Source: Longimicrobium sp.
GTDB lineage: Bacteria > Gemmatimonadota > Gemmatimonadetes > Longimicrobiales > Longimicrobiaceae
Direction: 5' to 3'
Assembly (NCBI RefSeq): GCF_035474595.1
Contig: NZ_DATIND010000091.1
Coordinates: 62,001-126,000, forward strand
Length of the DNA stretch: 64,000 bases
Below the pieces are notes generated by a model. That model was not told the DNA's origin, ran no database searches, and was given only the letters and a program-made list of their open reading frames with translations. Positions within the stretch are counted from its first letter, which is position 1; each line of letters opens with the position of its first letter. The position numbers were made by a program, and so were the translations under genes. Shown here in pieces: positions 1 to 64,000 of the stretch.

Positions 1-1079
1 AGCGTCTCCAGCACCCGGTCGTCCTTCTTCACCGGGAGCAGGATGTGGCGCACCACCGCCGTGTCGCCGCCGCGCTCGGTCACCTGGATCAGGTGGTAGC
101 CGAACTGCGTGAGCACCGGCTGCGAGATCTCGTTCACCGGCAGCACCCACACCGCGCTGTCGAAGGGCGCCACCATCTGCCCCTTGCGCACGGTGCCCAG
201 CGAGCCGCCCTGCCGCGCGCTCACGGAATCCGACGACTCGGCCTTCGCGATCGCCGCGAAGTCGCCGCCGGCGGCCAGCTGCTGGCGCACCTGCTGCGCG
301 TGGGCCAGCACCGCCTGACGGTCGGCGTCGTCGGCCGCGGTGCGCAGCACGGCCACGGTGAAGCGGGCCGTGCGCGGGCGCTTGAACTCGTCCTCGTGCC
401 CGTCGTAGTAGCGGCGGATCTCGGCCTCGGTCACCGCGGGGGTCCGCGGCGCCAGCCTGGCCAGGTCCAGCGCCACGTACTCCACGGTCGCCGTCTCGTT
501 GCGGTCGCGGAACATCCGCCAGAGCTGCGCGTCGGGCACGAAGGTCCCCGCGCCGATCTGCTCGCGCAGCTTGCTCTCGGGGATCACCGAGCGGTAGTAC
601 TGCTCCAGCTGCGCCAGCAGCTCGTCGCTGGCCTGCGGGCTGGACAGGTACTGGCGGTACTTGTTGATGTCGAACTGCCCGTTGCTCTGGAAGATCTCCT
701 GCTGCGCCATCTGCGGCGCGGGCACGTTCATGGCCATGAAGCGGATCTCGTCGTCCGTCACGCGGATGCCGCGGCGGTCGAGCTCCTGCTGCATGAGGAT
801 CTGGTTCACCAGGTCGTTCCAGGCCTGGTCCTCGATCTGCCTGGTGTCCTCGGCCGTAAGGCGCCCGCCGCCCTGCGCGCGCGCCTGCTCCTCGAGCTGC
901 TGCACGCGCTGCTGCCAGGCGGCCAGGGTGATGGGCGTGCCGTTCACGCTTCCCAGGTCGCCCGGGCCGCTGGCGCCGGTGACTTCCATTCCGATGCCGT
1001 AAACCATCCAGGCCAGGAAGCCGCCGACGATGATGATCGTCATGAACTTCCCGGCATTGCTGCGGATCATCTGCATCAT
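1..1079 (-). CDS. PpiD/SurA-like periplasmic peptidylprolyl isomerase (3' end cut by window edge)
   Basis: About 359 N-terminal residues are visible. Residues about 6-28 form one uncleaved membrane anchor (KFMTIIIVGGFLAWMVYGIG). A SurA_N/PpiD-like helical chaperone region follows to about residue 210, then a parvulin-type rotamase unit ending in the typical hydrophobic strand FGYHLIQV. A second unit appears to begin at VVRHILLP just before the window edge. This architecture, membrane-anchored with rotamase modules facing the periplasm, is that of PpiD-type foldases for exported and outer-membrane proteins. The start is one of two adjacent ATGs (1079 or 1076). It is divergent from the TPR gene at 1315. 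PpiD and SurA cannot be told apart without the missing part. Confidence 0.85.
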   Translation of the reverse strand, partial: MMQMIRSNAGKFMTIIIVGGFLAWMVYGIGMEVTGASGPGDLGSVNGTPITLAAWQQRVQQLEEQARAQGGGRLTAEDTRQIEDQAWNDLVNQILMQQELDRRGIRVTDDEIRFMAMNVPAPQMAQQEIFQSNGQFDINKYRQYLSSPQASDELLAQLEQYYRSVIPESKLREQIGAGTFVPDAQLWRMFRDRNETATVEYVALDLARLAPRTPAVTEAEIRRYYDGHEDEFKRPRTARFTVAVLRTAADDADRQAVLAHAQQVRQQLAAGGDFAAIAKAESSDSVSARQGGSLGTVRKGQMVAPFDSAVWVLPVNEISQPVLTQFGYHLIQVTERGGDTAVVRHILLPVKKDDRVLET

Positions 1080-1169
1080 GGCGCGTTACAGACTCCGTAC
1101 AAGAGTGGCGCCCGTGTGGGGCGCCTGTCTGAGGGGGATTGGACCCGGGGTCGCGAAGTGAAGCCGCCA

Positions 1170-1198
1170 AAGATACTTAGACGGGTCCGGCCACGCAA
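1170..1198 (-). promoter_or_regulatory. Candidate sigma70-type promoter for the PpiD-like gene
   Basis: On the minus strand TTGCGT (1198-1193) and TATCTT (1175-1170) are separated by 17 bp, about 90 bp upstream of the start at 1079. Both boxes are imperfect, so this is a guess from spacing and position. Confidence 0.35.
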
Positions 1199-1216
1199 CC
1201 CGCGCCCGCGCGCGTG

Positions 1217-1246
1217 TTGACAGTGCGCTTGGGCCACGTGTAAGTT
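1217..1246 (+). promoter_or_regulatory. Candidate sigma70-type promoter for the TPR gene
   Basis: A perfect -35 box TTGACA (1217-1222) is followed after 18 bp by TAAGTT (1241-1246). It lies about 70 bp upstream of the ATG at 1315 in the divergent intergenic region. Confidence 0.5.
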
Positions 1247-1314
1247 GCTCCCCCTGTCTCCCCGGCCTCGCCCGTGAACTTCTCGCACGCGCCACTCGAG
1301 TCGCGTCTCTGCTC

Positions 1315-3762
1315 ATGCCCGAAACTTCCCCCGAGCTCGCCGCGCGCATCGATAGCCTCAGGGCCAGCCACGCCGAAAATCCGGCGCGGTTCTTCATGCC
1401 GCTGGCCAGCGCCCTGCGCGAGGCGGGCGAAACGGGGAAGGCCGAGGAGCTGCTGCGCGAGAACCTGAAGCGCCACCCCGGCTACCTGAGCGCGCACGTG
1501 CTGCTGGGGCGGTGCCTGGCCGACCGGGGTGCGCAAGCCGAGGCGCGCAACGAGTTCCAGTACGTTCTCTCGGTCGACCCGCAGAACCTGATCGCGCTGC
1601 GCACGCTGGGCGACATGTCGGCCACCGGCGGCGACCCCGCCGAGGCGCGCCGCTGGTACGGCGAGCTCCTCTCGGTCGACCCCATGAACACCGAGGCGCG
1701 GCAGGCGCTGGCCGCGCTCGAGGGCGTCCCGCAGCCCGCCGCTCCCGCGCCACCGCCCGCGACCGAGCAGGACGCCTTCGGGATGGTGGAGATCGATTCC
1801 GGCGTGTCGCACGCCGCCGACCACCCCGCCGCGCACGCCGACCCCGGCACCTGGGGCGACCTCCGGCTCGACGAGCCCGCGCTCGCCTCCCCCGCGCCCG
1901 AAGCCGCGCCGCAGCCGCCCGCCGGGAACACCTTCGAGGCGCTGGACTTCGGCGCCGTCGATCTCGACGCGGCGTCCGCCGGGGGCGCGCTGATCGATGG
2001 GCCCGCGGCGGACGCGCCGGCCCCGGCCTCGGGCGGGTTCGACGCCTGGGGGTCGGTGGACGACGGGCAGCTGGACATCGACCCGTCCGGCGTGGAGCCG
2101 CTGCCGCTGGAGAGCTTCGGCGAGGCCGGGATGGACGCCGGCCTCGCGCCCGCCGAGCCCCACGAGGAGCACGACGAGCACGAGGAGGTGGTCACCGAGA
2201 CCATCGCCGAGCTGTACGCGCGGCAGGGGTTCCCCGACCGCGCGGCCGGCGTCTACCGCGAGCTGATCGCCCGCCGCGGCCAGGAGCCCGCGCTCGTCCG
2301 CAGGCTGGAAGAGCTGGAGCGGGAGATGGCCGGCGGCGGCGAGTCACCCATCGATGAGGACGCGCACGGCTTCGGCGCCATCGACCTCCCGCTGATGGGA
2401 GATGACGAGCCCGCCACCGCGTCGGCCGATGAATCGGGATCGGTAGATCAGCAGCCCGGCGCCACCTCCTGGCTGGAGACGGTGGACGCCGTCGTCGCCG
2501 GATCGCACGGCGCGGCATCGGAAGACGCCGGATCCGCCGACGTCATCTCCGAAGACGTCACCGCGGACGCGGGCGCCGCCGATTTCTCCGCGATCGACCT
2601 CCCCGCCGGCCTCGACCTCCCCTCCGGCGAGACGCCGGAGCCCGCCGCCGCCGCATCCAACGAAGACGCGTTCGCCGCCGCCGAGCCGACGGGCGACGCG
2701 TTCGCCGATTCGTTCGCCAACGGCTTCGAGGGCGCGGAGGCGACGGCTGCGACGGAGAGCGGGCGCCAGGAGTGGGCAGCGCCCACGGTCGAGGAGAGCG
2801 AGGCCGTCCCCGAGCTGGCATCCGCCGCCGCGTTCGCGAGCACGATGGAGGAGGCGCCCGCCGCGGAGCCGTCTCCCGCGGCCGGGGCTGCCGAGGAGCC
2901 CGCGCACGGCGGCCACACCATCTCCGCCTACCTGACGGCGATCCTCACCTGGCGCCCGGGCGCGGCCGCCCCCGCATCTCCCAAATCCCCCGCCGCCGAG
3001 GCCGCGTTCGCCGCGCCGCCGGCCGACGATGCGCCGCCCGCCGGGCGCCCGTGGGACGAGGAGACGCTGGGCGCCGCGGAAGAGCAGCCGCCGATGGACG
3101 AGCCGTGGATCGCCACCGGCCCCGCCGTCGCCGACCAGCCCTCCGAGCCGGACCAGGTCTTCACCTCCGCCCCCGCCGCGGACGCCGATGCGGACGAGCC
3201 GTGGGCCGTCCCCGCCGAGGAAGAGGCGCCGTCCGAGCTGGAGCCGTGGGGATTGATGCCCGAGCAGGTCCCCCCCGGCGTGGACGCATCCGCCGGCGCG
3301 GACGCGGAGCCGCAGGCCGAGCCCTGGGCGGCGGAGGAGACGTCCGCGGAGGAGGCGGAAGATCTTCCCTGGCTCGGCACCGGCGCGGACGAGCCGGAAG
3401 CGGGAACGGAACCTGCGGCCCCCGCGCAGCCCTCTGCCGGCGAGGAGCCGATGCCGTGGGAGGCGCCTTTCGAGCTGTCGCCCGAGGTGCCGCAGGAGCC
3501 CTCGGCCGAGCGCCCCGCGCCGCGGCAGGAGCCCACGGTGGAGCCCGCCGGCGGGTTCAGCTTCGAGGACTTCTTCGCCGAGCGCCCCGCCGAGCCGGAA
3601 GCGGCGCCCGTCCCCGAGCCGGCGCCGCCCGCGCTGCCCGAGCCCATCACCGCCGCGCCGGCCACGCCCCCCGCGCAGCCCGCGCCGCAGCAGCAGGCCG
3701 GCGGCGAGGAGGACGAGGACCTGGAGAGCTTCCAGGCGTGGCTGCAGAGCCTGAAGCGGTGA
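1315..3762 (+). CDS. TPR-domain protein with long acidic Ala/Pro/Glu-rich region
   Basis: 815 residues. Residues about 1-145 contain three to four tetratricopeptide repeats (for example AEELLRENLKRHPGYLSAHV and ARRWYGELLSVDPMNTEAR), which usually mediate protein-protein contacts. One more TPR-like unit sits near residues 290-340 (IAELYARQGFPDRAAGVYRE). The rest is low-complexity, strongly acidic and rich in Ala and Pro, with recurrent PW motifs, and ends in a short ordered-looking segment, LESFQAWLQSLKR. No signal peptide or membrane segment is seen, so it is probably cytoplasmic. Its stop overlaps the start of aroQ (GTGA), which suggests coupled translation. The specific function is unknown. 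Confidence 0.85.
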   Translation: MPETSPELAARIDSLRASHAENPARFFMPLASALREAGETGKAEELLRENLKRHPGYLSAHVLLGRCLADRGAQAEARNEFQYVLSVDPQNLIALRTLGDMSATGGDPAEARRWYGELLSVDPMNTEARQALAALEGVPQPAAPAPPPATEQDAFGMVEIDSGVSHAADHPAAHADPGTWGDLRLDEPALASPAPEAAPQPPAGNTFEALDFGAVDLDAASAGGALIDGPAADAPAPASGGFDAWGSVDDGQLDIDPSGVEPLPLESFGEAGMDAGLAPAEPHEEHDEHEEVVTETIAELYARQGFPDRAAGVYRELIARRGQEPALVRRLEELEREMAGGGESPIDEDAHGFGAIDLPLMGDDEPATASADESGSVDQQPGATSWLETVDAVVAGSHGAASEDAGSADVISEDVTADAGAADFSAIDLPAGLDLPSGETPEPAAAASNEDAFAAAEPTGDAFADSFANGFEGAEATAATESGRQEWAAPTVEESEAVPELASAAAFASTMEEAPAAEPSPAAGAAEEPAHGGHTISAYLTAILTWRPGAAAPASPKSPAAEAAFAAPPADDAPPAGRPWDEETLGAAEEQPPMDEPWIATGPAVADQPSEPDQVFTSAPAADADADEPWAVPAEEEAPSELEPWGLMPEQVPPGVDASAGADAEPQAEPWAAEETSAEEAEDLPWLGTGADEPEAGTEPAAPAQPSAGEEPMPWEAPFELSPEVPQEPSAERPAPRQEPTVEPAGGFSFEDFFAERPAEPEAAPVPEPAPPALPEPITAAPATPPAQPAPQQQAGGEEDEDLESFQAWLQSLKR

Positions 3763-4238
3763 GGATCGCCGTCCTGCACGGCCCCAACCTGAACCTGCTG
3801 GGGCGCCGCGAGCCCGAGGTGTACGGGCGCCAGACGCTGGACGACGTGAACGCCGCGCTGGGCGTGCTGGCGCGCGAGCTGGGCGTGCAGGCCGAGGCGT
3901 ACCAGTCCAACCACGAGGGCCAGCTGGTGGATTTCGTCCAGCAGGCGGCCGGGCGGGTGGATGGATTCGTGGTGAACGCGGGCGCGTACACGCACACCAG
4001 CATCGCGCTGGCCGACGCGCTGGCGGGAGTTGCGCGCCCGTACGTGGAGGTGCACGTTAGCAACGTCTTTGCCCGGGAACGCTTCCGCCACCGGTCGTAC
4101 CTGGCCGGCAACGCGGTGGGAGTGGTCTCGGGCTTCGGGCTGGACAGCTATCGGCTGGGGTTCAGGGCGCTGGTGGAGCATCTGCAGGGGCAGGAAGAAA
4201 AGCAGGAAGCAACAGAAGTCCTAAGTCCCAAGTCCTAA
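3759..4238 (+). CDS. aroQ: Type II 3-dehydroquinate dehydratase
   Basis: 159 residues, the usual length for dodecameric class II dehydroquinases. The enzyme converts 3-dehydroquinate to 3-dehydroshikimate in the shikimate pathway. Diagnostic segments are HGPNLNLLGRREPEVYG at the N-terminus (with the catalytic Tyr), QSNHEGQLVDFVQ, and VNAGAYTHTSIAL, then EVHVSN with the conserved His. The start is GTG at 3759, overlapping the stop of the TPR gene by 4 bp. The last residues (EVLSPKS) are encoded by the first units of a heptamer repeat that runs past the stop, so the C-terminal tail is probably repeat-derived. Confidence 0.95.
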   Translation: MRIAVLHGPNLNLLGRREPEVYGRQTLDDVNAALGVLARELGVQAEAYQSNHEGQLVDFVQQAAGRVDGFVVNAGAYTHTSIALADALAGVARPYVEVHVSNVFARERFRHRSYLAGNAVGVVSGFGLDSYRLGFRALVEHLQGQEEKQEATEVLSPKS

Positions 4239-4315
4239 GTCCTAAGTGGGGAGCATCGTCCCAGCGACGTGTTCTTTTCAACTTGGGACTCAGGACTTAG
4301 GACTTAGCACTTGGT
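4216..4315. repeat. Inverted arrays of a 7-bp repeat (AAGTCCT / ACTTAGG)
   Basis: Left array 4216-4247 contains four and a half units of AAGTCCT/AAGTCCC. Right array 4281-4315 contains five units (ACTTGGG, ACTCAGG, ACTTAGG, ACTTAGC, ACTTGGT). The two arrays are reverse complements and could form a long hairpin between aroQ and efp. The left array overlaps the aroQ 3' end. The heptamer family recurs at 31846-31908. Confidence 0.85.
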
Positions 4316-4347
4316 TTTCGACTTAGAACTTCGGAGAGACGAAAAAC

Positions 4348-4911
4348 GTGGCGACTACGGCCGACTTCCGGAACGGCATGACCCTGAGCATCGACGGGAC
4401 GCTGTTCACCCTCCTCTGGTTCCAGCACCACAAGCCCGGCAAGGGCAACACGGTGGTGCGCTCGCGCATGAAGAACGTGCTCACCGGCGCGGTGCTGGAG
4501 AAGACGTGGCGCGCGGGCGAGAAGATCGACGAGGTGCGGCTGGAGCACCGGCCCGTGACCTACACGTACAGCGACGGGCACCTGTACCACTTCATGGACG
4601 CCCAGACCTACGAAGACGTGCCGATCAACGCCGAGGTCATCGGCGACGACCAGCTGAAGTACCTCAAGGAGGGGATGGAGTGCGAGGGGCTGGTGCACAA
4701 CGAGAAGGTGATCTCGGTGGAGCTCCCCTACTTCGTGACCCTGCAGGTGGTGGAGACCGACCCCGGCGTGCGCGGCGACACGGCCACCGGCGGAACCAAG
4801 CCGGCCAAGCTGGAGACCGGCGCCGTGGTGCAGGTGCCGCTGTTCCTGAACGAGGGCGACGTGATCCGCGTCGACCGCCGCGAAGACAAGTACATCGAGC
4901 GCGCGAAATGA
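4348..4911 (+). CDS. efp: Elongation factor P
   Basis: 187 residues with a KOW-like N-terminal domain and two OB-fold domains. EF-P enters the ribosomal E site and relieves stalling at polyproline stretches. The loop that is modified in other bacteria reads HHKPGKGN, placing Lys32 at the tip. This is the lysine type (as in EpmA/EpmB-modified proteins) rather than the rhamnosylated Arg type, but no modification enzyme is present in this window. The start is GTG at 4348. The stop overlaps the accB start (ATGA). The neighbouring TPR protein is itself rich in proline runs. Confidence 0.95.
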   Translation: MATTADFRNGMTLSIDGTLFTLLWFQHHKPGKGNTVVRSRMKNVLTGAVLEKTWRAGEKIDEVRLEHRPVTYTYSDGHLYHFMDAQTYEDVPINAEVIGDDQLKYLKEGMECEGLVHNEKVISVELPYFVTLQVVETDPGVRGDTATGGTKPAKLETGAVVQVPLFLNEGDVIRVDRREDKYIERAK

Positions 4912-5417
4912 TCGACCTCGAATTCCTGCGCGGCCTGATCGGCGCCGTCGACGAGAGCGGGATCGACTCGCTGGAGATCTCGCGCGGCGGCACCCGCATC
5001 CGCATCTCCAAGACGCCGCCGCCCGCGCCCGTGTCGGCCGGCGCGCCCATGTCCGCGGCGCCCGCGCACATGCACATGCCGCCGGTGCACGAGGTGGGGA
5101 TCCAGCGCCCGGCCGGCGGCGGCGCGCCCGCGCAGGAAGCGGCCGCCCCCGCCGCCGCGCCCCCGGTCAGCAACCTGGTGGAGATCAAGTCGCCGATGGT
5201 GGGCACCTTCTACCGGGCCCCCGCGCCCGAGGCGCCGCCGTACGTGGAGAACGGGAGCAAGGTCGGCAAGGGCCAGACGCTCTGCATTCTCGAGGCGATG
5301 AAGCTGATGAACGAGCTGGAGAGCGACGTGGCCGGCACCGTGCGCGAGGTGTGCGTGGAGAACGGCGAGCCGGTGGAGTACGGCCAGGTGCTCTTCCGCA
5401 TCGAGCCGGCGGCCTGA
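4908..5417 (+). CDS. accB: Biotin carboxyl carrier protein of acetyl-CoA carboxylase
   Basis: 169 residues. The carrier holds biotin that shuttles carboxyl groups from AccC to the carboxyltransferase in the first step of fatty acid synthesis. An N-terminal segment (1-35) precedes a flexible Ala/Pro-rich linker (about 36-90) and the biotinyl domain (91-169). The biotinylation site is Lys132 in EAMKLMNE. It overlaps efp by 4 bp, and its partner accC lies one gene downstream, with pilT in between. Confidence 0.96.
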   Translation: MIDLEFLRGLIGAVDESGIDSLEISRGGTRIRISKTPPPAPVSAGAPMSAAPAHMHMPPVHEVGIQRPAGGGAPAQEAAAPAAAPPVSNLVEIKSPMVGTFYRAPAPEAPPYVENGSKVGKGQTLCILEAMKLMNELESDVAGTVREVCVENGEPVEYGQVLFRIEPAA

Positions 5418-5419
5418 CG

Positions 5420-6583
5420 ATGACCATCTCCACCGCCGAGGCCGCGCCGAAGCCCGCCGCGGGCCGCGAGTTCAACCTGCGCGAGGCGCTGGAGGAGCTG
5501 GTGCGCCGCGGGGGCAGCGACCTGCACCTGAAGGTGGGGCGCCCCCCGGTGGTGCGCGTGAACGGCGACCTGCAGGAAACCCCGCTCGCGGTGCTGCGCC
5601 CCGAGGACATCAAGCGCTGCGCCGAGCAGACCTTGAGCCCCAAGCAGCGCGAGGTGTTCGCCGAGCGGAAGGAGATCGACTTCGCCATCGGCGTGCAGGG
5701 GCTGGGGCGCTTCCGCACCAACATCTTCCAGCAGCGCGGCACGCTGGGGATGGCCTTCCGCGCCATCCCCGTCGACGTGCCCTCGCTGGAAACGCTGGAG
5801 CTTCCCGCCGCGCTGGAGGAGATCGCGCAGCTTCCCCGCGGGCTGGTGCTGGTGACGGGGATCACGGGCTCGGGGAAGTCGACGACGCTCGCCGCGATGA
5901 TCCGCAAGCTGAACGAGCAGCGCGCGGTGAACATCGTGACCATCGAGGACCCGATCGAGTTCCTGCACCGCGACATCAAGAGCATGATCAGCCAGCGCGA
6001 GGTGGGGGCCGACACGCTCTCGTTCCACGACGCGCTGCGCCACGTGCTGCGGCAGGACCCCGACGTGATCATGCTGGGCGAGATCCGCGACCGCCCGAGC
6101 ATGGAGACCGTGCTGAAGGCCGCCGACACGGGGCACATGGTGATGAGCACGCTGCACACCACCGACGCGGCGCAGACCATCAACCGCATCATCTCGTTCT
6201 TCCCGCCCCACCAGCACGCCGAGATCCGGCAGGTGCTGGCCAACGCGCTGAAGGCCATCGTCTCGCTGCGCCTGATCCCCCGCGCCGACAAACCGGGGCG
6301 CGTGCCGGCGGCCGAGGTGCTGGTGAACACCGCCACCATCAGCGAGCTGATCCGCAAGGGCGACGACCTGGTGACCATCCCCGACCACATTGCCGAGGGG
6401 CGGGTGCAGTACGGGATGCAGACCTTCGACCAGAGCCTGCTGGAGCTGTACTCCAAAGGGTGGATCAGCTACGCCTGGGCCATGCACTACGCGTCCAACC
6501 CCAGCGAGTTCGCCCTGCGCGTCTCCGGCGTGAGTCCGGGGGAGCAGGAGGTCTGGCAGGGTGCGCCCGAAACCCTCAAGTGA
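5420..6583 (+). CDS. pilT: Type IV pilus retraction ATPase, PilT family
   Basis: 387 residues. Hexameric PilT proteins hydrolyse ATP at the inner-membrane base of type IV pili to depolymerise pilin and drive twitching or DNA uptake. Visible are the N-terminal PAS-like domain, Walker A GITGSGKST (147-155), the Asp box IEDPIEF, Walker B VIMLGEIRD and the His box STLHTTDA. The C-terminal AIRNLIRE motif of canonical PilT is not evident, so a PilU-like role is possible. It starts 2 bp after the accB stop and ends 15 bp before accC. No other pilus gene is present here. Confidence 0.9.
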   Translation: MTISTAEAAPKPAAGREFNLREALEELVRRGGSDLHLKVGRPPVVRVNGDLQETPLAVLRPEDIKRCAEQTLSPKQREVFAERKEIDFAIGVQGLGRFRTNIFQQRGTLGMAFRAIPVDVPSLETLELPAALEEIAQLPRGLVLVTGITGSGKSTTLAAMIRKLNEQRAVNIVTIEDPIEFLHRDIKSMISQREVGADTLSFHDALRHVLRQDPDVIMLGEIRDRPSMETVLKAADTGHMVMSTLHTTDAAQTINRIISFFPPHQHAEIRQVLANALKAIVSLRLIPRADKPGRVPAAEVLVNTATISELIRKGDDLVTIPDHIAEGRVQYGMQTFDQSLLELYSKGWISYAWAMHYASNPSEFALRVSGVSPGEQEVWQGAPETLK

Positions 6584-6598
6584 CGGTCCGGTCCTGAA

Positions 6599-7947
<1,349 letters not shown>

Positions 7948-7951
<4 letters not shown>

Positions 7952-8688
7952 AGCTGGACGTACTGCTGACCCCCGGCGAGCTGATGCCGGGCGACATCGC
8001 CGAGCGCACGGTGGTGGTGATCGACGTGCTCCGCGCCAGCAGCACCATCGTGCAGGCGCTGGCCGCCGGCGCGAAGGCGCTCTTCCCCGTAGCGTCGATC
8101 GAGGAGGCGCTGCGCCTGGCCAACACGCTGGGGCGCGACGAGGTGCTGCTCTGCGGCGAGCGCAAGTCGCTTCCCATCGAGGGGTTCGACCTGGGGAACT
8201 CGCCGGGCGACTTCACCCCTGAACGGGTGGGCGGGAAGACGCTGGTGATGAGCACGACCAACGGGACGGGGGCGATGATGGCCGCCGCGGCCGCGTCGCG
8301 CGTGGTGGTGGGCTCGTTCCTGAACCTGCAGGCGGTGGTCGACGAGCTGGCGCGCACCGGCGCCGAGCCGGTGTTCCTCTGCTCGGGGCGCGAGACCAAG
8401 TTCGGGCTGGAGGACGCGGTCTGCGCGGGGAAGATGGCCGCCGCGCTGATGGAGCAGGCGGAGGACGCCGCGTGGGAGCTGAACGACGGCGCGCTGGCCG
8501 CGCTGGCGCTGGCCGACCGCTACGGCGACCTGGACGAGCTCTTCGGGCAGGTGGGCGCCGGGAAGCAGATCGCGGACGCGGGGCTGGGCGAGGACCTGGC
8601 CTTCTGCGCCCGCGTGGACCAGCTCGACGTGATCCCCGTCCTCCACGACCGCCAGATCAGCCTCGCCCCCGCGGCGGTCGAAAGCTGA
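7948..8688 (+). CDS. comB: ComB-family 2-phosphosulfolactate phosphatase
   Basis: 246 residues, typical of the family. In methanogens ComB hydrolyses 2-phosphosulfolactate to sulfolactate on the coenzyme M route. Many bacteria carry orthologues whose substrate is less certain. The sequence shows the conserved segments [43 protein letters not shown] and [17 protein letters not shown]. It is translationally coupled to accC (ATGA overlap) and closes this operon, being followed by a strong terminator. No other sulfolactate or coenzyme M gene is nearby. Confidence 0.88.
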
Positions 8689-8716
8689 CCGTCCCGCGGG
8701 CCGAACGATGAAGCAG

Positions 8717-8750
8717 GGAGCCTTCCGCGTGCGGGAGGCTCCTTCTTTTT
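8717..8750 (+). terminator. Rho-independent terminator after comB
   Basis: GGAGCCT (8717-8723) pairs with AGGCTCC (8736-8742), with possible extension through the loop, and is followed by TTCTTTTT. It ends the aroQ-to-comB operon. Confidence 0.8.
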
Positions 8751-8771
8751 CGGCCGGACGAACAGCAGGGA

Positions 8772-8831
8772 ATCATACGGAGGAAACGGAAGGAACGGCG
8801 GGTGGACGGGCAGTTCTCCGTTCCCATCCGT
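8772..8831. repeat. Imperfect palindromic repeat (ACGGAGG...CATCCGT)
   Basis: The left arm ACGGAGGAAACGGA and right arm ending TTCCCATCCGT are imperfect reverse complements. The element resembles the better-preserved one at 56270-56340. Apart from the terminator and a promoter-like repeat, nothing else is seen in the 300-bp gap 8689-8988. A short + frame through it (8708-8992) is not credible as a gene. Confidence 0.5.
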
Positions 8832-8911
8832 TGTGCCGGGTGCCGGGCATCCCGAGCCAGAGGCTTCTCGGCGGGGAGAGACAGGCGCTGTCCGGGCCGG
8901 GCTTTCGTCTC

Positions 8912-8929
8912 TTATATTCTGTTATATTC
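8912..8929 (+). promoter_or_regulatory. Direct repeat with -10-like TATATT boxes upstream of the DUF433 antitoxin
   Basis: TTATATTC occurs twice, at 8912-8919 and 8922-8929, exactly one helical turn apart. Each copy contains a TATATT hexamer like those before the PBP and trxB genes. Toxin-antitoxin operons are often autoregulated at such repeats, so this may be both promoter and operator. No good -35 box is visible. Confidence 0.4.
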
Positions 8930-8991
8930 GGTGAGCGCGTACCGGCAGCGTATGAACGCCCTTCTGCGATTTCCGACGCGGAGGTTTCGTG

Positions 8992-9210
8992 ATGATGGAC
9001 TGGTCTACCTGTGCCGCGGTGGAGCGCGATCCCGAGCGCGTGAGCGGAGCCTGGATCTTTCGGGGGACCCGGGTGCCGGTCGCGGCCCTGTTCGAGAACC
9101 TGGAGAACGGGATCGCGGTCGGTGAGTTCGTGACCCTCTTTCCCGGGGTCACGCTAGGCCAGGTGCGGACCGTGCTCGAGCACGCCGCTCGAAGCGCAGT
9201 CGCGGCGTAG
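8992..9210 (+). CDS. DUF433-family antitoxin
   Basis: 72 residues. DUF433 proteins are small winged-helix-like antitoxins usually paired with DUF5615 PIN-like toxins. The segment WIFRGTRVPVAALFENLENG is the family hallmark (R-G-T-R-x-P-V). The GGAGG site at 8980-8984 is 7 bp from ATG 8992; a GTG at 8989 and an ATG at 8995 are alternatives. The stop TAG overlaps the GTG of the following toxin by 1 bp, the usual arrangement of such operons. Confidence 0.85.
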   Translation: MMDWSTCAAVERDPERVSGAWIFRGTRVPVAALFENLENGIAVGEFVTLFPGVTLGQVRTVLEHAARSAVAA

Positions 9211-9531
9211 TGCGCGTCCTCTTCGATCAGGAGACGCCGGTTCCCCTCCGCCAGCTGCTGCCCGGGCACGAGGTATCCACTGCGTACGAGCGCGGCTGGT
9301 CGACGCTCAAGAACGGCGAGCTCCTCTCGGCCGCCGAGGTGCAGGGGTTCCACGTTCTGGTCACCACCGACCAGAACCTTCGATACCAGCAGAACCTCGC
9401 GTCCCGATCCATGCGCGATCCTCGTGCTCGGGACGACGAGCTGGCCGCGCATCCGCGCCGCGGCGGAAGCCGTTGCGGCCGCCATTGCTGCGGCCGACCC
9501 TGGATCGTACGCGGAGATTTCCATCCCGTAA
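9210..9531 (+). pseudogene. DUF5615 PIN-like toxin, broken by a frameshift
   Basis: The frame from GTG 9210 encodes the typical N-terminal half (MRVLFDQETPVPLRQLLPGH, then VLVTTDQNLRYQQNL). Near 9411-9417 the family-typical continuation AILVLGTTSWPRIR jumps to the +1 frame and ends at TAA 9529-9531. A single extra base, for example in CGCG at 9414-9417, explains the break. Unshifted translation runs on in low-complexity sequence to 9596. The invariant early Asp is present. Causes could be decay, a sequencing error or a rare programmed shift; decay or error is more likely. Confidence 0.8.
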
Positions 9532-9726
9532 GCCGCGGAGCGCGGCCGCTTTCGGCGATTCTCCGCGCCTGCATTCGGGAGTCCTGCTCGCGGTAGGCTG
9601 AGCCGGCCGACGCGCTGCCCTCCTGCTCGCTCCAGGCGTCCGCTCGCGCACGCCCCTTCGTCTGTTCGCGCGCTTGCGCCCCCGTCTCCGCCCGCTCTAT
9701 CCTCCGCCCGCCCGCGGGATGCGGTT

Positions 9727-9758
9727 CCGTACTCCCGTACTTTCGTACTCTCGTACTC
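9727..9758. repeat. Four tandem units of an 8-bp repeat (CCGTACTC-like)
   Basis: Units CCGTACTC, CCGTACTT, TCGTACTC and TCGTACTC lie head to tail directly upstream of the CoA-transferase start at 9767. The same sequence occurs inverted at 23357-23382. The gap 9532-9766 shows nothing else. Confidence 0.8.
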
Positions 9759-9766
9759 CATCGAAG

Positions 9767-10933
9767 ATGGCCGAATCCCCCGCCCCGCTCGCCGGGCTGC
9801 GCGTGCTCGACCTCAGCCGCGTGCTGGCGGGGCCGCTGTGCACGATGGTGCTGGGCGACCTGGGCGCCGACGTGGTGAAGGTCGAGCGCCCCGGCACCGG
9901 CGACGACACCCGCACCTGGGGCCCGCCGTGGGCCCAGGGCCCGGCCGGGCGCGAGGCCGCCTACTACCTGTGCGTGAACCGCAACAAGCGCTCGCTGGCC
10001 GCCGACCTGAAGACGGAGGAGGGGCGGGAGATCGTCCGCCGCCTGGCCGCGGACGCCGACGTGGTGGTGGAGAACTTCGCGCCGGGGACGATGGAGCGCG
10101 CGGGACTGGGATACGACGCCCTGGCCGCCGCCAACCCGCGCCTGGTGTGGTGCACCATCACCGGCTACGGGAGCGACGGCCCCGAGGCGGGGCGGCCCGG
10201 CTACGACTTCGCGGTGCAGGCCCGCGCGGGGTGGATGGCCATCACCGGCGAGCCGGAGGGCGCGCCGATGAAGGTGGGTGTCGCCGTGGTGGACGTGCTC
10301 ACCGGCCAGAACGCGGCCATCGCCATCCTCGCGGCGCTGCGCGAGCGGGAGGGCAGCGGGCGCGGGCAGCGCGTGGAGGTCACGCTGTTCGACAGCGCCG
10401 TCGCCGGGCTCATCAACGTGGCGCAGGCGGCGCTGGTCACGGGGCGCGAGCCGGCGCGCTGGGGGAACCAGCACGTCACCATCGTCCCCTACCAGACCTT
10501 CGACGCATCCGACCGCCCCTTCGTGCTGGCCGTGGGCAACGACGGGCAGTGGCGGCGGCTCTGCGCGGCCGTCGGCGCGGAGGCGCTGCTGGCCGACGCG
10601 CGCTTCGCCGGGAACCCCGGCCGCGTGGAGCACCGCGCCGAGGTGGTCGCGCCGCTCGCCGCCCTCTTCCTCACCCGCACCGCCGCGGAGTGGCTCGGCA
10701 TCCTCGAGGCCGCGGGCGTCCCCTGCTCCCCCGTGCAGTCGGTGCGCGAGGCGCTGTCCGACCCGGTGCTCACCGAACGCGGCGGAGTGTGGCCCGCGCG
10801 CGGCGACACCTATGGCGCCATCGCCACCATCGCCCCGCCCTTCCGCTTCTCCCGCACGCCGCCCTCGCTCCGCCGCCCGCCCCCCGCGCTGGGCGAGCAC
10901 ACCGCGGAAGTCGCCGCGGACGGCTGGGGCTGA
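9767..10933 (+). CDS. CaiB/BaiF family (class III) CoA transferase
   Basis: 388 residues. Class III transferases move CoA between carboxylic acids, as in formyl-CoA:oxalate, carnitine and 2-methylacyl substrates. The sequence opens with PLAGLRVLDLSRVLAGPLCT. The region VVENFAPGTMERAGLGYDAL and the catalytic-Asp segment GRPGYDFAVQA (Asp147) are intact. The GxGQRVEVTLFDSAVAGL block and the C-terminal segment GVPCSPVQS complete the fold. The ATG at 9767 was chosen because homology begins at MAESPAPLAGLRVLDL. The substrate cannot be deduced, and there is no operon partner. Confidence 0.92.
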   Translation: MAESPAPLAGLRVLDLSRVLAGPLCTMVLGDLGADVVKVERPGTGDDTRTWGPPWAQGPAGREAAYYLCVNRNKRSLAADLKTEEGREIVRRLAADADVVVENFAPGTMERAGLGYDALAAANPRLVWCTITGYGSDGPEAGRPGYDFAVQARAGWMAITGEPEGAPMKVGVAVVDVLTGQNAAIAILAALREREGSGRGQRVEVTLFDSAVAGLINVAQAALVTGREPARWGNQHVTIVPYQTFDASDRPFVLAVGNDGQWRRLCAAVGAEALLADARFAGNPGRVEHRAEVVAPLAALFLTRTAAEWLGILEAAGVPCSPVQSVREALSDPVLTERGGVWPARGDTYGAIATIAPPFRFSRTPPSLRRPPPALGEHTAEVAADGWG

Positions 10934-11201
10934 GTCCGCCGGGATCGAAGCGGCCCGCGTCAGGATTATTCCCCATCCCCGGGTGACGGATTCGGGGAAG
11001 GCGGGCACGGGTGGCGAAGCCGCTCCCGTTCCGTGTCGGGGAGCTTCCCCACAACCATCTGTTTGCATTCCACATGCACGGAGCAGACAGGGGCTTCCGG
11101 CCTGTTTCATGGCCGGTTTCTTGCGCGTCCCTTTGTCTACCCTGGCCCGCGGACCGCTGCCGTTCTCCGCCGGTCCTTCCAGCTCCGGCAGAACCCGACT
11201 C

Positions 11202-13100
11202 ATGCAAGACTATCATTCCCTCGACCAGTTCCTGAGAGACATAGAGCCCCGCATGCGGGGAGCCGGGCCACGCGAGCCGGTGGTGTTCCATCACCTGCTG
11301 GAGCAGACGGTGGAGGAGCTGCGGGTGGCGGTGGAGGAGCTTCGCGTGACGCAGGAGGAGGTGGCCGAGGCGCTGGAGACCAGCCACGCCGCGCGCACCC
11401 CCGAAGAGGCCGAGGCCGCCCGGCTGCGCGACGCCTTCACCGCGGCGCCCTTCCCGCTGGTGCTGACCGACGGGATGGGGATGCTGCTGTACGCGAACGC
11501 GGCCGCGGGGGCGCTGCTGGGCGTGCGCCCGCCCGACCTGGCCGGAAAGCCGCTGGCGGTGTTCGTGGCCGAGGAGGCGCGCAAGCCCTTCCGCACCCTG
11601 CTGAACCACCTCTCGCGCGAGGCCGCGCCGCGCGCCTGCACGCTCACGCTGCAGCCCCGCGCCCGCCTCCCGCTGGAGGTGGAGGCCAGCGTCTGGCCCG
11701 TCCCCGAGTCCGACGGGATGTCGTTCGGCTGGCGGCTGGCCGACGTCACCGAGCGCCGCGCCGAGGAGGCCGGGCTCCGCGAGCAGACGGCGGTGCTGCG
11801 CGCCACGATGGATTCGCTTCCCGAGGCCGTGGCGGCCATGGACCTGGACGGCACCGTCCTCGTCTGGAACCGCGCCGCCGCGGCGCTGCTGGGGTGGGGC
11901 GAGGACGAGGTCGTGGGCCGCCAGAACCCCGCGGTGGGCGACGAGGTGGCCGCGGTGCTGGCCGCCGTGCGCTCGGGCGCCCGCAGCGAGGCCGCCGCCC
12001 CGTCGCGCGTGGCCGCGGTGGCCGAGCGCCGCGAGGGCGACCCGCTTCCCGTGGAGCTCTTCCTGGCGCCGCTGGTGGACGCGGGCGGCAAGGCACGCGG
12101 CACCGTGTCGGTGATCCGCCCGGCCGCCGGCGGCGCTCCGCCCGAGCAGCGCTGGACCGAGGCGGAGATGCGCCGCGTGCTGCTGGAAGGCGCCACCGTG
12201 GGCACGCTGGCCGACCGCCTGCGCGACGGGATCGCCGCGGGGCTGCATGCCGGCTACCTGCGCGCGGGCGACCGCCTTCCCAGCATCCGCGACGCCGCGC
12301 AGGAGACCGGGATCGACCACCGCATCGTGGCCGGCGCGTACCGCCGCCTGTCGGCCGCGGGCTTCGTGGAGGTACGCTACCGCAAGGGCGTGCGCGTGGC
12401 GGCCCCGCCGTCGGAGTGCGATCCGGAGCTGGGCGAGACGGCCGAGTGGCTGGCCGGGGTGCTGGAGCAGGCGGCCGGGCTGCAGGTGCGCGTTCCCGGG
12501 CTGCCGGACCTGGTGCGGCGGTGGACGGCCGCGGTCCCGCTCCGCTGCGCCTGCGTGGACGCCACCACCGACGCCCGCGCCGCGCTCTGCCACGAGATGG
12601 AGCACCAGTGGGGGATGCAGCCGGTGCCCGTGGCCCTGCGCCCCGGCGCCGACGGCCGCCGCGAGCTGGCCGAGGCGCTGCGCGATGCCGACCTGGTGGT
12701 CACCACGCACTTCCACGGGCACGAGCTGGCCGCCGCCTGCCAGGCCGAAGGGAAGCCGCTGGTCATCGCGCGGCTGAGCCCCGAGGTGGTGGCCGCGGTC
12801 GAGGAGTGCGTCTCCAGGCGGCCGCTGACCGCGCTGGTGGCGGACCCCGCCTTCGGCGAGCGGCTGCGCGCGCTGGCGGGCGGCGCCGCGATCCAGGTGG
12901 TCCCGGCCTCCGAACACGCGGCGGTGGAGCAGCTCGACCTGGACACGCCGGTGCTGGCCACCCTGGCCGCGCGCGAGCAGGTGTCGCGCAAGCTGCGGCT
13001 CCTGGTTCCCGCCACGCACTTCGTCGCGCCCGTCTCGGTGCGGACGCTGGCGCGGCTGCTGGTGCGCGCCAACATGCTCCCCCGCGACGCGCGGAACTGA
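11202..13100 (+). CDS. PAS-PAS-GntR hybrid transcriptional regulator
   Basis: 632 residues. After an N-terminal coiled coil (about 25-65) come two PAS-like sensory domains (about 80-180 and 200-303; LTDGMGMLLYANAAAGALLG and AMDLDGTVLVWNRAAAALLG). A GntR-type winged helix follows at about 323-402 (LHAGYLRAGDRLPSIRDAA, then AYRRLSAAGFVEVRYRKGVRV). The C-terminal 230 residues look alpha/beta and are not recognised. No kinase or cyclase output exists, so sensing would act directly on DNA binding. This order of domains is unusual, since GntR proteins normally carry the HTH at the N-terminus. ATG 11202 is the first start compatible with the coiled coil. The 268-bp gap upstream shows no clear promoter. 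Confidence 0.85.
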   Translation: MQDYHSLDQFLRDIEPRMRGAGPREPVVFHHLLEQTVEELRVAVEELRVTQEEVAEALETSHAARTPEEAEAARLRDAFTAAPFPLVLTDGMGMLLYANAAAGALLGVRPPDLAGKPLAVFVAEEARKPFRTLLNHLSREAAPRACTLTLQPRARLPLEVEASVWPVPESDGMSFGWRLADVTERRAEEAGLREQTAVLRATMDSLPEAVAAMDLDGTVLVWNRAAAALLGWGEDEVVGRQNPAVGDEVAAVLAAVRSGARSEAAAPSRVAAVAERREGDPLPVELFLAPLVDAGGKARGTVSVIRPAAGGAPPEQRWTEAEMRRVLLEGATVGTLADRLRDGIAAGLHAGYLRAGDRLPSIRDAAQETGIDHRIVAGAYRRLSAAGFVEVRYRKGVRVAAPPSECDPELGETAEWLAGVLEQAAGLQVRVPGLPDLVRRWTAAVPLRCACVDATTDARAALCHEMEHQWGMQPVPVALRPGADGRRELAEALRDADLVVTTHFHGHELAAACQAEGKPLVIARLSPEVVAAVEECVSRRPLTALVADPAFGERLRALAGGAAIQVVPASEHAAVEQLDLDTPVLATLAAREQVSRKLRLLVPATHFVAPVSVRTLARLLVRANMLPRDARN

Positions 13101-13117
13101 AACGCCGCTTCGGACCC

Positions 13118-13167
13118 ACGCGGAGCCGCGGAGAAAGCCCCGACTTTCTCCGCGGCTCCGCGCTTTT
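13118..13167 (+). terminator. Long-stem terminator after the PAS-GntR gene (CACGCGGAG family)
   Basis: An 18-bp perfect stem, 13120-13137 with 13144-13161 (GCGGAGCCGCGGAGAAAG), has a 6-nt loop and is followed by GCTTTTCTG. The arm belongs to the same dispersed CACGCGGAG palindrome family as 23434-23510 and 28517-28580. Confidence 0.85.
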
Positions 13168-13310
13168 CTGTCCGTCATGGGTTCATGGCAAACGGCTGTA
13201 GCACTCCGTTTCGGGGCCGGACGGCCTGCACCGCGCCGGGAGCGGGGCCTGCGCGAGGGAGCGCGCCGATTCGGCGGCACGAACTCACCACTCGTTACAC
13301 AGGAGCACGC

Positions 13311-13697
13311 ATGAAGGTAAAGCGGATGGTCCCCACGTTCGCCCTGGCCTCGCTCGTGGCCATCGCGGCGTGCGGCAAGGGCGATGACCAGAGCGGAGGC
13401 GGCTCGGACACGGGCACCGGCGCCGACACCACCGGCAGCATGAGCGGCGCCGCGGCGGGAGCGAGCACCGGCGCCGGCGCCCCGGGCACGGTCACCACCC
13501 CGCCGATGGACAGCACCGCCGCGACCGGCGCCACCACCGGCACCGGCACCACGGGCGCGGGCACCGACGCGACCGGCGCCGGCGCTACCGGCACGACCGG
13601 GACGGGCACTACGGGAACCACCGGCACTGGGCCTGCGGGCACCGGCACCACCGGCTCGGGCGGAACCACCGGCACGGGCACCGGCACCACGCCCTGA
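13311..13697 (+). CDS. Small Thr/Gly-rich lipoprotein
   Basis: 128 residues. A lipoprotein signal peptide (MKVKRMVPTFALASLVAIAAC, Cys about 21) is followed by a mature part made almost only of Gly, Thr, Ala and Ser in TGTGTTG-like repeats. It should be lipid-anchored and disordered, perhaps a surface or periplasmic spacer. AGGAG at 13301-13305 supports the ATG at 13311. No domain is recognised. The repetitive DNA may vary in length between strains. Confidence 0.75.
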   Translation: MKVKRMVPTFALASLVAIAACGKGDDQSGGGSDTGTGADTTGSMSGAAAGASTGAGAPGTVTTPPMDSTAATGATTGTGTTGAGTDATGAGATGTTGTGTTGTTGTGPAGTGTTGSGGTTGTGTGTTP

Positions 13698-13798
13698 CAT
13701 GAGCTTCTGGAGGCGGGCGGCGGCGCCCGTCGAGCAATCGGCGGGGGTCGCAACGGATTGGAGTCCCCGCCGCCGCCCGCCTCCCACCGGATGAACCG

Positions 13799-13832
13799 GA
13801 ACACCCCACGGGCGGCTGCTCGCGGGGTGTTT
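13799..13832 (+). terminator. Hairpin, possible terminator after the lipoprotein gene
   Basis: ACACCCC (13801-13807) pairs with GGGGTGT (13824-13830), followed by only a few T residues. It lies about 100 bp past the stop in the 411-bp gap 13698-14108, which also holds a REP copy. Confidence 0.45.
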
Positions 13833-13921
13833 CGGCAGATGAAGCAGAATCCGGAGTCCGAATTGCGCTTCCCCGATGAGAGGGGAGGCGTTCCCCCGCG
13901 GCCGAAACCAGCATCCGAGCC

Positions 13922-13984
13922 GAACAGCCTCGCGCAGTTTGCGAGGCTTCCCGTGGTTGTTGCTGCGGCTTCAGCCGCCGGTGA
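13922..13984 (-). repeat. REP-like palindromic element, copy A
   Basis: Read on the minus strand it is CACCGGCGGCTGAAGCCGC, then AGCAACAACCACGGGAAG, then a second hairpin CCTCGC-AAACT-GCGCGAGG. It is nearly identical, in opposite orientation, to copy B at 50273-50338. It shares the CGGCAACAAC core layout with the REPs flanking the transposase gene at 43.4-43.9 kb. Confidence 0.8.
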
Positions 13985-14108
13985 CGAAGGCCAGCCCGCG
14001 CACTTTCAGGGTTGGGAACTGCTTCGGTAGATGGGGGAGCCCTTGCGCGCGCACCGTCCATCGTCCCTCTTCCCCGCTCCCGATCGATCCACCCGACGAA
14101 AGCCGCGG

Positions 14109-14909
14109 ATGAGCGTGATTCCCATCGCCCTGACCATCGCCGGCTCGGATTCCGGCGGCGGCGCGGGGATCCAGGCGGACCTGAAGAGCTTCCACGCCTT
14201 CGGCGTGTTCGGCACCAGCGCCATCACCGCCATCACCGTGCAGAACACGCTCGGCGTCACCGGCGTGCACCCCATCCCCATCGACGTCGTCCAGGCGCAG
14301 ATCCGCGCAGTCGCGACCGACCTTCCGCCCGCCGCCTGCAAGACGGGGATGCTCGCCACCGCCGCCCTCGTCCGCGCCGTCGCCGAATCCATCCGCGAAC
14401 ACCATCTCCCGAACTACGTGCTGGACCCGGTGATGGTGGCCACCAGCGGCGACCGGCTGCTGGACGCGGACGCCGAGCGGACCATCGTGGAGGAGCTGAT
14501 CCCGCTCGCCACCCTCGTCACCCCCAACCTGGACGAGGCGGCGATCCTGGTCGGCGCGCCGGTGGAGGACGAGCCCGCCATGCGCCGCGCCGCCGAGGCG
14601 CTGGTGGAGATGGGTGCGAAGGCCGCGCTGCTGAAGGGCGGCCACCTCCGCGCCGACGAGCTGGTGGACGTGCTCTTCGACGGGCGCGAGTGGCACACCT
14701 GGCGCCGCCCCAAGCTGGCGACGCGCAACACGCACGGCACCGGCTGCACCCTTTCCGCCGCCGCCGCCGCGGGGCTGGCGCACGGCCGCCCCCTCGCCCG
14801 CGCGGTGGAGGACGCGCTCGAGTACGTGCAGCGCGCCATCGCCGCCGCGCCGGGCTTCGGCGGCGGACACGGACCGCTGAACCACATGGTCGCGGGCCCG
14901 GGCCTCTAA
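14109..14909 (+). CDS. thiD: Hydroxymethylpyrimidine/phosphomethylpyrimidine kinase
   Basis: 266 residues, the normal length. It phosphorylates HMP and HMP-phosphate on the pyrimidine branch of thiamine synthesis. Family motifs include [20 protein letters not shown] at the N-terminus, [29 protein letters not shown] and the anion-hole/catalytic segment [12 protein letters not shown]. The start is ATG 14109. No other thiamine gene and no TPP riboswitch is seen around it. It is convergent with the M48 protease, with a shared terminator between them. Confidence 0.95.
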
Positions 14910-14924
14910 ACGCAGGGTTACACG

Positions 14925-14970
14925 AAAAAGCAGGGCAGCGGAGGAGTTCTCTCCGCTGCCCTGCTTTTCT
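14925..14970. terminator. Bidirectional terminator between thiD and the M48 protease
   Basis: A 14-bp perfect stem (GCAGGGCAGCGGAG with its complement, 14930-14964) is flanked by an A-run on the left (GAAAAAG) and TTTTCT on the right, so it can serve both convergent genes. Confidence 0.85.
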
Positions 14971-14993
14971 GCGTGGAATCCTCCGGTTCGTCC

Positions 14994-15833
14994 CTACCGG
15001 CGCCGGACGAAGCGGCGGAAGCGGTCCGCCAGCAGCTGGCCGCTGCCGGGGTCCAGGTGGGCGGCGGCGGCCTGCCGCTCCAGCGCGGTGACACGCTCGG
15101 AAGCGGCTGGGTGCGTCGCCTTCATCTCCGCCAGGAAGCGGCCGCGGCGCGGATTGGTCTCGTTCTGCTGCAGCTTGCGGACGAACGTCACCAGCCCGTC
15201 GGGACGGTAGCCCGAGGCCGCTGCGTAGATCATCCCGATCGAGTCGCTCTCCAGTTCGTCGCCGCGCCCCAGCCCGGTGAAGATCACGCTGGTGAGCCGG
15301 CCCACCGCCTGGTCCAGCAGGAACCCGTTCAGGTCCGCCTCGCTCTGCGCGCCCTGCAGCATGTTCTGCTTGCGCAGCTGCTCCAGCACGTGCTTGCGGT
15401 CCACGTGCGCCACCTCGTGCGCCAGGACGCCGGCCAGCTCCGCCTCGCTCTCCATCAGCTCCAGCGCGCCGCGCGTAACGAACACGTAGCCGCCGGGGGT
15501 GGCGAAGGCGTTGATCTCGTCCGTGTCCAGCACCGCGAAGCGGAAGGGGAGCTCGGTGAAGCGCGGCGACTGCTGGGCCACCACCGTGCCGACGCTGTTC
15601 ACGTAGTCGTTCAGCGCGGCGTCGTTCACCACGTGCCAGCGCCCGGCCACGGTGGCCGCCACGCCGCGCCCGATCTCGCGCTCCTTGTCCAGCCCGATGG
15701 CGAACGAGCCCACGGCCGCGCCCTGTGCCGCGCGCCGGACCGAGCCCAGCACCCCGCGCTGCGCGGCGCCCGGCGTCCCCACGGCGGGAATCGCCAGGAC
15801 GACCGCGGCGGAGATGAGAATCGCGCGTCTCAT
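14994..15833 (-). CDS. Secreted M48-family metalloprotease
   Basis: 279 residues. A signal peptide (about 1-24) is followed by an Oma1/BepA-like M48 domain. The zinc motif HEVAH is at residues 139-143, and the third ligand lies in DELESDSIG around residue 195. Periplasmic M48 proteases of this size take part in envelope protein quality control. The start ATG overlaps the stop of the upstream cyclase gene (ATGA), so the two are cotranscribed and coupled. Confidence 0.92.
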   Translation of the reverse strand: MRRAILISAAVVLAIPAVGTPGAAQRGVLGSVRRAAQGAAVGSFAIGLDKEREIGRGVAATVAGRWHVVNDAALNDYVNSVGTVVAQQSPRFTELPFRFAVLDTDEINAFATPGGYVFVTRGALELMESEAELAGVLAHEVAHVDRKHVLEQLRKQNMLQGAQSEADLNGFLLDQAVGRLTSVIFTGLGRGDELESDSIGMIYAAASGYRPDGLVTFVRKLQQNETNPRRGRFLAEMKATHPAASERVTALERQAAAAHLDPGSGQLLADRFRRFVRRR

Positions 15834-18607
15834 TGCGTGTCCTCCTTCACGGGAACCGGCTGCTCCAGGTGTCCCTGGCGCACGAAGTCGTCGATCGCCA
15901 CCGCGTCGGTGGTGCGCCGGTCCATCGCCGCGACGGCGGCGGGATCCGGGGTGACGTTGATGGAGCCCGACGGCGTCTGCACCGTCACGCCGCGCGCCCC
16001 GGCCGTGGGCGCCAGGCTGGCGGTCCGGTTCGCGGCCACGTTCCCCGTGGTCCGCTGCACCAGGTCGTTCATCGTCCGCCGGCCGCGGCTCATGGCCAGC
16101 AGCGCGTCGGGGAAGTCGCTCTGCAGCGCGGGGCGGCGCACCATCACCCGCGCCACCTTTCCCGCGGCGCGCTGCACGATCCGCCCCGCGCCGGGCTGCC
16201 TCAGCGCGCCGGCCGCGTCGAACTGCGCCACCACCGCCTGCACCAGCGGGTCGTCCTTGGCCGCGTTCTGCTCCAGCGGCGCGGCGGCCACGCCGGTGAC
16301 CACCTGCACGCGGTTGCGCTCTGCCACCAGCACCAGCGGCTCGCCCAGCTGCCCGTTGGCGCCCACGCGGCGCACCTCGGCGCGCCAGCGCGGCGCCTTG
16401 GCGTACCCCTCCACCTGCGCGACCAGGGCCAGCGAGTCCGCCGCGGCGGGATTGGTGACGCTCATGGCCACCAGCTGTCCGCGCTGCCAGCGCCCGGGCT
16501 GGTACACGCGGTCGGTCCACCGCTGCTTGCCCTGCGCGGCGGCGTCGTGCGGCGCCAGCGCCAGCAGCAGAGCGGCGAGCCCCGCCGTCACCACCGCCTT
16601 CGCGGCTCCGGGCAGGGTCGCGGGTGCCGCGCGGCGGCGGCCCTTCAGTTCGTGAACGAGCACGGCCTGCTCCTTTCCCTTCACGTGAACCTCCCGCAGC
16701 GGCGCCGCGTCGTAGCCGTCGCCGAGATAGGTACGAACGGCGTCGCTGATGATGATGGTGGTCCCCATGTCCTTGTTCAGCGACTCCAGCCGGCTGGCCA
16801 GGTTCACCGCGTCGCCGATGGCGGTGTAGTCCAGCTTGTGCTTCAGCGAGCCGATCATCCCCACCACCGCCTCGCCGGTGTTGATGCCGATGCCGATGGC
16901 CAGCCCGGCACCCCGCCCGTCGGCCGCCCACCCGCGGTTCAGCCGCTCCAGCGTCTCGATCATCTCCAGCGCGCAGTCGGCCGCGCGCCGCGCGTGGTCC
17001 GCCGCGGGAAGCGGGGCGCCCCAGAACGCCATCACCGCGTCGCCGATGAACTTGTCGATCGTCCCCCCGTGCCTGAACACGATGTCGGTCATCGCCCCCA
17101 GGTACTCGTTAAGCGTGGCCACCACCGTCTCGGCGGGAAGCCGCTCGGAAAGCGAAGTGAAGCCGCGGATGTCGCTGAACAGGATGGTGAGCGGAACGCG
17201 CTGCCCGCCCAGCTTCAGCGACTCGCCGGCGTCCGCCAGCCGGCCCACCACGTGCGGGTCCACGAAGCGGCTGAACATGTCGCGCACGCGGCGCCGCTCG
17301 CGCCCCTCGGTCACGTAGTTCATCGCCATCGCCCCCGCGTACGCCAGCGCGCCGCCCAGCGCGGGGGCCGCCGCATCCAGCCACACGCCGCCGGCGAAGG
17401 CCAGCGCGCTGGCGCCGACGGCGAAGAGGAGGAGAAGCCCCGCGGCCAGCGTCCCCCACACCGCCGAGCCCACCACCGCCACCGCGATCGCCGTGGCCAT
17501 CGCGGCCGCCACCACGCCGAGCCAGTTCCACGACGCGTCCGCGCGGCGCATGAAGTCGCCGCGGAGCAGGTTGTCGAGCGCGGTGGCGTGGATCATCACC
17601 CCCGGCTCCGTGCCCCCGAACGGTGTGCGGCGCAGGTCGTACAGCCCGCTCGACGTCACCGCCACCAGCACGATCTTCCCCTTCAGCTCCGCCGGGGGGA
17701 TCGCGGGCGGGCGGCCGTGGAAGACGTCCTCGTACGACAGCACCAGCCGCGAGTACGAGTACACGGGGTACGTCTGCCGCGCGAAGGGGCCGCGCCAGCG
17801 CAGCAGCATCTCCCCCGCGTCCAGCGGCACCGCCGTCCCCCGCCCGTCCGGCCGCTCGCGCGCCGCCAGCCGGTCCGCACCCAGCACGAGCGGACCGCCG
17901 TAGCGCGCCGAATCGGCCAGCCGCGCCGCCGCGTACGCGAGCGACGGGTAGAGGCGTCCGCCGTGGCGCCACACCAGCCGCTCGTGGCGCACGGTGGCGC
18001 CCACCGCGCCCTGGTTCAGCGCGATCGAGCCGATCCCGGCGGCGCCGCGGGCCAGCAGCGGCGTCGGCGCCAGCTCGAATGCCTGCTCGGCGGGACGGAG
18101 TCGCCCGCGCACCCGCAGCGCGAACCGCTCCGTTTCAGCCTCGCCCGACGCGCCGGCGCGGACCCCTTCCGACGACGGGCGCTCCGGCGCCAGCGCCATC
18201 GGCAGCACCGCGTTCCCCGCCTCCGCCATCGCCTCCGCGAAGTCCGAGTCGCTGGCCGCATCCAGGTCGGCCTCGGGGAACTGAACGTCGTAGACGACCA
18301 GCTTCGCGCCGGCGTAGTTCAGGAAGCGCAGCGCCTCGGCGTGCGCGCTGCGCGGCCAGGGCCACCTGCCCACGCTCGGCGCCAGCTCGGCCAGGCTGCG
18401 GTCGTCGATCGCGGCGATGACGATGTCCTTCGACGCGCGCGACGGGTCGGCCAGCGTGCGCGTCATGGCGTCGTATACCGCGCCCTCCGACTGGCGCATC
18501 AGCGAGGTGCCGCGCAGCGCCAGGACGAGCACCGAGGTCGCCAGCCCCACCGCGGCGCCGCGCCCCAGCCTGCGCAGCCGCTTCGACCGGAGCTGCGGGT
18601 CCGCCAT
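15830..18607 (-). CDS. CHASE2-domain class III nucleotide cyclase with an extra secreted-type C-terminal domain
   Basis: 925 residues. An N-terminal membrane segment and a CHASE2 extracytoplasmic sensor occupy about residues 1-350. Several membrane helices follow (about 355-450), then a class III adenylate/guanylate cyclase domain (about 470-640) with FSDIRGFTSLSERLP and DKFIGDAVMAFWGAPLP. After the cyclase there is another hydrophobic stretch near residue 665-682 (AVVTAGLAALLLALAPHDAAAQG), resembling a signal peptide, and about 240 further residues of unknown fold. The frame is continuous across this junction. It may be a real fusion that returns the tail to the periplasm, or two genes fused by loss of a stop. 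It forms an operon with the M48 gene. Confidence 0.88.
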   Translation of the reverse strand: MADPQLRSKRLRRLGRGAAVGLATSVLVLALRGTSLMRQSEGAVYDAMTRTLADPSRASKDIVIAAIDDRSLAELAPSVGRWPWPRSAHAEALRFLNYAGAKLVVYDVQFPEADLDAASDSDFAEAMAEAGNAVLPMALAPERPSSEGVRAGASGEAETERFALRVRGRLRPAEQAFELAPTPLLARGAAGIGSIALNQGAVGATVRHERLVWRHGGRLYPSLAYAAARLADSARYGGPLVLGADRLAARERPDGRGTAVPLDAGEMLLRWRGPFARQTYPVYSYSRLVLSYEDVFHGRPPAIPPAELKGKIVLVAVTSSGLYDLRRTPFGGTEPGVMIHATALDNLLRGDFMRRADASWNWLGVVAAAMATAIAVAVVGSAVWGTLAAGLLLLFAVGASALAFAGGVWLDAAAPALGGALAYAGAMAMNYVTEGRERRRVRDMFSRFVDPHVVGRLADAGESLKLGGQRVPLTILFSDIRGFTSLSERLPAETVVATLNEYLGAMTDIVFRHGGTIDKFIGDAVMAFWGAPLPAADHARRAADCALEMIETLERLNRGWAADGRGAGLAIGIGINTGEAVVGMIGSLKHKLDYTAIGDAVNLASRLESLNKDMGTTIIISDAVRTYLGDGYDAAPLREVHVKGKEQAVLVHELKGRRRAAPATLPGAAKAVVTAGLAALLLALAPHDAAAQGKQRWTDRVYQPGRWQRGQLVAMSVTNPAAADSLALVAQVEGYAKAPRWRAEVRRVGANGQLGEPLVLVAERNRVQVVTGVAAAPLEQNAAKDDPLVQAVVAQFDAAGALRQPGAGRIVQRAAGKVARVMVRRPALQSDFPDALLAMSRGRRTMNDLVQRTTGNVAANRTASLAPTAGARGVTVQTPSGSINVTPDPAAVAAMDRRTTDAVAIDDFVRQGHLEQPVPVKEDTQ

Positions 18608-18610
18608 CGC

Positions 18611-18934
18611 CTACGCCACTCGCTCGGGAGACGACGAAGACGGGAGCGCCGCTGCGGCCGCGGGGGAGGTGGCTTCGAGCCGGCGGCGGAAGTCGGCATC
18701 CTCCACCAGCACGCGCAGCGACCGGTCCACCCCATCCAGCTGCTGCTCGATCAGGCCGATGCGGCGCTCCAGCAGGTCGACGGTGTCCTCGGTGCCCTTC
18801 AGCTCGCGGTAGCGCGCCATGGCCTCCACGATCGGTTTCAGCGCCACGCGGGCGGTGAGGCCGGCAATGGGGATGAGGATGGCCAGCCCGCCGATGACAA
18901 TGGCGGTCAGGCCCAGAAGCTCTCCAGGAATCAT
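18611..18934 (-). CDS. Small membrane protein with coiled coil
   Basis: 107 residues. One hydrophobic segment (about 8-30, LGLTAIVIGGLAILIPIAGL) precedes a charged coiled coil (about 45-85, DTVDLLERRIGLIEQQLDGVDRSLRVLVED). The layout is reminiscent of PspB-like or division-associated small membrane proteins, but no family is recognised. It ends 4 bp before the cyclase start and is likely in the same transcript. ATG 18934 is preferred to upstream in-frame starts because it begins just before the membrane segment. Confidence 0.7.
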   Translation of the reverse strand: MIPGELLGLTAIVIGGLAILIPIAGLTARVALKPIVEAMARYRELKGTEDTVDLLERRIGLIEQQLDGVDRSLRVLVEDADFRRRLEATSPAAAAALPSSSSPERVA

Positions 18935-19177
18935 CGGGATCTCGCGATATCCGGTGGTCGGCGATGGACGCGGAACGAGGCGTCGGGCACCGCTACGGAT
19001 GGTACGGCGGGAAAGTTTGCGGCTGCGCCGGGCGGGAGATGCGGCGCACAATCGCAATCTGCCGCCGCGCGCCGCCGGACGCCAGAGTGGTGATGCGGGG
19101 GGAAGTCGTTGCGGCCCAACTCTTCGCGCCGCCGCGAACGGACGGACGGCGGGGAGGGCGACGGGATGGAGATCCCG

Positions 19178-20032
19178 CTACGCCGCGGCCTCGCTTGCCA
19201 GGTTCAGCCCGGCCACGCGCGGCAGCACCCCGCGGACCAGGGCGGCCAGGCGGTCGCGGACGCGCGCGCCCACCTCCATCACCTCGTCGTGGCTCAGCAC
19301 GGCGCCGCCCAGCCCCGCGGCCAGGTTGGTGATGCACGAGATCCCCAGGCACTTCATCCCCATCGCCCGCGCCACCAGCACCTCGGGCACGGTCGACATC
19401 CCCACCGCGTCGGCGCCCAGGCGGCCCAGCATGCGGATCTCCGCCGGCGTCTCGTAGCTGGGCCCCAGCAGCGCCGCGTACACCCCCTGGGTGATGGGGA
19501 TGCCGAGCTCCAGCGCGGCGGCCTCGGCCTCGGCGCGGAAGCCGCGGTCGTACGGGTCCGACATGTCGGGAAAGCGCTGCTCGCCGGGAACCACCTGCCC
19601 GGCCAGCGGGTTCTTCCACATCAGGTTGATGTGGTCGGCCATGAGCATCAGGTCGCCCGGCTGCATCCCCGGCCGCAGCCCGCCGGCGGCGTTGGTCAGC
19701 AGCATCACCTCCGCGCCCAGCGCGGCGAGGGCGCGCACGGGAAGCGCCACGTCCGCCGGCGACCACCCCTCGTACAGGTGGAAGCGCCCCTGCATGGCCG
19801 CCACCTCCACGCCCTCCAGCCGCCCGGCGACCAGGCGCCCCGCGTGCCCGGCCAGCTCCTGCGTCCGCCGCGGGAAGCCGGGGATCTGGTCGAAGGGGAT
19901 GGCGACCGGGTCCTCGATCTCGTCCGCCAGCCCGCCCAGCCCGCTGCCCAGCACCAGCACGGCGTGCGGCGCGCGGGTGATGCGCTCGCGGAGGAAGTGG
20001 ACCGTGTCGTGGATGGGGGCCGGGTGCGTCAT
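19178..20032 (-). CDS. punA: Purine nucleoside phosphorylase (class II, trimeric type)
   Basis: 284 residues. It splits purine nucleosides with phosphate for purine salvage. The sequence has LVLGSGLGGLADEIE, QGRFHLYEGW, the VMLLTNAAGGLRPG block and DHINLM, then GPSYETPAEIRM and GMSTVPEVLVARAMGM, with the purine-contacting SCITNLAAG near the C-terminus. All are typical of the trimeric PNP/MTAP family. The start is ATG 20032, divergent from the Panacea gene. Guanosine/inosine rather than methylthioadenosine specificity is likely but not certain. Confidence 0.93.
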   Translation of the reverse strand: MTHPAPIHDTVHFLRERITRAPHAVLVLGSGLGGLADEIEDPVAIPFDQIPGFPRRTQELAGHAGRLVAGRLEGVEVAAMQGRFHLYEGWSPADVALPVRALAALGAEVMLLTNAAGGLRPGMQPGDLMLMADHINLMWKNPLAGQVVPGEQRFPDMSDPYDRGFRAEAEAAALELGIPITQGVYAALLGPSYETPAEIRMLGRLGADAVGMSTVPEVLVARAMGMKCLGISCITNLAAGLGGAVLSHDEVMEVGARVRDRLAALVRGVLPRVAGLNLASEAAA

Positions 20033-20138
20033 GCGTCCTCGGTTGCGGGTGAGGGCGGCACGATAGCCGCGGGCGGCGCCACCGTCAACGCTGGATGTGC
20101 CGCCGGTGGCCGCTTCCGGCTGCACGCGACGGCGCGTC

Positions 20139-20167
20139 TTGACCGCCGCCGGGCGGGTGATTAGGAT
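20139..20167 (+). promoter_or_regulatory. Candidate sigma70-type promoter for the Panacea TA operon
   Basis: TTGACC (20139-20144) and TAGGAT (20162-20167) are separated by exactly 17 bp, about 50 bp upstream of the ATG at 20214. Confidence 0.5.
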
Positions 20168-20213
20168 TCGCCCTCCCTTCCGCTCCTTCGTTCATCTTCA
20201 ATCCGGTGGAACG

Positions 20214-20663
20214 ATGACCAGCGCGGACGCCGTCGCCGACTACCTGATCGCGCTCGCCCACCAGCGCGGCGAGCCGGTGAACAACCTGAAGCTGCAGGCG
20301 CTGCTCTACTACGCGCAGGCCTGGCACCTGGCCCTGCACGACGAGCCCCTCTTCCCCGAGAAGTTCCAGGCGTGGATGACCGGGCCCGCCATCCCCCGTC
20401 TTTACTGGAAGTTCAAGCCGTTCGGCATCCGCGACATCGCCTTGGGCGCCGCGCCCGAGATTCCCGCGGCGCTCGAGCCGCTCCTCCGCAACGTCGTCGA
20501 GCAGTACGGCTCGCTCGACGAGTATCAGCTCGGCTCGATGACGCACCGGGAGTCCCCGTGGGCGAGCGCGCACCACGGGTTCGATCTCGCCGACCCCTGC
20601 GAGGTGGAGCTCGACGAGGCCGAGATGCGTGAATACTTCCGCCAGCTCGCGGAGGCCGCCTGA
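20214..20663 (+). CDS. Panacea-domain (DUF4065, SocA-like) antitoxin
   Basis: 149 residues. The Panacea/DUF4065 domain is known as an antitoxin domain that neutralises many unrelated toxins. Hallmark segments are VADYLIALAHQRGEPVNNLKLQALLYYAQAW (split here as VADYLIALAH and NNLKLQALLYYAQAWHLAL), then FQAWMTGPAIPRLYWKFKPFG and ESPWASAHHG. The following gene begins 2 bp after its stop, as expected for a TA pair. A promoter-like sequence lies upstream. Confidence 0.88.
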   Translation: MTSADAVADYLIALAHQRGEPVNNLKLQALLYYAQAWHLALHDEPLFPEKFQAWMTGPAIPRLYWKFKPFGIRDIALGAAPEIPAALEPLLRNVVEQYGSLDEYQLGSMTHRESPWASAHHGFDLADPCEVELDEAEMREYFRQLAEAA

Positions 20664-20664
20664 C

Positions 20665-21060
20665 ATGCGCCGGCGGCTGGAGCTCGTGCGCATGGTAGAG
20701 CCGGAGCGCCTCCGGTTCTCGTTCCGCTACCTGGACACTACGCATCCCGCCTTCAGCCTCGCCCGATGCGGAGCCGGGTATTTCCACCTGCTGCTGAAGC
20801 GGCTCCACGAGTTGTCCTCCCTCTCGGCCGAAGAGTTCCGCGCCCGGCGGTCCGGGACGCTCCGCGTCCACCCGATTGACTTCAGCGACCCGCGCGTTGC
20901 CGTGCCGGGATTCGGGATCCGCGGTGTACGCGCGGACGAGATCGCCTGGCAGTTCGCGCTTTCGGCGAACGCGCACGGCAGGGTTCACGGATTTCTCTTC
21001 GAGGACACCTTCTACGTCCGCTGGCTCGACCCGGAGCACAACCTGTATCCGGGGAACTGA
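20665..21060 (+). CDS. Candidate toxin partner of the Panacea antitoxin
   Basis: 131 residues, no recognised family. It is a small soluble protein with a central segment RVHPIDFSDPRVAVPGFGIRG and a conserved-looking end, FLFEDTFYVRWLDPEHNLYP. Its position directly after a Panacea antitoxin (2 bp gap) is the only functional clue. The ATG at 20665 was chosen for this spacing. It is followed by a 266-bp gap before dnaK in which no clear CIRCE or heat-shock promoter is seen. Confidence 0.7.
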   Translation: MRRRLELVRMVEPERLRFSFRYLDTTHPAFSLARCGAGYFHLLLKRLHELSSLSAEEFRARRSGTLRVHPIDFSDPRVAVPGFGIRGVRADEIAWQFALSANAHGRVHGFLFEDTFYVRWLDPEHNLYPGN

Positions 21061-21326
21061 TGCGGCGAGAGTGATGGCATCGACAACGATGGAGATCAGA
21101 GCGGCGCCTTCGGACGGGGGCGCCGCTCGCCGTTCCGGACCGGGGCGGCGGAGGCACCGCCGAAATGGCGGGTGGCGGGGTGCGGAACTGTCGGAATCGC
21201 AGGAAAACGGGCACAAACACTTGGCATATGCGTTGCTCTTCACCCGGGCAGCAATTCCGCGCCCGGGGGATGAGATTGCCCGCGGGCGCACTTCAACCGC
21301 GAATCCGACAATCCGAAGGAGAACCC

Positions 21327-23288
<1,962 letters not shown>

Positions 23289-23315
23289 TCCGTCCTCGCG
23301 CGGGTGATGGAGATC

Positions 23316-23354
23316 GGCCCCGCTTCCCGGGTTGGGAGGCGGGGCCGGTTTTCT
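23316..23354 (+). terminator. Rho-independent terminator after dnaK
   Basis: GGCCCCGC (23316-23323) pairs with GCGGGGCC (23339-23346), followed by GGTTTTCTT. Confidence 0.85.
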
Positions 23355-23356
23355 TC

Positions 23357-23382
23357 AGTACGAGAGTACGGAAGTACGGGAG
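23357..23382. repeat. Octamer tandem repeat (AGTACGAG-like), inverted relative to 9727-9758
   Basis: Three units AGTACGAG, AGTACGGA and AGTACGGG plus AG. The reverse complement matches the 9.7-kb array in nearly every base. It lies directly after the dnaK terminator. Confidence 0.8.
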
Positions 23383-23433
23383 ATTCCATGCGGACGTAAG
23401 TCCATCCATCTCCGCGTCTGCCCAACGGTGATT

Positions 23434-23510
23434 TCTCACGCGGAGACGCGGAGTCGCGGAGAACTGCGCGCCGTGACGAATTCCCCGCGTCTCCGCGTCT
23501 CCGCGTGAGA
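23434..23510. repeat. CACGCGGAG-family palindrome with perfect 20-bp arms
   Basis: The arm TCTCACGCGGAGACGCGGAG (23434-23453) has its exact complement at 23491-23510, separated by 37 bp. It lies in the 410-bp gap between dnaK and the DegP gene. The rest of that gap, to 23698, shows no gene and no clear promoter. Confidence 0.85.
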
Positions 23511-23698
23511 TCGAGGGATGTCGTGGTCGAACGACGCGTATCTGCCCGGATCGGAGGCAGCGAGTCCGGCTAATTTCTTAGCCCGGCTAATCCTCCGCTA
23601 ATGGGGCCCCCTACCGCGCTTGCGCCGCCGCGAGCAGTTTAGATGCGGTGCAATGCGCCGCGCACGAATCATCGAGACCGCTCAACCCGAAAGACCCC

Positions 23699-25216
23699 AT
23701 GCCCGATCCCGTTCGCACCAAGCTCACGCTGATCGCCGCCACCGCCGTGGCCTTCACCGGCGGCGTGCTGCTGGCATCCGGGCTGAACCTTACCCCCGGC
23801 GGGCACGCCGCGGCGTTCCTGCAGGAGGCGCCCAGCCGCTCCGACGTGAAGCCGGTGGCCGACCTGAGCGACGCCTTCATCTCCATCGCCGAGTCGGTGA
23901 CGCCGGCGGTGGTGTCGATCGACACCGAGCGCGAGCCGCGCAGGGGCGGAGGCGGCGACGAGGACAGCCAGATCCCCGAGGAGTTCCGGCGCATGTTCCC
24001 GGGAATCCGCCCCGACCAGAACGCGCCGCAGGAGTCGCGCGGCTCCGGCTTCATCATCTCGCCCGATGGCTACATCCTCACCAACAACCATGTGGTGGAG
24101 GGGGCCGACAAGATCGACGTGGTGCTGCAGGACAACCGGCACCTTCACGCCACCGTGGTGGGCCGCGACCCGCTGACCGACATCGCGGTGATCAAGGTCT
24201 CGGCGTCGGGGCTGCCCACGGTGCGGCTGGGAAGCTCGGAGAACGCGCGCATCGGCGAGTGGGTGCTGGCCATCGGCAACCCGCTGGACCTGGGCACCAC
24301 GGTCACCTCGGGGATCATCAGCGCCAAGGGGCGCGGGCTGGGGATCATCGGCCAGACGTCGGGGAGCCGCTGGGCCATCGAGGACTTCATCCAGACCGAC
24401 GCCCCCATCAACCCCGGCAACTCCGGCGGGCCGCTGGTGAACCTGCGCGGCGAGGTGGTGGGCGTGAACTCGGCCATCGCCTCGCGCACCGGGTTCTACT
24501 CGGGGTACGGGTTCGCGGTGCCGGTGGACCTGGCGCGCCGCATCTCCGACGACCTGATCCGTTACCACGAGGTGCGCCGCCCCGCGCTGGGCGTGCAGAT
24601 CACCGAGGTCACCCCCGAGGACGCCGAGGTCTTCCGGCTCGAGCGCATCCAGGGCGTGGTGGCGCAGGACTTCACCCCCAGCTCCCCCGCCGAGCGCGCC
24701 GGGATGCGGCAGGGCGACGTGATCGTGGCGGTGGACGGGAAGCCGATCCAGCGCGTGGGCCAGTTCCAGCGCGTGATCGCCGGCTACCACCCGGGCGACC
24801 AGGTGACGCTGGACGTGATCCGCTACGGCCAGCGCCGGCAGCTGAAGGTCACGCTGATCCAGGCGCAGACCGACTCCACCCGGCGCGTGGCCCAGGACGA
24901 CCGGCCCGCCGCCGCGCCCGATGCCGAGGGCGGGAAGCTGGGCGTGGCCGTGGGTCCGCTCACCGCCGACGTGGCGCGCCGGCTGGGGTACACCACCGCC
25001 GGGGGCCTGGTGGTCACCGACGTGCAGCCGTACGGCCCCGGCGCACGCGGCGGGCTGCAGGAGGGGATGCGCATTGTGGCGGTGGACGGGCAGGCGGTGA
25101 ACGACGTCGCCGCCTTCCGCGCGGCGATGGCCCGCAAGCGCGCGGGCGACATCGTGTCGCTGCAGGTGCAGGCCGGCCAGCAGCGCTCGATCCTGAACGT
25201 GCGCCTTCCCGAGTGA
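23699..25216 (+). CDS. degP: DegP/HtrA-type periplasmic serine protease
   Basis: 505 residues. An N-terminal membrane/signal segment (about 8-30) leads to a trypsin-like domain with the triad His131 (NNHVVEG), Asp161 (PLTDIAVIK) and Ser242 (GNSGGPLV). Two PDZ domains follow (about 300-385 and 415-500). Such proteins degrade or refold misfolded envelope proteins. ATG 23699 is preferred over an upstream in-frame start because it begins right before the signal segment. It is a single-gene unit with its own terminator, next to dnaK. Confidence 0.95.
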   Translation: MPDPVRTKLTLIAATAVAFTGGVLLASGLNLTPGGHAAAFLQEAPSRSDVKPVADLSDAFISIAESVTPAVVSIDTEREPRRGGGGDEDSQIPEEFRRMFPGIRPDQNAPQESRGSGFIISPDGYILTNNHVVEGADKIDVVLQDNRHLHATVVGRDPLTDIAVIKVSASGLPTVRLGSSENARIGEWVLAIGNPLDLGTTVTSGIISAKGRGLGIIGQTSGSRWAIEDFIQTDAPINPGNSGGPLVNLRGEVVGVNSAIASRTGFYSGYGFAVPVDLARRISDDLIRYHEVRRPALGVQITEVTPEDAEVFRLERIQGVVAQDFTPSSPAERAGMRQGDVIVAVDGKPIQRVGQFQRVIAGYHPGDQVTLDVIRYGQRRQLKVTLIQAQTDSTRRVAQDDRPAAAPDAEGGKLGVAVGPLTADVARRLGYTTAGGLVVTDVQPYGPGARGGLQEGMRIVAVDGQAVNDVAAFRAAMARKRAGDIVSLQVQAGQQRSILNVRLPE

Positions 25217-25243
25217 GGCCGTTGGGGGGATGAAAGATCGACA

Positions 25244-25281
25244 GCGGGGCCGCCGGAACGATCCGGCGGCCCCGCTTCTTC
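25244..25281 (+). terminator. Rho-independent terminator after degP
   Basis: A perfect 14-bp stem GCGGGGCCGCCGGA (25244-25257 with 25262-25275) has a 4-nt loop and is followed by TTCTTC. Confidence 0.88.
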
Positions 25282-25303
25282 GTCCGTCGACCGATGGATC
25301 TCG

Positions 25304-25612
25304 CTACGCCGGCCGCCGCTGGCGCGTCACCGTGCGGGCGTGGAAGGCCACGCCGTGCCATCCGCACCCGTCGCAGTTGCGGTAGCTGCAGCGGTGCCCG
25401 GTCGCCAGCCGGATCGGCTTCACCCACGCCGGCGAGGGGCGGCGGGTGGTGGGCCGCTGGCAGCGCGGGCACGTCTTGCCGTGGGTGGCGCCGGCCAGGT
25501 TCATCCGGATGCGCCACCGGCGCGAGCGCCAGTACGGAAGCGAGTACCCGCAGCGCGGGCAGCTCAGCATGGCCGCAGTGACGGTGTGGGCGCACTTTCG
25601 GCAGAGAACCAC
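25304..25612 (-). CDS. Zinc-ribbon protein of unknown function
   Basis: 102 residues with several Cys pairs: CRKC (4-7), CPRC (18-21), CPRC in KTCPRCQR, and C-x4-C-x2-C near the C-terminus (CSYRNCDGCGWHG). It is basic, so it may bind nucleic acid. The start was decided by AGGAG (25623-25619 region on the minus strand) about 6 bp upstream of GTG 25612. That start includes the first Cys pair, whereas the internal ATG would lose it. It is convergent with degP. Confidence 0.65.
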   Translation of the reverse strand: MVLCRKCAHTVTAAMLSCPRCGYSLPYWRSRRWRIRMNLAGATHGKTCPRCQRPTTRRPSPAWVKPIRLATGHRCSYRNCDGCGWHGVAFHARTVTRQRRPA

Positions 25613-26064
25613 GCTTCGCTCCTCTTGGGATGGGACCCTACGGAAGTGGACGGGAAAATACGGGCCACCGCTCCACCCCGCCAGATTTGACGCGGAACGG
25701 GCGCGCCGCATCACCTCCGCGCCAGCGCTGGGACGATCGACTTCTCCGGTTACCCGGCTATCCAGCCATCGGCTGGGAGCGCGAGACCGCCTGCGGCCGC
25801 CGCTGGTGACTGCTACGACCCGAGACGCTGATCCCTCGCAATGTGATGACGATAAAGAGGCGGCGCATCGAAGCACCGCCCTCCCGTGGTTCTGGCGACC
25901 GGGATCATTCCCCTACGGAGTCTGCAACTCCTCGTGTCCGTAGAAGAGAGGGGCAAATCGAAGAGATTGGCGTAGACAGTATGGGTGTGTCAGCGTAGAC
26001 TGTGTGTACCGGGTCGGCAAAGGCCGGCTGCGGCTGCGGCAACCCATGCTCTCCGGGAGACACC
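25613..26064. other. 452-bp gap with a short direct repeat upstream of the Cys-rich peptide gene
   Basis: No credible gene is seen. GCGTAGACAGT (25970-25980) and GCGTAGACTGT (25993-26003) form a direct repeat with a 23-bp period about 60-95 bp before the peptide start. It could be a regulator-binding site. The stretch is less GC-rich than its surroundings. Confidence 0.45.
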
Positions 26065-26403
26065 ATGCGCAAGCTGAAGCTCGATCTGGACCACCTCGCC
26101 GTCGAATCGTTCGATACGAATCCGTCCGAGGGTGCGCGGCGCGGAACCGTACAGGGGCTCGCTCGAACGCTCTTCGACACGTGCCTCTGCTCCGGCGGCG
26201 GCACCTGCGGCATCAGTTGCGACCCCGGCTGCGACAACAGCGTCGGCGGTACCTGCGACGCCAGCTGCAACGGCACCTGCGACTGGAGTTGCAACTGCAC
26301 CGGCAACTCGTGCTATGGCACCTGCAACGCCACTTGCAACGTCACCTGCGACACCTGCCAGACGAACTGCCAGCAGGAATCCTGCGTGTACGTCTGTCCC
26401 TGA
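26065..26403 (+). CDS. Cys-rich RiPP-like precursor peptide with VESF-type leader
   Basis: 112 residues. Residues 1-36 look like a leader: charged KLKLDLDHLAVESFDT, then ARRGTVQG. Similar LxVESF...RGTV leaders occur on pinensin-type lanthipeptide and related precursors in Bacteroidota and Longimicrobium-like bacteria (family knowledge). The core (40-112) has 18 Cys. Cys 64, 68, 72, 76 and 83, 87, 91, 95 form two runs spaced exactly four residues apart, each preceded by Ser or Thr. GGGAGA at 26054-26059 supports ATG 26065. No maturase, protease or transporter gene is adjacent, so it is an orphan in this window. It might instead be an unmodified disulfide or metal-binding peptide. Confidence 0.75.
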   Translation: MRKLKLDLDHLAVESFDTNPSEGARRGTVQGLARTLFDTCLCSGGGTCGISCDPGCDNSVGGTCDASCNGTCDWSCNCTGNSCYGTCNATCNVTCDTCQTNCQQESCVYVCP

Positions 26404-26524
26404 GTGCTGGCGAAGGAAGAGCGGCGGCTACGCTGCCTTCCCGCGCGGACCCTTCCGAGCGAAGTAGAATTCGAATTCCGGCTCAAGACGTCGCGGTCCG
26501 TCGTGACTGTTATGCCAGACGGCA

Positions 26525-26556
26525 AAGGCCCCGCGGCGTAAACGCTGCGGGGCCTT
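26525..26556 (+). terminator. Hairpin, likely terminator after the Cys-rich peptide gene
   Basis: AAGGCCCCGC (26525-26534) pairs with GCGGGGCCTT (26547-26556). It lies between the peptide gene and the 3' end of the minus-strand tRNAs and could serve both. Confidence 0.7.
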
Positions 26557-26566
26557 CACTTGGCAG

Positions 26567-26640
26567 TAGCAGGGGGGGGACTCGAACCCCCGACCTTACG
26601 ATTATGAGTCGTACGCTCTAACCGGCTGAGCTACCCTGCC
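26567..26640 (-). tRNA. tRNA with CAT anticodon (elongator Met, or Ile2 with lysidine)
   Basis: 74 nt, no encoded CCA. It folds fully: acceptor GGCAGGG/CCCTGCT with a G-T first pair, D-arm GCTC...GAGC, anticodon arm TACGA-CTCATAA-TCGTA, variable AGGTC, T-arm GGGGG-TTCGAGT-CCCCC. The anticodon is CAT. The ACGACTCATAATCGT stem resembles tRNA-Ile2 in enterics, while the rest resembles elongator Met in Bacillus, so identity is open. Confidence 0.93.
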
Positions 26641-26678
26641 ACGCAGAAGGCCGGCCCGAGGACCGGCCTTCGCGAGAG

Positions 26679-26752
<74 letters not shown>

Positions 26753-26788
26753 ACAGAGCAACGAATTTAAGCCTTTGGCCGCCCCGGG

Positions 26789-28455
<1,667 letters not shown>

Positions 28456-28516
28456 TCAACGCGCATCGACCGTGATCGTCGCTCGGTGTGAAGCGCGCGC
28501 GGCGGGCATCGATGGA

Positions 28517-28580
28517 CTCACGCGGAGACGCGGAGACGCGAAGTGCGATCGGCTCAGATCTCGCCGCGTTTCCGCGTGAG
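28517..28580. repeat. CACGCGGAG-family palindrome between nnr and eno
   Basis: CTCACGCGGAGACGCGGAGA (28517-28536) and the complement of CTCACGCGGAAACGCGGCGA (28561-28580) match at 18 of 20 positions. It lies directly after the nnr stop (28590 on the minus strand), so it may act as a terminator. Confidence 0.8.
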
Positions 28581-28589
28581 GTACGGCGA

Positions 28590-30158
28590 TCAGTACGCCG
28601 CGTGCAGGTCCAGCGTCAGCCCGGCGATGCCGAGCTCGCTTTCGGGGGAGGGGGATTCCAGCAGCGCGTCCGGCACGGCGCCGGCCACGTCGCGGGGGAT
28701 GAGGCCGCGACCGCGACCGGCGATCTCCGCCGCGCGGCCGCAGTACCAGAGGCCGAGACCGGCGGCGGTGCGCGGATCGCGGCAGAGGGCGAGGAACGCG
28801 CCGGTGACGCCGCTCAGCGTGTCGCCCATCCCGCCGGTGGCGATGCCGCTGTGGCCGGAAACGCTCACCAGCGCCGCATCTCCCGGCGACGCGACGAGCG
28901 AGGGCGCGCCCTTCAGCAGCACCGTGCATCGATAACGCTCCGCCATCTCCGCCGCCGCGGCGAACGGGTCAGCGGTGATGTCCTTCGTCGCCCGGCCGAG
29001 CAGGCGCGACGCTTCGCCGGGGTGCGGGGTGAGGATTAGCGGCTGGCGGATCTCGTCCCGGAGACCGGGATTCCGCGCGAGAAGCGTCGTCGCGTCCGCG
29101 TCCAGCAGCAGCGGGCAATCGGCCGCGGCGGCGATCTTCCGCAGCAGGGCGAGCGCGCCGTCGTCCGTCCCCATCCCCGGCCCGGCGACGATTGCGCCGG
29201 CCTGCGCGAAGACCTCGCCGTCCACCGTCTCCCGGTCCTCGTACAGCGCTTCGGGGATGGCGGTCTGGATGATGGCGCGGTTCGCGTCGGGGGCGACGAG
29301 CACGGCCATCCCCGCCCCCGCGCGCAGCGCGCCCATCCCCGCGAGCACGGAGGCGCCCGCCATCCCCGCGCGCCCGGCGACGATCACCACGCGCCCCATC
29401 TGCCCCTTGTGCGCGTTCGGCGGCACGGGCGGGAGATGCGCGGCGGCCCACGCGGGGGTGATGAGCTGCGCGCCGAAGCCGTCCGCGAGCGGGTCGAACC
29501 CGATCTCCACGCACACGATCCGTCCCGCGTGCGCGCGGCCGGGGAAGAGGAGGAGCCCGCGCTTGGGCGCGCCGAACGTCACCGTCACGCCGGCGTGCAC
29601 GACCTCGCCCGCCGCCGCGCCGGTGGTGAAGTCGATCCCCGACGGTCCGTCGACGGCGACGACCGGCTTCCCCGCCCCGTTCATCGCCCGGATCACTTGG
29701 TCGTACGGCGGACGAGGCGCGCCGGTGGAGCCCGTCCCCAGCAGCGCATCCACCAGCACGCCGGCCGAGGCGATCGCGGCGTCCAGCTCGTCGAGCGAGG
29801 CGATCTCCATCTCCCACCCGTGGCGCAGCACGTCGTCGGGCGGGCGGCTGCCGACGGCGAGCACCTGCGCGTCACGCCCCCACGCGCGCAGCGTCCGCGC
29901 GGCGACCAGTCCGTCTCCCCCGTTGTTCCCGCTCCCGCAGACGACGAGGACGCGGCCTTCCGGATGCAGGCGCTGGATGACGGTGGCGACGCCGCGGCCG
30001 GCGCTCTCCATCAGCACGCGCTCGGGGACGCCGGTGCGGTCGATGGCGCGCCGGTCCCACGCGCGCATTTCGTCCGCGGTGAGCACGGGAACAGTCTCGC
30101 GCTCGAAGAAGGCGCGGTCGGGAGAAGAAGACTTCGGAGCGGGCTGCCGGTTCGGCAT
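28590..30158 (-). CDS. nnr: Bifunctional NAD(P)H-hydrate epimerase / ADP-dependent dehydratase
   Basis: 522 residues. It repairs hydrated NAD(P)H. The N-terminal YjeF_N epimerase domain (about 25-235) has LMESAGRGVA, VVCGSGNNGGDGLVAAR and AVDGPSGIDFTTG. The C-terminal carbohydrate-kinase-like dehydratase (about 250-515) has GRVVIVAGRAGMAGA, LLDADATTLL, LTPHPGEASRLL and GGMGDTLSGVTGAFLA. The start is ATG 30158. It stands slightly apart from its neighbours. Confidence 0.95.
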   Translation of the reverse strand: MPNRQPAPKSSSPDRAFFERETVPVLTADEMRAWDRRAIDRTGVPERVLMESAGRGVATVIQRLHPEGRVLVVCGSGNNGGDGLVAARTLRAWGRDAQVLAVGSRPPDDVLRHGWEMEIASLDELDAAIASAGVLVDALLGTGSTGAPRPPYDQVIRAMNGAGKPVVAVDGPSGIDFTTGAAAGEVVHAGVTVTFGAPKRGLLLFPGRAHAGRIVCVEIGFDPLADGFGAQLITPAWAAAHLPPVPPNAHKGQMGRVVIVAGRAGMAGASVLAGMGALRAGAGMAVLVAPDANRAIIQTAIPEALYEDRETVDGEVFAQAGAIVAGPGMGTDDGALALLRKIAAAADCPLLLDADATTLLARNPGLRDEIRQPLILTPHPGEASRLLGRATKDITADPFAAAAEMAERYRCTVLLKGAPSLVASPGDAALVSVSGHSGIATGGMGDTLSGVTGAFLALCRDPRTAAGLGLWYCGRAAEIAGRGRGLIPRDVAGAVPDALLESPSPESELGIAGLTLDLHAAY

Positions 30159-30184
30159 GGGCGGGCGGGGTCCGGAAGCGCGAG

Positions 30185-30211
30185 GCCCACGGCGGAGGCT
30201 CCGCCGTGGGC
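30185..30211 (-). terminator. Intergenic 12-bp hairpin upstream of nnr
   Basis: A perfect 12-bp stem GCCCACGGCGGA with a 3-nt loop lies just past the stop of the 65-aa gene. No T-run follows, so termination is uncertain. Confidence 0.45.
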
Positions 30212-30243
30212 ACTGCGCGCGGGTCTGCGCGGAATCTACTGCG

Positions 30244-30441
30244 CTACTTGAAGCTCTGCCCGATGGTGCGGCCGTAGCTGATCTCGCCGTTGTCGATGCG
30301 GATGTTGAAGCCGCAGTCGGGGTTGGTGCAGACCCAGGCCTTGTAGGTGATCGGCGCGCCGTCGCGTCCGTAGTCGGACAGCGGCAGCAGGAGCCCCTGC
30401 TTGCACTTCAGGCACTGCGGAAACTCACGTTCGTCCGGCAT
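30244..30441 (-). CDS. Small conserved zinc-ribbon protein
   Basis: 65 residues with two Cys pairs, CLKC (10-13) and C-x4-C in VCTNPDCGF, forming a likely zinc ribbon. The end ISYGRTIGQSFK is compact and charged. No function is known to me. It sits between a Minf_1886-like gene and nnr, all on the minus strand. Confidence 0.7.
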   Translation of the reverse strand: MPDEREFPQCLKCKQGLLLPLSDYGRDGAPITYKAWVCTNPDCGFNIRIDNGEISYGRTIGQSFK

Positions 30442-30553
30442 GGCGTCCCCTCCCCTCGTCGGTCTACTCTCCCGGGCGTGCCCTCACGCCCCGCTCGTCG
30501 GACACGGCCACTCGGCGCCGCAAGGCGTGTTCCAAGGCCCGTCCCGAGACGGA

Positions 30554-30949
30554 TCAGGCGCCCTCGATGCGCGGCGGGCAGGCCCAGGGGTAGTTCTGCT
30601 CGAACGCGTCGGCGAAGCAGAACACGCCGTCGAAGTCGTCCAGCGAATCGCCCTCCTGCTTCACCAGGATCCCCAGCTCCACCAGCGCGAACACGATCTC
30701 GCCGAAGTCGCGCGTCTCGCGGATCCCCCAGTAGTCGAGCACGCTGCGCGCCATGGGTCCGTAGCGCTCCAGCGCCAGGTCGCGGCATCCCAGCACCAGC
30801 TCGCGGCCGGTGATGTGGCGCGCCTCGCCGAGGCGCTGGATGGTGAAGTGGAGCGCCGCGAGGATGAAGAGGTAGGCCGTTTCGTGATACATGGGATAAC
30901 GCCGGCGCAGGCGCTCCATGATCGGATCGGCTAACACGGCTCCATCCAT
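30554..30949 (-). CDS. Minf_1886-family conserved protein
   Basis: 131 residues. The pattern YHETAYLFILAALHFTIQRLGEARHITGRELVLGCRDLALERYGPMARSVLDYWGI (read in parts: YHETAYLFI, RHITGRELV, RYGPMARSVL) and DFGEIVFALVELG matches the small uncharacterised Minf_1886 family found in Planctomycetes, Verrucomicrobia and Gemmatimonadota. It is soluble and its function is unknown. ATG 30949 fits the start of similarity. Confidence 0.8.
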   Translation of the reverse strand: MDGAVLADPIMERLRRRYPMYHETAYLFILAALHFTIQRLGEARHITGRELVLGCRDLALERYGPMARSVLDYWGIRETRDFGEIVFALVELGILVKQEGDSLDDFDGVFCFADAFEQNYPWACPPRIEGA

Positions 30950-31083
30950 CTCATCGACCTCGTGGGACAGCGCCCGCGGCGAGTTCGCGGGGCCGGCGGT
31001 TCGGACAGGAAAGGCGCGGGGCGCCGGGAGATTCTGCGCCGTGGCGGACCCTGCCGCGGCGCGTGTGCCGATGAATACGCCGA

Positions 31084-31728
31084 TCAGGCATCCGCGTTCC
31101 GGTACAGCACGCGCGGGCCGATGGGCTCCGGCGCCAGCGCCCCCGCCGTGGCCTCGCGCAGCTCGTCGCGCACGAACGCCGCGGCCTGCGTGGGGACGCT
31201 GAACTCCGCGATCCCCGCATCCCCCGACTCCGCGTAGCCGTGCTCCACCTCGGCCGCGCCGGCACGCTCCAGCACGCGCATCACCGCCGCCGTGTGCGCG
31301 TACGGGTAGCGCACGCGCAGCCGCACCGCGAGCGTGCCCACGCGCCGCGGCGCAGCCTCGATCGCCAGCGCCGCCGCCTCGCCGTACGCGCGGACGAGGC
31401 CGCCCACGCCCAGCCTGGTTCCCCCGTACCAGCGCGTGACGATCACGATCACGTCGGTGAGCCCCGCGCCCTCGATCGCCGCCAGGATCGGCGCCCCCGC
31501 GCTCCCGTTCGGCTCGCCCGCGTCGTTCGCGCGCGAGATGCCGCCGCGCAGCTTCCACGCGCTGCAGTGGTGCGTGGCGTCCCACATCGCCCTCTCGCGC
31601 GCGGCCAGGATCGCCCGCGCCTCCTCCTCGCTCCCGGCCGGATGCGCGGACGCGAGGAACACCGACGCCTTCACGCGCGTCTGCGCCTCCGCGGAAGCGG
31701 CGAGGGTCAGGAAGTCGTCGGGAGACAT
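31084..31728 (-). CDS. yigZ: YigZ/IMPACT-family protein
   Basis: 214 residues, typical length. YigZ has an N-terminal IMPACT (UPF0029) domain and a C-terminal ferredoxin-like domain. The fingerprints KASVFLASAHPAGSEEEA, CSAWKLRGG, NDAGEPNGSAGAPILAAIEG and VTRWYGGTRLGVGGLVRAYG are all present. The eukaryotic relative IMPACT affects GCN2 signalling; the bacterial role is unclear. Confidence 0.93.
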   Translation of the reverse strand: MSPDDFLTLAASAEAQTRVKASVFLASAHPAGSEEEARAILAARERAMWDATHHCSAWKLRGGISRANDAGEPNGSAGAPILAAIEGAGLTDVIVIVTRWYGGTRLGVGGLVRAYGEAAALAIEAAPRRVGTLAVRLRVRYPYAHTAAVMRVLERAGAAEVEHGYAESGDAGIAEFSVPTQAAAFVRDELREATAGALAPEPIGPRVLYRNADA

Positions 31729-31807
31729 CGATCTAGATCGAGAAAAACGCCGGGGGAGCGGGGCGGCATGCCGGGATTGCCGCCAATCTCCGGCTCGCGC
31801 AAAAAGA

Positions 31808-31843
31808 GACGGCCCCGCTCACCCGAAGGCAAGCAGGGCCGTC
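31808..31843 (-). terminator. Terminator after the inositol-phosphate synthase operon
   Basis: GACGGCCC (31808-31815) pairs with GGGCCGTC (31836-31843). On the minus strand it is followed by TCTCTTTTT, which fits termination of the 36.9-31.9 kb minus-strand transcript. Confidence 0.7.
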
Positions 31844-31845
31844 CA

Positions 31846-31908
31846 ACTCAGCACTCAGCACTCAGCACTCAGCACTCAGCACTCAGCACTCAGCACTCAG
31901 CACTCAGC
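31846..31908. repeat. Nine perfect tandem copies of the heptamer ACTCAGC
   Basis: 63 bp made of nine identical units lie between the terminator and the stop of the inositol-phosphate synthase gene. The unit belongs to the same family as ACTCAGG/ACTTAGC in the 4281-4315 array. A perfect array suggests recent expansion and possible length variation. Confidence 0.95.
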
Positions 31909-31927
31909 ACCAGGCACCTCGCGGTCC

Positions 31928-33274
31928 TCAAACCCCCGCGTGCGCCTCGGCCTCCTCGAGGTAGTACTCCAGCCCCAGGTGCGTGATCTGCTCCTCGCCC
32001 ATCAGCCAGCGGAGCGTGTTCTTCAGCTTCATCTGCTGGATGAACAGGTCGTGCTCCGGGTACAGCCCCTCGGCCGCCATCGGGCTCTTCAGGTAGAACG
32101 AGAGCCACTCCTGGATCCCGCCCAGCCCGCTGCGCTGCGCCAGGTCCAGGAAGAGGGCGAGATCGAGCACGATCGGCGCGGCCAGGATGCTGTCGCGGCA
32201 GAGGAAATCCACCTTGATCTGCATCGGGTAGTCCAGCCACCCGCGGATGTCGATGTTGTCCCACCCCTCCTTCGCGTCGCCGCGCGGGGGGTAGTAGTTG
32301 ATGCGGACCTTGTGGTAGAAGTTCTTGTACAGGTCCGGGTACGTCCCCGGCTGGAGGATGTGCTCCAGCACCGAGAGCTTGGATTCTTCCTTGGTCTTGA
32401 ACGACTCGGGATCGTCCAGCACCTCGCCGTCGCGGTTGCCCAGGATGTTGGTGCTGAACCAGCCGTCCAGCCCCAGCATGCGCGCCTTCAGGCCGGGGGC
32501 GATGATCGTCTTGATCAGCGTCTGCCCGGTCTTGAAGTCCTTGCCGGCCACCGGCACCCCGCGGTCCTCGGCCAGCTTCACCAGCGCGGGGAAGTCGACC
32601 GACAGGTTCGGCGCGCCGTTGGCGTAGGCCACGCCCTCCATGATCGCCGCGTAGGCGTACAGCATGCTCGGCGCGATCGACTCGTCGTTCGCGTCGATCG
32701 CCGCCTCGAAGGTCTCGATGGTCTGGTGCGCCGGGCCCTTCTTGATGAAGATCTCGGTGGAGCCGCACCACACCATCACCAGCCGGTCGCACCCCTTCTC
32801 CTCCTTGAAGCGGCGGATGTCCTCGCGCAGCGCGTCGGCCCAGGCACGCTTGCTCGTGCCGGGCTTCACGTTGATCCCCTCCAGCTTCTTCACGTAGCGC
32901 TGGTCGAAGGCCGCGGGCATGGGCTTGATGGACTGCAGGAAGTCCTTGATGGGCTCCACGTGCTCGTGGCGGTCCAGCACGCCGGCGTTCAGGGCGCTCT
33001 CGTAGGCGTCCTGCGGGAACGGGTCCCAGGCGCCGAACACGATGTCGTCCAGCCCCGCCAGCGGCACGAAGTCGCTGATCTTCGGCGCGCGGTTCTCGGT
33101 GCGCTTGCCCAGGCGGATGGTGCCGTACTGGGTCACGCTGCCGATGGGGCGCGCCAGCCCGCGGCGCGCCAGCTCCACGCCCGCGATGAAGGTGGTCGAC
33201 ACGGCGCCGAGGCCGGGAAGCAGGATGCCAAGCCGGCCCTCGGCGGGGCGCGGCGCGTACTGGTCGGTGCGCAC
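31928..33274 (-). CDS. ino1: myo-Inositol-1-phosphate synthase
   Basis: 448 residues. It converts glucose 6-phosphate to inositol 3-phosphate with NAD. The N-terminal Rossmann motif reads GILLPGLGAVSTTFIAG. Family blocks include VVWCGSTEIF-like MVWCGSTEI, SMLYAYAA, GVPVAGKDFKTGQTLIKT and DGWFSTNILGNRDGEVLDDP. The start is GTG 33274. It follows a CDP-alcohol phosphatidyltransferase gene by 7 bp, which together would supply phosphatidylinositol phosphate lipids. Confidence 0.94.
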   Translation of the reverse strand: MRTDQYAPRPAEGRLGILLPGLGAVSTTFIAGVELARRGLARPIGSVTQYGTIRLGKRTENRAPKISDFVPLAGLDDIVFGAWDPFPQDAYESALNAGVLDRHEHVEPIKDFLQSIKPMPAAFDQRYVKKLEGINVKPGTSKRAWADALREDIRRFKEEKGCDRLVMVWCGSTEIFIKKGPAHQTIETFEAAIDANDESIAPSMLYAYAAIMEGVAYANGAPNLSVDFPALVKLAEDRGVPVAGKDFKTGQTLIKTIIAPGLKARMLGLDGWFSTNILGNRDGEVLDDPESFKTKEESKLSVLEHILQPGTYPDLYKNFYHKVRINYYPPRGDAKEGWDNIDIRGWLDYPMQIKVDFLCRDSILAAPIVLDLALFLDLAQRSGLGGIQEWLSFYLKSPMAAEGLYPEHDLFIQQMKLKNTLRWLMGEEQITHLGLEYYLEEAEAHAGV

Positions 33275-33281
33275 GATGGGT

Positions 33282-33962
33282 CTACCTGTTGACGGGTTCG
33301 GGAACGCTCCGGCCCGGGGCCGGCGCGGAAGGCACGGGTTGGGAATTCCGGAGGTAGCGGGCCACCCACCAGATGCGGTAGATGGCGGTCAGGTTCGTGA
33401 GCGCCGCCATGGCGATCATCACGAACGTCAGCACCGCGCCGCGGTGCCACGATCCGAAGAAGAGCGTGGCGCCGCCCAGCAGGATGATCCGCTCGGCGCG
33501 CTGCATCAGCCCCACCTTGCAGTCGATCCCCAGCGACTCGGCCTTGGCGCGGGTGTAGCTCACCATCAGCGACCCGGCCAGCGCGGCGCACACCACGTAC
33601 GCCATCCGCGGGTCGCCGATGTTGGGCTCGTTGCCCAGGTACAGCGACATCACCCCCAGCATCACGCAGATCTCGGCGATGCGGTCGGTGGTGCTGTCGT
33701 AGAACGAGCCGAAGACCGTGACCATCCCGCCGCGCTTGGCCACCAGCCCGTCCACGATGTCCACGAAGCCGCCCAGCAGCACCAGGGCGCCGCCCAGCTG
33801 GATGTGGAACAGGAAGAAGGCCAGGCCCGCCAGCACGTTCACCAGAACGCCGGCGGTGGTGATCCAGTTGGGGTTCACGCGCCGCCGGACCAGGACGTCC
33901 AGCGGGCGCGCGAGCACGGCGGTGATCTCGGCCCGGTAGGCGGAGGGCTGGAACTTCAGCAC
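33282..33962 (-). CDS. CDP-alcohol phosphatidyltransferase (likely phosphatidylinositol-phosphate synthase)
   Basis: 226 residues with several membrane helices. The CDP-alcohol motif is complete: Asp68, Asp71-Gly72, Ala75, Arg77, Gly85, Asp89 and Asp93 in FVDIVDGLVAKRGG and VFGSFYDSTTDR. The pairing with ino1 suggests CDP-diacylglycerol plus inositol phosphate as substrates, as in actinobacterial PgsA1/PIPS. Substrate assignment is from context; archaetidyl or glycerol phosphate are alternatives. It lies between the YlbF-like gene and ino1 in one operon. Confidence 0.88.
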   Translation of the reverse strand: MLKFQPSAYRAEITAVLARPLDVLVRRRVNPNWITTAGVLVNVLAGLAFFLFHIQLGGALVLLGGFVDIVDGLVAKRGGMVTVFGSFYDSTTDRIAEICVMLGVMSLYLGNEPNIGDPRMAYVVCAALAGSLMVSYTRAKAESLGIDCKVGLMQRAERIILLGGATLFFGSWHRGAVLTFVMIAMAALTNLTAIYRIWWVARYLRNSQPVPSAPAPGRSVPEPVNR

Positions 33963-33971
33963 TGCGTCAGG

Positions 33972-34328
33972 TCAGGTCAGGATGATGCGGCTCTGCTCGC
34001 CGGCCTCGATCCCCTTCGCGATCTCCTCGTCGATGCGCATCATGAGGCGGTCGAAGTTGGACCGGGCGGCCTCGAAGGCCTGGTAGGTGCTGCTGGTCTG
34101 CACCGAGCCGGCCAGGCGCTCGAACTCCTCGCGCTCGGCCTCGGCGGGCTCTTCGCCGGCCTGCAGCGCCTGCCCGATGCTCTCCTGCAGCTGGCCCAGG
34201 CGGTTGATCCCGGCCACGGTATCGCGGTCGTCCGACAGGCGCTCGTTGGCGCGCTTCAGCACCTTGTACTCGTCGCTCTGCGCGACCAGCCGCCCGATCT
34301 CCCGGGCCTTCTCCCAGAGCACGTCCAT
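33972..34328 (-). CDS. YlbF/YmcA-family (DUF964) protein
   Basis: 118 residues, all helical. The start DVLWEKAREIGRLVAQSDEYKVLKRA and the end FDRLMMRIDEEIAKGI fit the YlbF family; in Bacillus, YlbF and YmcA form a complex that acts with RNase Y and on competence and biofilm regulators. ATG 34328 has AAGGA just upstream and matches family starts, while the longer frame would add a foreign N-terminus. It ends 9 bp before the phosphatidyltransferase start. Confidence 0.82.
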   Translation of the reverse strand: MDVLWEKAREIGRLVAQSDEYKVLKRANERLSDDRDTVAGINRLGQLQESIGQALQAGEEPAEAEREEFERLAGSVQTSSTYQAFEAARSNFDRLMMRIDEEIAKGIEAGEQSRIILT

Positions 34329-34431
34329 CAATCCATCCTTCGTCTCAAGAATCTTTAAAGACAACGACAACTTCAACGGATACAGCGGGATGCGGGCGTG
34401 TCCCCCACACAGGTGCGCCTCCGCGGCCTCG

Positions 34432-34617
34432 CGCCGCCCTCACCCCGCGCCGGAGGGCGCGACCCTCTCCCGTCCCGGGAGAGGGTGGCGATCCAGCATC
34501 GGCGCCAGCAAGAACCCTCGCTCACGCCGATGCTGGCCCGAAGCGTGGATGCCACCGAACTACCTCTCCCGGTACGGGAGAGGTGGACGGCCTAAGCCGG
34601 CCGGAGAGGGCGCGATG
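34432..34617 (+). mobile_element. MITE-like derivative of the DUF559 element (about 186 bp, no gene)
   Basis: The left end (34432-34500) shows CGCCCTC, a palindrome CCCTCTCCCG-TCC-CGGGAGAGGG and GCAT C after it, in the same order as the left end of the full element. The right end (34561-34617) differs from the full element's right end by very few bases. About 70 bp lie between them and there is no ORF. It sits between prmC and the YlbF-like gene and fills the 320-bp gap. Confidence 0.8.
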
Positions 34618-34648
34618 CCGCGAGCGCCGCGTCGATGCGCCCCCGCGA

Positions 34649-35515
34649 CTACCCCGCCAGCTCCGCCAGCACGATGCGGTCGCGGCCCGCCAGGTCGCGC
34701 CGCACGCGCGGCTCGGCAAACGCGCCGGTGGCGCGGACGAGGGCGCAGACCGCGTCCGCCTGGCTCGCGCCGATCTCCATCGCCAGCAGGCCGCCCGGGG
34801 CCAGGTGCTCCGGCGCTTGGGCAACCAGGGGGCGGATCACGTCCAGCCCGCCGGTCCCCGCGAAAAGCGCCCCCGCGGGCTCCCAGTCGCGCACCTCGGC
34901 GTCCAGCCCGCCGCGCTCCTCGTCGCCCACGTACGGCGGGTTGCTGGCGATCACGTCGAAGCGCTCGCCCGCGACCGCGTCGTACAGGCTCCCCAGCCGG
35001 AACTCCACCGGCGCGTCGGGGGCGGCCGCGGCGCCGTTCGCGCGCGCGACCTCCAGCGCGTCGGCCGAGACGTCCACCGCCACCACGCGGCGGAAGGCGC
35101 CCTCGGTGGCCAGCGCCAGCGCGATGGCGCCCGAGCCGGTGCCCACGTCCAGCGCGGAAAGCGCGTCGCGCCCCTCGGCCCAGTCCAGCACCTCCTGGAC
35201 GAGCGTTTCCGTCTCGGGGCGCGGGATCAGGACCCGCGGGTCCACGCGAAGCGTCAGGTCGCGAAAGGCGGCGTGTCCCTCAATGTACTGCAGCGGCTCG
35301 CGCTTCGCACGCCTCAGCAGCCGCGCCTTGAAGGCGGCCAGCTCCTCGGCCTTCAGCGGCCGGTCGTACTGGAGATACAGGTCCAGCCGCTTCACCCCCA
35401 GCGACCCCGCCAGCAGCAGCTCGGCGTTCAGCCGCGCGTTATGGAACCCCTTTTCCTTCAGATAGTTCGCCGTCCACCCGACCAGCTCCATCACCGTCCA
35501 GCGCTTTTCCGACAC
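34649..35515 (-). CDS. prmC: Release factor glutamine methyltransferase
   Basis: 288 residues. PrmC methylates the Gln of the GGQ motif in RF1 and RF2. The SAM-binding DVGTGSGAIALALA and the substrate-binding SNPPYVGDEE are intact, after an N-terminal helical domain with RLNAELLLAGSLG. The start is GTG 35515; ATG 35491 is possible. It lies directly downstream of its substrate's gene prfA. Confidence 0.95.
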   Translation of the reverse strand: MSEKRWTVMELVGWTANYLKEKGFHNARLNAELLLAGSLGVKRLDLYLQYDRPLKAEELAAFKARLLRRAKREPLQYIEGHAAFRDLTLRVDPRVLIPRPETETLVQEVLDWAEGRDALSALDVGTGSGAIALALATEGAFRRVVAVDVSADALEVARANGAAAAPDAPVEFRLGSLYDAVAGERFDVIASNPPYVGDEERGGLDAEVRDWEPAGALFAGTGGLDVIRPLVAQAPEHLAPGGLLAMEIGASQADAVCALVRATGAFAEPRVRRDLAGRDRIVLAELAG

Positions 35516-35655
35516 GGATCGCAGCGGCTCGTGGGGTTTTCGGGTCGACCGGGTGGACGAAGGAAACTATCGCCGCGGGCGGATCGGGGAAACCGCGCGG
35601 AGGCTCCTCCGCTCCTCCGGATGCGGCTGCCGGTCGCGCCGGCGGAGACGCAGAA

Positions 35656-36717
35656 TCAGGCCGCGCGCTCCGATTCCGACGCCATCTTCAGCGCCTCCAG
35701 CAGCTCTTCCAGGTCGCCGTCCAGCACCTGCGGCAGCGCGTGCGTGGTGAAGCCGATGCGGTGGTCGGTCACGCGGCTCTGCGGGAAGTTGTAGGTGCGG
35801 ATCTTGGCCGAGCGGTCGCCGGTGCCCACCTGCAGGCGCCGGTCGCGGGCGCGCTCCGCCTCCTGCTCGGCGATGCGCGCGTCCAGCAGCCGCGAGCGGA
35901 GGACGCCCATGGCCTTGTCCTTGTTCTTGTGCTGGCTCTTCTCGTCCTGGCAGGTCACCACCAGCCCCGTGGGGAGGTGGGTGATGCGCACGGCCGAATC
36001 GGTGGTGTTCACCGACTGCCCGCCGGGCCCGGAGCTGCGGTAGACATCGATCTTCAGGTCGGCCGGGTTGATCTGCACGTCCACCTCCTCGGCCTCGGGA
36101 AGGACGGCGACCGTGGCGGCCGAGGTGTGGATGCGCCCCTGTGCCTCGGTGGCGGGGACGCGCTGCACGCGGTGCACGCCGCTCTCCCAGCGCAGGTCGC
36201 CGAAGGCGTTGGCGCCGCGGACGTTGAACACCGCCTCCTTGTACCCGCCCGCGGTGCCCTCGGAAACGGAGACGAGCTCGGTCTTCCACCCGCGGCGGTC
36301 GGCGTAGCGCTGGTACATGCGGAACAGGTCGCCCGCGAAGAGCGCCGCCTCGTCGCCGCCGGTGCCGGCGCGGATCTCGACCACGGCGTCGCGGTCGTCC
36401 AGCGGGTCGCGGGGGACCAGGAGGCGCTTCAGCTCGCCCTCCAGCCGCTCCACGTCGGCCGTGAGCTGCTCGATCTCGGCGCGCGCCATGGCGGCCATCT
36501 CCAGGTCGCCCTCGCTCTCGGCAAGGAGCGCGCGGGCGCCGGCGAGATCCTCCTGCGCCTTGTCAAGGCGCGCGGAAGCCTCCACGATCTGGGCGAGCTG
36601 CGAGTGCTCGCGGCTCAGGTCGCGGAGGCGCTTGGGGTCGGCGTGGATGGCGGGGTCGGACAGCTGCGCCGAAACGTCGTCGTAGCGCTGCCGGGCTTCG
36701 CGGAGACGGTCTTCCAT
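35656..36717 (-). CDS. prfA: Peptide chain release factor 1
   Basis: 353 residues. It decodes UAA and UAG. The PxT tripeptide appears as PAT (188-190) in [14 protein letters not shown], and the catalytic GGQ at 232-234 lies in [17 protein letters not shown]. Its modifying enzyme prmC follows and rpmE precedes, an arrangement shared by many bacteria. Confidence 0.97.
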
Positions 36718-36730
36718 GGCAGATGAAGAG

Positions 36731-36756
36731 AGAGCCGGGGTCGAAGCCCCGGCTCT
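36731..36756 (-). terminator. Hairpin between rpmE and prfA
   Basis: A perfect 10-bp stem AGAGCCGGGG (36731-36740 with 36747-36756). On the minus strand it is followed by a weak CTCTCTTC, so it could attenuate rpmE transcripts before prfA. Confidence 0.6.
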
Positions 36757-36760
36757 TTCG

Positions 36761-36973
36761 TCACTTCGCGGCTTCGGCGCCGCCGTAGCGCTGCCGGAAG
36801 CGCTCGATGCGGCCGGCGCTGTCCATCAGCTTCTGCTTGCCCGTGAAGTACGGGTGGCAGTTGGAGCAGACCTCGACGTGGATGTCCTTGCTCGTCGAAC
36901 GGGTCTGCCACGTGTTGCCGCAGGCGCAGTGCACCGTAACGGTCTGGTACTTGGGATGGATATCGGCCTTCAT
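36761..36973 (-). CDS. rpmE: Ribosomal protein bL31 (zinc-binding type)
   Basis: 70 residues. The zinc-binding Cys pattern is present (C-x-C at 16-18, C-x2-C at 36-39), so this is the Cys-containing L31. It begins [19 protein letters not shown] and contains [16 protein letters not shown]. It heads the rpmE-prfA-prmC cluster. Confidence 0.97.
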
Positions 36974-37174
36974 GCCGCACCTGCCTCAAGATCGGTTTTC
37001 GGCAATCGAATCCGGGCGCAGCCGCCCGGCCGCTTTGCGCTAAGGAAGCCTGAAGTATAGCCAAACCGCGCGGTTCGGGCAACCCGCGGCGGGCCGGCCG
37101 AACCGTGCGAGACGAGCATCATCTCAGGCTGCATGTTTGATACACCGCTAGCGAGGTTCGGTGCGCGGCCGCAG

Positions 37175-37852
37175 CATCGCGCCCTCTCCGGCCGGCCTAG
37201 GCCGTCCACCTCTCCCGTACCGGGAGAGGTAGCTAGGCAGCATCCGCGCTCGCGGAACGCTGTGGTGCATTCCACATCCGCGCGTCGGCATCTGTGCGCT
37301 TTGTTGCGGTGCCGCGCGTGGGCCTGCGGACGAACCGGACTGTAAAGTTGCGGGTTTCTACGCCTCATCCCCCGAACGAGGAGGACGTGTGCAACAGCAA
37401 CGCCGGATGCGCGGAACGACGCCGGAGATTGAAGAGCGCGCCAAGGAGCTGCGCGCGAACATGACGATTCCGGAGCGGGTGCTCTGGAGCGCGCTGCGGA
37501 AGGAGCGGCAGAACGGTCTTCACTTTCGTCGGCAGCACCCGGTCGAACGCTTCATCGTAGACTTCTGCTGCACCTCGAAGAAGCTGTGCATCGAGGTGGA
37601 CGGCCCCATCCACGACGAGCAGCAGGAGCGCGACTCCGCGCGAACGGAGTATCTCGAAGCCCTCGGCTTCCGCGTGCTGCGCTTCACGAACGACGAGGTG
37701 ATGAACGCGCTACACCTCGTGGTCAGGCGAATCCAGGCCGCGCTAGCCGAGCCAGGCTGACCGGGGCGCCGTCAACCAGCAGGATGGCGCCAAGCTACCT
37801 CTCCCGGTACGGGAGAGGTGGACGGCCTAAGCCGGCCGGAGAGGGCGCGATG
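37175..37852 (+). mobile_element. 678-bp element with 57-bp terminal inverted repeats and a single DUF559 nuclease gene
   Basis: The left end 37175-37231 and right end 37796-37852 are reverse complements over 57 bp with one mismatch, and weaker similarity continues about 14 bp inward. Each end carries a palindrome TACCTCTCCC/GGGAGAGGT around the inner boundary and GGCCGG...GAGAGGGCGCGATG outside. Between them lies only the DUF559 ORF. Related ends without the gene occur at 34432-34617, 53392-53580 and 39917-39973. No direct target-site duplication is obvious. Confidence 0.85.
37389..37760 (+). CDS. DUF559 (Vsr-like, PD-(D/E)xK) endonuclease-domain protein
   Basis: 123 residues. The DUF559 domain belongs to the Vsr/restriction-endonuclease-like fold. 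The sequence shows the family blocks MTIPERVLWSALRKERQ, FRRQHPVERFIVDFCC, KKLCIEVDGPIHD and LGFRVLRFTNDEVM. Catalytic candidates are Asp58, Glu69 and Asp71 (D-x10-E-x-D). AGGAGG at 37379-37384 supports GTG 37389. It is the only gene inside a unit with long terminal inverted repeats, which suggests it acts on those ends. Confidence 0.9.
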   Translation: MQQQRRMRGTTPEIEERAKELRANMTIPERVLWSALRKERQNGLHFRRQHPVERFIVDFCCTSKKLCIEVDGPIHDEQQERDSARTEYLEALGFRVLRFTNDEVMNALHLVVRRIQAALAEPG

Positions 37853-37934
37853 CCGGACGGCCGCGTCGAAGTCCATCCAGCACGGCCGTTTCCGTGTCGA
37901 TCTTTCTCGACGGACGAATCTGGCCGTCGCGCCC

Positions 37935-38360
37935 CTACCGCCAGTCCATCAGCATGCGGCGGATCTCGTCGCGGTGGCGGCTCTCGTCGGAGATCATGTT
38001 CTCCAGCTCCACGCGGATGGAGATCTCGCCGCAGGCGTCGGCCTGGCCGATGCGGCGGGTGTAGCGCTCGATGGTGTCGACCTCGGCCTGCAGCGCGTTC
38101 TCCAGCATCTCGCGCGCGTCGCGGGGGATGGGGAGGGGCGGGATGTCCACCGTCGGCGTGCCGCCCAGCGCCACGATCTTGTCGGCCAGGAACGCTGCGT
38201 GCCCCAGCTCGTCGGGGATCTCGCCCTCGAAGAAGGCGCGCAGGTCGCGCCGCCACGGCCCGCTCACCAGCGCCGCGTAGGTGCGGTACATCACCACGGC
38301 CTGGTACTCGGCCGCCAGGTCCTCGTTCAGCCCCGCGATCAGCTCGCTCGCCTCGGCCAT
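37935..38360 (-). CDS. Ferritin-like (bacterioferritin/Dps-type) protein
   Basis: 141 residues forming a four-helix bundle. Iron-ligand candidates are Glu18 (LAAEYQAVVMY), Glu47 or Glu51 with His54 (EGEIPDELGHAAF), and a second E..E..H set (LENMISDESRHRDEI). It resembles bacterioferritin-like proteins of the DUF/ferritin superfamily rather than Dps. It starts at ATG 38360 and stands alone. Confidence 0.85.
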   Translation of the reverse strand: MAEASELIAGLNEDLAAEYQAVVMYRTYAALVSGPWRRDLRAFFEGEIPDELGHAAFLADKIVALGGTPTVDIPPLPIPRDAREMLENALQAEVDTIERYTRRIGQADACGEISIRVELENMISDESRHRDEIRRMLMDWR

Positions 38361-38455
38361 CGTCCCACCTCTTCTCCATCTGCGTGGATGCGCGTGTGTT
38401 CCTCTCGTCTCTGCGTGAACCCCGCCGCTCCGGTATCAGCCGCGGGAACGATGCC

Positions 38456-39472
38456 TCACTCGCCGGTGAGGTCGATCTCGCGCCCCTCGGCGGCGGAGCG
38501 GTAGGCGCCCTCCATGATGCGCATCAGCCGCACGTGCTCGCCGGGCGCGCCCGCCTTCTGCTCGCCGCGCACCACCTCGATGAAGTTCTGCAGCTCGTTG
38601 CGGTAGCTGGCGGTGAAGATGTTCTCCGTGCCCGGCGGCAGCGCGGGGGCCACGTCCACCAGCCCGCTGTCCATCTGCCGGAATACCTGCAGCGGCGAGA
38701 GCGAGCCTGAGCCGGCGGTGCCCAGCAGGTGCATGAACTGCCGGTCGCGGCGGGAGATGAGCGACCAGGTGACTTCCAGGTTGATCAGCCGGTCGCCCTC
38801 CAGCCGCAGCAGCAGCGCCGCCGAGTCCTCGACCTCGGCGCCGGCGGGCGTGTGCGTGTGGGCGGACACGCGCAGCGGCTTCGGATAGCCGAAGGTCCAC
38901 ATCGCCATGTCCAGCATCTGCAGCCCCAGGTCCATCAGCGCGCCGCCGCCGGTGTGCCGCATCTGGCGCCAGGAGCGCAGCCGCCCGGTGGGCTTGGTGC
39001 GCGAAAGCCATCCCGTCTTCAGGTAGTACACGTCGCCCAGCTCGCCGCTGACGACGAAGGAGCGGAGCGCGCGGGCGTCGGGGCGGAAACGCTGGTTCAT
39101 CCCCACCATCAGCCGGTCGGCGGCGCCGTCCACCGCCAGCACGCGCTCCACGGCGTCGGGCGTGAGCGCGAGCGGCTTCTCGCAGAGCACGTACTTCCCG
39201 GCGGCCAGCGCGTCGCGGACGTTCTCCTCGTGGCGGTGGCTGGGCGTGCAGACGACCACCGCCTGGATCGACGCATCGCCCCAGATGCGCTCCGCGTCCA
39301 TGGCGCGCGAGCCGTAGCGGTCGGCGATGGTGCGCGCGGTGTGGGCGTCGCGGTCGTTCACGGCGGCGATCTCCACCCCGCGCATGCGGCTCAGGATGGG
39401 CAGGTGCACCACCTGCGCGATGGCGCCCGCGCCGATCACGGCAACGCGGATGGGAGGACGATGGACGGTCAC
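38456..39472 (-). CDS. Gfo/Idh/MocA-family oxidoreductase
   Basis: 338 residues. NAD(P)-binding motif GAGAIAQ near residue 14, the CTPSHRHEENVRDALAAGKYVLCEKPLALT block with the catalytic-region EKP, and the C-terminal GFO_IDH domain (HTGGGALMDLGLQMLDM) are visible. Enzymes of this family act on sugars, inositols or heme-like substrates; none can be chosen. GAGGA about 5 bp upstream supports GTG 39472 over longer in-frame extensions. Confidence 0.9.
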   Translation of the reverse strand: MTVHRPPIRVAVIGAGAIAQVVHLPILSRMRGVEIAAVNDRDAHTARTIADRYGSRAMDAERIWGDASIQAVVVCTPSHRHEENVRDALAAGKYVLCEKPLALTPDAVERVLAVDGAADRLMVGMNQRFRPDARALRSFVVSGELGDVYYLKTGWLSRTKPTGRLRSWRQMRHTGGGALMDLGLQMLDMAMWTFGYPKPLRVSAHTHTPAGAEVEDSAALLLRLEGDRLINLEVTWSLISRRDRQFMHLLGTAGSGSLSPLQVFRQMDSGLVDVAPALPPGTENIFTASYRNELQNFIEVVRGEQKAGAPGEHVRLMRIMEGAYRSAAEGREIDLTGE

Positions 39473-39745
39473 GATTTCCTCGTCGAGTGGGTCCAGAATC
39501 GCATGAACAAAAGGGAGAACAGCGGGTTTCGGGCGTGTTTGGCGCCGAGGCGCCAAACCGGGCTGCGCGCGCCGTAGGCAACGATACTACCGTTGCCAAC
39601 TGCGCCGGGCCCCCGGCGGATTCGTCACGGCCGGAGCATCATCGCACCGTGAAAGCATCGGCGCCGCCGCCCCGCCGGGTTCCCGGCCCTCCGGGCGCGC
39701 ATCCCTCACGCAGGTGCGCCCATCGAGCATCCCTGCTGGCCCGGC

Positions 39746-39811
39746 CCCGGCGAATGAATTCGCGGCAACAACGGCCCGAAGTCCGCCTTCGCGGACTCCC
39801 GCCCCGGCATT
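39746..39811 (+). repeat. REP-like element, copy C
   Basis: CCCGGCGAATGAATTCGCGG is followed by CAACAAC, a spacer, then a second hairpin AGTCCGC-CTT-CGCGGACT. It is the same sequence class as the REPs flanking the RAYT gene (43371-43432) and copy D (46408-46472). It lies in the 564-bp gap 39473-40036, where no gene is seen. Confidence 0.85.
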
Positions 39812-39916
39812 TCCACGAGGCGCAAAGTTCCGTGCTGCCGTGAGTTCTCCCCTCTCCGCGGAGGAGTCCAGCCGGGCGGGCACAAGGCAGCCCCCGAGCA
39901 CCAATCCCGCCCGGGC

Positions 39917-39973
39917 TACCTCTCCCGGTACGGGAGAGATGGACGGCCCGAGCCGGCCGGAGAGGGCGCGATG
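39917..39973 (+). repeat. Solitary end of the DUF559 element family
   Basis: It matches the right end 37796-37852 with a few substitutions (GAGATGG for GAGGTGG, CCCGAG for CCTAAG). No partner end is found within a few hundred bases. Confidence 0.85.
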
Positions 39974-40036
39974 CCGGATGGGCGAGCAGGATTCCGCCCC
40001 GCGCTGTGTCGCACCCGGCGTCGCCGCCGACGCCGC

Positions 40037-41383
40037 TCAATACATCCGCGACAACCGGGCGCCGGGGTAGTACGCATCCAGGATCGTGCGGTAATCCTGC
40101 CCCGCGCGGGCGCGGCCCATCGCGCCGAACTGGCACATCCCGATGCCGTGGCCCCATCCCCCGCCCTCGGCCACCGCGGAAACCACCTGCCCGCCGGAGC
40201 GCTCCACCCGCACGTCGAACTTCGCGCTGTTCAAAATCCCGCCGCGCGCCGGCGCCAGGATCCACCGCACCCGGTCGCGCCCCACGATGAACGAGCCGGC
40301 GTCGGTGTCGATCCGCATCGCGCGCACGCGGCCGGACTGCGTGCGCGACAGCACGTCCATATCGTACACGTCGCGGATGCGGCGCCCGCGCAGCGAATCG
40401 GCCAGCGTGCGGTTCAGGATGGAGACGAGTTGCGTTCCCGACCAGCGCTCGGTCCACTGGAACTTGCCGCTGGCGCGGTCCCACGCCTCGCCGGTGCGCG
40501 GGTCGACGTCCACGACCGAGACCAGGTAGGGCACGGGCGACACGTTCCACACCTCGTCGATCGCCGCCGTTCGCCCCGCGCAGGTGGAGTGGTAGTAGGC
40601 GTTGATCGGCTCGCCGCCGTACGTCAGCACCTCGCCCGCGGTCTCGCGCACCGCGCGGGAAACCAGCTCGCGCTCCGCGTTCACCCCGCCGTACACCTGG
40701 TCCTGCGTGCCGGGATACACGTCGAACCCCAGCGACGTGCGGCGGCCCATGTTCTTCACCGCGTAGGTCCGCGCCGCCACCGCCTGTGCCTTGATCGCCT
40801 CGAACACGCCCTCGCCGACATCCCCCAGCTCCTTGGGCACCACGCCCAGGAGGTAGCTTTCGATGTCGAGGCGGTTCACGAAGGTCAGCCCGCGGCGCCC
40901 GGAGTTCTGCACCAGGATGGCGCCGCGGTAGGGCGCGCCGCGCACCTCCACCACCCCCCCGTCCGCCGCGCGCACCACGACGGGAGATTCCAGGCCGTGG
41001 CGCGTCCGCCCGGCCGGGTCGCCATTCGCGCCGAGAACGGTCATCGCGATCCCGCCGTCCGCGTCGGCCGAGAATGCCAGCCCCTGCCCCGCCGCCAGCT
41101 CGTCGATGTTCCCGCCGCCCTCCGTCTCCACCGTCATCCCCGACGGCGAGGTGACGGTGCCCGCGGGGGTGTCGACGATGAGGCCCACCTTCAGCGCCGG
41201 CGCGCGGGACGCGGGCGGCGGCGCGGGCTCGTCGCGCGGCGCGGGGACGGGGGGCGGCTCCGGCGCGGGCGCGGGGCGCGGCGGGTTGTGGATGGGCACC
41301 GGCCCGTAGCGGATCTCCTGCGTGCGGCACCCGGCCATCGCGGCCAGCGCCAGCACGATCGTCGCCTCAGCCCAGCGCCGCAC
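40037..41383 (-). CDS. SpoIID/LytB-domain lipoprotein (putative glycan lytic enzyme)
   Basis: 448 residues. A lipoprotein signal with lipobox near AMAGC (about residue 18) and a Pro-rich linker precede a SpoIID/LytB region. The segments [41 protein letters not shown] and the C-terminal [19 protein letters not shown] are typical of this family. SpoIID cleaves denuded peptidoglycan in sporulation, while non-sporulating homologues act in cell-wall turnover. GGGGAGG 6 bp upstream fixes GTG 41383, overlapping the hemL 3' end by 17 bp. Confidence 0.9.
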
Positions 41384-42659
41384 GCAGCGCCTCCCCGGCC
41401 CGGCCGATCGTCTCCTCGATCTCCGCGTCGCCGTGCGCGGTGGAGGTGAAGCCCGCCTCGAACTGGCTGGGCGCCAGGAACACGCCGCGGTCCAGCATCG
41501 CATGGAAGAAGCGGTTGAACAGCGGCACGTCGCTCCGTTTCGCGTCGTCGAAGCTCCTCACCGGCCCCGCGGTGAAGAAGAAACCCCACATCGAGCCCAG
41601 GCTCCCGCCGCTCGCCGGGACGCCCATCTCCCCCGCGGCCTCCAGCATCCCCGCCACCAGCCGCGCGGTCCGCCGCTCCAGCGCGGGATAGGGATCCTCG
41701 TCGCGCAGGATGCGCAGCTGCGCCAGCCCGGCCGCCATCGCCAGCGGGTTGCCGGAGAGCGTCCCCGCCTGGTAGACGGGGCCCACGGGGGCGATCCGGT
41801 CCATGATCTCCCTGCGTCCCCCGTACGCGCCGACCGGAAGTCCGCCGCCGATCACCTTTCCCAGCGTGGTCAGGTCCGGCCGCACCCCGAAGCGCTCCTG
41901 CGCCCCGCCGCGGGCCACGCGGAACCCCGTCATCACCTCGTCGAACACCAGCAGCGCCCCGTCCTCCTCGGTGATCCGCCGCAACATCGGAAGAAACCCG
42001 TCGTCCGGGGGGATGAACCCCGCATTGCCGACCACCGGCTCCAGAATGACCGCGGCGATGCTGCCGGCGTACGCGCGGAAGACTGCCTCGACCGCCTCGA
42101 CGTCGTTGAACGGCGCGGTGAGCGTGAGCTTCGACAGCTCCGCGGGAACGCCGGGCGAGTTGGGGAGGCCAAGCGTGGCGACGCCGGAGCCGGCCTTCAC
42201 CAGGAAGGAGTCGCCGTGGCCGTGGTAGCACCCGTCGAACTTGAGGATGAACTCGCGCCCGGTGAAGCCGCGCGCCAGGCGGACGGCGCTCATCGTGGCC
42301 TCCGTGCCGCTGCTGACGAAGCGCACGCGCTCCATGCTCGGCACCAGCTCGCGCACCAGCTCCGCCAGCTCCACCTCGCGCTCCGTCGGCGCGCCGTAGC
42401 TGGTCCCGTTCCGCGCCGCGTCGCACACCGCGGCGACCACCGCCGGGTGTGCGTGGCCCAGGATCATGGGGCCCCAGGAGAGCACGTAGTCGATGTACTC
42501 GTTGCCGTCCACGTCCCGGATCCGCGCGCCCTGGGCGCGGTCCACGAAGAACGGCTCGCCGCCGACGGAGCGGAAGGCGCGCACCGGCGAGTTCACGCCA
42601 CCGGGCGTGACCTCCACCGCGCGGCGGAAGAGCGCGGACGATGTCTCCCGCCGGCTCAT
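41367..42659 (-). CDS. hemL: Glutamate-1-semialdehyde 2,1-aminomutase
   Basis: 430 residues, full length. A PLP enzyme that makes 5-aminolevulinate in the C5 heme pathway. The PLP lysine is Lys268 in [17 protein letters not shown]. Other marks are [28 protein letters not shown] and [11 protein letters not shown]. Its ATG overlaps the yajQ stop (ATGA), so the two are coupled. No other heme gene is nearby. Confidence 0.97.
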
Positions 42660-43162
42660 TGCGAGCGGAAGTTGCCGTAGCTCAGCTCCAGCCCGAAGTC
42701 CTGTTTCTTCAGGTGCGCGATCACCGCCTGCAGCTCGTCGATCGAGGGCGAGGTCACACGCACCTGCTCGTCCTGGATCTGCGCGTTCACCTTCTTGAAG
42801 CCGGCGTCCTTGATCGACTTCACGATCTCCTTGGCCTTCTCGGTGCTGATGCTCTGCACCAGGGTGATCGTCTGCCGCGCCTTGCCGCCGAAGGCCTGCT
42901 CCACCTCGCCGTAGTCCATGTTGCGGATGGGCACGCCGCGCTTGATCAGCTTGCTCTGGATGATGTCGACCAGCGCGGTGAGCTTGTAGTCGTCGTCGGC
43001 CAGCAGCTTCAGCGTGCCCGCCTTCTTGTCGAAGTCGATCTCGGCCGTGGCGCCCTTGAAGTCGTAGCGCTGCAGCACTTCCTTGCGCGCCTGGTTCACG
43101 GCGTTGTCCACCTCCTGCATGTCCACGCTGGAGGTGATGTCGAACGTCGAGTTCTTTGCCAT
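42656..43162 (-). CDS. yajQ: YajQ-family nucleotide-binding protein
   Basis: 168 residues, typical. YajQ proteins have two ferredoxin-like domains; some bind cyclic di-GMP. The sequence begins [20 protein letters not shown] and has QRYDFKGA and [20 protein letters not shown] at conserved positions. ATG 43162 is preferred over an upstream in-frame start because it matches the family start. Confidence 0.95.
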
Positions 43163-43370
43163 GTCTGCTCGCGAGTTGTCGTGGGGATTCGCCGCAATGT
43201 AGGCGGGCAAGGCGGCCCCGGGCAACCGCTTCAGGGGAGATTCTTCCCGGGCCTGCTTCCCCGGCCTGCTTCCACAGTCTGCTTCGTCACCGGATGCAGC
43301 GGTGGTGAGCTCGGGCGCAGGCTCGGGCTTGCGCTCGAGTCCGGGCCGACTCGGCTCCGGGCCTGGGAAG

Positions 43371-43432
43371 GCGAATGAATTCGCGGCAACAACAGCACAA
43401 AGTCCCTTCGGGACTGCAACCTCGGCATCCTG
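43371..43432 (+). repeat. REP-like element, copy E (left flank of RAYT)
   Basis: GCGAATGAATTCGCGG, CAACAAC, then the hairpin AGTCC-CTTC-GGGACT. It starts right after the transposase stop on the minus strand. Confidence 0.88.
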
Positions 43433-43435
43433 CTG

Positions 43436-43876
43436 TCAGCCCAACGGTTTTGCTTCCGCTGGTTCGGCTGGGGGAGGTTCGAGGAGCGGCCAGAGGCGCT
43501 GGTCCCGATGATGTTCCTCCTGGCGGAGGATGTAGTCGGTGATGAGCGGCACATGGCGTTTCGAGACACTGAATGCGCCGTAGCCCCCTTGCCACCGGAA
43601 GGTCTTGTAGATGCCGGTTGAATGATTCACCGCGTGCGCGGACGAGCCCTTCACCTGCTTGACGAGCATCGCCGGAGCAATCGTAGGCGGAACACGCACG
43701 AGGAGATGCACGTGGTCCTCCATGCCCCCGATCGCCAGCACGTCCGCGCGCAGCCGGGTGCAATCCGCCTGAATCAGGTCATACACCTCCGACCGAACCG
43801 GCTCGACCAGGAGCGGCGCCCGCTGCCAGGTAGCCCAGACGAGATGCAGGTAAAGCTGTGTCCATGGACTGCGCAT
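43436..43876 (-). CDS. REP-associated tyrosine transposase (IS200/Y1_Tnp family)
   Basis: 146 residues. The HUH motif DHVHLLV has His55 and His57, and the catalytic tyrosine is Tyr115 in DYILRQEEHH. These are the residues needed for single-strand DNA cleavage at REP hairpins. All core residues are present, so it may be active. The start is ATG 43876. It is flanked by inverted REPs within 3-30 bp of the gene. Confidence 0.93.
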   Translation of the reverse strand: MRSPWTQLYLHLVWATWQRAPLLVEPVRSEVYDLIQADCTRLRADVLAIGGMEDHVHLLVRVPPTIAPAMLVKQVKGSSAHAVNHSTGIYKTFRWQGGYGAFSVSKRHVPLITDYILRQEEHHRDQRLWPLLEPPPAEPAEAKPLG

Positions 43877-43905
43877 CGTTCACACGGAAGCGGGTGAAAC
43901 GGCAG

Positions 43906-43973
43906 GAAGCATGGAAGCAGTCCCGAAGGGACTTCGTGCAGTTGTTGCCGCGAATTTATTCGCCTTTCCCAGC
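43906..43973 (-). repeat. REP-like element, copy F (right flank of RAYT, inverted)
   Basis: On the minus strand: GGCGAATAAATTCGCGG, CAACAACTGCAC, then AGTCC-CTTC-GGGACT. It differs from copy E by a few bases. Confidence 0.88.
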
Positions 43974-44040
43974 CAGGCAAGCACCTTCCAGCCGGACAAG
44001 CGCCTTCCAGCCAGGCAAGCACCTTCCAGCAGGGGCAAGC
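43971..44040. repeat. 19-bp tandem repeat next to the RAYT right flank
   Basis: Units AGCCAGGCAAGCACCTTCC (43971), AGCCGGACAAGCGCCTTCC (43990) and again the first form (44009), then a partial unit. It abuts REP copy F. Confidence 0.9.
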
Positions 44041-44051
44041 TGCATAGAAGA

Positions 44052-44082
44052 AGAGCGGGGAGACCGAAGTCCCCCCGCTCTG
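44052..44082 (-). terminator. Hairpin after the 62-aa gene
   Basis: AGAGCGGGG pairs with CCCCGCTCT around 44052-44082; on the minus strand CTTCTTC follows. It is about 30 bp past the stop of the gene at 44115. Confidence 0.6.
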
Positions 44083-44114
44083 TCGCACTCTGTGGTGATG
44101 GTGTGCCCGATTGC

Positions 44115-44303
44115 TCAGGCCGCCTTCGCGCCCGGCTTCCACCGCCCGAAGGGAAGGCTGGGCGCCGCCTTGAACTCCGGCGGGCCCCACACGAAATCGA
44201 GGTGGGGATGAGACGGAGCCACCCGCCCGCCCTGCACCACGATCCCCATCATCCCCATATCCTCGGCGGACAGGTCGCCGCCGCTCGTATCGTCGTTCGC
44301 CAT
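44115..44303 (-). CDS. Small hypothetical protein
   Basis: 62 residues. An acidic start (MANDDTSGGDLSAEDMG) is followed by hydrophobic, aromatic and Pro-rich sequence (HPHLDFVWGPPEFKAAPSLPFGRW). No domain is recognised. Support comes from the terminator downstream and the lack of any better frame; it could be a peptide substrate or a short regulator. Confidence 0.45.
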   Translation of the reverse strand: MANDDTSGGDLSAEDMGMMGIVVQGGRVAPSHPHLDFVWGPPEFKAAPSLPFGRWKPGAKAA

Positions 44304-44490
44304 CGGTCACGCCCCGGCCAAGGATGTATCCGGACGCGCGCGCCCCGCATAAACGCGCACGCCGCGGCCGGGGGCACTTCGCGTGCCCAGCCGCGGCTCC
44401 AGCGGAAGTCTAATCCAGCCAACGACTTCCGGATCGCGTAAACCTATCGGCCTGCCCCTTCCGTGTCAAAAAAGGGGCAGCGCGCCGCGT

Positions 44491-44871
44491 CTAACCGACA
44501 CACGCCACCGGCTCGTCCGCGTCCGCCACGGCGGCGGTGCGCACCGCCACCACCGTGGGCGCCGGCGCCAGCTCGCGGAAGGGGATCACCCGCGTCTCGC
44601 GCGGCTCCTCGCGGTCCGTGGCCCGCTGCTCGCACCAGGCGCGGTAGCCGGGAAGCTTCAGCAGGCGGAAGAGGTACCGGTTCATTGCATCGCAGAGCAG
44701 GATCTCGGTCAGCTGGTACTGCCCGCCGCGCGAGAGCCGCAGCTCCTCCACCACCTCGTCCGCAATGGCGAGAAGGCGGGAACGGGGGATGGCGTCCTTG
44801 AAGTCCTCCACCTGCTCCTCGACCCACTCCAGGTAGGCGCGGCGCAGAGAGCGTGGAGATTGCAGGCTCAT
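44491..44871 (-). CDS. Conserved helical hypothetical protein
   Basis: 126 residues. The first 90 residues are helical and charged (RRAYLEWVEEQVEDFKDAI, LLAIADEVVEELRLS, YQLTEILLCDAMNRYLFRLLKLPGYRAW), and the tail is less ordered. GGAGG 7 bp upstream fixes ATG 44871. It has no recognised family and stands between small genes. Confidence 0.65.
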   Translation of the reverse strand: MSLQSPRSLRRAYLEWVEEQVEDFKDAIPRSRLLAIADEVVEELRLSRGGQYQLTEILLCDAMNRYLFRLLKLPGYRAWCEQRATDREEPRETRVIPFRELAPAPTVVAVRTAAVADADEPVACVG

Positions 44872-44971
44872 GGGCGTGCCTCCGCCAGGCGGCATGCTGA
44901 AGGGTGCCGGTGCAATGTTGCGGCTGGGGTGGATGGACGAATTACCACGTGCGGTTGCGGGTAACGTAACC

Positions 44972-45541
44972 TCAGCCCCGCGCCGCATCAAGGGTTACGT
45001 GCGCGAAATCATCCCGGCAGCGGGCGCAGAAACGTTCGGCTTTGCGGTCGGTGTCGGCAATGTGGCGCGAGGGATACATGACGCAGCGCGGGTCGGCACA
45101 ATGCGCAAGCCCCGCCGCGTGCCCCAGCTCGTGCACCGCCTCCTTGACCGCCCGCCCCAGCAAAGTCATTGCATCGCAACGCTTTCCGCCGTCAAGTGCG
45201 CCCAATCCCATCACCGCGCAGCCGCTCCCGATGGCCGCCTCGCCGAAGACGCGGCCGTGCCCCGGCGCGTGCAGCGGCGCGTCCGCCACGGCCAGCATCC
45301 AGTGCTCGCCGGGCGCGGCATCCTCCGCTTCCGCGCGGTCCAGGAGCGCGTCCAGCAGCGCCGCGGAAGCGAGCTTCCCGTCCTTCGAAGCCCGAAACTC
45401 CAGCGGCGCGGCAACGTGATGCGCCGTCCCGAGCCGCAGATCGACTTCGCGGCCGAGCCGGGCGAGGAGCTCCACGGAAACGCCGCCGGCGGGGACGATC
45501 TCCAGCCGGCGGCGCGGAAGGCGTGCGTCGGGGGCGCTCAG
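44972..45541 (-). CDS. amzA: Archaemetzincin-family zinc protease
   Basis: About 189 residues from the coupled start. The extended zinc motif HELGHAAGLAHC is followed by CVMYPSRHI, the Met-turn region, and a C-terminal CARC, the full archaemetzincin pattern (HExxHxxGxxHC, C-x4-CVM, C-x2-C). The expected first strand (LEIVPAGG) lies upstream of the first conventional start, GTG 45475. The only start before it is CTG 45541, whose TG overlaps the stop TGA of the response regulator gene. Either a rare CTG start is used or the N-terminus is short. Confidence 0.82.
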   Translation of the reverse strand: MSAPDARLPRRRLEIVPAGGVSVELLARLGREVDLRLGTAHHVAAPLEFRASKDGKLASAALLDALLDRAEAEDAAPGEHWMLAVADAPLHAPGHGRVFGEAAIGSGCAVMGLGALDGGKRCDAMTLLGRAVKEAVHELGHAAGLAHCADPRCVMYPSRHIADTDRKAERFCARCRDDFAHVTLDAARG

Positions 45542-46194
45542 GCGGCGGGCTCCACGGGCGCGGTGAGGTTCGGCGGCACGGGCATGGTCGCCGGTGGCGC
45601 GTTCGGCGCGGGCGCGGCGGGGCGGCGGAACACGCCCTGCGCGGCCACGACGCTGCGCGCCACGTCGATCATGCTGCGGCTGCGCTGCTGGCTCTCGCGC
45701 TGGATCAGGCGGTAGGCGTCGCCCTCGTTGATCCCGCGCACCTCCATCAGGATTCCCTTGGCGCGCTCGATGGTCTTGCGCTCGTCCATCTTCTGGCTCA
45801 GCTCGCTCACCCGCCCGTTCAGCGCGCTCCACTCGCGGAAGCGCGCGGTGGCCATGCGGATGGCGGGGACGATGCGGTCCGCCCCGGCCGGCTTGGTCAG
45901 GTAGTTGAACACGGGGAGCTCGGCCGCGCGGTCCACGAACTCGGCGTCGCAGTGCGCGGTCAGCACGATCACGGGGATGGGGCGCGAGCGGGTGATCTGG
46001 TCGATGGCGTCGAGCCCCGACAGCCGCGGCATGTCGATGTCGAGGATGGCCAGGTCCGGGTGCTCGCACCGGGCCAGCCGCACCGCCTCGGCGCCGTCGC
46101 ACGCGGGCCCGACCACCTGGTGGCCGATGATCTCCAGCAGGTCCTTCAACGCCTCTGCGCTCGCGGGCTCGTCGTCGGCAACCAGGATCCGCAT
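45538..46194 (-). CDS. ANTAR-domain response regulator (AmiR/NasT-like)
   Basis: 218 residues. The receiver domain (1-118) has the acidic pocket DDE (7-9), the phospho-acceptor Asp52 in LDIDMP and Lys101 in LTKPAG. The ANTAR domain follows (about 125-190: RKTIERAKGILMEVRGINEGDAYRLIQRESQQRSRSM, read in parts), an RNA-binding antiterminator module. The Pro/Ala-rich tail is unordered. No cognate kinase or obvious two-hairpin target RNA was found nearby. Confidence 0.92.
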   Translation of the reverse strand: MRILVADDEPASAEALKDLLEIIGHQVVGPACDGAEAVRLARCEHPDLAILDIDMPRLSGLDAIDQITRSRPIPVIVLTAHCDAEFVDRAAELPVFNYLTKPAGADRIVPAIRMATARFREWSALNGRVSELSQKMDERKTIERAKGILMEVRGINEGDAYRLIQRESQQRSRSMIDVARSVVAAQGVFRRPAAPAPNAPPATMPVPPNLTAPVEPAA

Positions 46195-46407
46195 CTCTCG
46201 CCTCCGTACACGAAAACATGCCGGGCGCGGCAGCGCGCCCGCCTCCGGCAGACCTCACCGGGGCGGCAGCGGAAGGGGCATATCCCGTACCGGACCGGCG
46301 GCATTCCGCCCCGCCGTTGTGCTAACTCGTTGCGCGCTCCGGCGTTCGGGAATCGTCCGCGACTCGATCTCCCATCCACCCGCCAGCATCTGCGCTCCCC
46401 GAGGCCA

Positions 46408-46472
46408 CCCGGCGAATGAATTCGCGGCAACAACGGCCCGAAGTCCGCCTGCGGACTCGCGACCCCGGCATC
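46408..46472 (+). repeat. REP-like element, copy D
   Basis: CCGGCGAATGAATTCGCGG, CAACAACGGCCCG, then the hairpin AGTCCGC-CT-GCGGACT. It is nearly identical to copy C at 39746. Confidence 0.85.
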
Positions 46473-46536
46473 TTCGCGCGCTCCCCGCGCCTCGGCGGCG
46501 TCTCCATCCCGATGCCGGGTGGGGGCGCGGAGAAAT

Positions 46537-46576
46537 GTCCCGGCGGCTCCGCGGCTCCGCGTCTCCGCGTGAGACC
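46537..46576. repeat. Half copy of the CACGCGGAG palindrome family
   Basis: GGCTCCGCGTCTCCGCGTGA matches the right arm of the 23434-23510 element, preceded by another GGCTCCGC unit. No convincing left arm is adjacent. Confidence 0.65.
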
Positions 46577-46626
46577 AGCGGAAGCAGGGGCCGAGCGACG
46601 AAAGCTGCGCGCGCGCCGGAACTTCG

Positions 46627-46637
46627 GTTATATTGCT
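46627..46637 (+). promoter_or_regulatory. Candidate -10 region (GGTTATATTGC) for the PBP gene
   Basis: A TATATT hexamer at 46629-46634 lies about 35 bp before GTG 46669. The same 11-bp string, apart from its ends, precedes trxB (50099-50109, minus). No matching -35 box is seen. Confidence 0.45.
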
Positions 46638-46668
46638 GCGGTACGCACCGCGGCCCCCGAAGGCGCGG

Positions 46669-48924
46669 GTGCACTCATCCCCGATCCCCGAAATCGAAGT
46701 GGCAGCAGCAAAGCGACGCCCTTCCCGCGGCCGCAGGGCGCGCGGGCGCCCGGTTCTGCGCGGGATGCTGAAAGCCGCGCTGATCGCCGCCGGCATCGGC
46801 TTCGCCGCGGTGGCGGCGGCGCTGGCGTGGATGTGGCCGCGCTGCTCCGGCGGCGGCTGCCCGTCGGTGGCGGCGCTGCGCACCTACACGCCGCCGCAGG
46901 CCACGCAGGTCTTCGACGGCCGCGGCCGCCTGGTGGCCAACCTGGCCCCCGAGCGGCGCTTCGTGGTCCCCCTGAACCGCATCCCCGCGCACGTCTCCGG
47001 CGCCTTCCTGGCGGTCGAGGACAAGCGCTTCTACCGCCATCACGGCGTGGACTGGCGCCGCGCGTTCGGCGCGCTGGCCCGCGACGTCCGCTCGCTGTCG
47101 TGGAAGGAGGGGTTCAGCACGCTGACCATGCAGCTGGCGCGCAACGTCTTTCCCGAGCAGCTGTCGCGGGCCAAGACGGTGCGCCGCAAGCTGGCCGAGG
47201 TGGTGCTGGCGCGGAAGATCGAGGCGTCGTTCTCCAAGGACCAGATCCTGGAGATGTACCTGAACCAGATCTACCTGGGGAACGGGCTGTACGGGGTGCA
47301 GGCAGCCGCGCAAGGGTACTTCGGCAAGGACGCCGGCCACCTCACCAACGCCGAGGCGGCCACGCTGGCCGCGCTCCCCAAGGCGCCCAGCTTCTACGAC
47401 CCCCGCCGCAACCCCGACGCGGCGCGCAGGCGGCGCGACCTGGTGCTGGACCAGATGGCGCACGCCGGGGTGATCGACGCCGGCGAGGCCACGCGCGCGA
47501 AGGCCGAGCCGCTGAAGCTGGCCGCCCCGCGCGAGGCCAGCGGCGCCGCGCCGTACTTCGTGGCCGCCGTCCGCCGCGAGCTGCTGCAGCGCTTCGGGCC
47601 CGAGGCGGAGACGCGGGGATACAAGGTGTACACGACGCTCGATCCCGCGCTGCAGGCCACGGCCGAGCGCGAGCTGGTGCGGCAGGTGGCGGCCGTCGAG
47701 TCGGGGCGGATGGGGCGCTTCCGCCACGTCTCCTGCTCCGCGCGCCCGCCCGCGTATCCCGGCAACTGCCTGCAGGGATTGTTCGTGGCGATGGACCCCG
47801 CGAGCGGCGACGTGCTGGCGCTGGTGGGCGGGCGCGACTACGCGCTGAGCCAGTTCGACCGCGCCACGCAGGCCAGGCGGCAGGCCGGATCGGCCTTCAA
47901 GCCCATCGTCTACGCCGCCGCCATCGCGCAGGGGATCCCCGTCACCACGCCGCTGCTGGGGCCCGACGCCACGGGGCAGCTGGGCGACTACCGCCCCGCG
48001 GACCACGTTTCCGACTCGGTGGACGTGGACCTGCGCGACGCGCTCCGCCTCTCGTCCAACCGCGCCACCGTCGTGCTGGGGAACATGATCGGCGTCACCC
48101 GCGTGGCCGCCGAGGCGAAGGACCTGGGGATCAGCACGCCCGTCCATCCCTATCCGTCGTCGTTCCTCGGCGCGGCCGAGGTGGTGCCGATGGAGCTGGT
48201 GGCGGCGTACTCCGTCTTCGCCAGCGGAGGAACGCTGGTGAAGCCGCGCCTCATCCGCCGGGTGGTGGACGCGGACGGGCAGGAGGTTTACCGGGCCACG
48301 ACCACGCGCCGCTTCGCCCTTTCTCCCGCCGTCTCCTACCTCACCACCTCGCTGCTGCGCGACGTGGTGGACCGCGGCACCGGCAGCGGCGTGCGCGCGG
48401 CGCTCCCGGCCACGATCCCCGCCGCGGGGAAGACGGGGACGACGGACGAGGGCGCCGACGTGTGGTTCATCGGCGTCACGCCCGACATCGTGGCCGGCGT
48501 GTGGATGGGCTTCGACCGGCCGCAGGCGATCCTGGCCGACGCGTCGGGCGGGGGGCTGGCGGCGCCGGTGTGGGGGCGCGTGGTGGCCGACTACTACCGC
48601 CGCCACCCGGCGCCGGTGGCGTGGAGCCCGCCGCCCGACCTGCAGGCGCGCGAGATCGACCGGACGACGGGCAAGCTGGCCACGCCGATGTGCCCGCGCG
48701 AGGACGTGGTGACGGAGTACTTCCTGAGCGGCACGGAGCCCACGGAAAGCTGCCCGGTGCACCTGGACGGCGTGGGCGGCGAGCCCGGCTGGTTCGGGCA
48801 GGCGGTGCAGGCGGTCGGCGGCCTCTTCGGCGGCAGTGGCGACGACGGCCAGCAGGAGCCGCCGCCCGCGCCGCGCGACAAACCGCGGAGCAAGAACTAT
48901 CCGCCCGTCCCCGTGCCGCGGTAA
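46669..48924 (+). CDS. Class A penicillin-binding protein (transglycosylase-transpeptidase)
   Basis: 751 residues. A cytoplasmic basic tail and one membrane helix (about 33-56) precede the glycosyltransferase domain with catalytic Glu117 in AVEDKRFYRHHG, then QLARNVF and EMYLNQIYLGNGLYGV. The transpeptidase domain has Ser408 in SAFK, SSN near 463, and KTG near 588. The tail is Pro-rich and contains a CPREDVV...ESCPVH pair of Cys. GTG 46669 is preferred because the TATATT box at 46629 would leave TTG 46633 upstream of transcription, and GAAGG precedes it. GTG 46699 is another possibility. Confidence 0.93.
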   Translation: MHSSPIPEIEVAAAKRRPSRGRRARGRPVLRGMLKAALIAAGIGFAAVAAALAWMWPRCSGGGCPSVAALRTYTPPQATQVFDGRGRLVANLAPERRFVVPLNRIPAHVSGAFLAVEDKRFYRHHGVDWRRAFGALARDVRSLSWKEGFSTLTMQLARNVFPEQLSRAKTVRRKLAEVVLARKIEASFSKDQILEMYLNQIYLGNGLYGVQAAAQGYFGKDAGHLTNAEAATLAALPKAPSFYDPRRNPDAARRRRDLVLDQMAHAGVIDAGEATRAKAEPLKLAAPREASGAAPYFVAAVRRELLQRFGPEAETRGYKVYTTLDPALQATAERELVRQVAAVESGRMGRFRHVSCSARPPAYPGNCLQGLFVAMDPASGDVLALVGGRDYALSQFDRATQARRQAGSAFKPIVYAAAIAQGIPVTTPLLGPDATGQLGDYRPADHVSDSVDVDLRDALRLSSNRATVVLGNMIGVTRVAAEAKDLGISTPVHPYPSSFLGAAEVVPMELVAAYSVFASGGTLVKPRLIRRVVDADGQEVYRATTTRRFALSPAVSYLTTSLLRDVVDRGTGSGVRAALPATIPAAGKTGTTDEGADVWFIGVTPDIVAGVWMGFDRPQAILADASGGGLAAPVWGRVVADYYRRHPAPVAWSPPPDLQAREIDRTTGKLATPMCPREDVVTEYFLSGTEPTESCPVHLDGVGGEPGWFGQAVQAVGGLFGGSGDDGQQEPPPAPRDKPRSKNYPPVPVPR

Positions 48925-48950
48925 CGAATGGGGGACGGAGATGAAGAACG

Positions 48951-48986
48951 AGGGGCCGCGACCCGGCTGGGTTGCGGCCCCTTTTT
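48951..48986 (+). terminator. Rho-independent terminator after the PBP gene
   Basis: AGGGGCCGC...ACCC pairs with GGGT...GCGGCCCCT, followed by TTTTCTTT. The PBP gene is convergent with trxB. Confidence 0.88.
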
Positions 48987-49010
48987 CTTTCGTCGGGATG
49001 GAGATCGCGC

Positions 49011-50057
49011 CTACTCGCCTTCGCCGAGGCCGATGGAGCTCTCCGCCGTCTCCAGCACGGGCGGCTCGGCCTCGGTGACGCCGTGGTGCGCCATCCAGCG
49101 CTCCGCCTCGAGCGCGGCCATGCACCCCGTCCCAGCGGCGGTGATCGCCTGGCGGTAGTAGTCGTCCATCACGTCGCCCGCGGCGAACACGCCGGGGACC
49201 GATGTCTCCGTGCGCCACGCGTGCGGGAGGCGGACGTAGCCGTTGTGCGTCAGCTCCACCTGGCCCTCGAGGAACGCGGTGTTCGGCGTGTGGCCGATGG
49301 CGACGAACATCCCCCCCACGGGAAAGTCCTCCTCCTCGCCCGTCACCGTGTTGCGCAGGCGCACGGCGGTGATCGCGTCGTCGCCCAGCACGTCCAGCAC
49401 CTGCGTGTTCCAGCGCACCTTGATCTTCTCGTGCGCCAGCACGCGGTCCTGCATCACCTGCGAGGCGCGGAAGCTGTCGCGGCGGTGCACGATCACCACC
49501 TCGCTGGCGAACTTCGTGAGGTAGGTGGCCTCCTCCATCGCCGAGTCGCCGCCGCCGACGACGACGAGGCGCTGATTGCGGAAGGCGGGGAGCGCGCCGT
49601 CGCACACCGCGCAGGCGCTCACGCCGCCACCGGCCTGCGCCAGCCGCTCCTCGTTGTGCAGCCCCAGCCAGTTGGCGCGCGCGCCGGTGGCCACGATCAC
49701 CGCCTGCGCCCGGATCTCCGGCGACCACGAGGGGCGCAGGACGAACGGACGCCGCGAGAAGTCGACCGAGGCGACGTTCTCCATCATGGTGCGCGCGCCG
49801 AAGCGGACCGCCTGGTCCTTCATCCGCTCCATGATCTCCTGCCCGCCCACGCCCTCGGGAAAGCCGGGGAAGTTCTCGATGTCGGTCGTGTACATCAGCT
49901 GGCCGCCGGGGATCATCTCCCGCGAGGGCTCGCCCTCGATGACCAGCGGGTCCAGGTTGGCGCGCGCGGCGTAGATGGCCGCGGTCCACGCGGCCGGCCC
50001 GGAGCCGATGATCACCAGCGTCTCGGCCTTGCTGCTGCTGTTCCCTGCGGAGCTCAT
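49011..50057 (-). CDS. trxB: Thioredoxin reductase
   Basis: 348 residues. FAD motif [13 protein letters not shown] (18-30), the redox-active CAVC (149-152), the NADPH motif [12 protein letters not shown] and the C-terminal [23 protein letters not shown] are all present. It reduces thioredoxin with NADPH. The start is ATG 50057. It is about 30 residues longer than the usual enzyme, mainly by short N- and C-terminal extensions. A TATATT box lies upstream. Confidence 0.95.
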
Positions 50058-50098
50058 TCCTCTGCGTCTCCCGAGCGATGGGGCGGGTGCGAAGCGTG

Positions 50099-50109
50099 GC
50101 AATATAACC
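50099..50109 (-). promoter_or_regulatory. Candidate -10 region for trxB
   Basis: On the minus strand GGTTATATTGC ends about 40 bp before ATG 50057. It is shared with the PBP promoter candidate. Confidence 0.45.
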
Positions 50110-50272
50110 ATCCGCGCCGGGAGCCTGCCACCGGCGCGGATCTCCGCGTTCAAATGGTTGGATGGATGCGGGTTACTGAATCCGCATCTCCCGATCCCCG
50201 TCTCACCGTCCGTGGCCACCGGATCGGAGGAAACCCCGACGCGCTTCCCACCTGACGTGCTGGACAGGGCTC

Positions 50273-50338
50273 TTCACCGGCGACTGAAGTCGCAGCAACA
50301 ACCACGGGAAGCCTCGCAAACTGCGCGAGGCTGTTCAG
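50273..50338 (+). repeat. REP-like element, copy B
   Basis: TTCACCGGCGACTGAAGTCGC, AGCAACAACCACGGGAAG, then CCTCGC-AAACT-GCGCGAGG. It is nearly the exact complement of copy A at 13922-13984, and a divergent class relative to copies C-F. It lies in the 478-bp gap 50058-50535. Confidence 0.85.
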
Positions 50339-50426
50339 CCCGGAAGCTGGCCCCGGGGTTCAGAGGACGCCTCTCGTTTCATGCTCCCTCGACGCGTGCA
50401 GCGCCCCAGGCTGTTTTGGGAGAGGT

Positions 50427-50481
50427 CGAAAAATCGAGGGGGAGAAGACGGCGGTTTTGTCTTCTCCCCCTCGATTTTTCG
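50427..50481 (-). terminator. Perfect 23-bp hairpin, probable terminator of the ABC exporter gene
   Basis: The arm 50427-50449 (starting CGAAAAATCGAGGGGGAG) has its exact complement at 50459-50481 with a 9-nt loop. A and T runs lie at the stem base on both sides, so it can terminate in either direction. It is 55 bp past the ABC gene stop. Confidence 0.75.
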
Positions 50482-50535
50482 GGTGAGGGCCCCCACCCTG
50501 GGCGACGACCTCACCAGATCCTGGCTACCGGCCCC

Positions 50536-52530
50536 TCAGCCGACGACCGTCGCGGCCGAATCCTCGTCCGCGGGGAGGGTCTCGTTGGAGATGAGCAGGT
50601 CCACCGGGCGGGCGTCGTCTTCGCGGAACTGGTGGGCGTAGAGGCGCGCGTACAGGCCGTTGCGGGCCAGCAGCTCGGTGTGCGTTCCCTCCTCCACGAT
50701 CTCGCCGCCGTCCAGCACCAGCAGCCGGTCCGCGCGCCGCACGGTGGACAGCCGGTGGGCGATGATGAGCGTGCTGCGGCCGCGCAGGAGGTGGTTCAGC
50801 GCGTCCTCGATCAGCGCCTCGCTCTCGTTGTCCAGGCTGCTGGTGGCCTCGTCCAGGATCAGCACCGTGGGGTCCTTCAGGATCGCACGGGCGATGGAGA
50901 TGCGCTGCCGCTGCCCGCCCGACAGCTTGATCCCCCGCTCACCCACGCGCGTGTCGTACCCGTCGGGAAGGAGCTGCACGAACTCGTGCGCGTGCGCCAC
51001 CTTCGCCGCCGCCACGATCTCCTCCGCGCTGGCCTCCGGTCGCCCGTAGCCGATGTTCTCGTGGATGCTGCCGCTGAACAGCAGCGTCTCCTGCGGCACC
51101 AGCCCCACGGCGTTGCGCAGCTCCGCGAGGCGCAGCTCGCGCACGTCGATCCCGTCCACCGACACGCTTCCCTGCTGCACGTCCCAGAAGCGTGGGATGA
51201 TGGCGGCCAGCGTGGTCTTTCCCGCTCCGCTGGGCCCCACCAGCGCCACCGTCTCGCCCGGCTCGATGCGCAGCGACACGCCGCGCAGCACCCACTCGGG
51301 CGTGGCCGCGGCCGCCGGGTCGGACTCGAGCGGCGCGGCGCCCAGCATGCGCAGGAAGGCCATCGCCACCTGCCCGCCGCCCTGGTTCAGCATGGGCAGC
51401 TCGGTGGGCTTCTCGTAGCGGAACCACACGTCGCGGAACTCCACGCCCCCGCGGACGGGGACGGGGAGCGGCTTCGGGTGGTCGGGGTCGCGCAGGTTGG
51501 GGCGCGAGTTCAGGATCTCGAAGACGCGCCCGGCGGCGCCGATCGCCTCCAGGTACATCCCCCACAGCTGCCCGATGCCCCCGACCGCGCCCGCCGCCGA
51601 GCCGGCGTACAGGAGGAAGGAGACCAGCGTTCCCGGCGTGAGCGTGCCCTGCAGCACCATCCGCCCGCCCAGCCACAGCACCAGCACCGAGGCGCTGAAC
51701 ACCGCGAACGAGTTCACGCTGTTGAACAGCCCGCGCGTGACGGCGCGCCGCAGCGCCACCGTGACCGCGTTGTCCATGCGCGAGCGGTAGCGCGCGCGCT
51801 CGAAGTCCTCGCGCGCGAAGCTCTGCACCACGCGGATCTGCGAGAACGCCTCCTCGGCCACCGCGGTGGCCTCGGCCACCTGGTCCATCACCCCCAGCGA
51901 GTTCTTCTTCAGCCGCTCGCCCAGCCACAGCCCGCTCCCCACGACGACGGGGACGACGCCCAGGGTGACGAGGGTGAGGAACGGCTGCATGGTGAAGAGG
52001 ATGATGACCGTGCCCAGCAGCGTGAGCACCGACTGCACCATGGAGGTGACCGCCATGGTGAGCACGCCCTGCAGCATCTGCACGTCGGCGCCCAGGCGGC
52101 TGGTGAGCTCGCCGGTGCGGCGGTCGGCGAAGAACGCCGGCGGCAGGCTCAGCAGGTGCCCGAACAGGTCGCTGCGCAGCTTGGCGATCACCCGCTCGCC
52201 GGTGGCGCTCAGGAGGTAGCTCTGCAGGAAGTTGGCGAGCGCCTGGATGGCCAGCAGCCCGAACAGCTGCAGCGCCACCGAGTTCAGCTGCACCCGGCTG
52301 GCGCGCAGGAACGCGCCGTCGAAGATCTGCCCCACCACGTACGGGAAGGCCAGCCCCAGCAGGGTGCTGGCCAGCAGCATCACGGTGGCGATGGCGAGCG
52401 CCCCCTTGTGCGGGCGGAGGCGCGGAAGGAGCTTGCGCATCTGGCCGCCGCGGAGCTTCTGCCAGAAGGAAAGCTTCGGCGGCGCTTTGGGCGGGACGGA
52501 GGGAAGCACGGGCGACGCGGGAAGTGCCAT
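50536..52530 (-). CDS. ABC exporter half-transporter (MsbA/LmrA-like)
   Basis: 664 residues. Six membrane helices (about 45-330) are fused to an ATPase domain with an A-loop FRYE near 371, Walker A GPSGAGKTT near 430, signature LSGGQRQR near 535 and Walker B VLILDEATSS near 558, and His switch IAHRLST. It should act as a homodimer exporting lipid or drug-like molecules. Between A-loop and Walker A there is an extra segment of about 38 residues (MLNQGGGQVAMAFLRML...) not expected in this family. The start is ATG 52530. Confidence 0.92.
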   Translation of the reverse strand: MALPASPVLPSVPPKAPPKLSFWQKLRGGQMRKLLPRLRPHKGALAIATVMLLASTLLGLAFPYVVGQIFDGAFLRASRVQLNSVALQLFGLLAIQALANFLQSYLLSATGERVIAKLRSDLFGHLLSLPPAFFADRRTGELTSRLGADVQMLQGVLTMAVTSMVQSVLTLLGTVIILFTMQPFLTLVTLGVVPVVVGSGLWLGERLKKNSLGVMDQVAEATAVAEEAFSQIRVVQSFAREDFERARYRSRMDNAVTVALRRAVTRGLFNSVNSFAVFSASVLVLWLGGRMVLQGTLTPGTLVSFLLYAGSAAGAVGGIGQLWGMYLEAIGAAGRVFEILNSRPNLRDPDHPKPLPVPVRGGVEFRDVWFRYEKPTELPMLNQGGGQVAMAFLRMLGAAPLESDPAAAATPEWVLRGVSLRIEPGETVALVGPSGAGKTTLAAIIPRFWDVQQGSVSVDGIDVRELRLAELRNAVGLVPQETLLFSGSIHENIGYGRPEASAEEIVAAAKVAHAHEFVQLLPDGYDTRVGERGIKLSGGQRQRISIARAILKDPTVLILDEATSSLDNESEALIEDALNHLLRGRSTLIIAHRLSTVRRADRLLVLDGGEIVEEGTHTELLARNGLYARLYAHQFREDDARPVDLLISNETLPADEDSAATVVG

Positions 52531-52820
52531 GCGAAAAGGCTCGGGATTTGCGTGTGCAGACTGTGGCGGGCACGGTGCCCGGTTGGGGAAAGATAACCCG
52601 ATCCGCCCGACGCACCAACCCGCGGCACTCCAGCCGCCGGGCGGCCGTCCAGCGATTCGTGACGGCGATGGCGCATAGGGGACGGTCATATTCGTGGATC
52701 GGCCCGAATGGACGCGCAGCACAGGCCGCGAACGGCGGTGAGTGTTGACGGTTCGTCCATTTATTCCCAACTTCGTCGCATTCCGGCGCAGGTTACCACC
52801 CGCGTGTTGAAAGGGAATCC

Positions 52821-53186
52821 ATGGCACAAGGCGAACGTTCGGTGCGGCAGGAGCGCGAGGAGGCGGATGCCGCCACGCTGAGTGAGTTCAAGCCGGTGCG
52901 CGAGGCGCTCTCGCGGAGCGTGGACACGCACGGCCTGCGCTTCACGGCGCGCGAGCTGGGGATGAGCCCCACCGGCCTGCGCGGGCTGATCGACGGCACC
53001 GCGCCGTACGGCAAGACGGTGCGCAAGGCGCGGGGGTGGTTCGCGGGGTTCCTGCAGCGCGAGGGGCAGCTGGACGAGGCCGAGGCCCTGGCACTGCAGG
53101 TGCTGACCAGCGCGCTTCCCGCGGAGCGCCGCGAAGAGGTGGCCAAGGAGATCCGCGACATCGTGAACCGCGCGCGCCGCGGCTGA
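52821..53186 (+). CDS. Small HTH-like hypothetical protein
   Basis: 121 residues. The middle (GLRFTARELGMSPTGLRGLIDGTAPYGKTVRKARGWF, read in parts) resembles a helix-turn-helix of the lambda-repressor type: TARELGMSPTGLRGLIDG. The C-terminus is helical and charged. AAGGGA 5 bp upstream supports ATG 52821. It may be a DNA-binding regulator of unknown target. The 290-bp gap upstream has no clear promoter. Confidence 0.7.
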   Translation: MAQGERSVRQEREEADAATLSEFKPVREALSRSVDTHGLRFTARELGMSPTGLRGLIDGTAPYGKTVRKARGWFAGFLQREGQLDEAEALALQVLTSALPAERREEVAKEIRDIVNRARRG

Positions 53187-53391
53187 TTCCGCGCCCCCTT
53201 TGCACCGCGGTTCCCGGCCCTTCCGCCCACGGCGGGCCGGCAGGCGCCGCAAGACAAGCGAGCGGACGGCGGGCCAGGACCCATCCCCGGCACCCGCCGT
53301 CCGCTCGTGTTCGTATCTGCCCCGATTAGCGTCAGGGCTTCAGCACTCGGGGCTCCCCGTCCGCACGTTCGGCGCGCTCCGGAGGCATCCG
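53187..53391. other. Intergenic region, nothing recognised
   Basis: No gene, RNA or repeat stands out between the HTH gene and the MITE-like element. Short frames are GC-driven. Confidence 0.6.
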
Positions 53392-53580
53392 CGCCGCCCT
53401 CTCCCCGCGCCTTGGAGCGCTCGCCCTCTCCCGTACCGGGCGAGGGGGCTATCCACGCGGTGGCGCATCCTGCGAGCTCTGCTCACTCCCAGGCTTCGGT
53501 CGTGCCGGTGATGCCCGTACAGCTACCTCTCCCGGTACGGGAGAGGTGGACGGCCTCGGCCGGCCGGAGAGGGCGCGAGG
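53392..53580 (+). mobile_element. MITE-like derivative of the DUF559 element (about 189 bp, no gene)
   Basis: It starts with CGCCGCCCTCTCCCCGCGCC like the 34.4-kb copy, has a left palindrome CCCTCTCCCGTACCGGGCGAGGG, about 70 bp of unique DNA, and a right end 53524-53580 close to 37796-37852. It lies upstream of the ars cassette. Confidence 0.8.
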
Positions 53581-53616
53581 CGCCGGACGCGCACTTCCGC
53601 ACTTCTCTCCCGGGTA

Positions 53617-53647
53617 TTGACACATCAACAAAACTAGTTACGTTGAT
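53617..53647 (+). promoter_or_regulatory. Promoter and ArsR-type operator of arsR
   Basis: A perfect -35 TTGACA (53617-53622) is followed after 16 bp by TACGTT (53639-53644). An inverted repeat ATCAAC-N12-GTTGAT (53624-53647) overlaps it. ArsR/SmtB repressors bind such ATCAA/TTGAT dyads, so autoregulation by ArsR is likely. Transcription would begin almost at ATG 53652, implying a leaderless message. Confidence 0.7.
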
Positions 53648-53651
53648 CTCC

Positions 53652-53978
53652 ATGACCACGACGACCGGCGCCGACCTGGCGCGCACCGCCCGCCTGTTCC
53701 ACGCGCTCAGCGACGAGACGCGGCTGGAGATCGTGCGCATGCTGGCGCGCGGGGAGCGCTGCGTGTGCGACCTGACCGGCGAGCTGGACGCGGCGCAGTC
53801 CCGCCTCTCCTTCCACCTGAAGACGCTGAAGGCGGCGGGGGTGGTGAGCGACCGGCGCGCGGGGCGGTGGGTGTACTACTCGCTGGTCCCCGAGGCGCTG
53901 GAGGAGATCTCGGAGACGGCGCTGTCGCTGAAGCCGTCGCCCGAGGCGTGGTCATCGCAGGAGGGGTGCTGCCGCTGA
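53652..53978 (+). CDS. arsR: ArsR/SmtB-family arsenite-responsive repressor
   Basis: 108 residues. Winged helix with the metal-binding motif ERCVCDL (Cys37, Cys39) in the DNA-recognition helix region, SRLSFHLKTLKAAGVV as recognition helix and GRWVYYSL as wing. A CC pair at the C-terminus may be a further As(III) ligand. It represses its own promoter and probably arsM until As(III) binds. It is the first gene of the arsenic cassette. Confidence 0.93.
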   Translation: MTTTTGADLARTARLFHALSDETRLEIVRMLARGERCVCDLTGELDAAQSRLSFHLKTLKAAGVVSDRRAGRWVYYSLVPEALEEISETALSLKPSPEAWSSQEGCCR

Positions 53979-54006
53979 GGGCCGCATCCCCTTTTTTTCA
54001 ATCGAT

Positions 54007-54026
54007 ACATCAACTTTGGTTGATGT
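54007..54026 (+). promoter_or_regulatory. Second ArsR-type operator, upstream of arsM
   Basis: ACATCAAC (54007-54014) and GTTGATGT (54019-54026) form a perfect dyad with a 4-bp loop, 20 bp before ATG 54046. It shares the ATCAAC half site with the arsR operator. A run of T residues just upstream (53992-53998) may end the arsR transcript. Confidence 0.7.
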
Positions 54027-54045
54027 AAACACGGGAGGTGGGGAG

Positions 54046-54939
54046 ATGAGTGGAGCCGAGACGATCCGGGAGACGGTGCGCGAGCGCTACGGGCAGGCCG
54101 CGCTGCGGGTGATGGCGGGTGGCGCGAACGGCTGCTGCGGCGCGGCCGAGGCGTGCTGCGGCGGCGACGACCCGATCACGCGCGACCTGTACGCCGCGGG
54201 CGAGACCGACGGCATTCCCGCCGAGGCGGTGCTGGCGTCGCTCGGGTGCGGCAACCCGACCGCGCTGGCCGAGCTGCACGAGGGCGAGACGGTGCTGGAC
54301 CTGGGCTCCGGCGGCGGCATCGACGTGCTCCTCTCCGCGCGGCGCGTCGGCGCGGCGGGGAAGGCATACGGGCTCGACATGACCGACGAGATGCTGGCCC
54401 TGGCGCGCGAGAACCAGCGCAGGGCCGGCGTGGAGAACGTGGAGTTCGTGAAGGGCCACATCGAGGAGATCCCCCTTCCGGACGATTCGGTGGACGTCAT
54501 CATCTCCAACTGCGTGATCAACCTCTCGGGCGACAAGCGGCGCGTGCTGGCCGAAGCCTTCCGCGTGCTGAAGCCCGGCGGCCGCTTCGCCGTGAGCGAC
54601 GTGATCGTGCGCGGCGAGGTGCCCGCCGAAGTGCGGCGCAGCATGGAATTGTGGGTCGGCTGCGTCGCCGGCGCGCTGGAGGAGGGCGAGTTCCGGACGC
54701 TGCTGCGGGAGGCGGGGTTCGAGGAGGTCGACATCGAGCCCACGCGCGTCTACAGTATCGACGACGCGCGCGCGTTCCTCGAGGGCGCCGGCGTGGACGT
54801 GGATGCCGTCGCCCCCGCGGTGGACGGCCGCGTCGCCAGCGCCTTCGTCCGCGCCCGCAAGCCCGCCGCCGCGCCTGCGCTCGCCGGCGCCGCGCCGGGC
54901 GAGTCGGCCTGCTGCGCGCCGGGGTGCTGCGGCGGGTGA
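54046..54939 (+). CDS. arsM: Arsenite S-adenosylmethionine methyltransferase
   Basis: 297 residues. It methylates As(III) to volatile or less toxic species. The SAM motif VLDLGSGGGIDVLLSA and the conserved Cys residues Cys68 (LASLGCGNP), Cys156 (SNCVINL) and Cys206 (WVGCVAGAL) are present. Extra Cys pairs at the N-terminus (30-31, 37-38) and the C-terminus (CCAPGCC) may also bind arsenic. GGGAGGTGGGGAG precedes ATG 54046. Confidence 0.95.
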   Translation: MSGAETIRETVRERYGQAALRVMAGGANGCCGAAEACCGGDDPITRDLYAAGETDGIPAEAVLASLGCGNPTALAELHEGETVLDLGSGGGIDVLLSARRVGAAGKAYGLDMTDEMLALARENQRRAGVENVEFVKGHIEEIPLPDDSVDVIISNCVINLSGDKRRVLAEAFRVLKPGGRFAVSDVIVRGEVPAEVRRSMELWVGCVAGALEEGEFRTLLREAGFEEVDIEPTRVYSIDDARAFLEGAGVDVDAVAPAVDGRVASAFVRARKPAAAPALAGAAPGESACCAPGCCGG

Positions 54940-54955
54940 ATCGAATGCCCTGGAA

Positions 54956-54991
54956 GGCAGCTGAAGCCGCGGCGATGTGGCTTCAGCTGCC
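54956..54991. repeat. 13-bp perfect hairpin between arsM and arsN2
   Basis: GGCAGCTGAAGCC (54956-54968) pairs with 54979-54991. No T-run follows, so it may stabilise the arsM mRNA end or be a REP relative (it shares GCTGAAGCCGC with copies A and B). Confidence 0.65.
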
Positions 54992-55036
54992 CTTGGGATA
55001 CCGGGGCGTGCGGCATTCTTTCCGGGAGATTCAGGG

Positions 55037-55501
55037 ATGATCGACTACGAGATCCGGCCCGTGCGCGCGGAGGACCGCGATGCCGTCGAGGCGCTGCTGC
55101 GGCGCGCGGAGCTGCCGCCGGACGGGCTCGACGAGCAGTTCGGCGATGCGTACGCCGTCGCCGTGGCGGAGGGGCGCATCGTGGGGGCGGCGGGGGTGGA
55201 GGTGTATGGGGATGCGGGGCTGCTGCGCTCCGTCGCCGTCGATCCGGAGTGGCGGGGGCGCGGCCTCGGTGCGGCGCTCACGCGCGAGCGGCTGGCGTGG
55301 GCGGAGGCGCGCGGGCTGGGAGATGTGTATCTCCTGACCAACACGGCGGCGGACTACTTCCCGAAGCTCGGGTTCGCCCCGGTCGCGCGTGAGAAAGTCC
55401 CCGAGGCGGTGCGCGGGTCGGTGCAGTTCGCCAGCGTCTGTCCCTCGTCCGCGGCGGTGATGGTGCTCAGCCTGGGCGGGGTGCCATGCGCTACGCCCTG
55501 A
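55037..55501 (+). CDS. arsN2: ArsN2-type GNAT acetyltransferase
   Basis: 154 residues. The GNAT fold has the acetyl-CoA loop VDPEWRGRGLGAALTRERLAWA-like sequence (VDPEWRGRGLGAAL) and the family's TNTAADYFPKLGFAPVAREKVPEAV end, which marks ArsN2 proteins in arsenic operons. Its substrate is not settled; the ArsN1 relative acetylates arsenical antimetabolites. It overlaps the next gene by 16 bp. Confidence 0.9.
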   Translation: MIDYEIRPVRAEDRDAVEALLRRAELPPDGLDEQFGDAYAVAVAEGRIVGAAGVEVYGDAGLLRSVAVDPEWRGRGLGAALTRERLAWAEARGLGDVYLLTNTAADYFPKLGFAPVAREKVPEAVRGSVQFASVCPSSAAVMVLSLGGVPCATP

Positions 55502-56250
55502 TCTCCGACATCCACGCCAACCTCCCCGCGCTCGACGCCGTGCTGGCCGATATCGCCGCACGCGCGGACGTCGCGGCGACGTACCACCTGGGCGACCTGG
55601 TGGGGTACGCGCCGTGGCCCAACGAGGTCGTCGACCGCATCCGCGCGGCGGGGATCGCGGGCGTCTGCGGGAACTACGATTCGACCGTCGCCCTGGGCGC
55701 GCCGCACTGCGGGTGCCGGTACGAGGATCCCGTGCAGGAGGGGCAGTCGCACGAGAGCTACGCCTGGACGCACGCCCACGTCACCGAGGCGACGCGCGGA
55801 TTTCTCGGCGCGCTCCCGTTCCGCATCGACGTGCGCCCCGGCGGCGGCCACACGCCGGGGGCGACGGTCGTCCTCGTGCACGGCACGCCCACGCTGAACA
55901 CGCTGTACTGGACCGAGGACCGCGACGACGGCTTCTGCCGGAAGATGGCCGGGCACGCCGGCGCCCGCCCCGGCGACGTGATCTGCTTCGGGCACACGCA
56001 CAAGCCGTGGACGCGCGAGGTGGACGGCATCCGCTTCGTCAACACCGGCTCCGTCGGCCGCCCCAGGGACGGCGACTGGCGCGCCGGCTACGTCCTCCTC
56101 GACGTGGACGGCCCGTCATCCTCCGCCGAGTTCGTCCGCGTGGAATACGACGTCGACGCCGCGATGGACGCGATCCGCGCGAGCACCCTTCCCCACGCCT
56201 TCGCGGAGTACCTGCGCTCGGGCGGCAAGCCCGGCGTGGCGGCAATCTGA
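55486..56250 (+). CDS. Metallophosphoesterase (YfcE/MJ0936-like) of the ars cassette
   Basis: 254 residues. Metal-binding residues are in SDIHAN (Asp8, His10), GDLVGYAPWPNEVVD, GNYD and the late GHTHKPW plus NTGSVGRPRDGD. Such calcineurin-type phosphoesterases often accompany arsN2 in ars operons. The role there is unclear. The start overlaps arsN2 by 16 bp. Confidence 0.9.
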   Translation: MRYALISDIHANLPALDAVLADIAARADVAATYHLGDLVGYAPWPNEVVDRIRAAGIAGVCGNYDSTVALGAPHCGCRYEDPVQEGQSHESYAWTHAHVTEATRGFLGALPFRIDVRPGGGHTPGATVVLVHGTPTLNTLYWTEDRDDGFCRKMAGHAGARPGDVICFGHTHKPWTREVDGIRFVNTGSVGRPRDGDWRAGYVLLDVDGPSSSAEFVRVEYDVDAAMDAIRASTLPHAFAEYLRSGGKPGVAAI

Positions 56251-56269
56251 TCTCCCGGAAAACAAAAGC

Positions 56270-56340
56270 ATCACACGGAGGAAGTGGAGGGACCGGAGAA
56301 CCGCACGAGTTCTCCGTTTCCTCCGCTCCCTGCGCGTGAT
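56270..56340. repeat. 32-bp imperfect palindrome after the ars cassette
   Basis: ATCACACGGAGGAAGTGGAG (56270-) and the complement arm ending TGCGCGTGAT (56340) match over 32 bp with several mismatches. It is related to 8772-8831 and more distantly to the CACGCGGAG family. Confidence 0.75.
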
Positions 56341-56384
56341 GCGTTCTGTTCTGCCGTCCCTGGAGCGAGAATCAGCCGCCCGGC

Positions 56385-57653
56385 CTAGCGCTGCGACATC
56401 CGGCCGACGAGCGCCTCGAGCTCCGCCAGGCGCGCGTCGGTGGCGGCTTGGCGGTCGCGCAGGGCGGCCACCTCGGCGGTCAGGCGGTCGACCTCGGCCG
56501 CCTTGACGCGGAGCTCGGCGGTGCGCGCCTCCAGCGCCTTCACGGCCGCGAAGTTCACGCCGTCGATGTCGAGCAGGCCGATGGCGCGATTGTCGGTGCC
56601 CAGGCCGAACGCCGCGCGGAAGTCCTCGGCGAAGGGGCCCATGTGCCGCACCTGCGCCCCCTCGGCGATGTAGCTCCAGGTACCCACGGGAACGCCGCGG
56701 ATGCGCTCCAGCAGCTCCTCGCCGTCCACCACGCCGAAGTGGTCCTTCAGCGTGCGGCTGGACGAGCAGCTGAACACGCCCGAGCCGGCGGGAAGGTTGC
56801 ACCCGGTGGTGAGCGTCGCGTTGGTGCGGAAGCGGAAGCCGCCGGCCGCGCGCACCGCGAACTCGTTGTTCACGACGGACAGCAGCGAGTCGGTGGTCGA
56901 GGCGTCGCCGCGCACGAACGACCCGCTGTGCCCGTTCACCGAGGCGCGGTAGCCCAGCGCCATGGAGTAGTCGGCGTCGGCCGTGGTGCGGTAGCCCAGG
57001 GCCACCGAGCCCTGCCCGTCGGCGGTGTTGGTGAAGCCCATGGCCACGCAGGCGAACCCGCCGCAGCGGTTGCTGGCGCCGGCCACGAAGCCGATGGTGC
57101 CGCTCACGTTCACGTTGGAGCCGAAGCCCACGCCCAGCACGCTGGTGACGACCGCGCCGTCGCCGAACGCGAATGCGCCGTAGCCCTCCGCCCTGGTGTT
57201 GTTTCCGCCGGCCCACGAGTAGAAGCCGATGTAGGGGTCGTCCCACTGGTTGATGTCCACGCCGCCGGCGCGGAACGCGGCCTTGTACGGGTGCCACATC
57301 ATCCGCAGGCCCGCCCCGCTCTGCGGGATGTCGCCGATGCCGAGCGTGCCCAGCGCCGCCACGCCGCCGGCGCTGTCGACGAAGAAACGGTTGCTGATGG
57401 GGCTGCCGCTGCGCAGGCGCAGCAGGTAGCGCCCGCCGATCCCCAGGTCGGGGCTGGTGGCGGGCCAGGCGAAGCGCACGTGCGAGGCGGCCACGCAGGT
57501 GGCGTGCGTGTCGGGGGTGCCGATCCGGTACACGTTGCCGGTGGTGGGCACGTAGCAGGCGCGGATGGAGTCGATCTGGGCGGCGGCCGGGGCCGGGGCG
57601 GCGGCGGCCAGCGCCCCGGCGGCCAGCGTGGCGATCAGCAAGCGGTTGCGCAT
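56385..57653 (-). CDS. Secreted S74/YadA-head-like protein with chaperone domain
   Basis: 422 residues. A signal peptide (1-26, ending PAAAQ) is followed by beta-rich, YadA-head-like repeats (SVALGYRTTADADYSMALGYRASV, in parts) and then an S74-type intramolecular chaperone domain at about 300-380 with SSSRTLKDHFG, where Ser and Lys form the autoprocessing dyad in phage tailspikes. A C-terminal coiled coil (about 377-420) follows. It likely forms a trimer that cleaves its own tail. It is chromosomal and has no phage genes around it. Confidence 0.85.
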   Translation of the reverse strand: MRNRLLIATLAAGALAAAAPAPAAAQIDSIRACYVPTTGNVYRIGTPDTHATCVAASHVRFAWPATSPDLGIGGRYLLRLRSGSPISNRFFVDSAGGVAALGTLGIGDIPQSGAGLRMMWHPYKAAFRAGGVDINQWDDPYIGFYSWAGGNNTRAEGYGAFAFGDGAVVTSVLGVGFGSNVNVSGTIGFVAGASNRCGGFACVAMGFTNTADGQGSVALGYRTTADADYSMALGYRASVNGHSGSFVRGDASTTDSLLSVVNNEFAVRAAGGFRFRTNATLTTGCNLPAGSGVFSCSSSRTLKDHFGVVDGEELLERIRGVPVGTWSYIAEGAQVRHMGPFAEDFRAAFGLGTDNRAIGLLDIDGVNFAAVKALEARTAELRVKAAEVDRLTAEVAALRDRQAATDARLAELEALVGRMSQR

Positions 57654-57714
57654 CGAAGAGCCTCTGGAGTGGAAGGAATCCAGCTCGATGGGGGGGACTC
57701 TGCCCGGCGCGTGC

Positions 57715-58116
57715 TCAGGCGGCGGGGAAGAGCGCGTCGGCGTTCACCAGCACCAGCCGCAGCGCGGCCACTTCCACCGGGTCCGTTTCGGGCGCGCTGC
57801 GCTCCAGCGCGTTCAGCGTGCCGGTGGCGCCCGCGATGGCGTTGCGCACCGCGGCCGCGTCGCCCGAGCGCACGGCGTTGCCCAGCGCGGCGAAGGTGGC
57901 GTCCACGCCCTGGATCGCGCCGCCGGTGCCCAGGGTGGGGATCACGCGGCCGCGCGCGTCGTCCACCGCCAGCGCGAGCCCGGCCTTGAAGTCGAACGCG
58001 GCCGCGGTGACTTCGCCGGCGGGCTTCGCGGGCGGGGCCAGCGGCGTGGTGGGGGTGTCGGCGCAGGCGGCCAGCCCTGCGGCGACGAGAGGGACTGCCA
58101 GGGGACTTCGCTTCAT
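57715..58116 (-). CDS. Small lipoprotein of unknown function
   Basis: 133 residues. Lipoprotein signal with lipobox LAAC (Cys about 18), then a helical Ala-rich region (ATFAALGNAVRSGDAAAVRNAIAG). It follows directly upstream of the S74 gene on the minus strand and may be cotranscribed. ATG 58116 was chosen for the signal peptide. Confidence 0.75.
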   Translation of the reverse strand: MKRSPLAVPLVAAGLAACADTPTTPLAPPAKPAGEVTAAAFDFKAGLALAVDDARGRVIPTLGTGGAIQGVDATFAALGNAVRSGDAAAVRNAIAGATGTLNALERSAPETDPVEVAALRLVLVNADALFPAA

Positions 58117-58670
58117 GGCAACCTCCGCGGGTGGATGGGAGCCTCGCACGCGAACGTGGACGCGGTGTACGCGCGGCGGCCGATTCGGTGCGGCCGGAAG
58201 CCTGCCTGGCGTGCGCTCCGCGACGGAAGGTAAGCGGGGCTGCCGCGCTCGGCGGGCGGTGCGGGAGAGGGCCTGCCCGGTGTGGGGAGATCGGTCCGGC
58301 GCATCCCCGAACCGGCGGGTAATTGGCATTCTAGACGTGAACAGTCGTTCCGCAACAACTGTTTTTCATCCCCGAACCCATCATCTTTTCAGCCCTCAAT
58401 CGGATCGCATCATCCTCCATAGTCTCCGCTCTGAATCGGCGGGAGATATAGATCAAGGGCGGAATTTCGCAGGAAGATAGACGGAAGATGCAGGTGGGCG
58501 CGGAGAGGCCGCGTCACGATCACGCCGCGGCATTCCGGCCGCCGGAGAGCCCGATGTCCCCGGCGGCACGTCAAGTTGCGTGATGTGTACGAGCCGGGAG
58601 CGGACACTTTGTCCAGCGCCCTCCCGGCCGGCCGTCGATCACCTCGCCAACGGCTTCGGCGAATCTCCCT
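58117..58670. other. 554-bp gap, AT-richer patch without a gene
   Basis: The patch around 58320-58480 is less GC-rich than its surroundings and contains a possible minus-strand promoter for the lipoprotein gene (TTGCGG, 16 bp, TAGAAT near 58353-58331) and a 6-bp dyad AACAGT...ACTGTT. No repeat or ORF is credible. Confidence 0.5.
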
Positions 58671-61322
58671 TCACCGCAGCGGCAGCCAGTACGTCACCTT
58701 CAGCGCGAGGAAGTTGTCGCCGGGGGCGTCGAGGGTCTCCAGCAGCGAGCGGGGGCCCACGTGGGCGATGCGGTCGCGGTCGCCGGAGCGGTCCTGCTGC
58801 CAGACCAGGTACAGCGTGCTCCCCGGCCGCCACTCCCAGCGCAGCACCGCGTTGCTGCGGAACGAGCGCACGTTGAAGTCGTCCACCGTGCGGCTCTGCC
58901 CGTCGAAGCGTACCTCGGTGGACGTGCCGGTGCGGAGAACGCGCGTGGTGTCGCCGTCCAGCGGGCGCAGGGCGAAGGCGCGGGCGGCGGGGAGATCGCC
59001 GAAGTCGTGGTAGCGCCCGCTGCTGGCGAACGGCTCGGCGTACAGCTCCAGCGACAGGTCGGGCGTGAACAGGTACGTCAGCCGGAAGTCGGCCAGGAAC
59101 TCGCTGCGGTCCACCGCCGCGAACACGTACGTCCGCCCGAACGTTGCCGCCGGGCCGCCGTCGAAGGTGGCCACGTACTGGCGCGTGGAGGTGTAGCGCA
59201 GGTAGTTGGGCTCCACGGAGAGCTGCCAGCGCGGCGCGGGGCGCACGGAGAGGCGCCCGCTCAGCCGGTAGGTGACGGCGCGCTGGTCGTTCATCCCGTA
59301 GTAGACGCGGCCGCGCCACTGCAGCCGCGCCGCCGCGCTGTTCTGCAGCAGCCCGATCATCGCCCACGACCCCGGCGCCCCGGCCAGCGGCCCGCCGCGG
59401 GTGAGCGTCTGGCTCTGCACGGGAAAGGTGCGGAAGGCGGTGAAGGTGGTGCGCCAGAAGTTCTTCAGTGTCGCCTCGGCGTCGAACCACAGCTCCCCGT
59501 CCGTCATCACCCCGCCGCCGTTCCACTGGGCCACGGGGGTCACGTAGGTGGCCCAGCGGCGGAAGGGCCCGCGCGGCGTGGTCTCGCGGTAGCGCAGCTC
59601 GCCGTACACCTGGCGGAAGTCGGCGGAGGATTGCGACCCCGCGTCGTTCAGCTCGAAGCCGGCCGAGCGCAGGTCGCCGGCCACGGTCCACAGCCAGTGG
59701 CGGCCGCTGATCTTCTGCGCGGCCAGCGAGGCGGTGTAGCCGGAAAGCGTGGTGAGCGAGGGATCGTAGGTGACGTAGTCGGCGTCCGGGCGCTGGAGGT
59801 AGCGCGCGCTGGAGCGCTGGATGCGCAGGATGGCCAGCGAATCGCCCGCCACGTGGCTGAAGCCCAGCGCGCCGGTCACCTCGTACGTCCCCCCGCCCAG
59901 CCGCAGGTCCCAGTCCGCCGCGCCGGTGAGCGCGTCGCGGTCCAGCCGCGCCGCCAGCGGCGACCCGTCGCCGATGCCCCGGTGCACGCCGGTGAGGATG
60001 ACGCCCGCCGTCGACCCCGTTTTCCCCAGCTCCTGCTGCAGCCGGACCACGCCGTAGCCCGTCGGCGGCTCGACTTCGACGCGCCCGAACTCCCCCGTCT
60101 CCGCGTCGAAGGTGCGCGCCCGCTCGCGCGCCGTGACCGCGCCCAGCACGCCGACGGAGAGGCCGCTGGGGAGGCGGCCGGTAAGCTTCGCCGCGCCCAG
60201 GATGGTGCTGTTGGAGGGACGATCGACGAAATCGCCGTCGGCCAGCCCGTGTGGCGCCGCGCCGATGCGGCGCGAGTAGAAGTATCCCGCGCCGCCGCCG
60301 GAAAGAAGGCCGCTTCCCTCGGTGAAGAAGGGCCGCTTCTCGGAGAAGAAGGTTTCGAAGGCGGAAAGGTTCACCTCCGCCGGATCCGCCTCCACCTGCC
60401 CGAAGTCGGGGTTCACGGTGGCGTCCAGCGTCAGGTTGGGCCCCAGCCCCAGCTTCAGGTCGGCGCCGGCGCGCACCGTCTCCTCGCGCGGCGAGTGGAA
60501 GGGGTCGGCCGCGTCCACGCCCTGGCTGAACGACGCGCCGGTGGCCACGTACGGCGACAGCTCCACCCGCCGCCCGGGGCGCACCCCCGCGATCCCGTCC
60601 AGCTCCCCGAAGCGCGACGCCCACGCGGAGACGGACTTGGGGACGACGATCCAGTAGTCGTCCTCCTCCTTCTGCGGCATCCACCGCCGCACGTTCAGCC
60701 CCCACGCCTGCGCGTCGCCCGGGTTGAAGCGCAGCTGCGAGAGGGGGATGCGCATCTCCGCCGTCCACCCGGCGCTGTCGCGCGCCACCCGCGCCTCCCA
60801 CACGGGGTCGAACTGCGTGTCGCCGTCGTCGCTGTCGCGGGGGTGATACAGGTCGGTGCGCGTTCCGGCGGCGGTCACGCCGAAGGTGTAGGCGGTGCGG
60901 CGGTCGTGGTAGGTGTCCAGGGAAATGGCGATGAACTCGGCCGCGTCGGTCACGTCGCGGCGGCTGACCGGCGCCTGGATGCGCCCCGGCTCGCCCGACG
61001 CCATCCGCGCGCCCACGTACAGCGCGCGGTCGTCGTACACGAAGCGGACCTCGGTGCGCTCGGTCGCCGGCGTCCCCTCCCTCGGCTCCTTCTGCCAGAA
61101 GCCGGTGAGCACCGGCGCCGCCGCCCACGCCCCGTCGTCCAGCCGCCCGTCCAGCGCGGGCGCGCGCCCGTCGATCCTCATCGCCGCCGCGCGCTTCGGC
61201 GCCGTCGCGGCGGCGGTGTCGGCGTGGGCGGGGGATGGCGTCTCCTGCGCGTCCGCCAGCGCCGGGGGGAGGAGCAGGGGGATGAAGAGCGCCAGGGAGA
61301 TGGGGAGCGCGGCGCGGCTCAT
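58671..61322 (-). CDS. DUF5916 outer-membrane-type protein with N-terminal carbohydrate-binding-like domain
   Basis: 883 residues. Signal peptide (1-25), then a CBM9-like domain (about 45-210: LDGRLDDGAWAAAPVLTGFWQKEPREG in parts, RFVYDDRALYVGARM). The DUF5916 region includes FGQVEADPAEVNLSAFETFFSEKRPFFTEG in parts (EKRPFFTEG). The remainder is rich in alternating beta strands and ends with a C-terminal aromatic (LKVTYWLPLR), suggesting a beta-barrel. Such proteins are common in Bacteroidota and Gemmatimonadota; function unknown. It overlaps the repeat-protein gene by 4 bp (ATGA). Confidence 0.88.
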   Translation of the reverse strand: MSRAALPISLALFIPLLLPPALADAQETPSPAHADTAAATAPKRAAAMRIDGRAPALDGRLDDGAWAAAPVLTGFWQKEPREGTPATERTEVRFVYDDRALYVGARMASGEPGRIQAPVSRRDVTDAAEFIAISLDTYHDRRTAYTFGVTAAGTRTDLYHPRDSDDGDTQFDPVWEARVARDSAGWTAEMRIPLSQLRFNPGDAQAWGLNVRRWMPQKEEDDYWIVVPKSVSAWASRFGELDGIAGVRPGRRVELSPYVATGASFSQGVDAADPFHSPREETVRAGADLKLGLGPNLTLDATVNPDFGQVEADPAEVNLSAFETFFSEKRPFFTEGSGLLSGGGAGYFYSRRIGAAPHGLADGDFVDRPSNSTILGAAKLTGRLPSGLSVGVLGAVTARERARTFDAETGEFGRVEVEPPTGYGVVRLQQELGKTGSTAGVILTGVHRGIGDGSPLAARLDRDALTGAADWDLRLGGGTYEVTGALGFSHVAGDSLAILRIQRSSARYLQRPDADYVTYDPSLTTLSGYTASLAAQKISGRHWLWTVAGDLRSAGFELNDAGSQSSADFRQVYGELRYRETTPRGPFRRWATYVTPVAQWNGGGVMTDGELWFDAEATLKNFWRTTFTAFRTFPVQSQTLTRGGPLAGAPGSWAMIGLLQNSAAARLQWRGRVYYGMNDQRAVTYRLSGRLSVRPAPRWQLSVEPNYLRYTSTRQYVATFDGGPAATFGRTYVFAAVDRSEFLADFRLTYLFTPDLSLELYAEPFASSGRYHDFGDLPAARAFALRPLDGDTTRVLRTGTSTEVRFDGQSRTVDDFNVRSFRSNAVLRWEWRPGSTLYLVWQQDRSGDRDRIAHVGPRSLLETLDAPGDNFLALKVTYWLPLR

Positions 61323-62329
61323 GGCTGGCTCCGCGCCAGCCAGATGGCCACGCGCGAGCGGTCGCCGTCGCTGGCGATGCCGCGCATGGTGTCGAGCAGC
61401 GCCGCCCGCACCTCGCCGTCGCCCAGGTGCGCGGCGGGAACGGACATCAGCACCCGCGACTTGTCGCCGTCGCTGGCGATGGAGCGCGCGGTGCGGATCG
61501 CGGCGACCACCACGTCGCGGCGGGCGCCGGAGCGCGTGAGGGCGGCGATCAGCACGCGCGACTTGTCGCCGTCGCTGGCGATGCGGCGCGTGGCCGCGAA
61601 GAAGGCCTCGCGCACGGCCGCGTCGGCCAGCGGGTCGCGCGCGGCGGCGCGGACCAGCAGCGACGACTTGTCGCCGTCGCTGGCGATGCGCGCCGAGGCC
61701 TCGAGCATCGCCGCCATCTCCTCGGCGCGGATCGCCGGGCGCTCCAGCAGCGTGGCCAGCACGGAGCGCTTGTCGCCGTCGCTGGCGATGCGGCGGCCGG
61801 CCTCCTCCAGCGCCTCGGCGGTGTCGCCGGGGCGCAGGCCGGGCTGGCGCAGCAGCGCGGTGAAGTACGCGCGCTTCGCCCCGTCGCTGCTTATGCGGCG
61901 CGTCTCCTCCAGCACCGCCGCGGTCCCGCCGCGGCGGTAGATGCGGGCCACGCGCGCCTCGGCGTTCACCCCGCTCTCGCGCACCAGCTCGAGCATCGCC
62001 GCGCGGATCCACGCCTCGTCGCCCTCGCCCGGCGCCGTCTCGCGCCCGTCGCGGAAGAAGCGCCGGCGCACGCCGCCGCCGTCGTCGCGGTATTCCACGC
62101 GGCGGTCCGGCGCGCCGGGGCGCTCCTCCTCCATCACCAGCCGCCCGCCGGGGCCGACGTACGCCAGCTGGTCGTCGTCGCCGAAGCGCAGCTCGCCGTT
62201 CACGTCGATCGTCATCCGCCGCCCGTCGTCGATCACCTCCGAGTGCATGCGCGTCCGCATCTGCCCCGCCGCGGGCCCGGCCAGCGCGAGCACCCCCAGC
62301 ATCGCCGCCCCGATCGACCGCATTCGCAT
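61319..62329 (-). CDS. Secreted protein with six tandem SDGDK repeats
   Basis: 336 residues. A signal peptide (about 1-22) and a small beta region (about 30-95) precede six repeats of 34-35 residues, each with the core ISSDGAK or IASDGDKxxVL near its start and a helical remainder (for example RIASDGDKSRVLIAALTRSG). The spacing of the core in DNA is 102-105 bp. The repeats look like helical solenoid units, but I do not recognise the family. GGGAGG lies just before ATG 62329. Its stop overlaps the DUF5916 start. The next upstream gene on the same strand carries related repeats. Confidence 0.85.
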   Translation of the reverse strand: MRMRSIGAAMLGVLALAGPAAGQMRTRMHSEVIDDGRRMTIDVNGELRFGDDDQLAYVGPGGRLVMEEERPGAPDRRVEYRDDGGGVRRRFFRDGRETAPGEGDEAWIRAAMLELVRESGVNAEARVARIYRRGGTAAVLEETRRISSDGAKRAYFTALLRQPGLRPGDTAEALEEAGRRIASDGDKRSVLATLLERPAIRAEEMAAMLEASARIASDGDKSSLLVRAAARDPLADAAVREAFFAATRRIASDGDKSRVLIAALTRSGARRDVVVAAIRTARSIASDGDKSRVLMSVPAAHLGDGEVRAALLDTMRGIASDGDRSRVAIWLARSQP

Positions 62330-62674
62330 CGCATCCTCCCAATCAGGTGGTGTCCCTCTGCTGATATTTCAGCACTTGAGACCGGCTGCCGCTCGCTCGT
62401 CCAACGATCCCCGGGTTCTGATACCGGATCTGGTAATCATCTGTGCGTAGCAAACGCATGGAGAGACGCCATCCTGAGGCCGGCCACACCGTCGTTGCCC
62501 CCACACGATCGGTTGCAGGCCGAAGGATCTGTGGGCGAGGTCGCACGTGCGCTTCCGGATTGCACGATCGATCTCCGAAATCGGTATCACCCTCTCATCT
62601 TCTTCAAATGCAGAAGAATCAGCACTTGCGGCGAAAGGACGGGGGAGACGGGCGAACCCGTCTCCCCCGTCCCG
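62330..62674. other. Intergenic gap between the two repeat-protein genes
   Basis: 345 bp without a credible gene. A terminator hairpin lies at the right end. The part near 62350-62460 is AT-richer and may hold the promoter of the 61319-62329 gene. Confidence 0.6.
62638..62671 (-). terminator. Terminator of the last gene
   Basis: A perfect 15-bp stem GACGGGGGAGACGGG (62638-62652 with 62657-62671) has a 4-nt loop, followed on the minus strand by CTTTCG. It is 4 bp past the stop at 62675. Confidence 0.75.
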
Positions 62675-64000
62675 CTACTGCGTGAACTCGCGGAGAATGC
62701 GGGCCATCCAGGCGCGCCCCTCCGGCTCGAACGCCACGGCGCGCCCGGCCACGGTGTACGTGCCGCGCGGCCCGCTCGCGGTGGGCACCATCTCGGCGCG
62801 CCGCGTGATCCCGTTGCGCGTCTCCTCCACCACCAGCCGCCCGCCGCGCCGGATCTCGCGGATGTCGGCCGCGTCGGAGCCGCGGACCACGTCGCGCGAG
62901 GTGATGGTCACATGGCGGCCGTCGTCGCTGGTCAGCGAGATGTCGGAGTTCCAGACGCCGTCGCTGTCGTGGTCGTGGATGGTGGTGGTCGTGGTCTGCG
63001 ACCCGGCCGCGCTCGCCGCCGGCTGCGCGGCCGCCGCGGGCCCGAGCAGAGCCGAGAGCGCCATCGCCCGGTCGCCCGAGTCGGCGATGGGGCGCGCCGC
63101 GGCCAGGTACGCGTCGCGCGCCGAACCCTCCACGCGCTGGCGCGAGGCGGCCGCCAGCAGCACGTCGCGCCGGTCGCCGGACGACGGAATCGACGCGGAC
63201 GCATTCAGCGCCGCCGTCAGCGCCTCGCGCGGGAGGCCGGGGCGGCTGACGACGTGCAGGAGGATGTCGCGCCGGTCGCCGCTGCTGGGGATCGCGCCGG
63301 TCGCGCCCACCACCTCCACCAGCTGCGCCGCGCCGAGCGACGGGCGCGAGAGCACGGCCAGCAGCACGTCGCGCCGGTCGCCGCCGCTCGCCATCGCCGC
63401 CGTCGAAGAGATCACCCCCGACACCGCCTCGGGCTGCTCGCCGGCGCGCGCGAGCACGGCCAGCAGCACCTCGCGCTGGTCGCCCGACGACATGGTCCGC
63501 GCGGCGCCGAAGAAGGCGGTGCGCACGCTGGCCGGCTGCAGCGGGTAGCGCCGCGTGAACTCCTTCAGCACCGAGCCCCGATCGCCGCTGGAGCCGATCG
63601 TCGACGCCGAGCGCAGCAGGAGCGCCAGGTCGCCCGTTCCCACGTCGGGGCGGCGCAGCACCGCCAGCAGCACCGCCGCCTTGTCGCCCGACGAGGCGAT
63701 GCCGTCGGCCGCGCGGATCACGTCGGCGTATCCCCCGCCCTCCTGCAGCATCTCCGCCATCTTCGCGGGCGGCACGTTCAACTCGCGCGCGAAGTACGTC
63801 ACCTTCTCGTTGAACTCCTGCACCCCGCCGGCGGTCGCGCCCGCGGCCGCCGCCGGCGCGTTCGGGACGGGAGCCGCCGCCGTCCCTCCCGTCGCCGCGG
63901 AAGCGGGAGCCGGCGGAGCGGGCGAGCCCGCGGGCGCCGCGCCGCCGGCCGGAAGCGCGCGGTCCAGCATCTCCCGCACGTTCCCCGCGATGCGCGCCAC
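62675..64000 (-). CDS. Protein with seven tandem SSGDR repeats (5' end outside window)
   Basis: At least 441 residues are visible, in frame to the window edge. An Ala/Pro-rich linker comes first, then a helical region (FNEKVTYFARELNVPPAKMAEMLQE) and seven repeats with core ASSGDK, GSSGDR, MSSGDQ, ASGGDR, PSSGDR, PSSGDR and ADSGDR. A C-terminal domain with DGVWNSDISLTSDDGRHVTITS resembles the beta region of the neighbouring gene. The repeats are related to the SDGDK repeats at 61319-62329. The missing N-terminus may hold a membrane or enzymatic domain. Confidence 0.8.
   Translation of the reverse strand: MARIAGNVREMLDRALPAGGAAPAGSPAPPAPASAATGGTAAAPVPNAPAAAAGATAGGVQEFNEKVTYFARELNVPPAKMAEMLQEGGGYADVIRAADGIASSGDKAAVLLAVLRRPDVGTGDLALLLRSASTIGSSGDRGSVLKEFTRRYPLQPASVRTAFFGAARTMSSGDQREVLLAVLARAGEQPEAVSGVISSTAAMASGGDRRDVLLAVLSRPSLGAAQLVEVVGATGAIPSSGDRRDILLHVVSRPGLPREALTAALNASASIPSSGDRRDVLLAAASRQRVEGSARDAYLAAARPIADSGDRAMALSALLGPAAAAQPAASAAGSQTTTTTIHDHDSDGVWNSDISLTSDDGRHVTITSRDVVRGSDAADIREIRRGGRLVVEETRNGITRRAEMVPTASGPRGTYTVAGRAVAFEPEGRAWMARILREFTQ

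Follow-up and report, generated by a model that had tools for sequence, protein, structure and literature searches.

The window analysed here, a 64,000-nucleotide stretch of a Longimicrobium sp. contig, carries on its plus strand a short gene for a Cys-rich peptide (Table 1). Translation bore out the preliminary description, which had reported a leader of the VESF/RGTV type, 18 Cys and two runs of four (S/T)-Cys spaced by four residues. The Cys lie at positions 40, 42, 48, 52, 56, 64, 68, 72, 76, 78, 83, 87, 91, 95, 98, 102, 107 and 111, and from 64 to 76 and again from 83 to 95 their spacing is exactly four, with Ser or Thr before each Cys. When the core was shuffled 100,000 times, no version reached the observed 13 Ser/Thr-preceded Cys, one run of four (S/T)-Cys arose in 0.03% and two runs arose in none. 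A Pfam search of the precursor gave no match.

Table 1 Features of the focal precursor gene, in window coordinates
Feature	Position	Strand	Description or basis
Orphan precursor gene	26065..26403	+	112 aa; core with 18 Cys and 18 Ser/Thr
Leader peptide, residues 1-31, MRKLKLDLDHLAVESFDTNPSEGARRGTVQG	26065..26157	+	Probable pinensin-type class I lanthipeptide leader; match to NF038180 below cut-off, match to model A1
Core, residues 32-112 (81 residues)	26158..26400	+	Ser/Thr at -5 of 13/18 Cys and at -1 of 13/18
First strict repeat, T63-C76, with (S/T)C at four-residue intervals	26251..26292	+	Shuffle test; ring assignment inferred
Second strict repeat, S82-C95	26308..26349	+	Shuffle test; ring assignment inferred
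GGGAG, ribosome-binding-site-like, 5 nt upstream of the ORF	26055..26059	+	Sequence
TGGCGYAGAC element, ~97 nt upstream of the start	25968..25977	+	Conserved only in the two orthologues

Two orthologues were found, in two other genera (G015:C82, 64%; G014:C438, 61%). Their cores differ in length and hold 16 Cys against 18 in the focal core, with the pattern kept. Between these two orthologues and over the C-terminal segment dN/dS is ~0.2-0.3, indicating purifying selection in the core. The focal open reading frame is a real gene, because it is conserved in two other genera at this dN/dS. The synteny expected of orthologues was absent, both with the window and between the two orthologous loci, and only the gene and ~100 nt upstream of it are conserved among the three. 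The gene and the ~100 nt of DNA upstream of it appear to move together as one unit (window 25968-26064, L129 and L130), through unrelated contexts in three genera that share no synteny. The TGGCGYAGAC element within this unit is a possible part of the promoter; a search for a promoter motif common to the isolated precursors found none, and the element is private to the focal orthologues. Across 170 paralogues, the stretch from -12 to -6 upstream of the start is G/A-rich.

The focal gene is an orphan, since its neighbours within ~10 kb are housekeeping genes: an HtrA-like protease, DivIC/FtsB, enolase, NAD(P)H-hydrate dehydratase and PNP. They also include a Panacea-domain protein, a protein with CHASE2 and adenylate/guanylate cyclase domains (15836-18607) and a pair of neighbouring tRNA genes, each with a CAU anticodon, which lie immediately downstream of the precursor on the minus strand (26566-26752). 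The gene at 21165-23288 we take to be DnaK from its sequence rather than from a search. No maturase was found among the neighbours within ~10 kb, in agreement with the earlier observation that no modification enzyme is encoded nearby.

Leader family and lanthipeptide enzymes

The focal peptide has one NCBIfam match, to the pinensin-family lanthipeptide leader NF038180, at 16 bits (E 0.0086) and thus below the cut-off of 24 bits. The family is far better represented elsewhere in the same genome, where 20 paralogous leaders match NF038180 at E <= 0.001, most of them over the cut-off. A protein search of the genome gave 124 matches on ~52 contigs, most of them to the leader. The focal leader matches a leader model made here from an alignment of 40 sequences (A1) at E 7.9e-16, the focal sequence being itself part of the model. 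All 150 candidates scored with A1 in the focal genome match, so that it has at least 150 leader-bearing open reading frames, nearly all distant from any maturase, and Cys-rich cores of the focal type are common among these paralogues. Among 41 genomes, two relatives (G001 and G008) also hold at least 150 leaders each, others hold 83, 80, 49, 19, 11, 5 and 1, and 31 have none. Because an NCBI model of the leader exists, some paralogues are probably already annotated as pinensin-family lanthipeptides. Tandem arrays of ~5-7 leader-bearing precursors occur at six loci of the focal genome (L031-L036, on contigs C97, C80, C70, C28, C109 and C3), surrounded by housekeeping genes and with neither a maturase nor a transporter recognisable in the vicinity.

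The focal genome (G000) has LanB genes on two contigs, C4 and C23, the second of which also encodes a class I LanC, so that the glutamylation and elimination domains of LanB and the LanC cyclase are all present. On C23, the LanB N domain, a separate Lant_dehydr_C protein, LanC and six leader-bearing precursors follow one another on one strand, and an ABC transporter, HlyD and an S8 protease lie further along on the same strand. LanB is split at this locus (L027), with PF04738 and PF14028 on separate open reading frames, the former cut by the contig end. The C23 LanC scores closest to LanM-type cyclase domains, as has likewise been reported for LanCs of the pinensin group (PMC7268733). Its translation contains the motifs SAWCHG and SLCHG, which correspond to C...CH zinc ligands. 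The LanB N-domain genes on C23 (L027) and C4 (L030) are both cut by contig ends and are 86% identical over 541 nt; that they are a single gene split by the assembly was rejected, as the pieces overlap at this identity and represent two genes, either real duplicates or a strain mixture in the draft genome. The genome also encodes two class II LanM proteins (C25, C136) and one class III LanKC (C87), at L028:5239-8370, L039:300-2906 and L040:5598-8408. None of the window neighbours or C23 cluster proteins scanned with Pfam matched the radical SAM family PF04055.

Leader paralogues directly adjoin LanB/LanC genes at C23 and in the relatives G006, G008, G009, G014 and G015, a positive outcome for the search for leader paralogues near maturases that the preliminary description had proposed. 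Cys-rich cores are likewise linked to parts of this machinery. On contig C206 of G001, 13 precursors stand in tandem, several of them with TC-rich cores that hold 14-20 Cys and in which (S/T)C often recurs every four residues; they adjoin homologues of the C23 ABC, HlyD and S8 genes. On G008:C98 and G006:C30, precursors with 14-17 Cys in a three-residue period lie within 2 kb of LanB. The focal gene itself adjoins no maturase in any of the three genomes carrying it or an orthologue, and for this reason its link to a maturase rests on the leader and on statistics.

Register of Ser/Thr and Cys and the predicted ladder

Core composition was examined in 153 cores, clustered to remove close relatives; they come only from the loci fetched and are enriched for Cys-rich cores. 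Within this set, the number of Ser+Thr rises with the number of Cys (r 0.90), the partial correlation at fixed length is 0.55 for Ser+Thr vs 0.20 for the next best residue, and Ser+Thr equals or exceeds Cys in 97% of the cores. The ratio of Ser/Thr to Cys is 18:18 in the focal core and 16:16 in both orthologues.

In a further comparison, Cys positions were held fixed and the other residues shuffled. Ser/Thr occupies position -5 of Cys at a frequency of 0.48 vs 0.225 expected, and position -1 at 0.52 vs 0.25. The enrichment at -5 persists where no Cys stands at -4 (0.317 vs 0.210, z 8.7), including in cores that have no more than six Cys (z 6.0), and it is seen again in each genome or group of genomes considered singly. 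The cores with a three-residue period near LanB show it as well, but there it is indistinguishable from -2 and -8. The signal at -1 is as strong as that at -5; a ladder accounts for it only where a Cys lies four residues away, and a residual -1 signal is left where there is no such neighbour (z 5.4). A reversed C-x-x-T ring, considered on account of a Ser/Thr signal at +3, was rejected because that signal vanishes once Cys at +4 is excluded. In the focal core, Ser/Thr stands at -5 of 13 of the 18 Cys where 4.5 are expected, a number that none of 20,000 shuffles reached.

Taken together with the leader, the enzymes and the distribution described below, these patterns make it likely that the focal gene encodes the precursor of a class I lanthipeptide of pinensin type that is matured in trans, probably into a mostly i to i+5 ladder of ~13 and up to 18 rings. 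Its 31-residue leader would be recognised by the split LanB and LanC, whose genes lie on different contigs from the precursor. LanB would dehydrate Ser/Thr in the core, and LanC would add Cys to dehydro residues on its N-terminal side, mostly from Ser/Thr(i) to Cys(i+5). This is the usual class I direction and also that of the pinensins, which disrupt fungal membranes and whose LanC adds Cys to N-terminal Dha/Dhb (PMC13060382). Because Ser/Thr immediately precedes Cys and the units repeat every four residues, successive six-residue rings would interleave by two residues and build up a thioether ladder of ~13 and up to 18 rings. The predicted rings are S59-C64, T63-C68, S67-C72 and T71-C76 in the first repeat and S82-C87, T86-C91 and T90-C95 in the second, while the other five Cys may be joined in different registers to the five Ser/Thr left over, be linked in disulfides or keep their thiols free. 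By analogy with C23 and C206, an ABC/HlyD transporter would export the product and an S8 protease would trim it, both being shared with other precursors. Modification of the focal peptide itself, its ring pairing, its export and its cleavage site are predictions drawn from these family-wide features. A single small group of lanthipeptide enzymes, with genes at other sites in the genome, probably modifies every one of the at least 150 scattered precursors that share the leader.

Use of the Ser/Thr residues could also be incomplete. Five focal Cys have no Ser/Thr at -5, and long overlapping ladders are unprecedented (PMC11251773), both of which would suit a lanthipeptide precursor in which only some Ser/Thr are used, the other Cys are free or disulfide-paired and i to i+5 pairing does not predominate. 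The exact 18:18 and 16:16 stoichiometry and the dominance of the -5 register speak against this, and we regard it as rather unlikely. Partial modification or a mixture of thioethers and disulfides in the focal product is nevertheless possible, since 13-18 rings would exceed those of any reported lanthipeptide (PMC11251773).

Distribution of the leader and other routes to the product

The leader (A1), PF04738 over its cut-off and PF14028 are all present in one identical set of 10 genomes out of 41 and in no other. The chance of this co-occurrence of leader and LanB would be 9e-10 if genomes were independent; they are related drafts, and the figure is not to be read as an independent-sample probability. 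The same contrast appears within the genus, with seven genomes holding both and three neither, and within genus g10, with one genome of each kind. Together with the leader paralogues beside LanB/LanC, this shared distribution supports the earlier view of an orphan RiPP precursor that acquires thioether ladders from a maturase acting in trans. Beyond that view, the sequences point to a class I maturase (LanB/LanC) and to the focal peptide as one of at least 150.

Maturation by the class II LanM or class III LanKC enzymes of the genome, instead of LanB/LanC, would find some encouragement in the presence of two LanM and one LanKC and in the position of two leader-bearing open reading frames, one at ~4.6 kb from the LanM on C25 and the second at ~6.5 kb from LanKC. 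We consider it very unlikely on distribution. LanM occurs in 7 of 41 genomes; it is missing from four that bear the leader (G006, G007, G008 and G020), of which G008 has at least 150 leaders, and it is present in G003, which is leader-free. LANC_like proteins were found in nine leader-free genomes. Because the leader and the LanB domains share ten genomes, and LanM and LANC_like proteins do not follow them, the leader tracks class I enzymes and not LanM. The leader, moreover, probably belongs to a class I leader family.

The preliminary description had offered a metal- or disulfide-stapled helix or solenoid as an alternative to thioether rings, and a core of 18 Cys in 81 residues with no maturase adjoining the gene could indeed suggest a secreted disulfide-rich or metallothionein-like metal-binding peptide that carries no thioethers and uses its leader for export only. 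Disulfides and metal sites, however, need neither one Ser/Thr per Cys nor Ser/Thr at -5, and both features are family-wide, including in cores with few Cys; nor would a C-x-x-x-C period by itself produce the -5 signal where -4 has no Cys. The 1:1 ratio and the -5 register thus disfavour a stapled helix or solenoid, and we hold a core free of thioethers to be improbable. Least probable of all, despite the isolation of the gene and its changing genomic contexts, is a decayed or silent relic of a dispersed precursor that is no longer made or modified, as the frame is intact, the core is under purifying selection (dN/dS ~0.2) and the upstream element is conserved in orthologues of other genera.

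Comparison with known lanthipeptide systems

A class I lanthipeptide precursor matured in trans by LanB/LanC would share with the pinensins of Chitinophaga pinensis (NF038180) a leader of the type LxLxxLxVESF, a split LanB, a LanC nearest to LanM-type cyclases and the proposed addition of Cys to dehydro residues N-terminal of it. It would differ in scale and arrangement: pinensins contain two methyllanthionine rings and come from a local cluster, in contrast to the 18-Cys core, orphan gene and at least 150 paralogues described here. The focal gene, an orphan in all three genomes, departs from the local clustering of the classic pinensin locus, whereas its six C23 paralogues are clustered.

The many dispersed precursors, with a conserved leader, hypervariable cores and very few enzymes acting in trans, resemble those of the prochlorosins and synechococsins (ProcM, SyncM); in the focal genome, at least 150 leaders stand against two LanB and one class I LanC. 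Those systems employ class II LanM and Nif11-type leaders, unlike the class I LanB/LanC and pinensin-type leader found here, and the ProcM clade has a CCC zinc site where the C23 LanC has C...CH. In the portions of the literature available to us, up to 79 precursors of prochlorosin/synechococsin type are reported for one class II enzyme, the largest set in the literature searched (PMC9872173, PMC12328550), and we found no paper describing a precursor expansion such as the present one in the open-access literature searched. We tentatively suggest, as a possibility that falls somewhat short of an even chance, a class I system parallel to that of the prochlorosins, in which a genome carries at least 150 dispersed precursors and the largest products form unbroken ladders of 13-18 six-residue (methyl)lanthionine rings, interleaved by one repeated i to i+5 rule; these would be the most highly cross-linked lanthipeptides proposed.

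Rings D and E of nisin are interleaved thioether rings in which a ring's Thr stands directly before the Cys of the ring preceding it, and the predicted ladder is topologically like an extension of them; the nisin rings span four residues and overlap once, whereas those predicted here span six and repeat many times. Geobacillin I and elgicin, multi-ring lanthipeptides like the product proposed here, have seven rings each, the most bridges known (PMC11251773), as against the predicted 13-18. If the ladder is true, the focal peptide would exceed this count. A single set of class I enzymes appears to act on at least 150 precursors within a genome, and cores among the relatives reach 20 Cys. Confirmation would provide a very permissive LanB/LanC system for making thioether-stapled peptides, a testable rule for ring placement (Ser/Thr at -5) and a large natural peptide library in a poorly studied group. 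Genome mining based on gene clusters would miss most of these precursors. Near-perfect three-residue periods (CSNCSDCSNC...) are also seen, in a core with 17 Cys at L136:10824-11096 (G008:C98:18824-19096) and in one with 14 Cys at G006:C30:18999-19241.

Follow-up and report, generated by a model that had tools for sequence, protein, structure and literature searches.

Inverted PIT repeats around a single DUF559 nuclease gene: a probable minimal mobile element in Longimicrobium with relatives across bacteria

The window, by which we mean the whole stretch of 64,000 nucleotides of Longimicrobium sp. DNA under analysis, carries a DUF559 gene between two inverted repeats of the PIT type. Ends and gene together probably constitute a minimal autonomous mobile element of RAYT/REP-like organization, whose single nuclease has the fold of Vsr and the EDxHD homing endonucleases. 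Structured gene-less derivatives with the same end have spread in genomes carrying the gene, and the mobility of the DUF559 unit is well supported.

The left end (37174..37245, plus strand) and the right end (37782..37853, minus strand) are A-type PIT arms and inverted copies of each other, with 94% identity over 72 nt. The first-pass annotation had described ends of 57 bp with one mismatch; these do differ at one position, and the repeats are slightly longer. The left end consists of a third-strand block CCCTCTCC (37182-37189), a spacer (37190-37208) and a hairpin CCTCTCCC-GTACC-GGGAGAGG (37209-37229); its DNA fold has a z-score of -3.06, and both arms follow the triplex rule perfectly (16/16). 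The arms enclose a single gene (37389..37760, plus strand, start codon GTG), which is indeed a DUF559 gene, as first read, and codes for a putative Vsr-like PD-(D/E)XK nuclease of 123 aa (PF04480, E=1.4e-39). Inverted alignment of the flanks of this gene gave a score of 132, compared with a mean of 25 and a maximum of 92 for other placements in the same 19 kb. The maximum belongs to an IS200-like/RAYT unit located 6 kb from the DUF559 unit (43363-43972), a classical REPtron-like arrangement in which inverted repeats of 74 bp (43363-43436 and 43899-43972) surround a Y1_Tnp gene of the RAYT type (43436-43876, minus strand, 146 aa). The spacer at 37190-37208 is itself a near direct repeat, GACGGCC-TAA-GCCGGCC; the corresponding repeat in the relative G008 (arms at L068) reads GGCGAGCC-TAA-GCGAGCC, both sides having changed together with respect to the window's genome (G000).

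PIT elements reportedly go back to Hoyne in 2000. Arms of the present type follow a common plan, in which an outer pyrimidine block is followed by a spacer and by a hairpin whose purine strand could accept the outer block as a third strand; the triplex rule held at 14/16 or better in 64 of 80 arms and in 2 of 210 random stretches. Judged by their sequence, the ends correspond to the intrastrand triplex (PIT) motif of Holder et al. (2015; PMC4666352), which occurs in >260 bacterial genomes and in 23 copies in E. coli K-12, inverted A+B pairs among them. Both share the hairpin CCCTCTCCC/GGGAGAGGG with its mirror block, and the inverted A+B pairs of E. coli resemble the gene-less units described below. 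What differs is that the motif here forms the ends of a DUF559 unit and has longer spacers in several families, whereas the survey of Holder et al. found no mobility genes near the motif (PMC4666352). Triplex formation was demonstrated in vitro for the E. coli motif (PMC4666352) and is predicted for the window-type arms with their longer spacers.

Relatives of the ends that lack the gene had been noticed elsewhere in the window, and we find them at three places. Seven occurrences of the hairpin core were counted in the window, where 0.2 are expected. A first gene-less A/B unit pairs a divergent B-type arm (34412..34505, plus strand) with an A-type arm (34542..34631, minus strand) that is 89% identical to the left end, the cores lying 99 bp apart; a second pairs a B-type arm (53395..53451, plus strand) with an A-type arm (53521..53594, minus strand) that is 93% identical to the left end, at a core-to-core distance of 101 bp. 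A solo A-type arm (39915..39984, minus strand) is 93% identical to the ends of the DUF559 unit. Across the genome, which contains 283 PIT hairpins, the window arm has at least 48 matches, the best 40 of 183 candidates having been scored. The dispersed copies are often paired with a divergent inverted partner, mostly 97-101 bp away and invariably on the inner, never on the outer side. A second stand-alone DUF559 gene of the same genome, 48% identical to the window protein, is also located between inverted repeats (87 nt, 88.5%); these belong to a different sequence family, with about 30 dispersed copies of its own. At a third gene (L005), which is of the Vsr type, lies near a methyltransferase-like ORF and served as internal negative control, no such inverted repeats were found. 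Gene-less copies thus follow their cognate DUF559 gene, two genes being accompanied by two separate dispersed families.

Association of DUF559 genes with inverted ends was then examined in 99 relatives. About 38 strong stand-alone DUF559 genes were present in the window's family, and 40 loci were read. The 500-bp flanks were aligned in inverted orientation and the best alignment was scored; a score of at least 50 was reached at 35 of the 40 DUF559 loci, compared with 7 of 3,211 control placements of gene size within these loci. The association in related genomes, a check named beforehand, is therefore strong, and random genes do not have such ends beside them equally often. The seven control matches trace to three sites. 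One of these is the IS200-like/RAYT unit of the window; since it encloses a Y1_Tnp gene, the test also picks up the known type of palindrome-flanked transposase. As separate observations, the segments L079:13912-14931 and L094:15830-16790 are gene-sized, lie between long inverted repeats of unrelated sequence, and contain a 275-aa ORF (probably DUF72, by eye) and a GreA-like ORF. Among the negatives of the test are L101, where the domain is truncated, and L104, where it lies within a frame of 1,667 aa; recognizable ends were absent from a few loci (L080, L101 and L115 in the inverted-repeat test, as well as L167 and L173).

PIT hairpins are concentrated in the window's family: 3,177 were counted in 21 family genomes (203 with a control pattern), compared with 304 in 78 genomes of sister families (263 with the control pattern). 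Among family genomes that are at least 90% complete, the PIT excess was 12-471 with the gene and 2-3 without it (p=0.003), so that complete genomes of the family that lack a DUF559 gene show no more than background numbers. Over all 21 family genomes, PIT count and gene presence are correlated with a rho of 0.78, a value free of phylogenetic correction. Palindromic terminators or REP-like repeats might surround a stand-alone gene by chance, and PIT-like repeats are abundant enough in the window's genome for this to be considered; such an ordinary background is, however, refuted by the placement test (35/40 versus 7/3,211) and by the cross-phylum test given below, and does not fit the background-level counts in relatives without the gene, which makes it a most improbable account.

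The relation between gene and repeat is also specific. Against the G000 end, the copies found in G000 give matches of 93-100%, and against the G008 end matches of 82-96%; those in G008 match G008's own end better, and G001, which lacks the window's element, has 0-6 weak matches. Arms of one element have a similarity of 0.83 and arms of different elements one of 0.40, so that both ends of an element evolve in concert as the elements drift apart. Arm similarity and protein identity are correlated (Mantel, 1/2000), and every DUF559 gene has its own arm variant. G129, a genome of another family, has a single strong DUF559 gene and no more than two PIT hairpins, one on either side of that gene; this two-hairpin element (G129:C273:3297-3810, L169) looks like a founder that has not yet produced gene-less copies. 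Conversely, 27 and 8 PIT hairpins were present without a strong DUF559 match in G112 and G118, possibly as orphan families.

These data bear on the main biological rival, according to which DUF559 is cargo, by chance the passenger with the greatest success and perhaps kept for defence, and PITs are moved by other trans-acting machinery such as replication slippage, an HUH transposase or recombination. The orphan families of G112 and G118 would suit it, as would the lack of strand-transfer activity in a hydrolytic nuclease and the presence of an IS200-like/RAYT unit in the same window. Yet no other gene recurs between the ends, and one PIT variant per DUF559 gene, the Mantel result, the copy numbers that track the gene and the G129 element all fit an enzyme-substrate relation. 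We therefore regard the cargo explanation as unlikely.

That gene and ends move as a discrete unit, as the first-pass annotation had proposed in calling it a small mobile element, is indicated by filled and empty sites. In G008, a DUF559 element sits between two operon genes; the homologous flanks (89% identical) are 26 bp apart in G000 and 622 bp apart in G008. The element is also absent from this junction in G002, G004, G006 and G009, and diverged relatives are found there in G001 and G005. The plasmid pPg_02 of Pseudanabaena galeata (L160:3844-4447) carries a complete DUF559-PIT element of 604 bp in frame within a gene for a BREX PglX/Eco57I-like methyltransferase, shortly ahead of motif I. 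Homology with the intact methyltransferase of Aulosira laxa ends at residue 320 and restarts at residue 526, the element covering codons 323-523. In Synechocystis B12 (L157), a methyltransferase-like frame is interrupted by another DUF559, here shortly behind motif I. On three Deinococcus plasmids (L110, L158 and L159), the DUF559 gene occupies different junctions of the same hpa operon, and junctions filled in one species have compact or overlapping genes in other species. DUF559 units were further observed between the transhydrogenase (pnt) subunit genes of Sphingomonas parapaucimobilis (L118) and inside a paa operon of Deinococcus psychrotolerans (L116). With the filled and empty sites, none of the three outcomes that had been named beforehand as refuting was observed.

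The rpmE-ferritin intergenic region (L123-L130) is an insertion hot spot: the window's element is present there in G000 and G008 and absent in G001, while G004 has a gene-less PIT pair and G002 and G007 have other PITs, these regions being too diverged for placement of the junctions. A search with the flanks of the S. meliloti element returned relatives that had diverged before the element. The comparisons of filled and empty sites are made at genus level or between species, with draft genomes and with junctions that are mostly not base-precise. Target-site duplications were not detectable, the length of flank match being 3.88 as against 3.75 ± 0.17 after permutation. A classical IS or MITE mobilized by a DDE transposase was considered as a class for the unit and rejected on this point.

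The association extends far beyond the family. Twenty-five loci from Cyanobacteria, Deinococcota, Chloroflexota, SAR324 and Alpha-, Beta- and Gammaproteobacteria contained 82 PITs within 600 bp of DUF559 (63 when the repetitive locus L105 is left out) in 30 kb, compared with 27 elsewhere in 196 kb; 21 loci were enriched and one was depleted (p=1e-5). The palindromic ends of the earlier reading thus hold, in a form refined to PIT motifs, and their association with DUF559 is pan-bacterial instead of local. In a more distant class the DUF559 ends are other palindromes, e.g. CCCCCTTT-AAAGGGGG-GGGGGGATTTA. Ends of the forms TCCCCTCT-GAGAGGGG and CCCCCTTT-AAAGGGGG-TTA-GGGGGGATTTA were seen in G108 and G099 (L166, L168, L172 and L175), which suggests further repeat families with the same DUF559 partner.

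In E. coli, three PITs lie directly downstream of the DUF559 gene ycjD (L117, between sapF and fabI); as with the Azospirillum genes, PITs are found on one side only. This arrangement is present in about 3,361 of 5,426 genomes, and ycjD is conserved in E. coli phylogroups A/B1/C (PMC12817139). As a clean empty site this locus was rejected: in strains lacking ycjD, its place is taken by an efflux operon of the eef type, eefRABCD (PMC12817139), which means replacement. The conservation of ycjD, together with the action of the Caulobacter DUF559 protein VsrA in a pathway of DNA damage that is connected with cytosine methylation (PMC12907096), lends some credit to the proposal that DUF559 is a domesticated repair nuclease of the host which processes PIT triplexes or mismatches, the PITs being autoregulatory sites or terminators. 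This would leave unexplained the gene-specific end variants, the symmetric co-evolving ends, the insertions into operons and methyltransferase genes and the patchy distribution, and we consider it quite improbable.

The window protein has PF04480 (DUF559) as its only Pfam match. The residues Asp58, Glu69 and Asp71, which had been named as intact candidate catalytic residues, do not vary in an alignment of 52 DUF559 proteins, and the same holds for W33, Q49, G72, H75, D82, R85 and R98. An AlphaFold model (pLDDT 85.5) matched, in Foldseek, the Neisseria DUF559 protein 3hrl, the homing endonuclease I-Bth0305I (3r3p) and Vsr (1cw0, E=1.9e-3), and profile searches gave 3hrl (2.6e-31), 3r3p (1.4e-4) and a PADLOC homing endonuclease (1.1e-5). 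The fold and profile matches and the invariant residues D58, E69, D71 and H75 agree with an EDxHD/Vsr-like nuclease. The nearest characterized relatives are I-Bth0305I, which has the same fold and is 31% identical in the catalytic domain, and Vsr, which shares the PD-(D/E)XK Vsr fold; unlike Vsr genes, the DUF559 gene of the window does not adjoin a dcm-type methyltransferase gene. EDxHD homing endonucleases, which use a two-metal hydrolytic mechanism (PMC3943268), are likewise lone nucleases with selfish spread and in-frame insertion within conserved genes. The DUF559 unit differs from them in its small protein of 123 aa without extra DNA-binding domains, in its location outside introns and inteins, in its inverted-repeat boundaries and in spawning gene-less copies.

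With RAYT/REP systems (REPIN, REPtron, TnpA_REP) the unit shares the layout: a single small gene enclosed by palindromic repeats in inverted orientation, many dispersed gene-less paired derivatives of fixed arrangement, cognate pairing of gene and repeat variants, and no target duplications. The analogy to RAYT/REP with an unrelated enzyme, drawn at first sight of the sequence, is upheld, since a Vsr-like PD-(D/E)XK nuclease takes the place of the HUH/Y1 transposase; no gene for the latter was found in the DUF559 unit, and the Y1_Tnp gene of the window is a separate unit with its own ends. A further difference is the third-strand block, which makes the DUF559 ends triplex motifs. Tags at the foot of the repeat were not enriched, a RAYT-type GTAG being present in 10 of 72 arms (reversed control, 11) and CGTC in 19 arms (reversed control, 38).

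From the cognacy of gene and repeat, the concerted evolution of the ends and the homing-nuclease fold we infer that the nuclease acts on its own palindromic ends. It would recognize its own PIT in folded form, as hairpin or as triplex, probably where the DNA is single-stranded or supercoiled, and would nick or cut at the foot of the folded PIT. Because a hydrolytic nuclease alone cannot join strands, host repair must be assumed, which would fill the break with a copy either of the unit or of a shorter A/B derivative; such copying could account for spread without target duplications and would keep both ends of each element identical. The main mechanistic rival is RAYT-like strand excision ("peel and paste"), in which DUF559 nicks folded single-stranded PITs at replication forks and the excised strand is reinserted, i.e. 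by transposition instead of repair homing. Hairpin ends, inverted A/B mini-units and the lack of target duplications parallel IS200/IS605 elements and REPINs, but PD-(D/E)XK enzymes form no covalent DNA intermediate and the nearest relatives of the protein are homing and mismatch-repair nucleases; this route is conceivable, though we find it doubtful.

PIT repeats have been known for some 25 years in E. coli and hundreds of other bacteria, to our knowledge with neither an enzyme nor an explanation of why they spread. Our results suggest that DUF559 provides the enzyme for a class of tiny mobile elements that is widespread and had previously not been assigned. Such elements are likely to be the source of the PIT repeat, known in bacteria since about 2000. 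On balance we lean towards the broader view that DUF559 proteins mobilize a whole superfamily of palindromic, triplex-forming repeats throughout the bacteria. This superfamily would include the E. coli PITs, with YcjD as a decayed or domesticated partner, and together with its enzymes would represent a new transposable class combining a homing-type hydrolytic nuclease with a folded DNA end. Literature searches for DUF559 with palindromic or inverted repeats, which covered few subscription papers, returned nothing relevant, and an earlier description is possible. If true, the finding would give a role to DUF559, a very common nuclease of 'unknown function', and an engine to the PIT repeats, and the RAYT/REP lifestyle would have a second solution, based on an unrelated enzyme. 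Possibly it would also account for the fact that PIT repeats mark unstable loci and that the DUF559 protein VsrA damages Caulobacter DNA upon loss of methylation, and the question would become testable in laboratory E. coli, which has both ycjD and 23 PITs.
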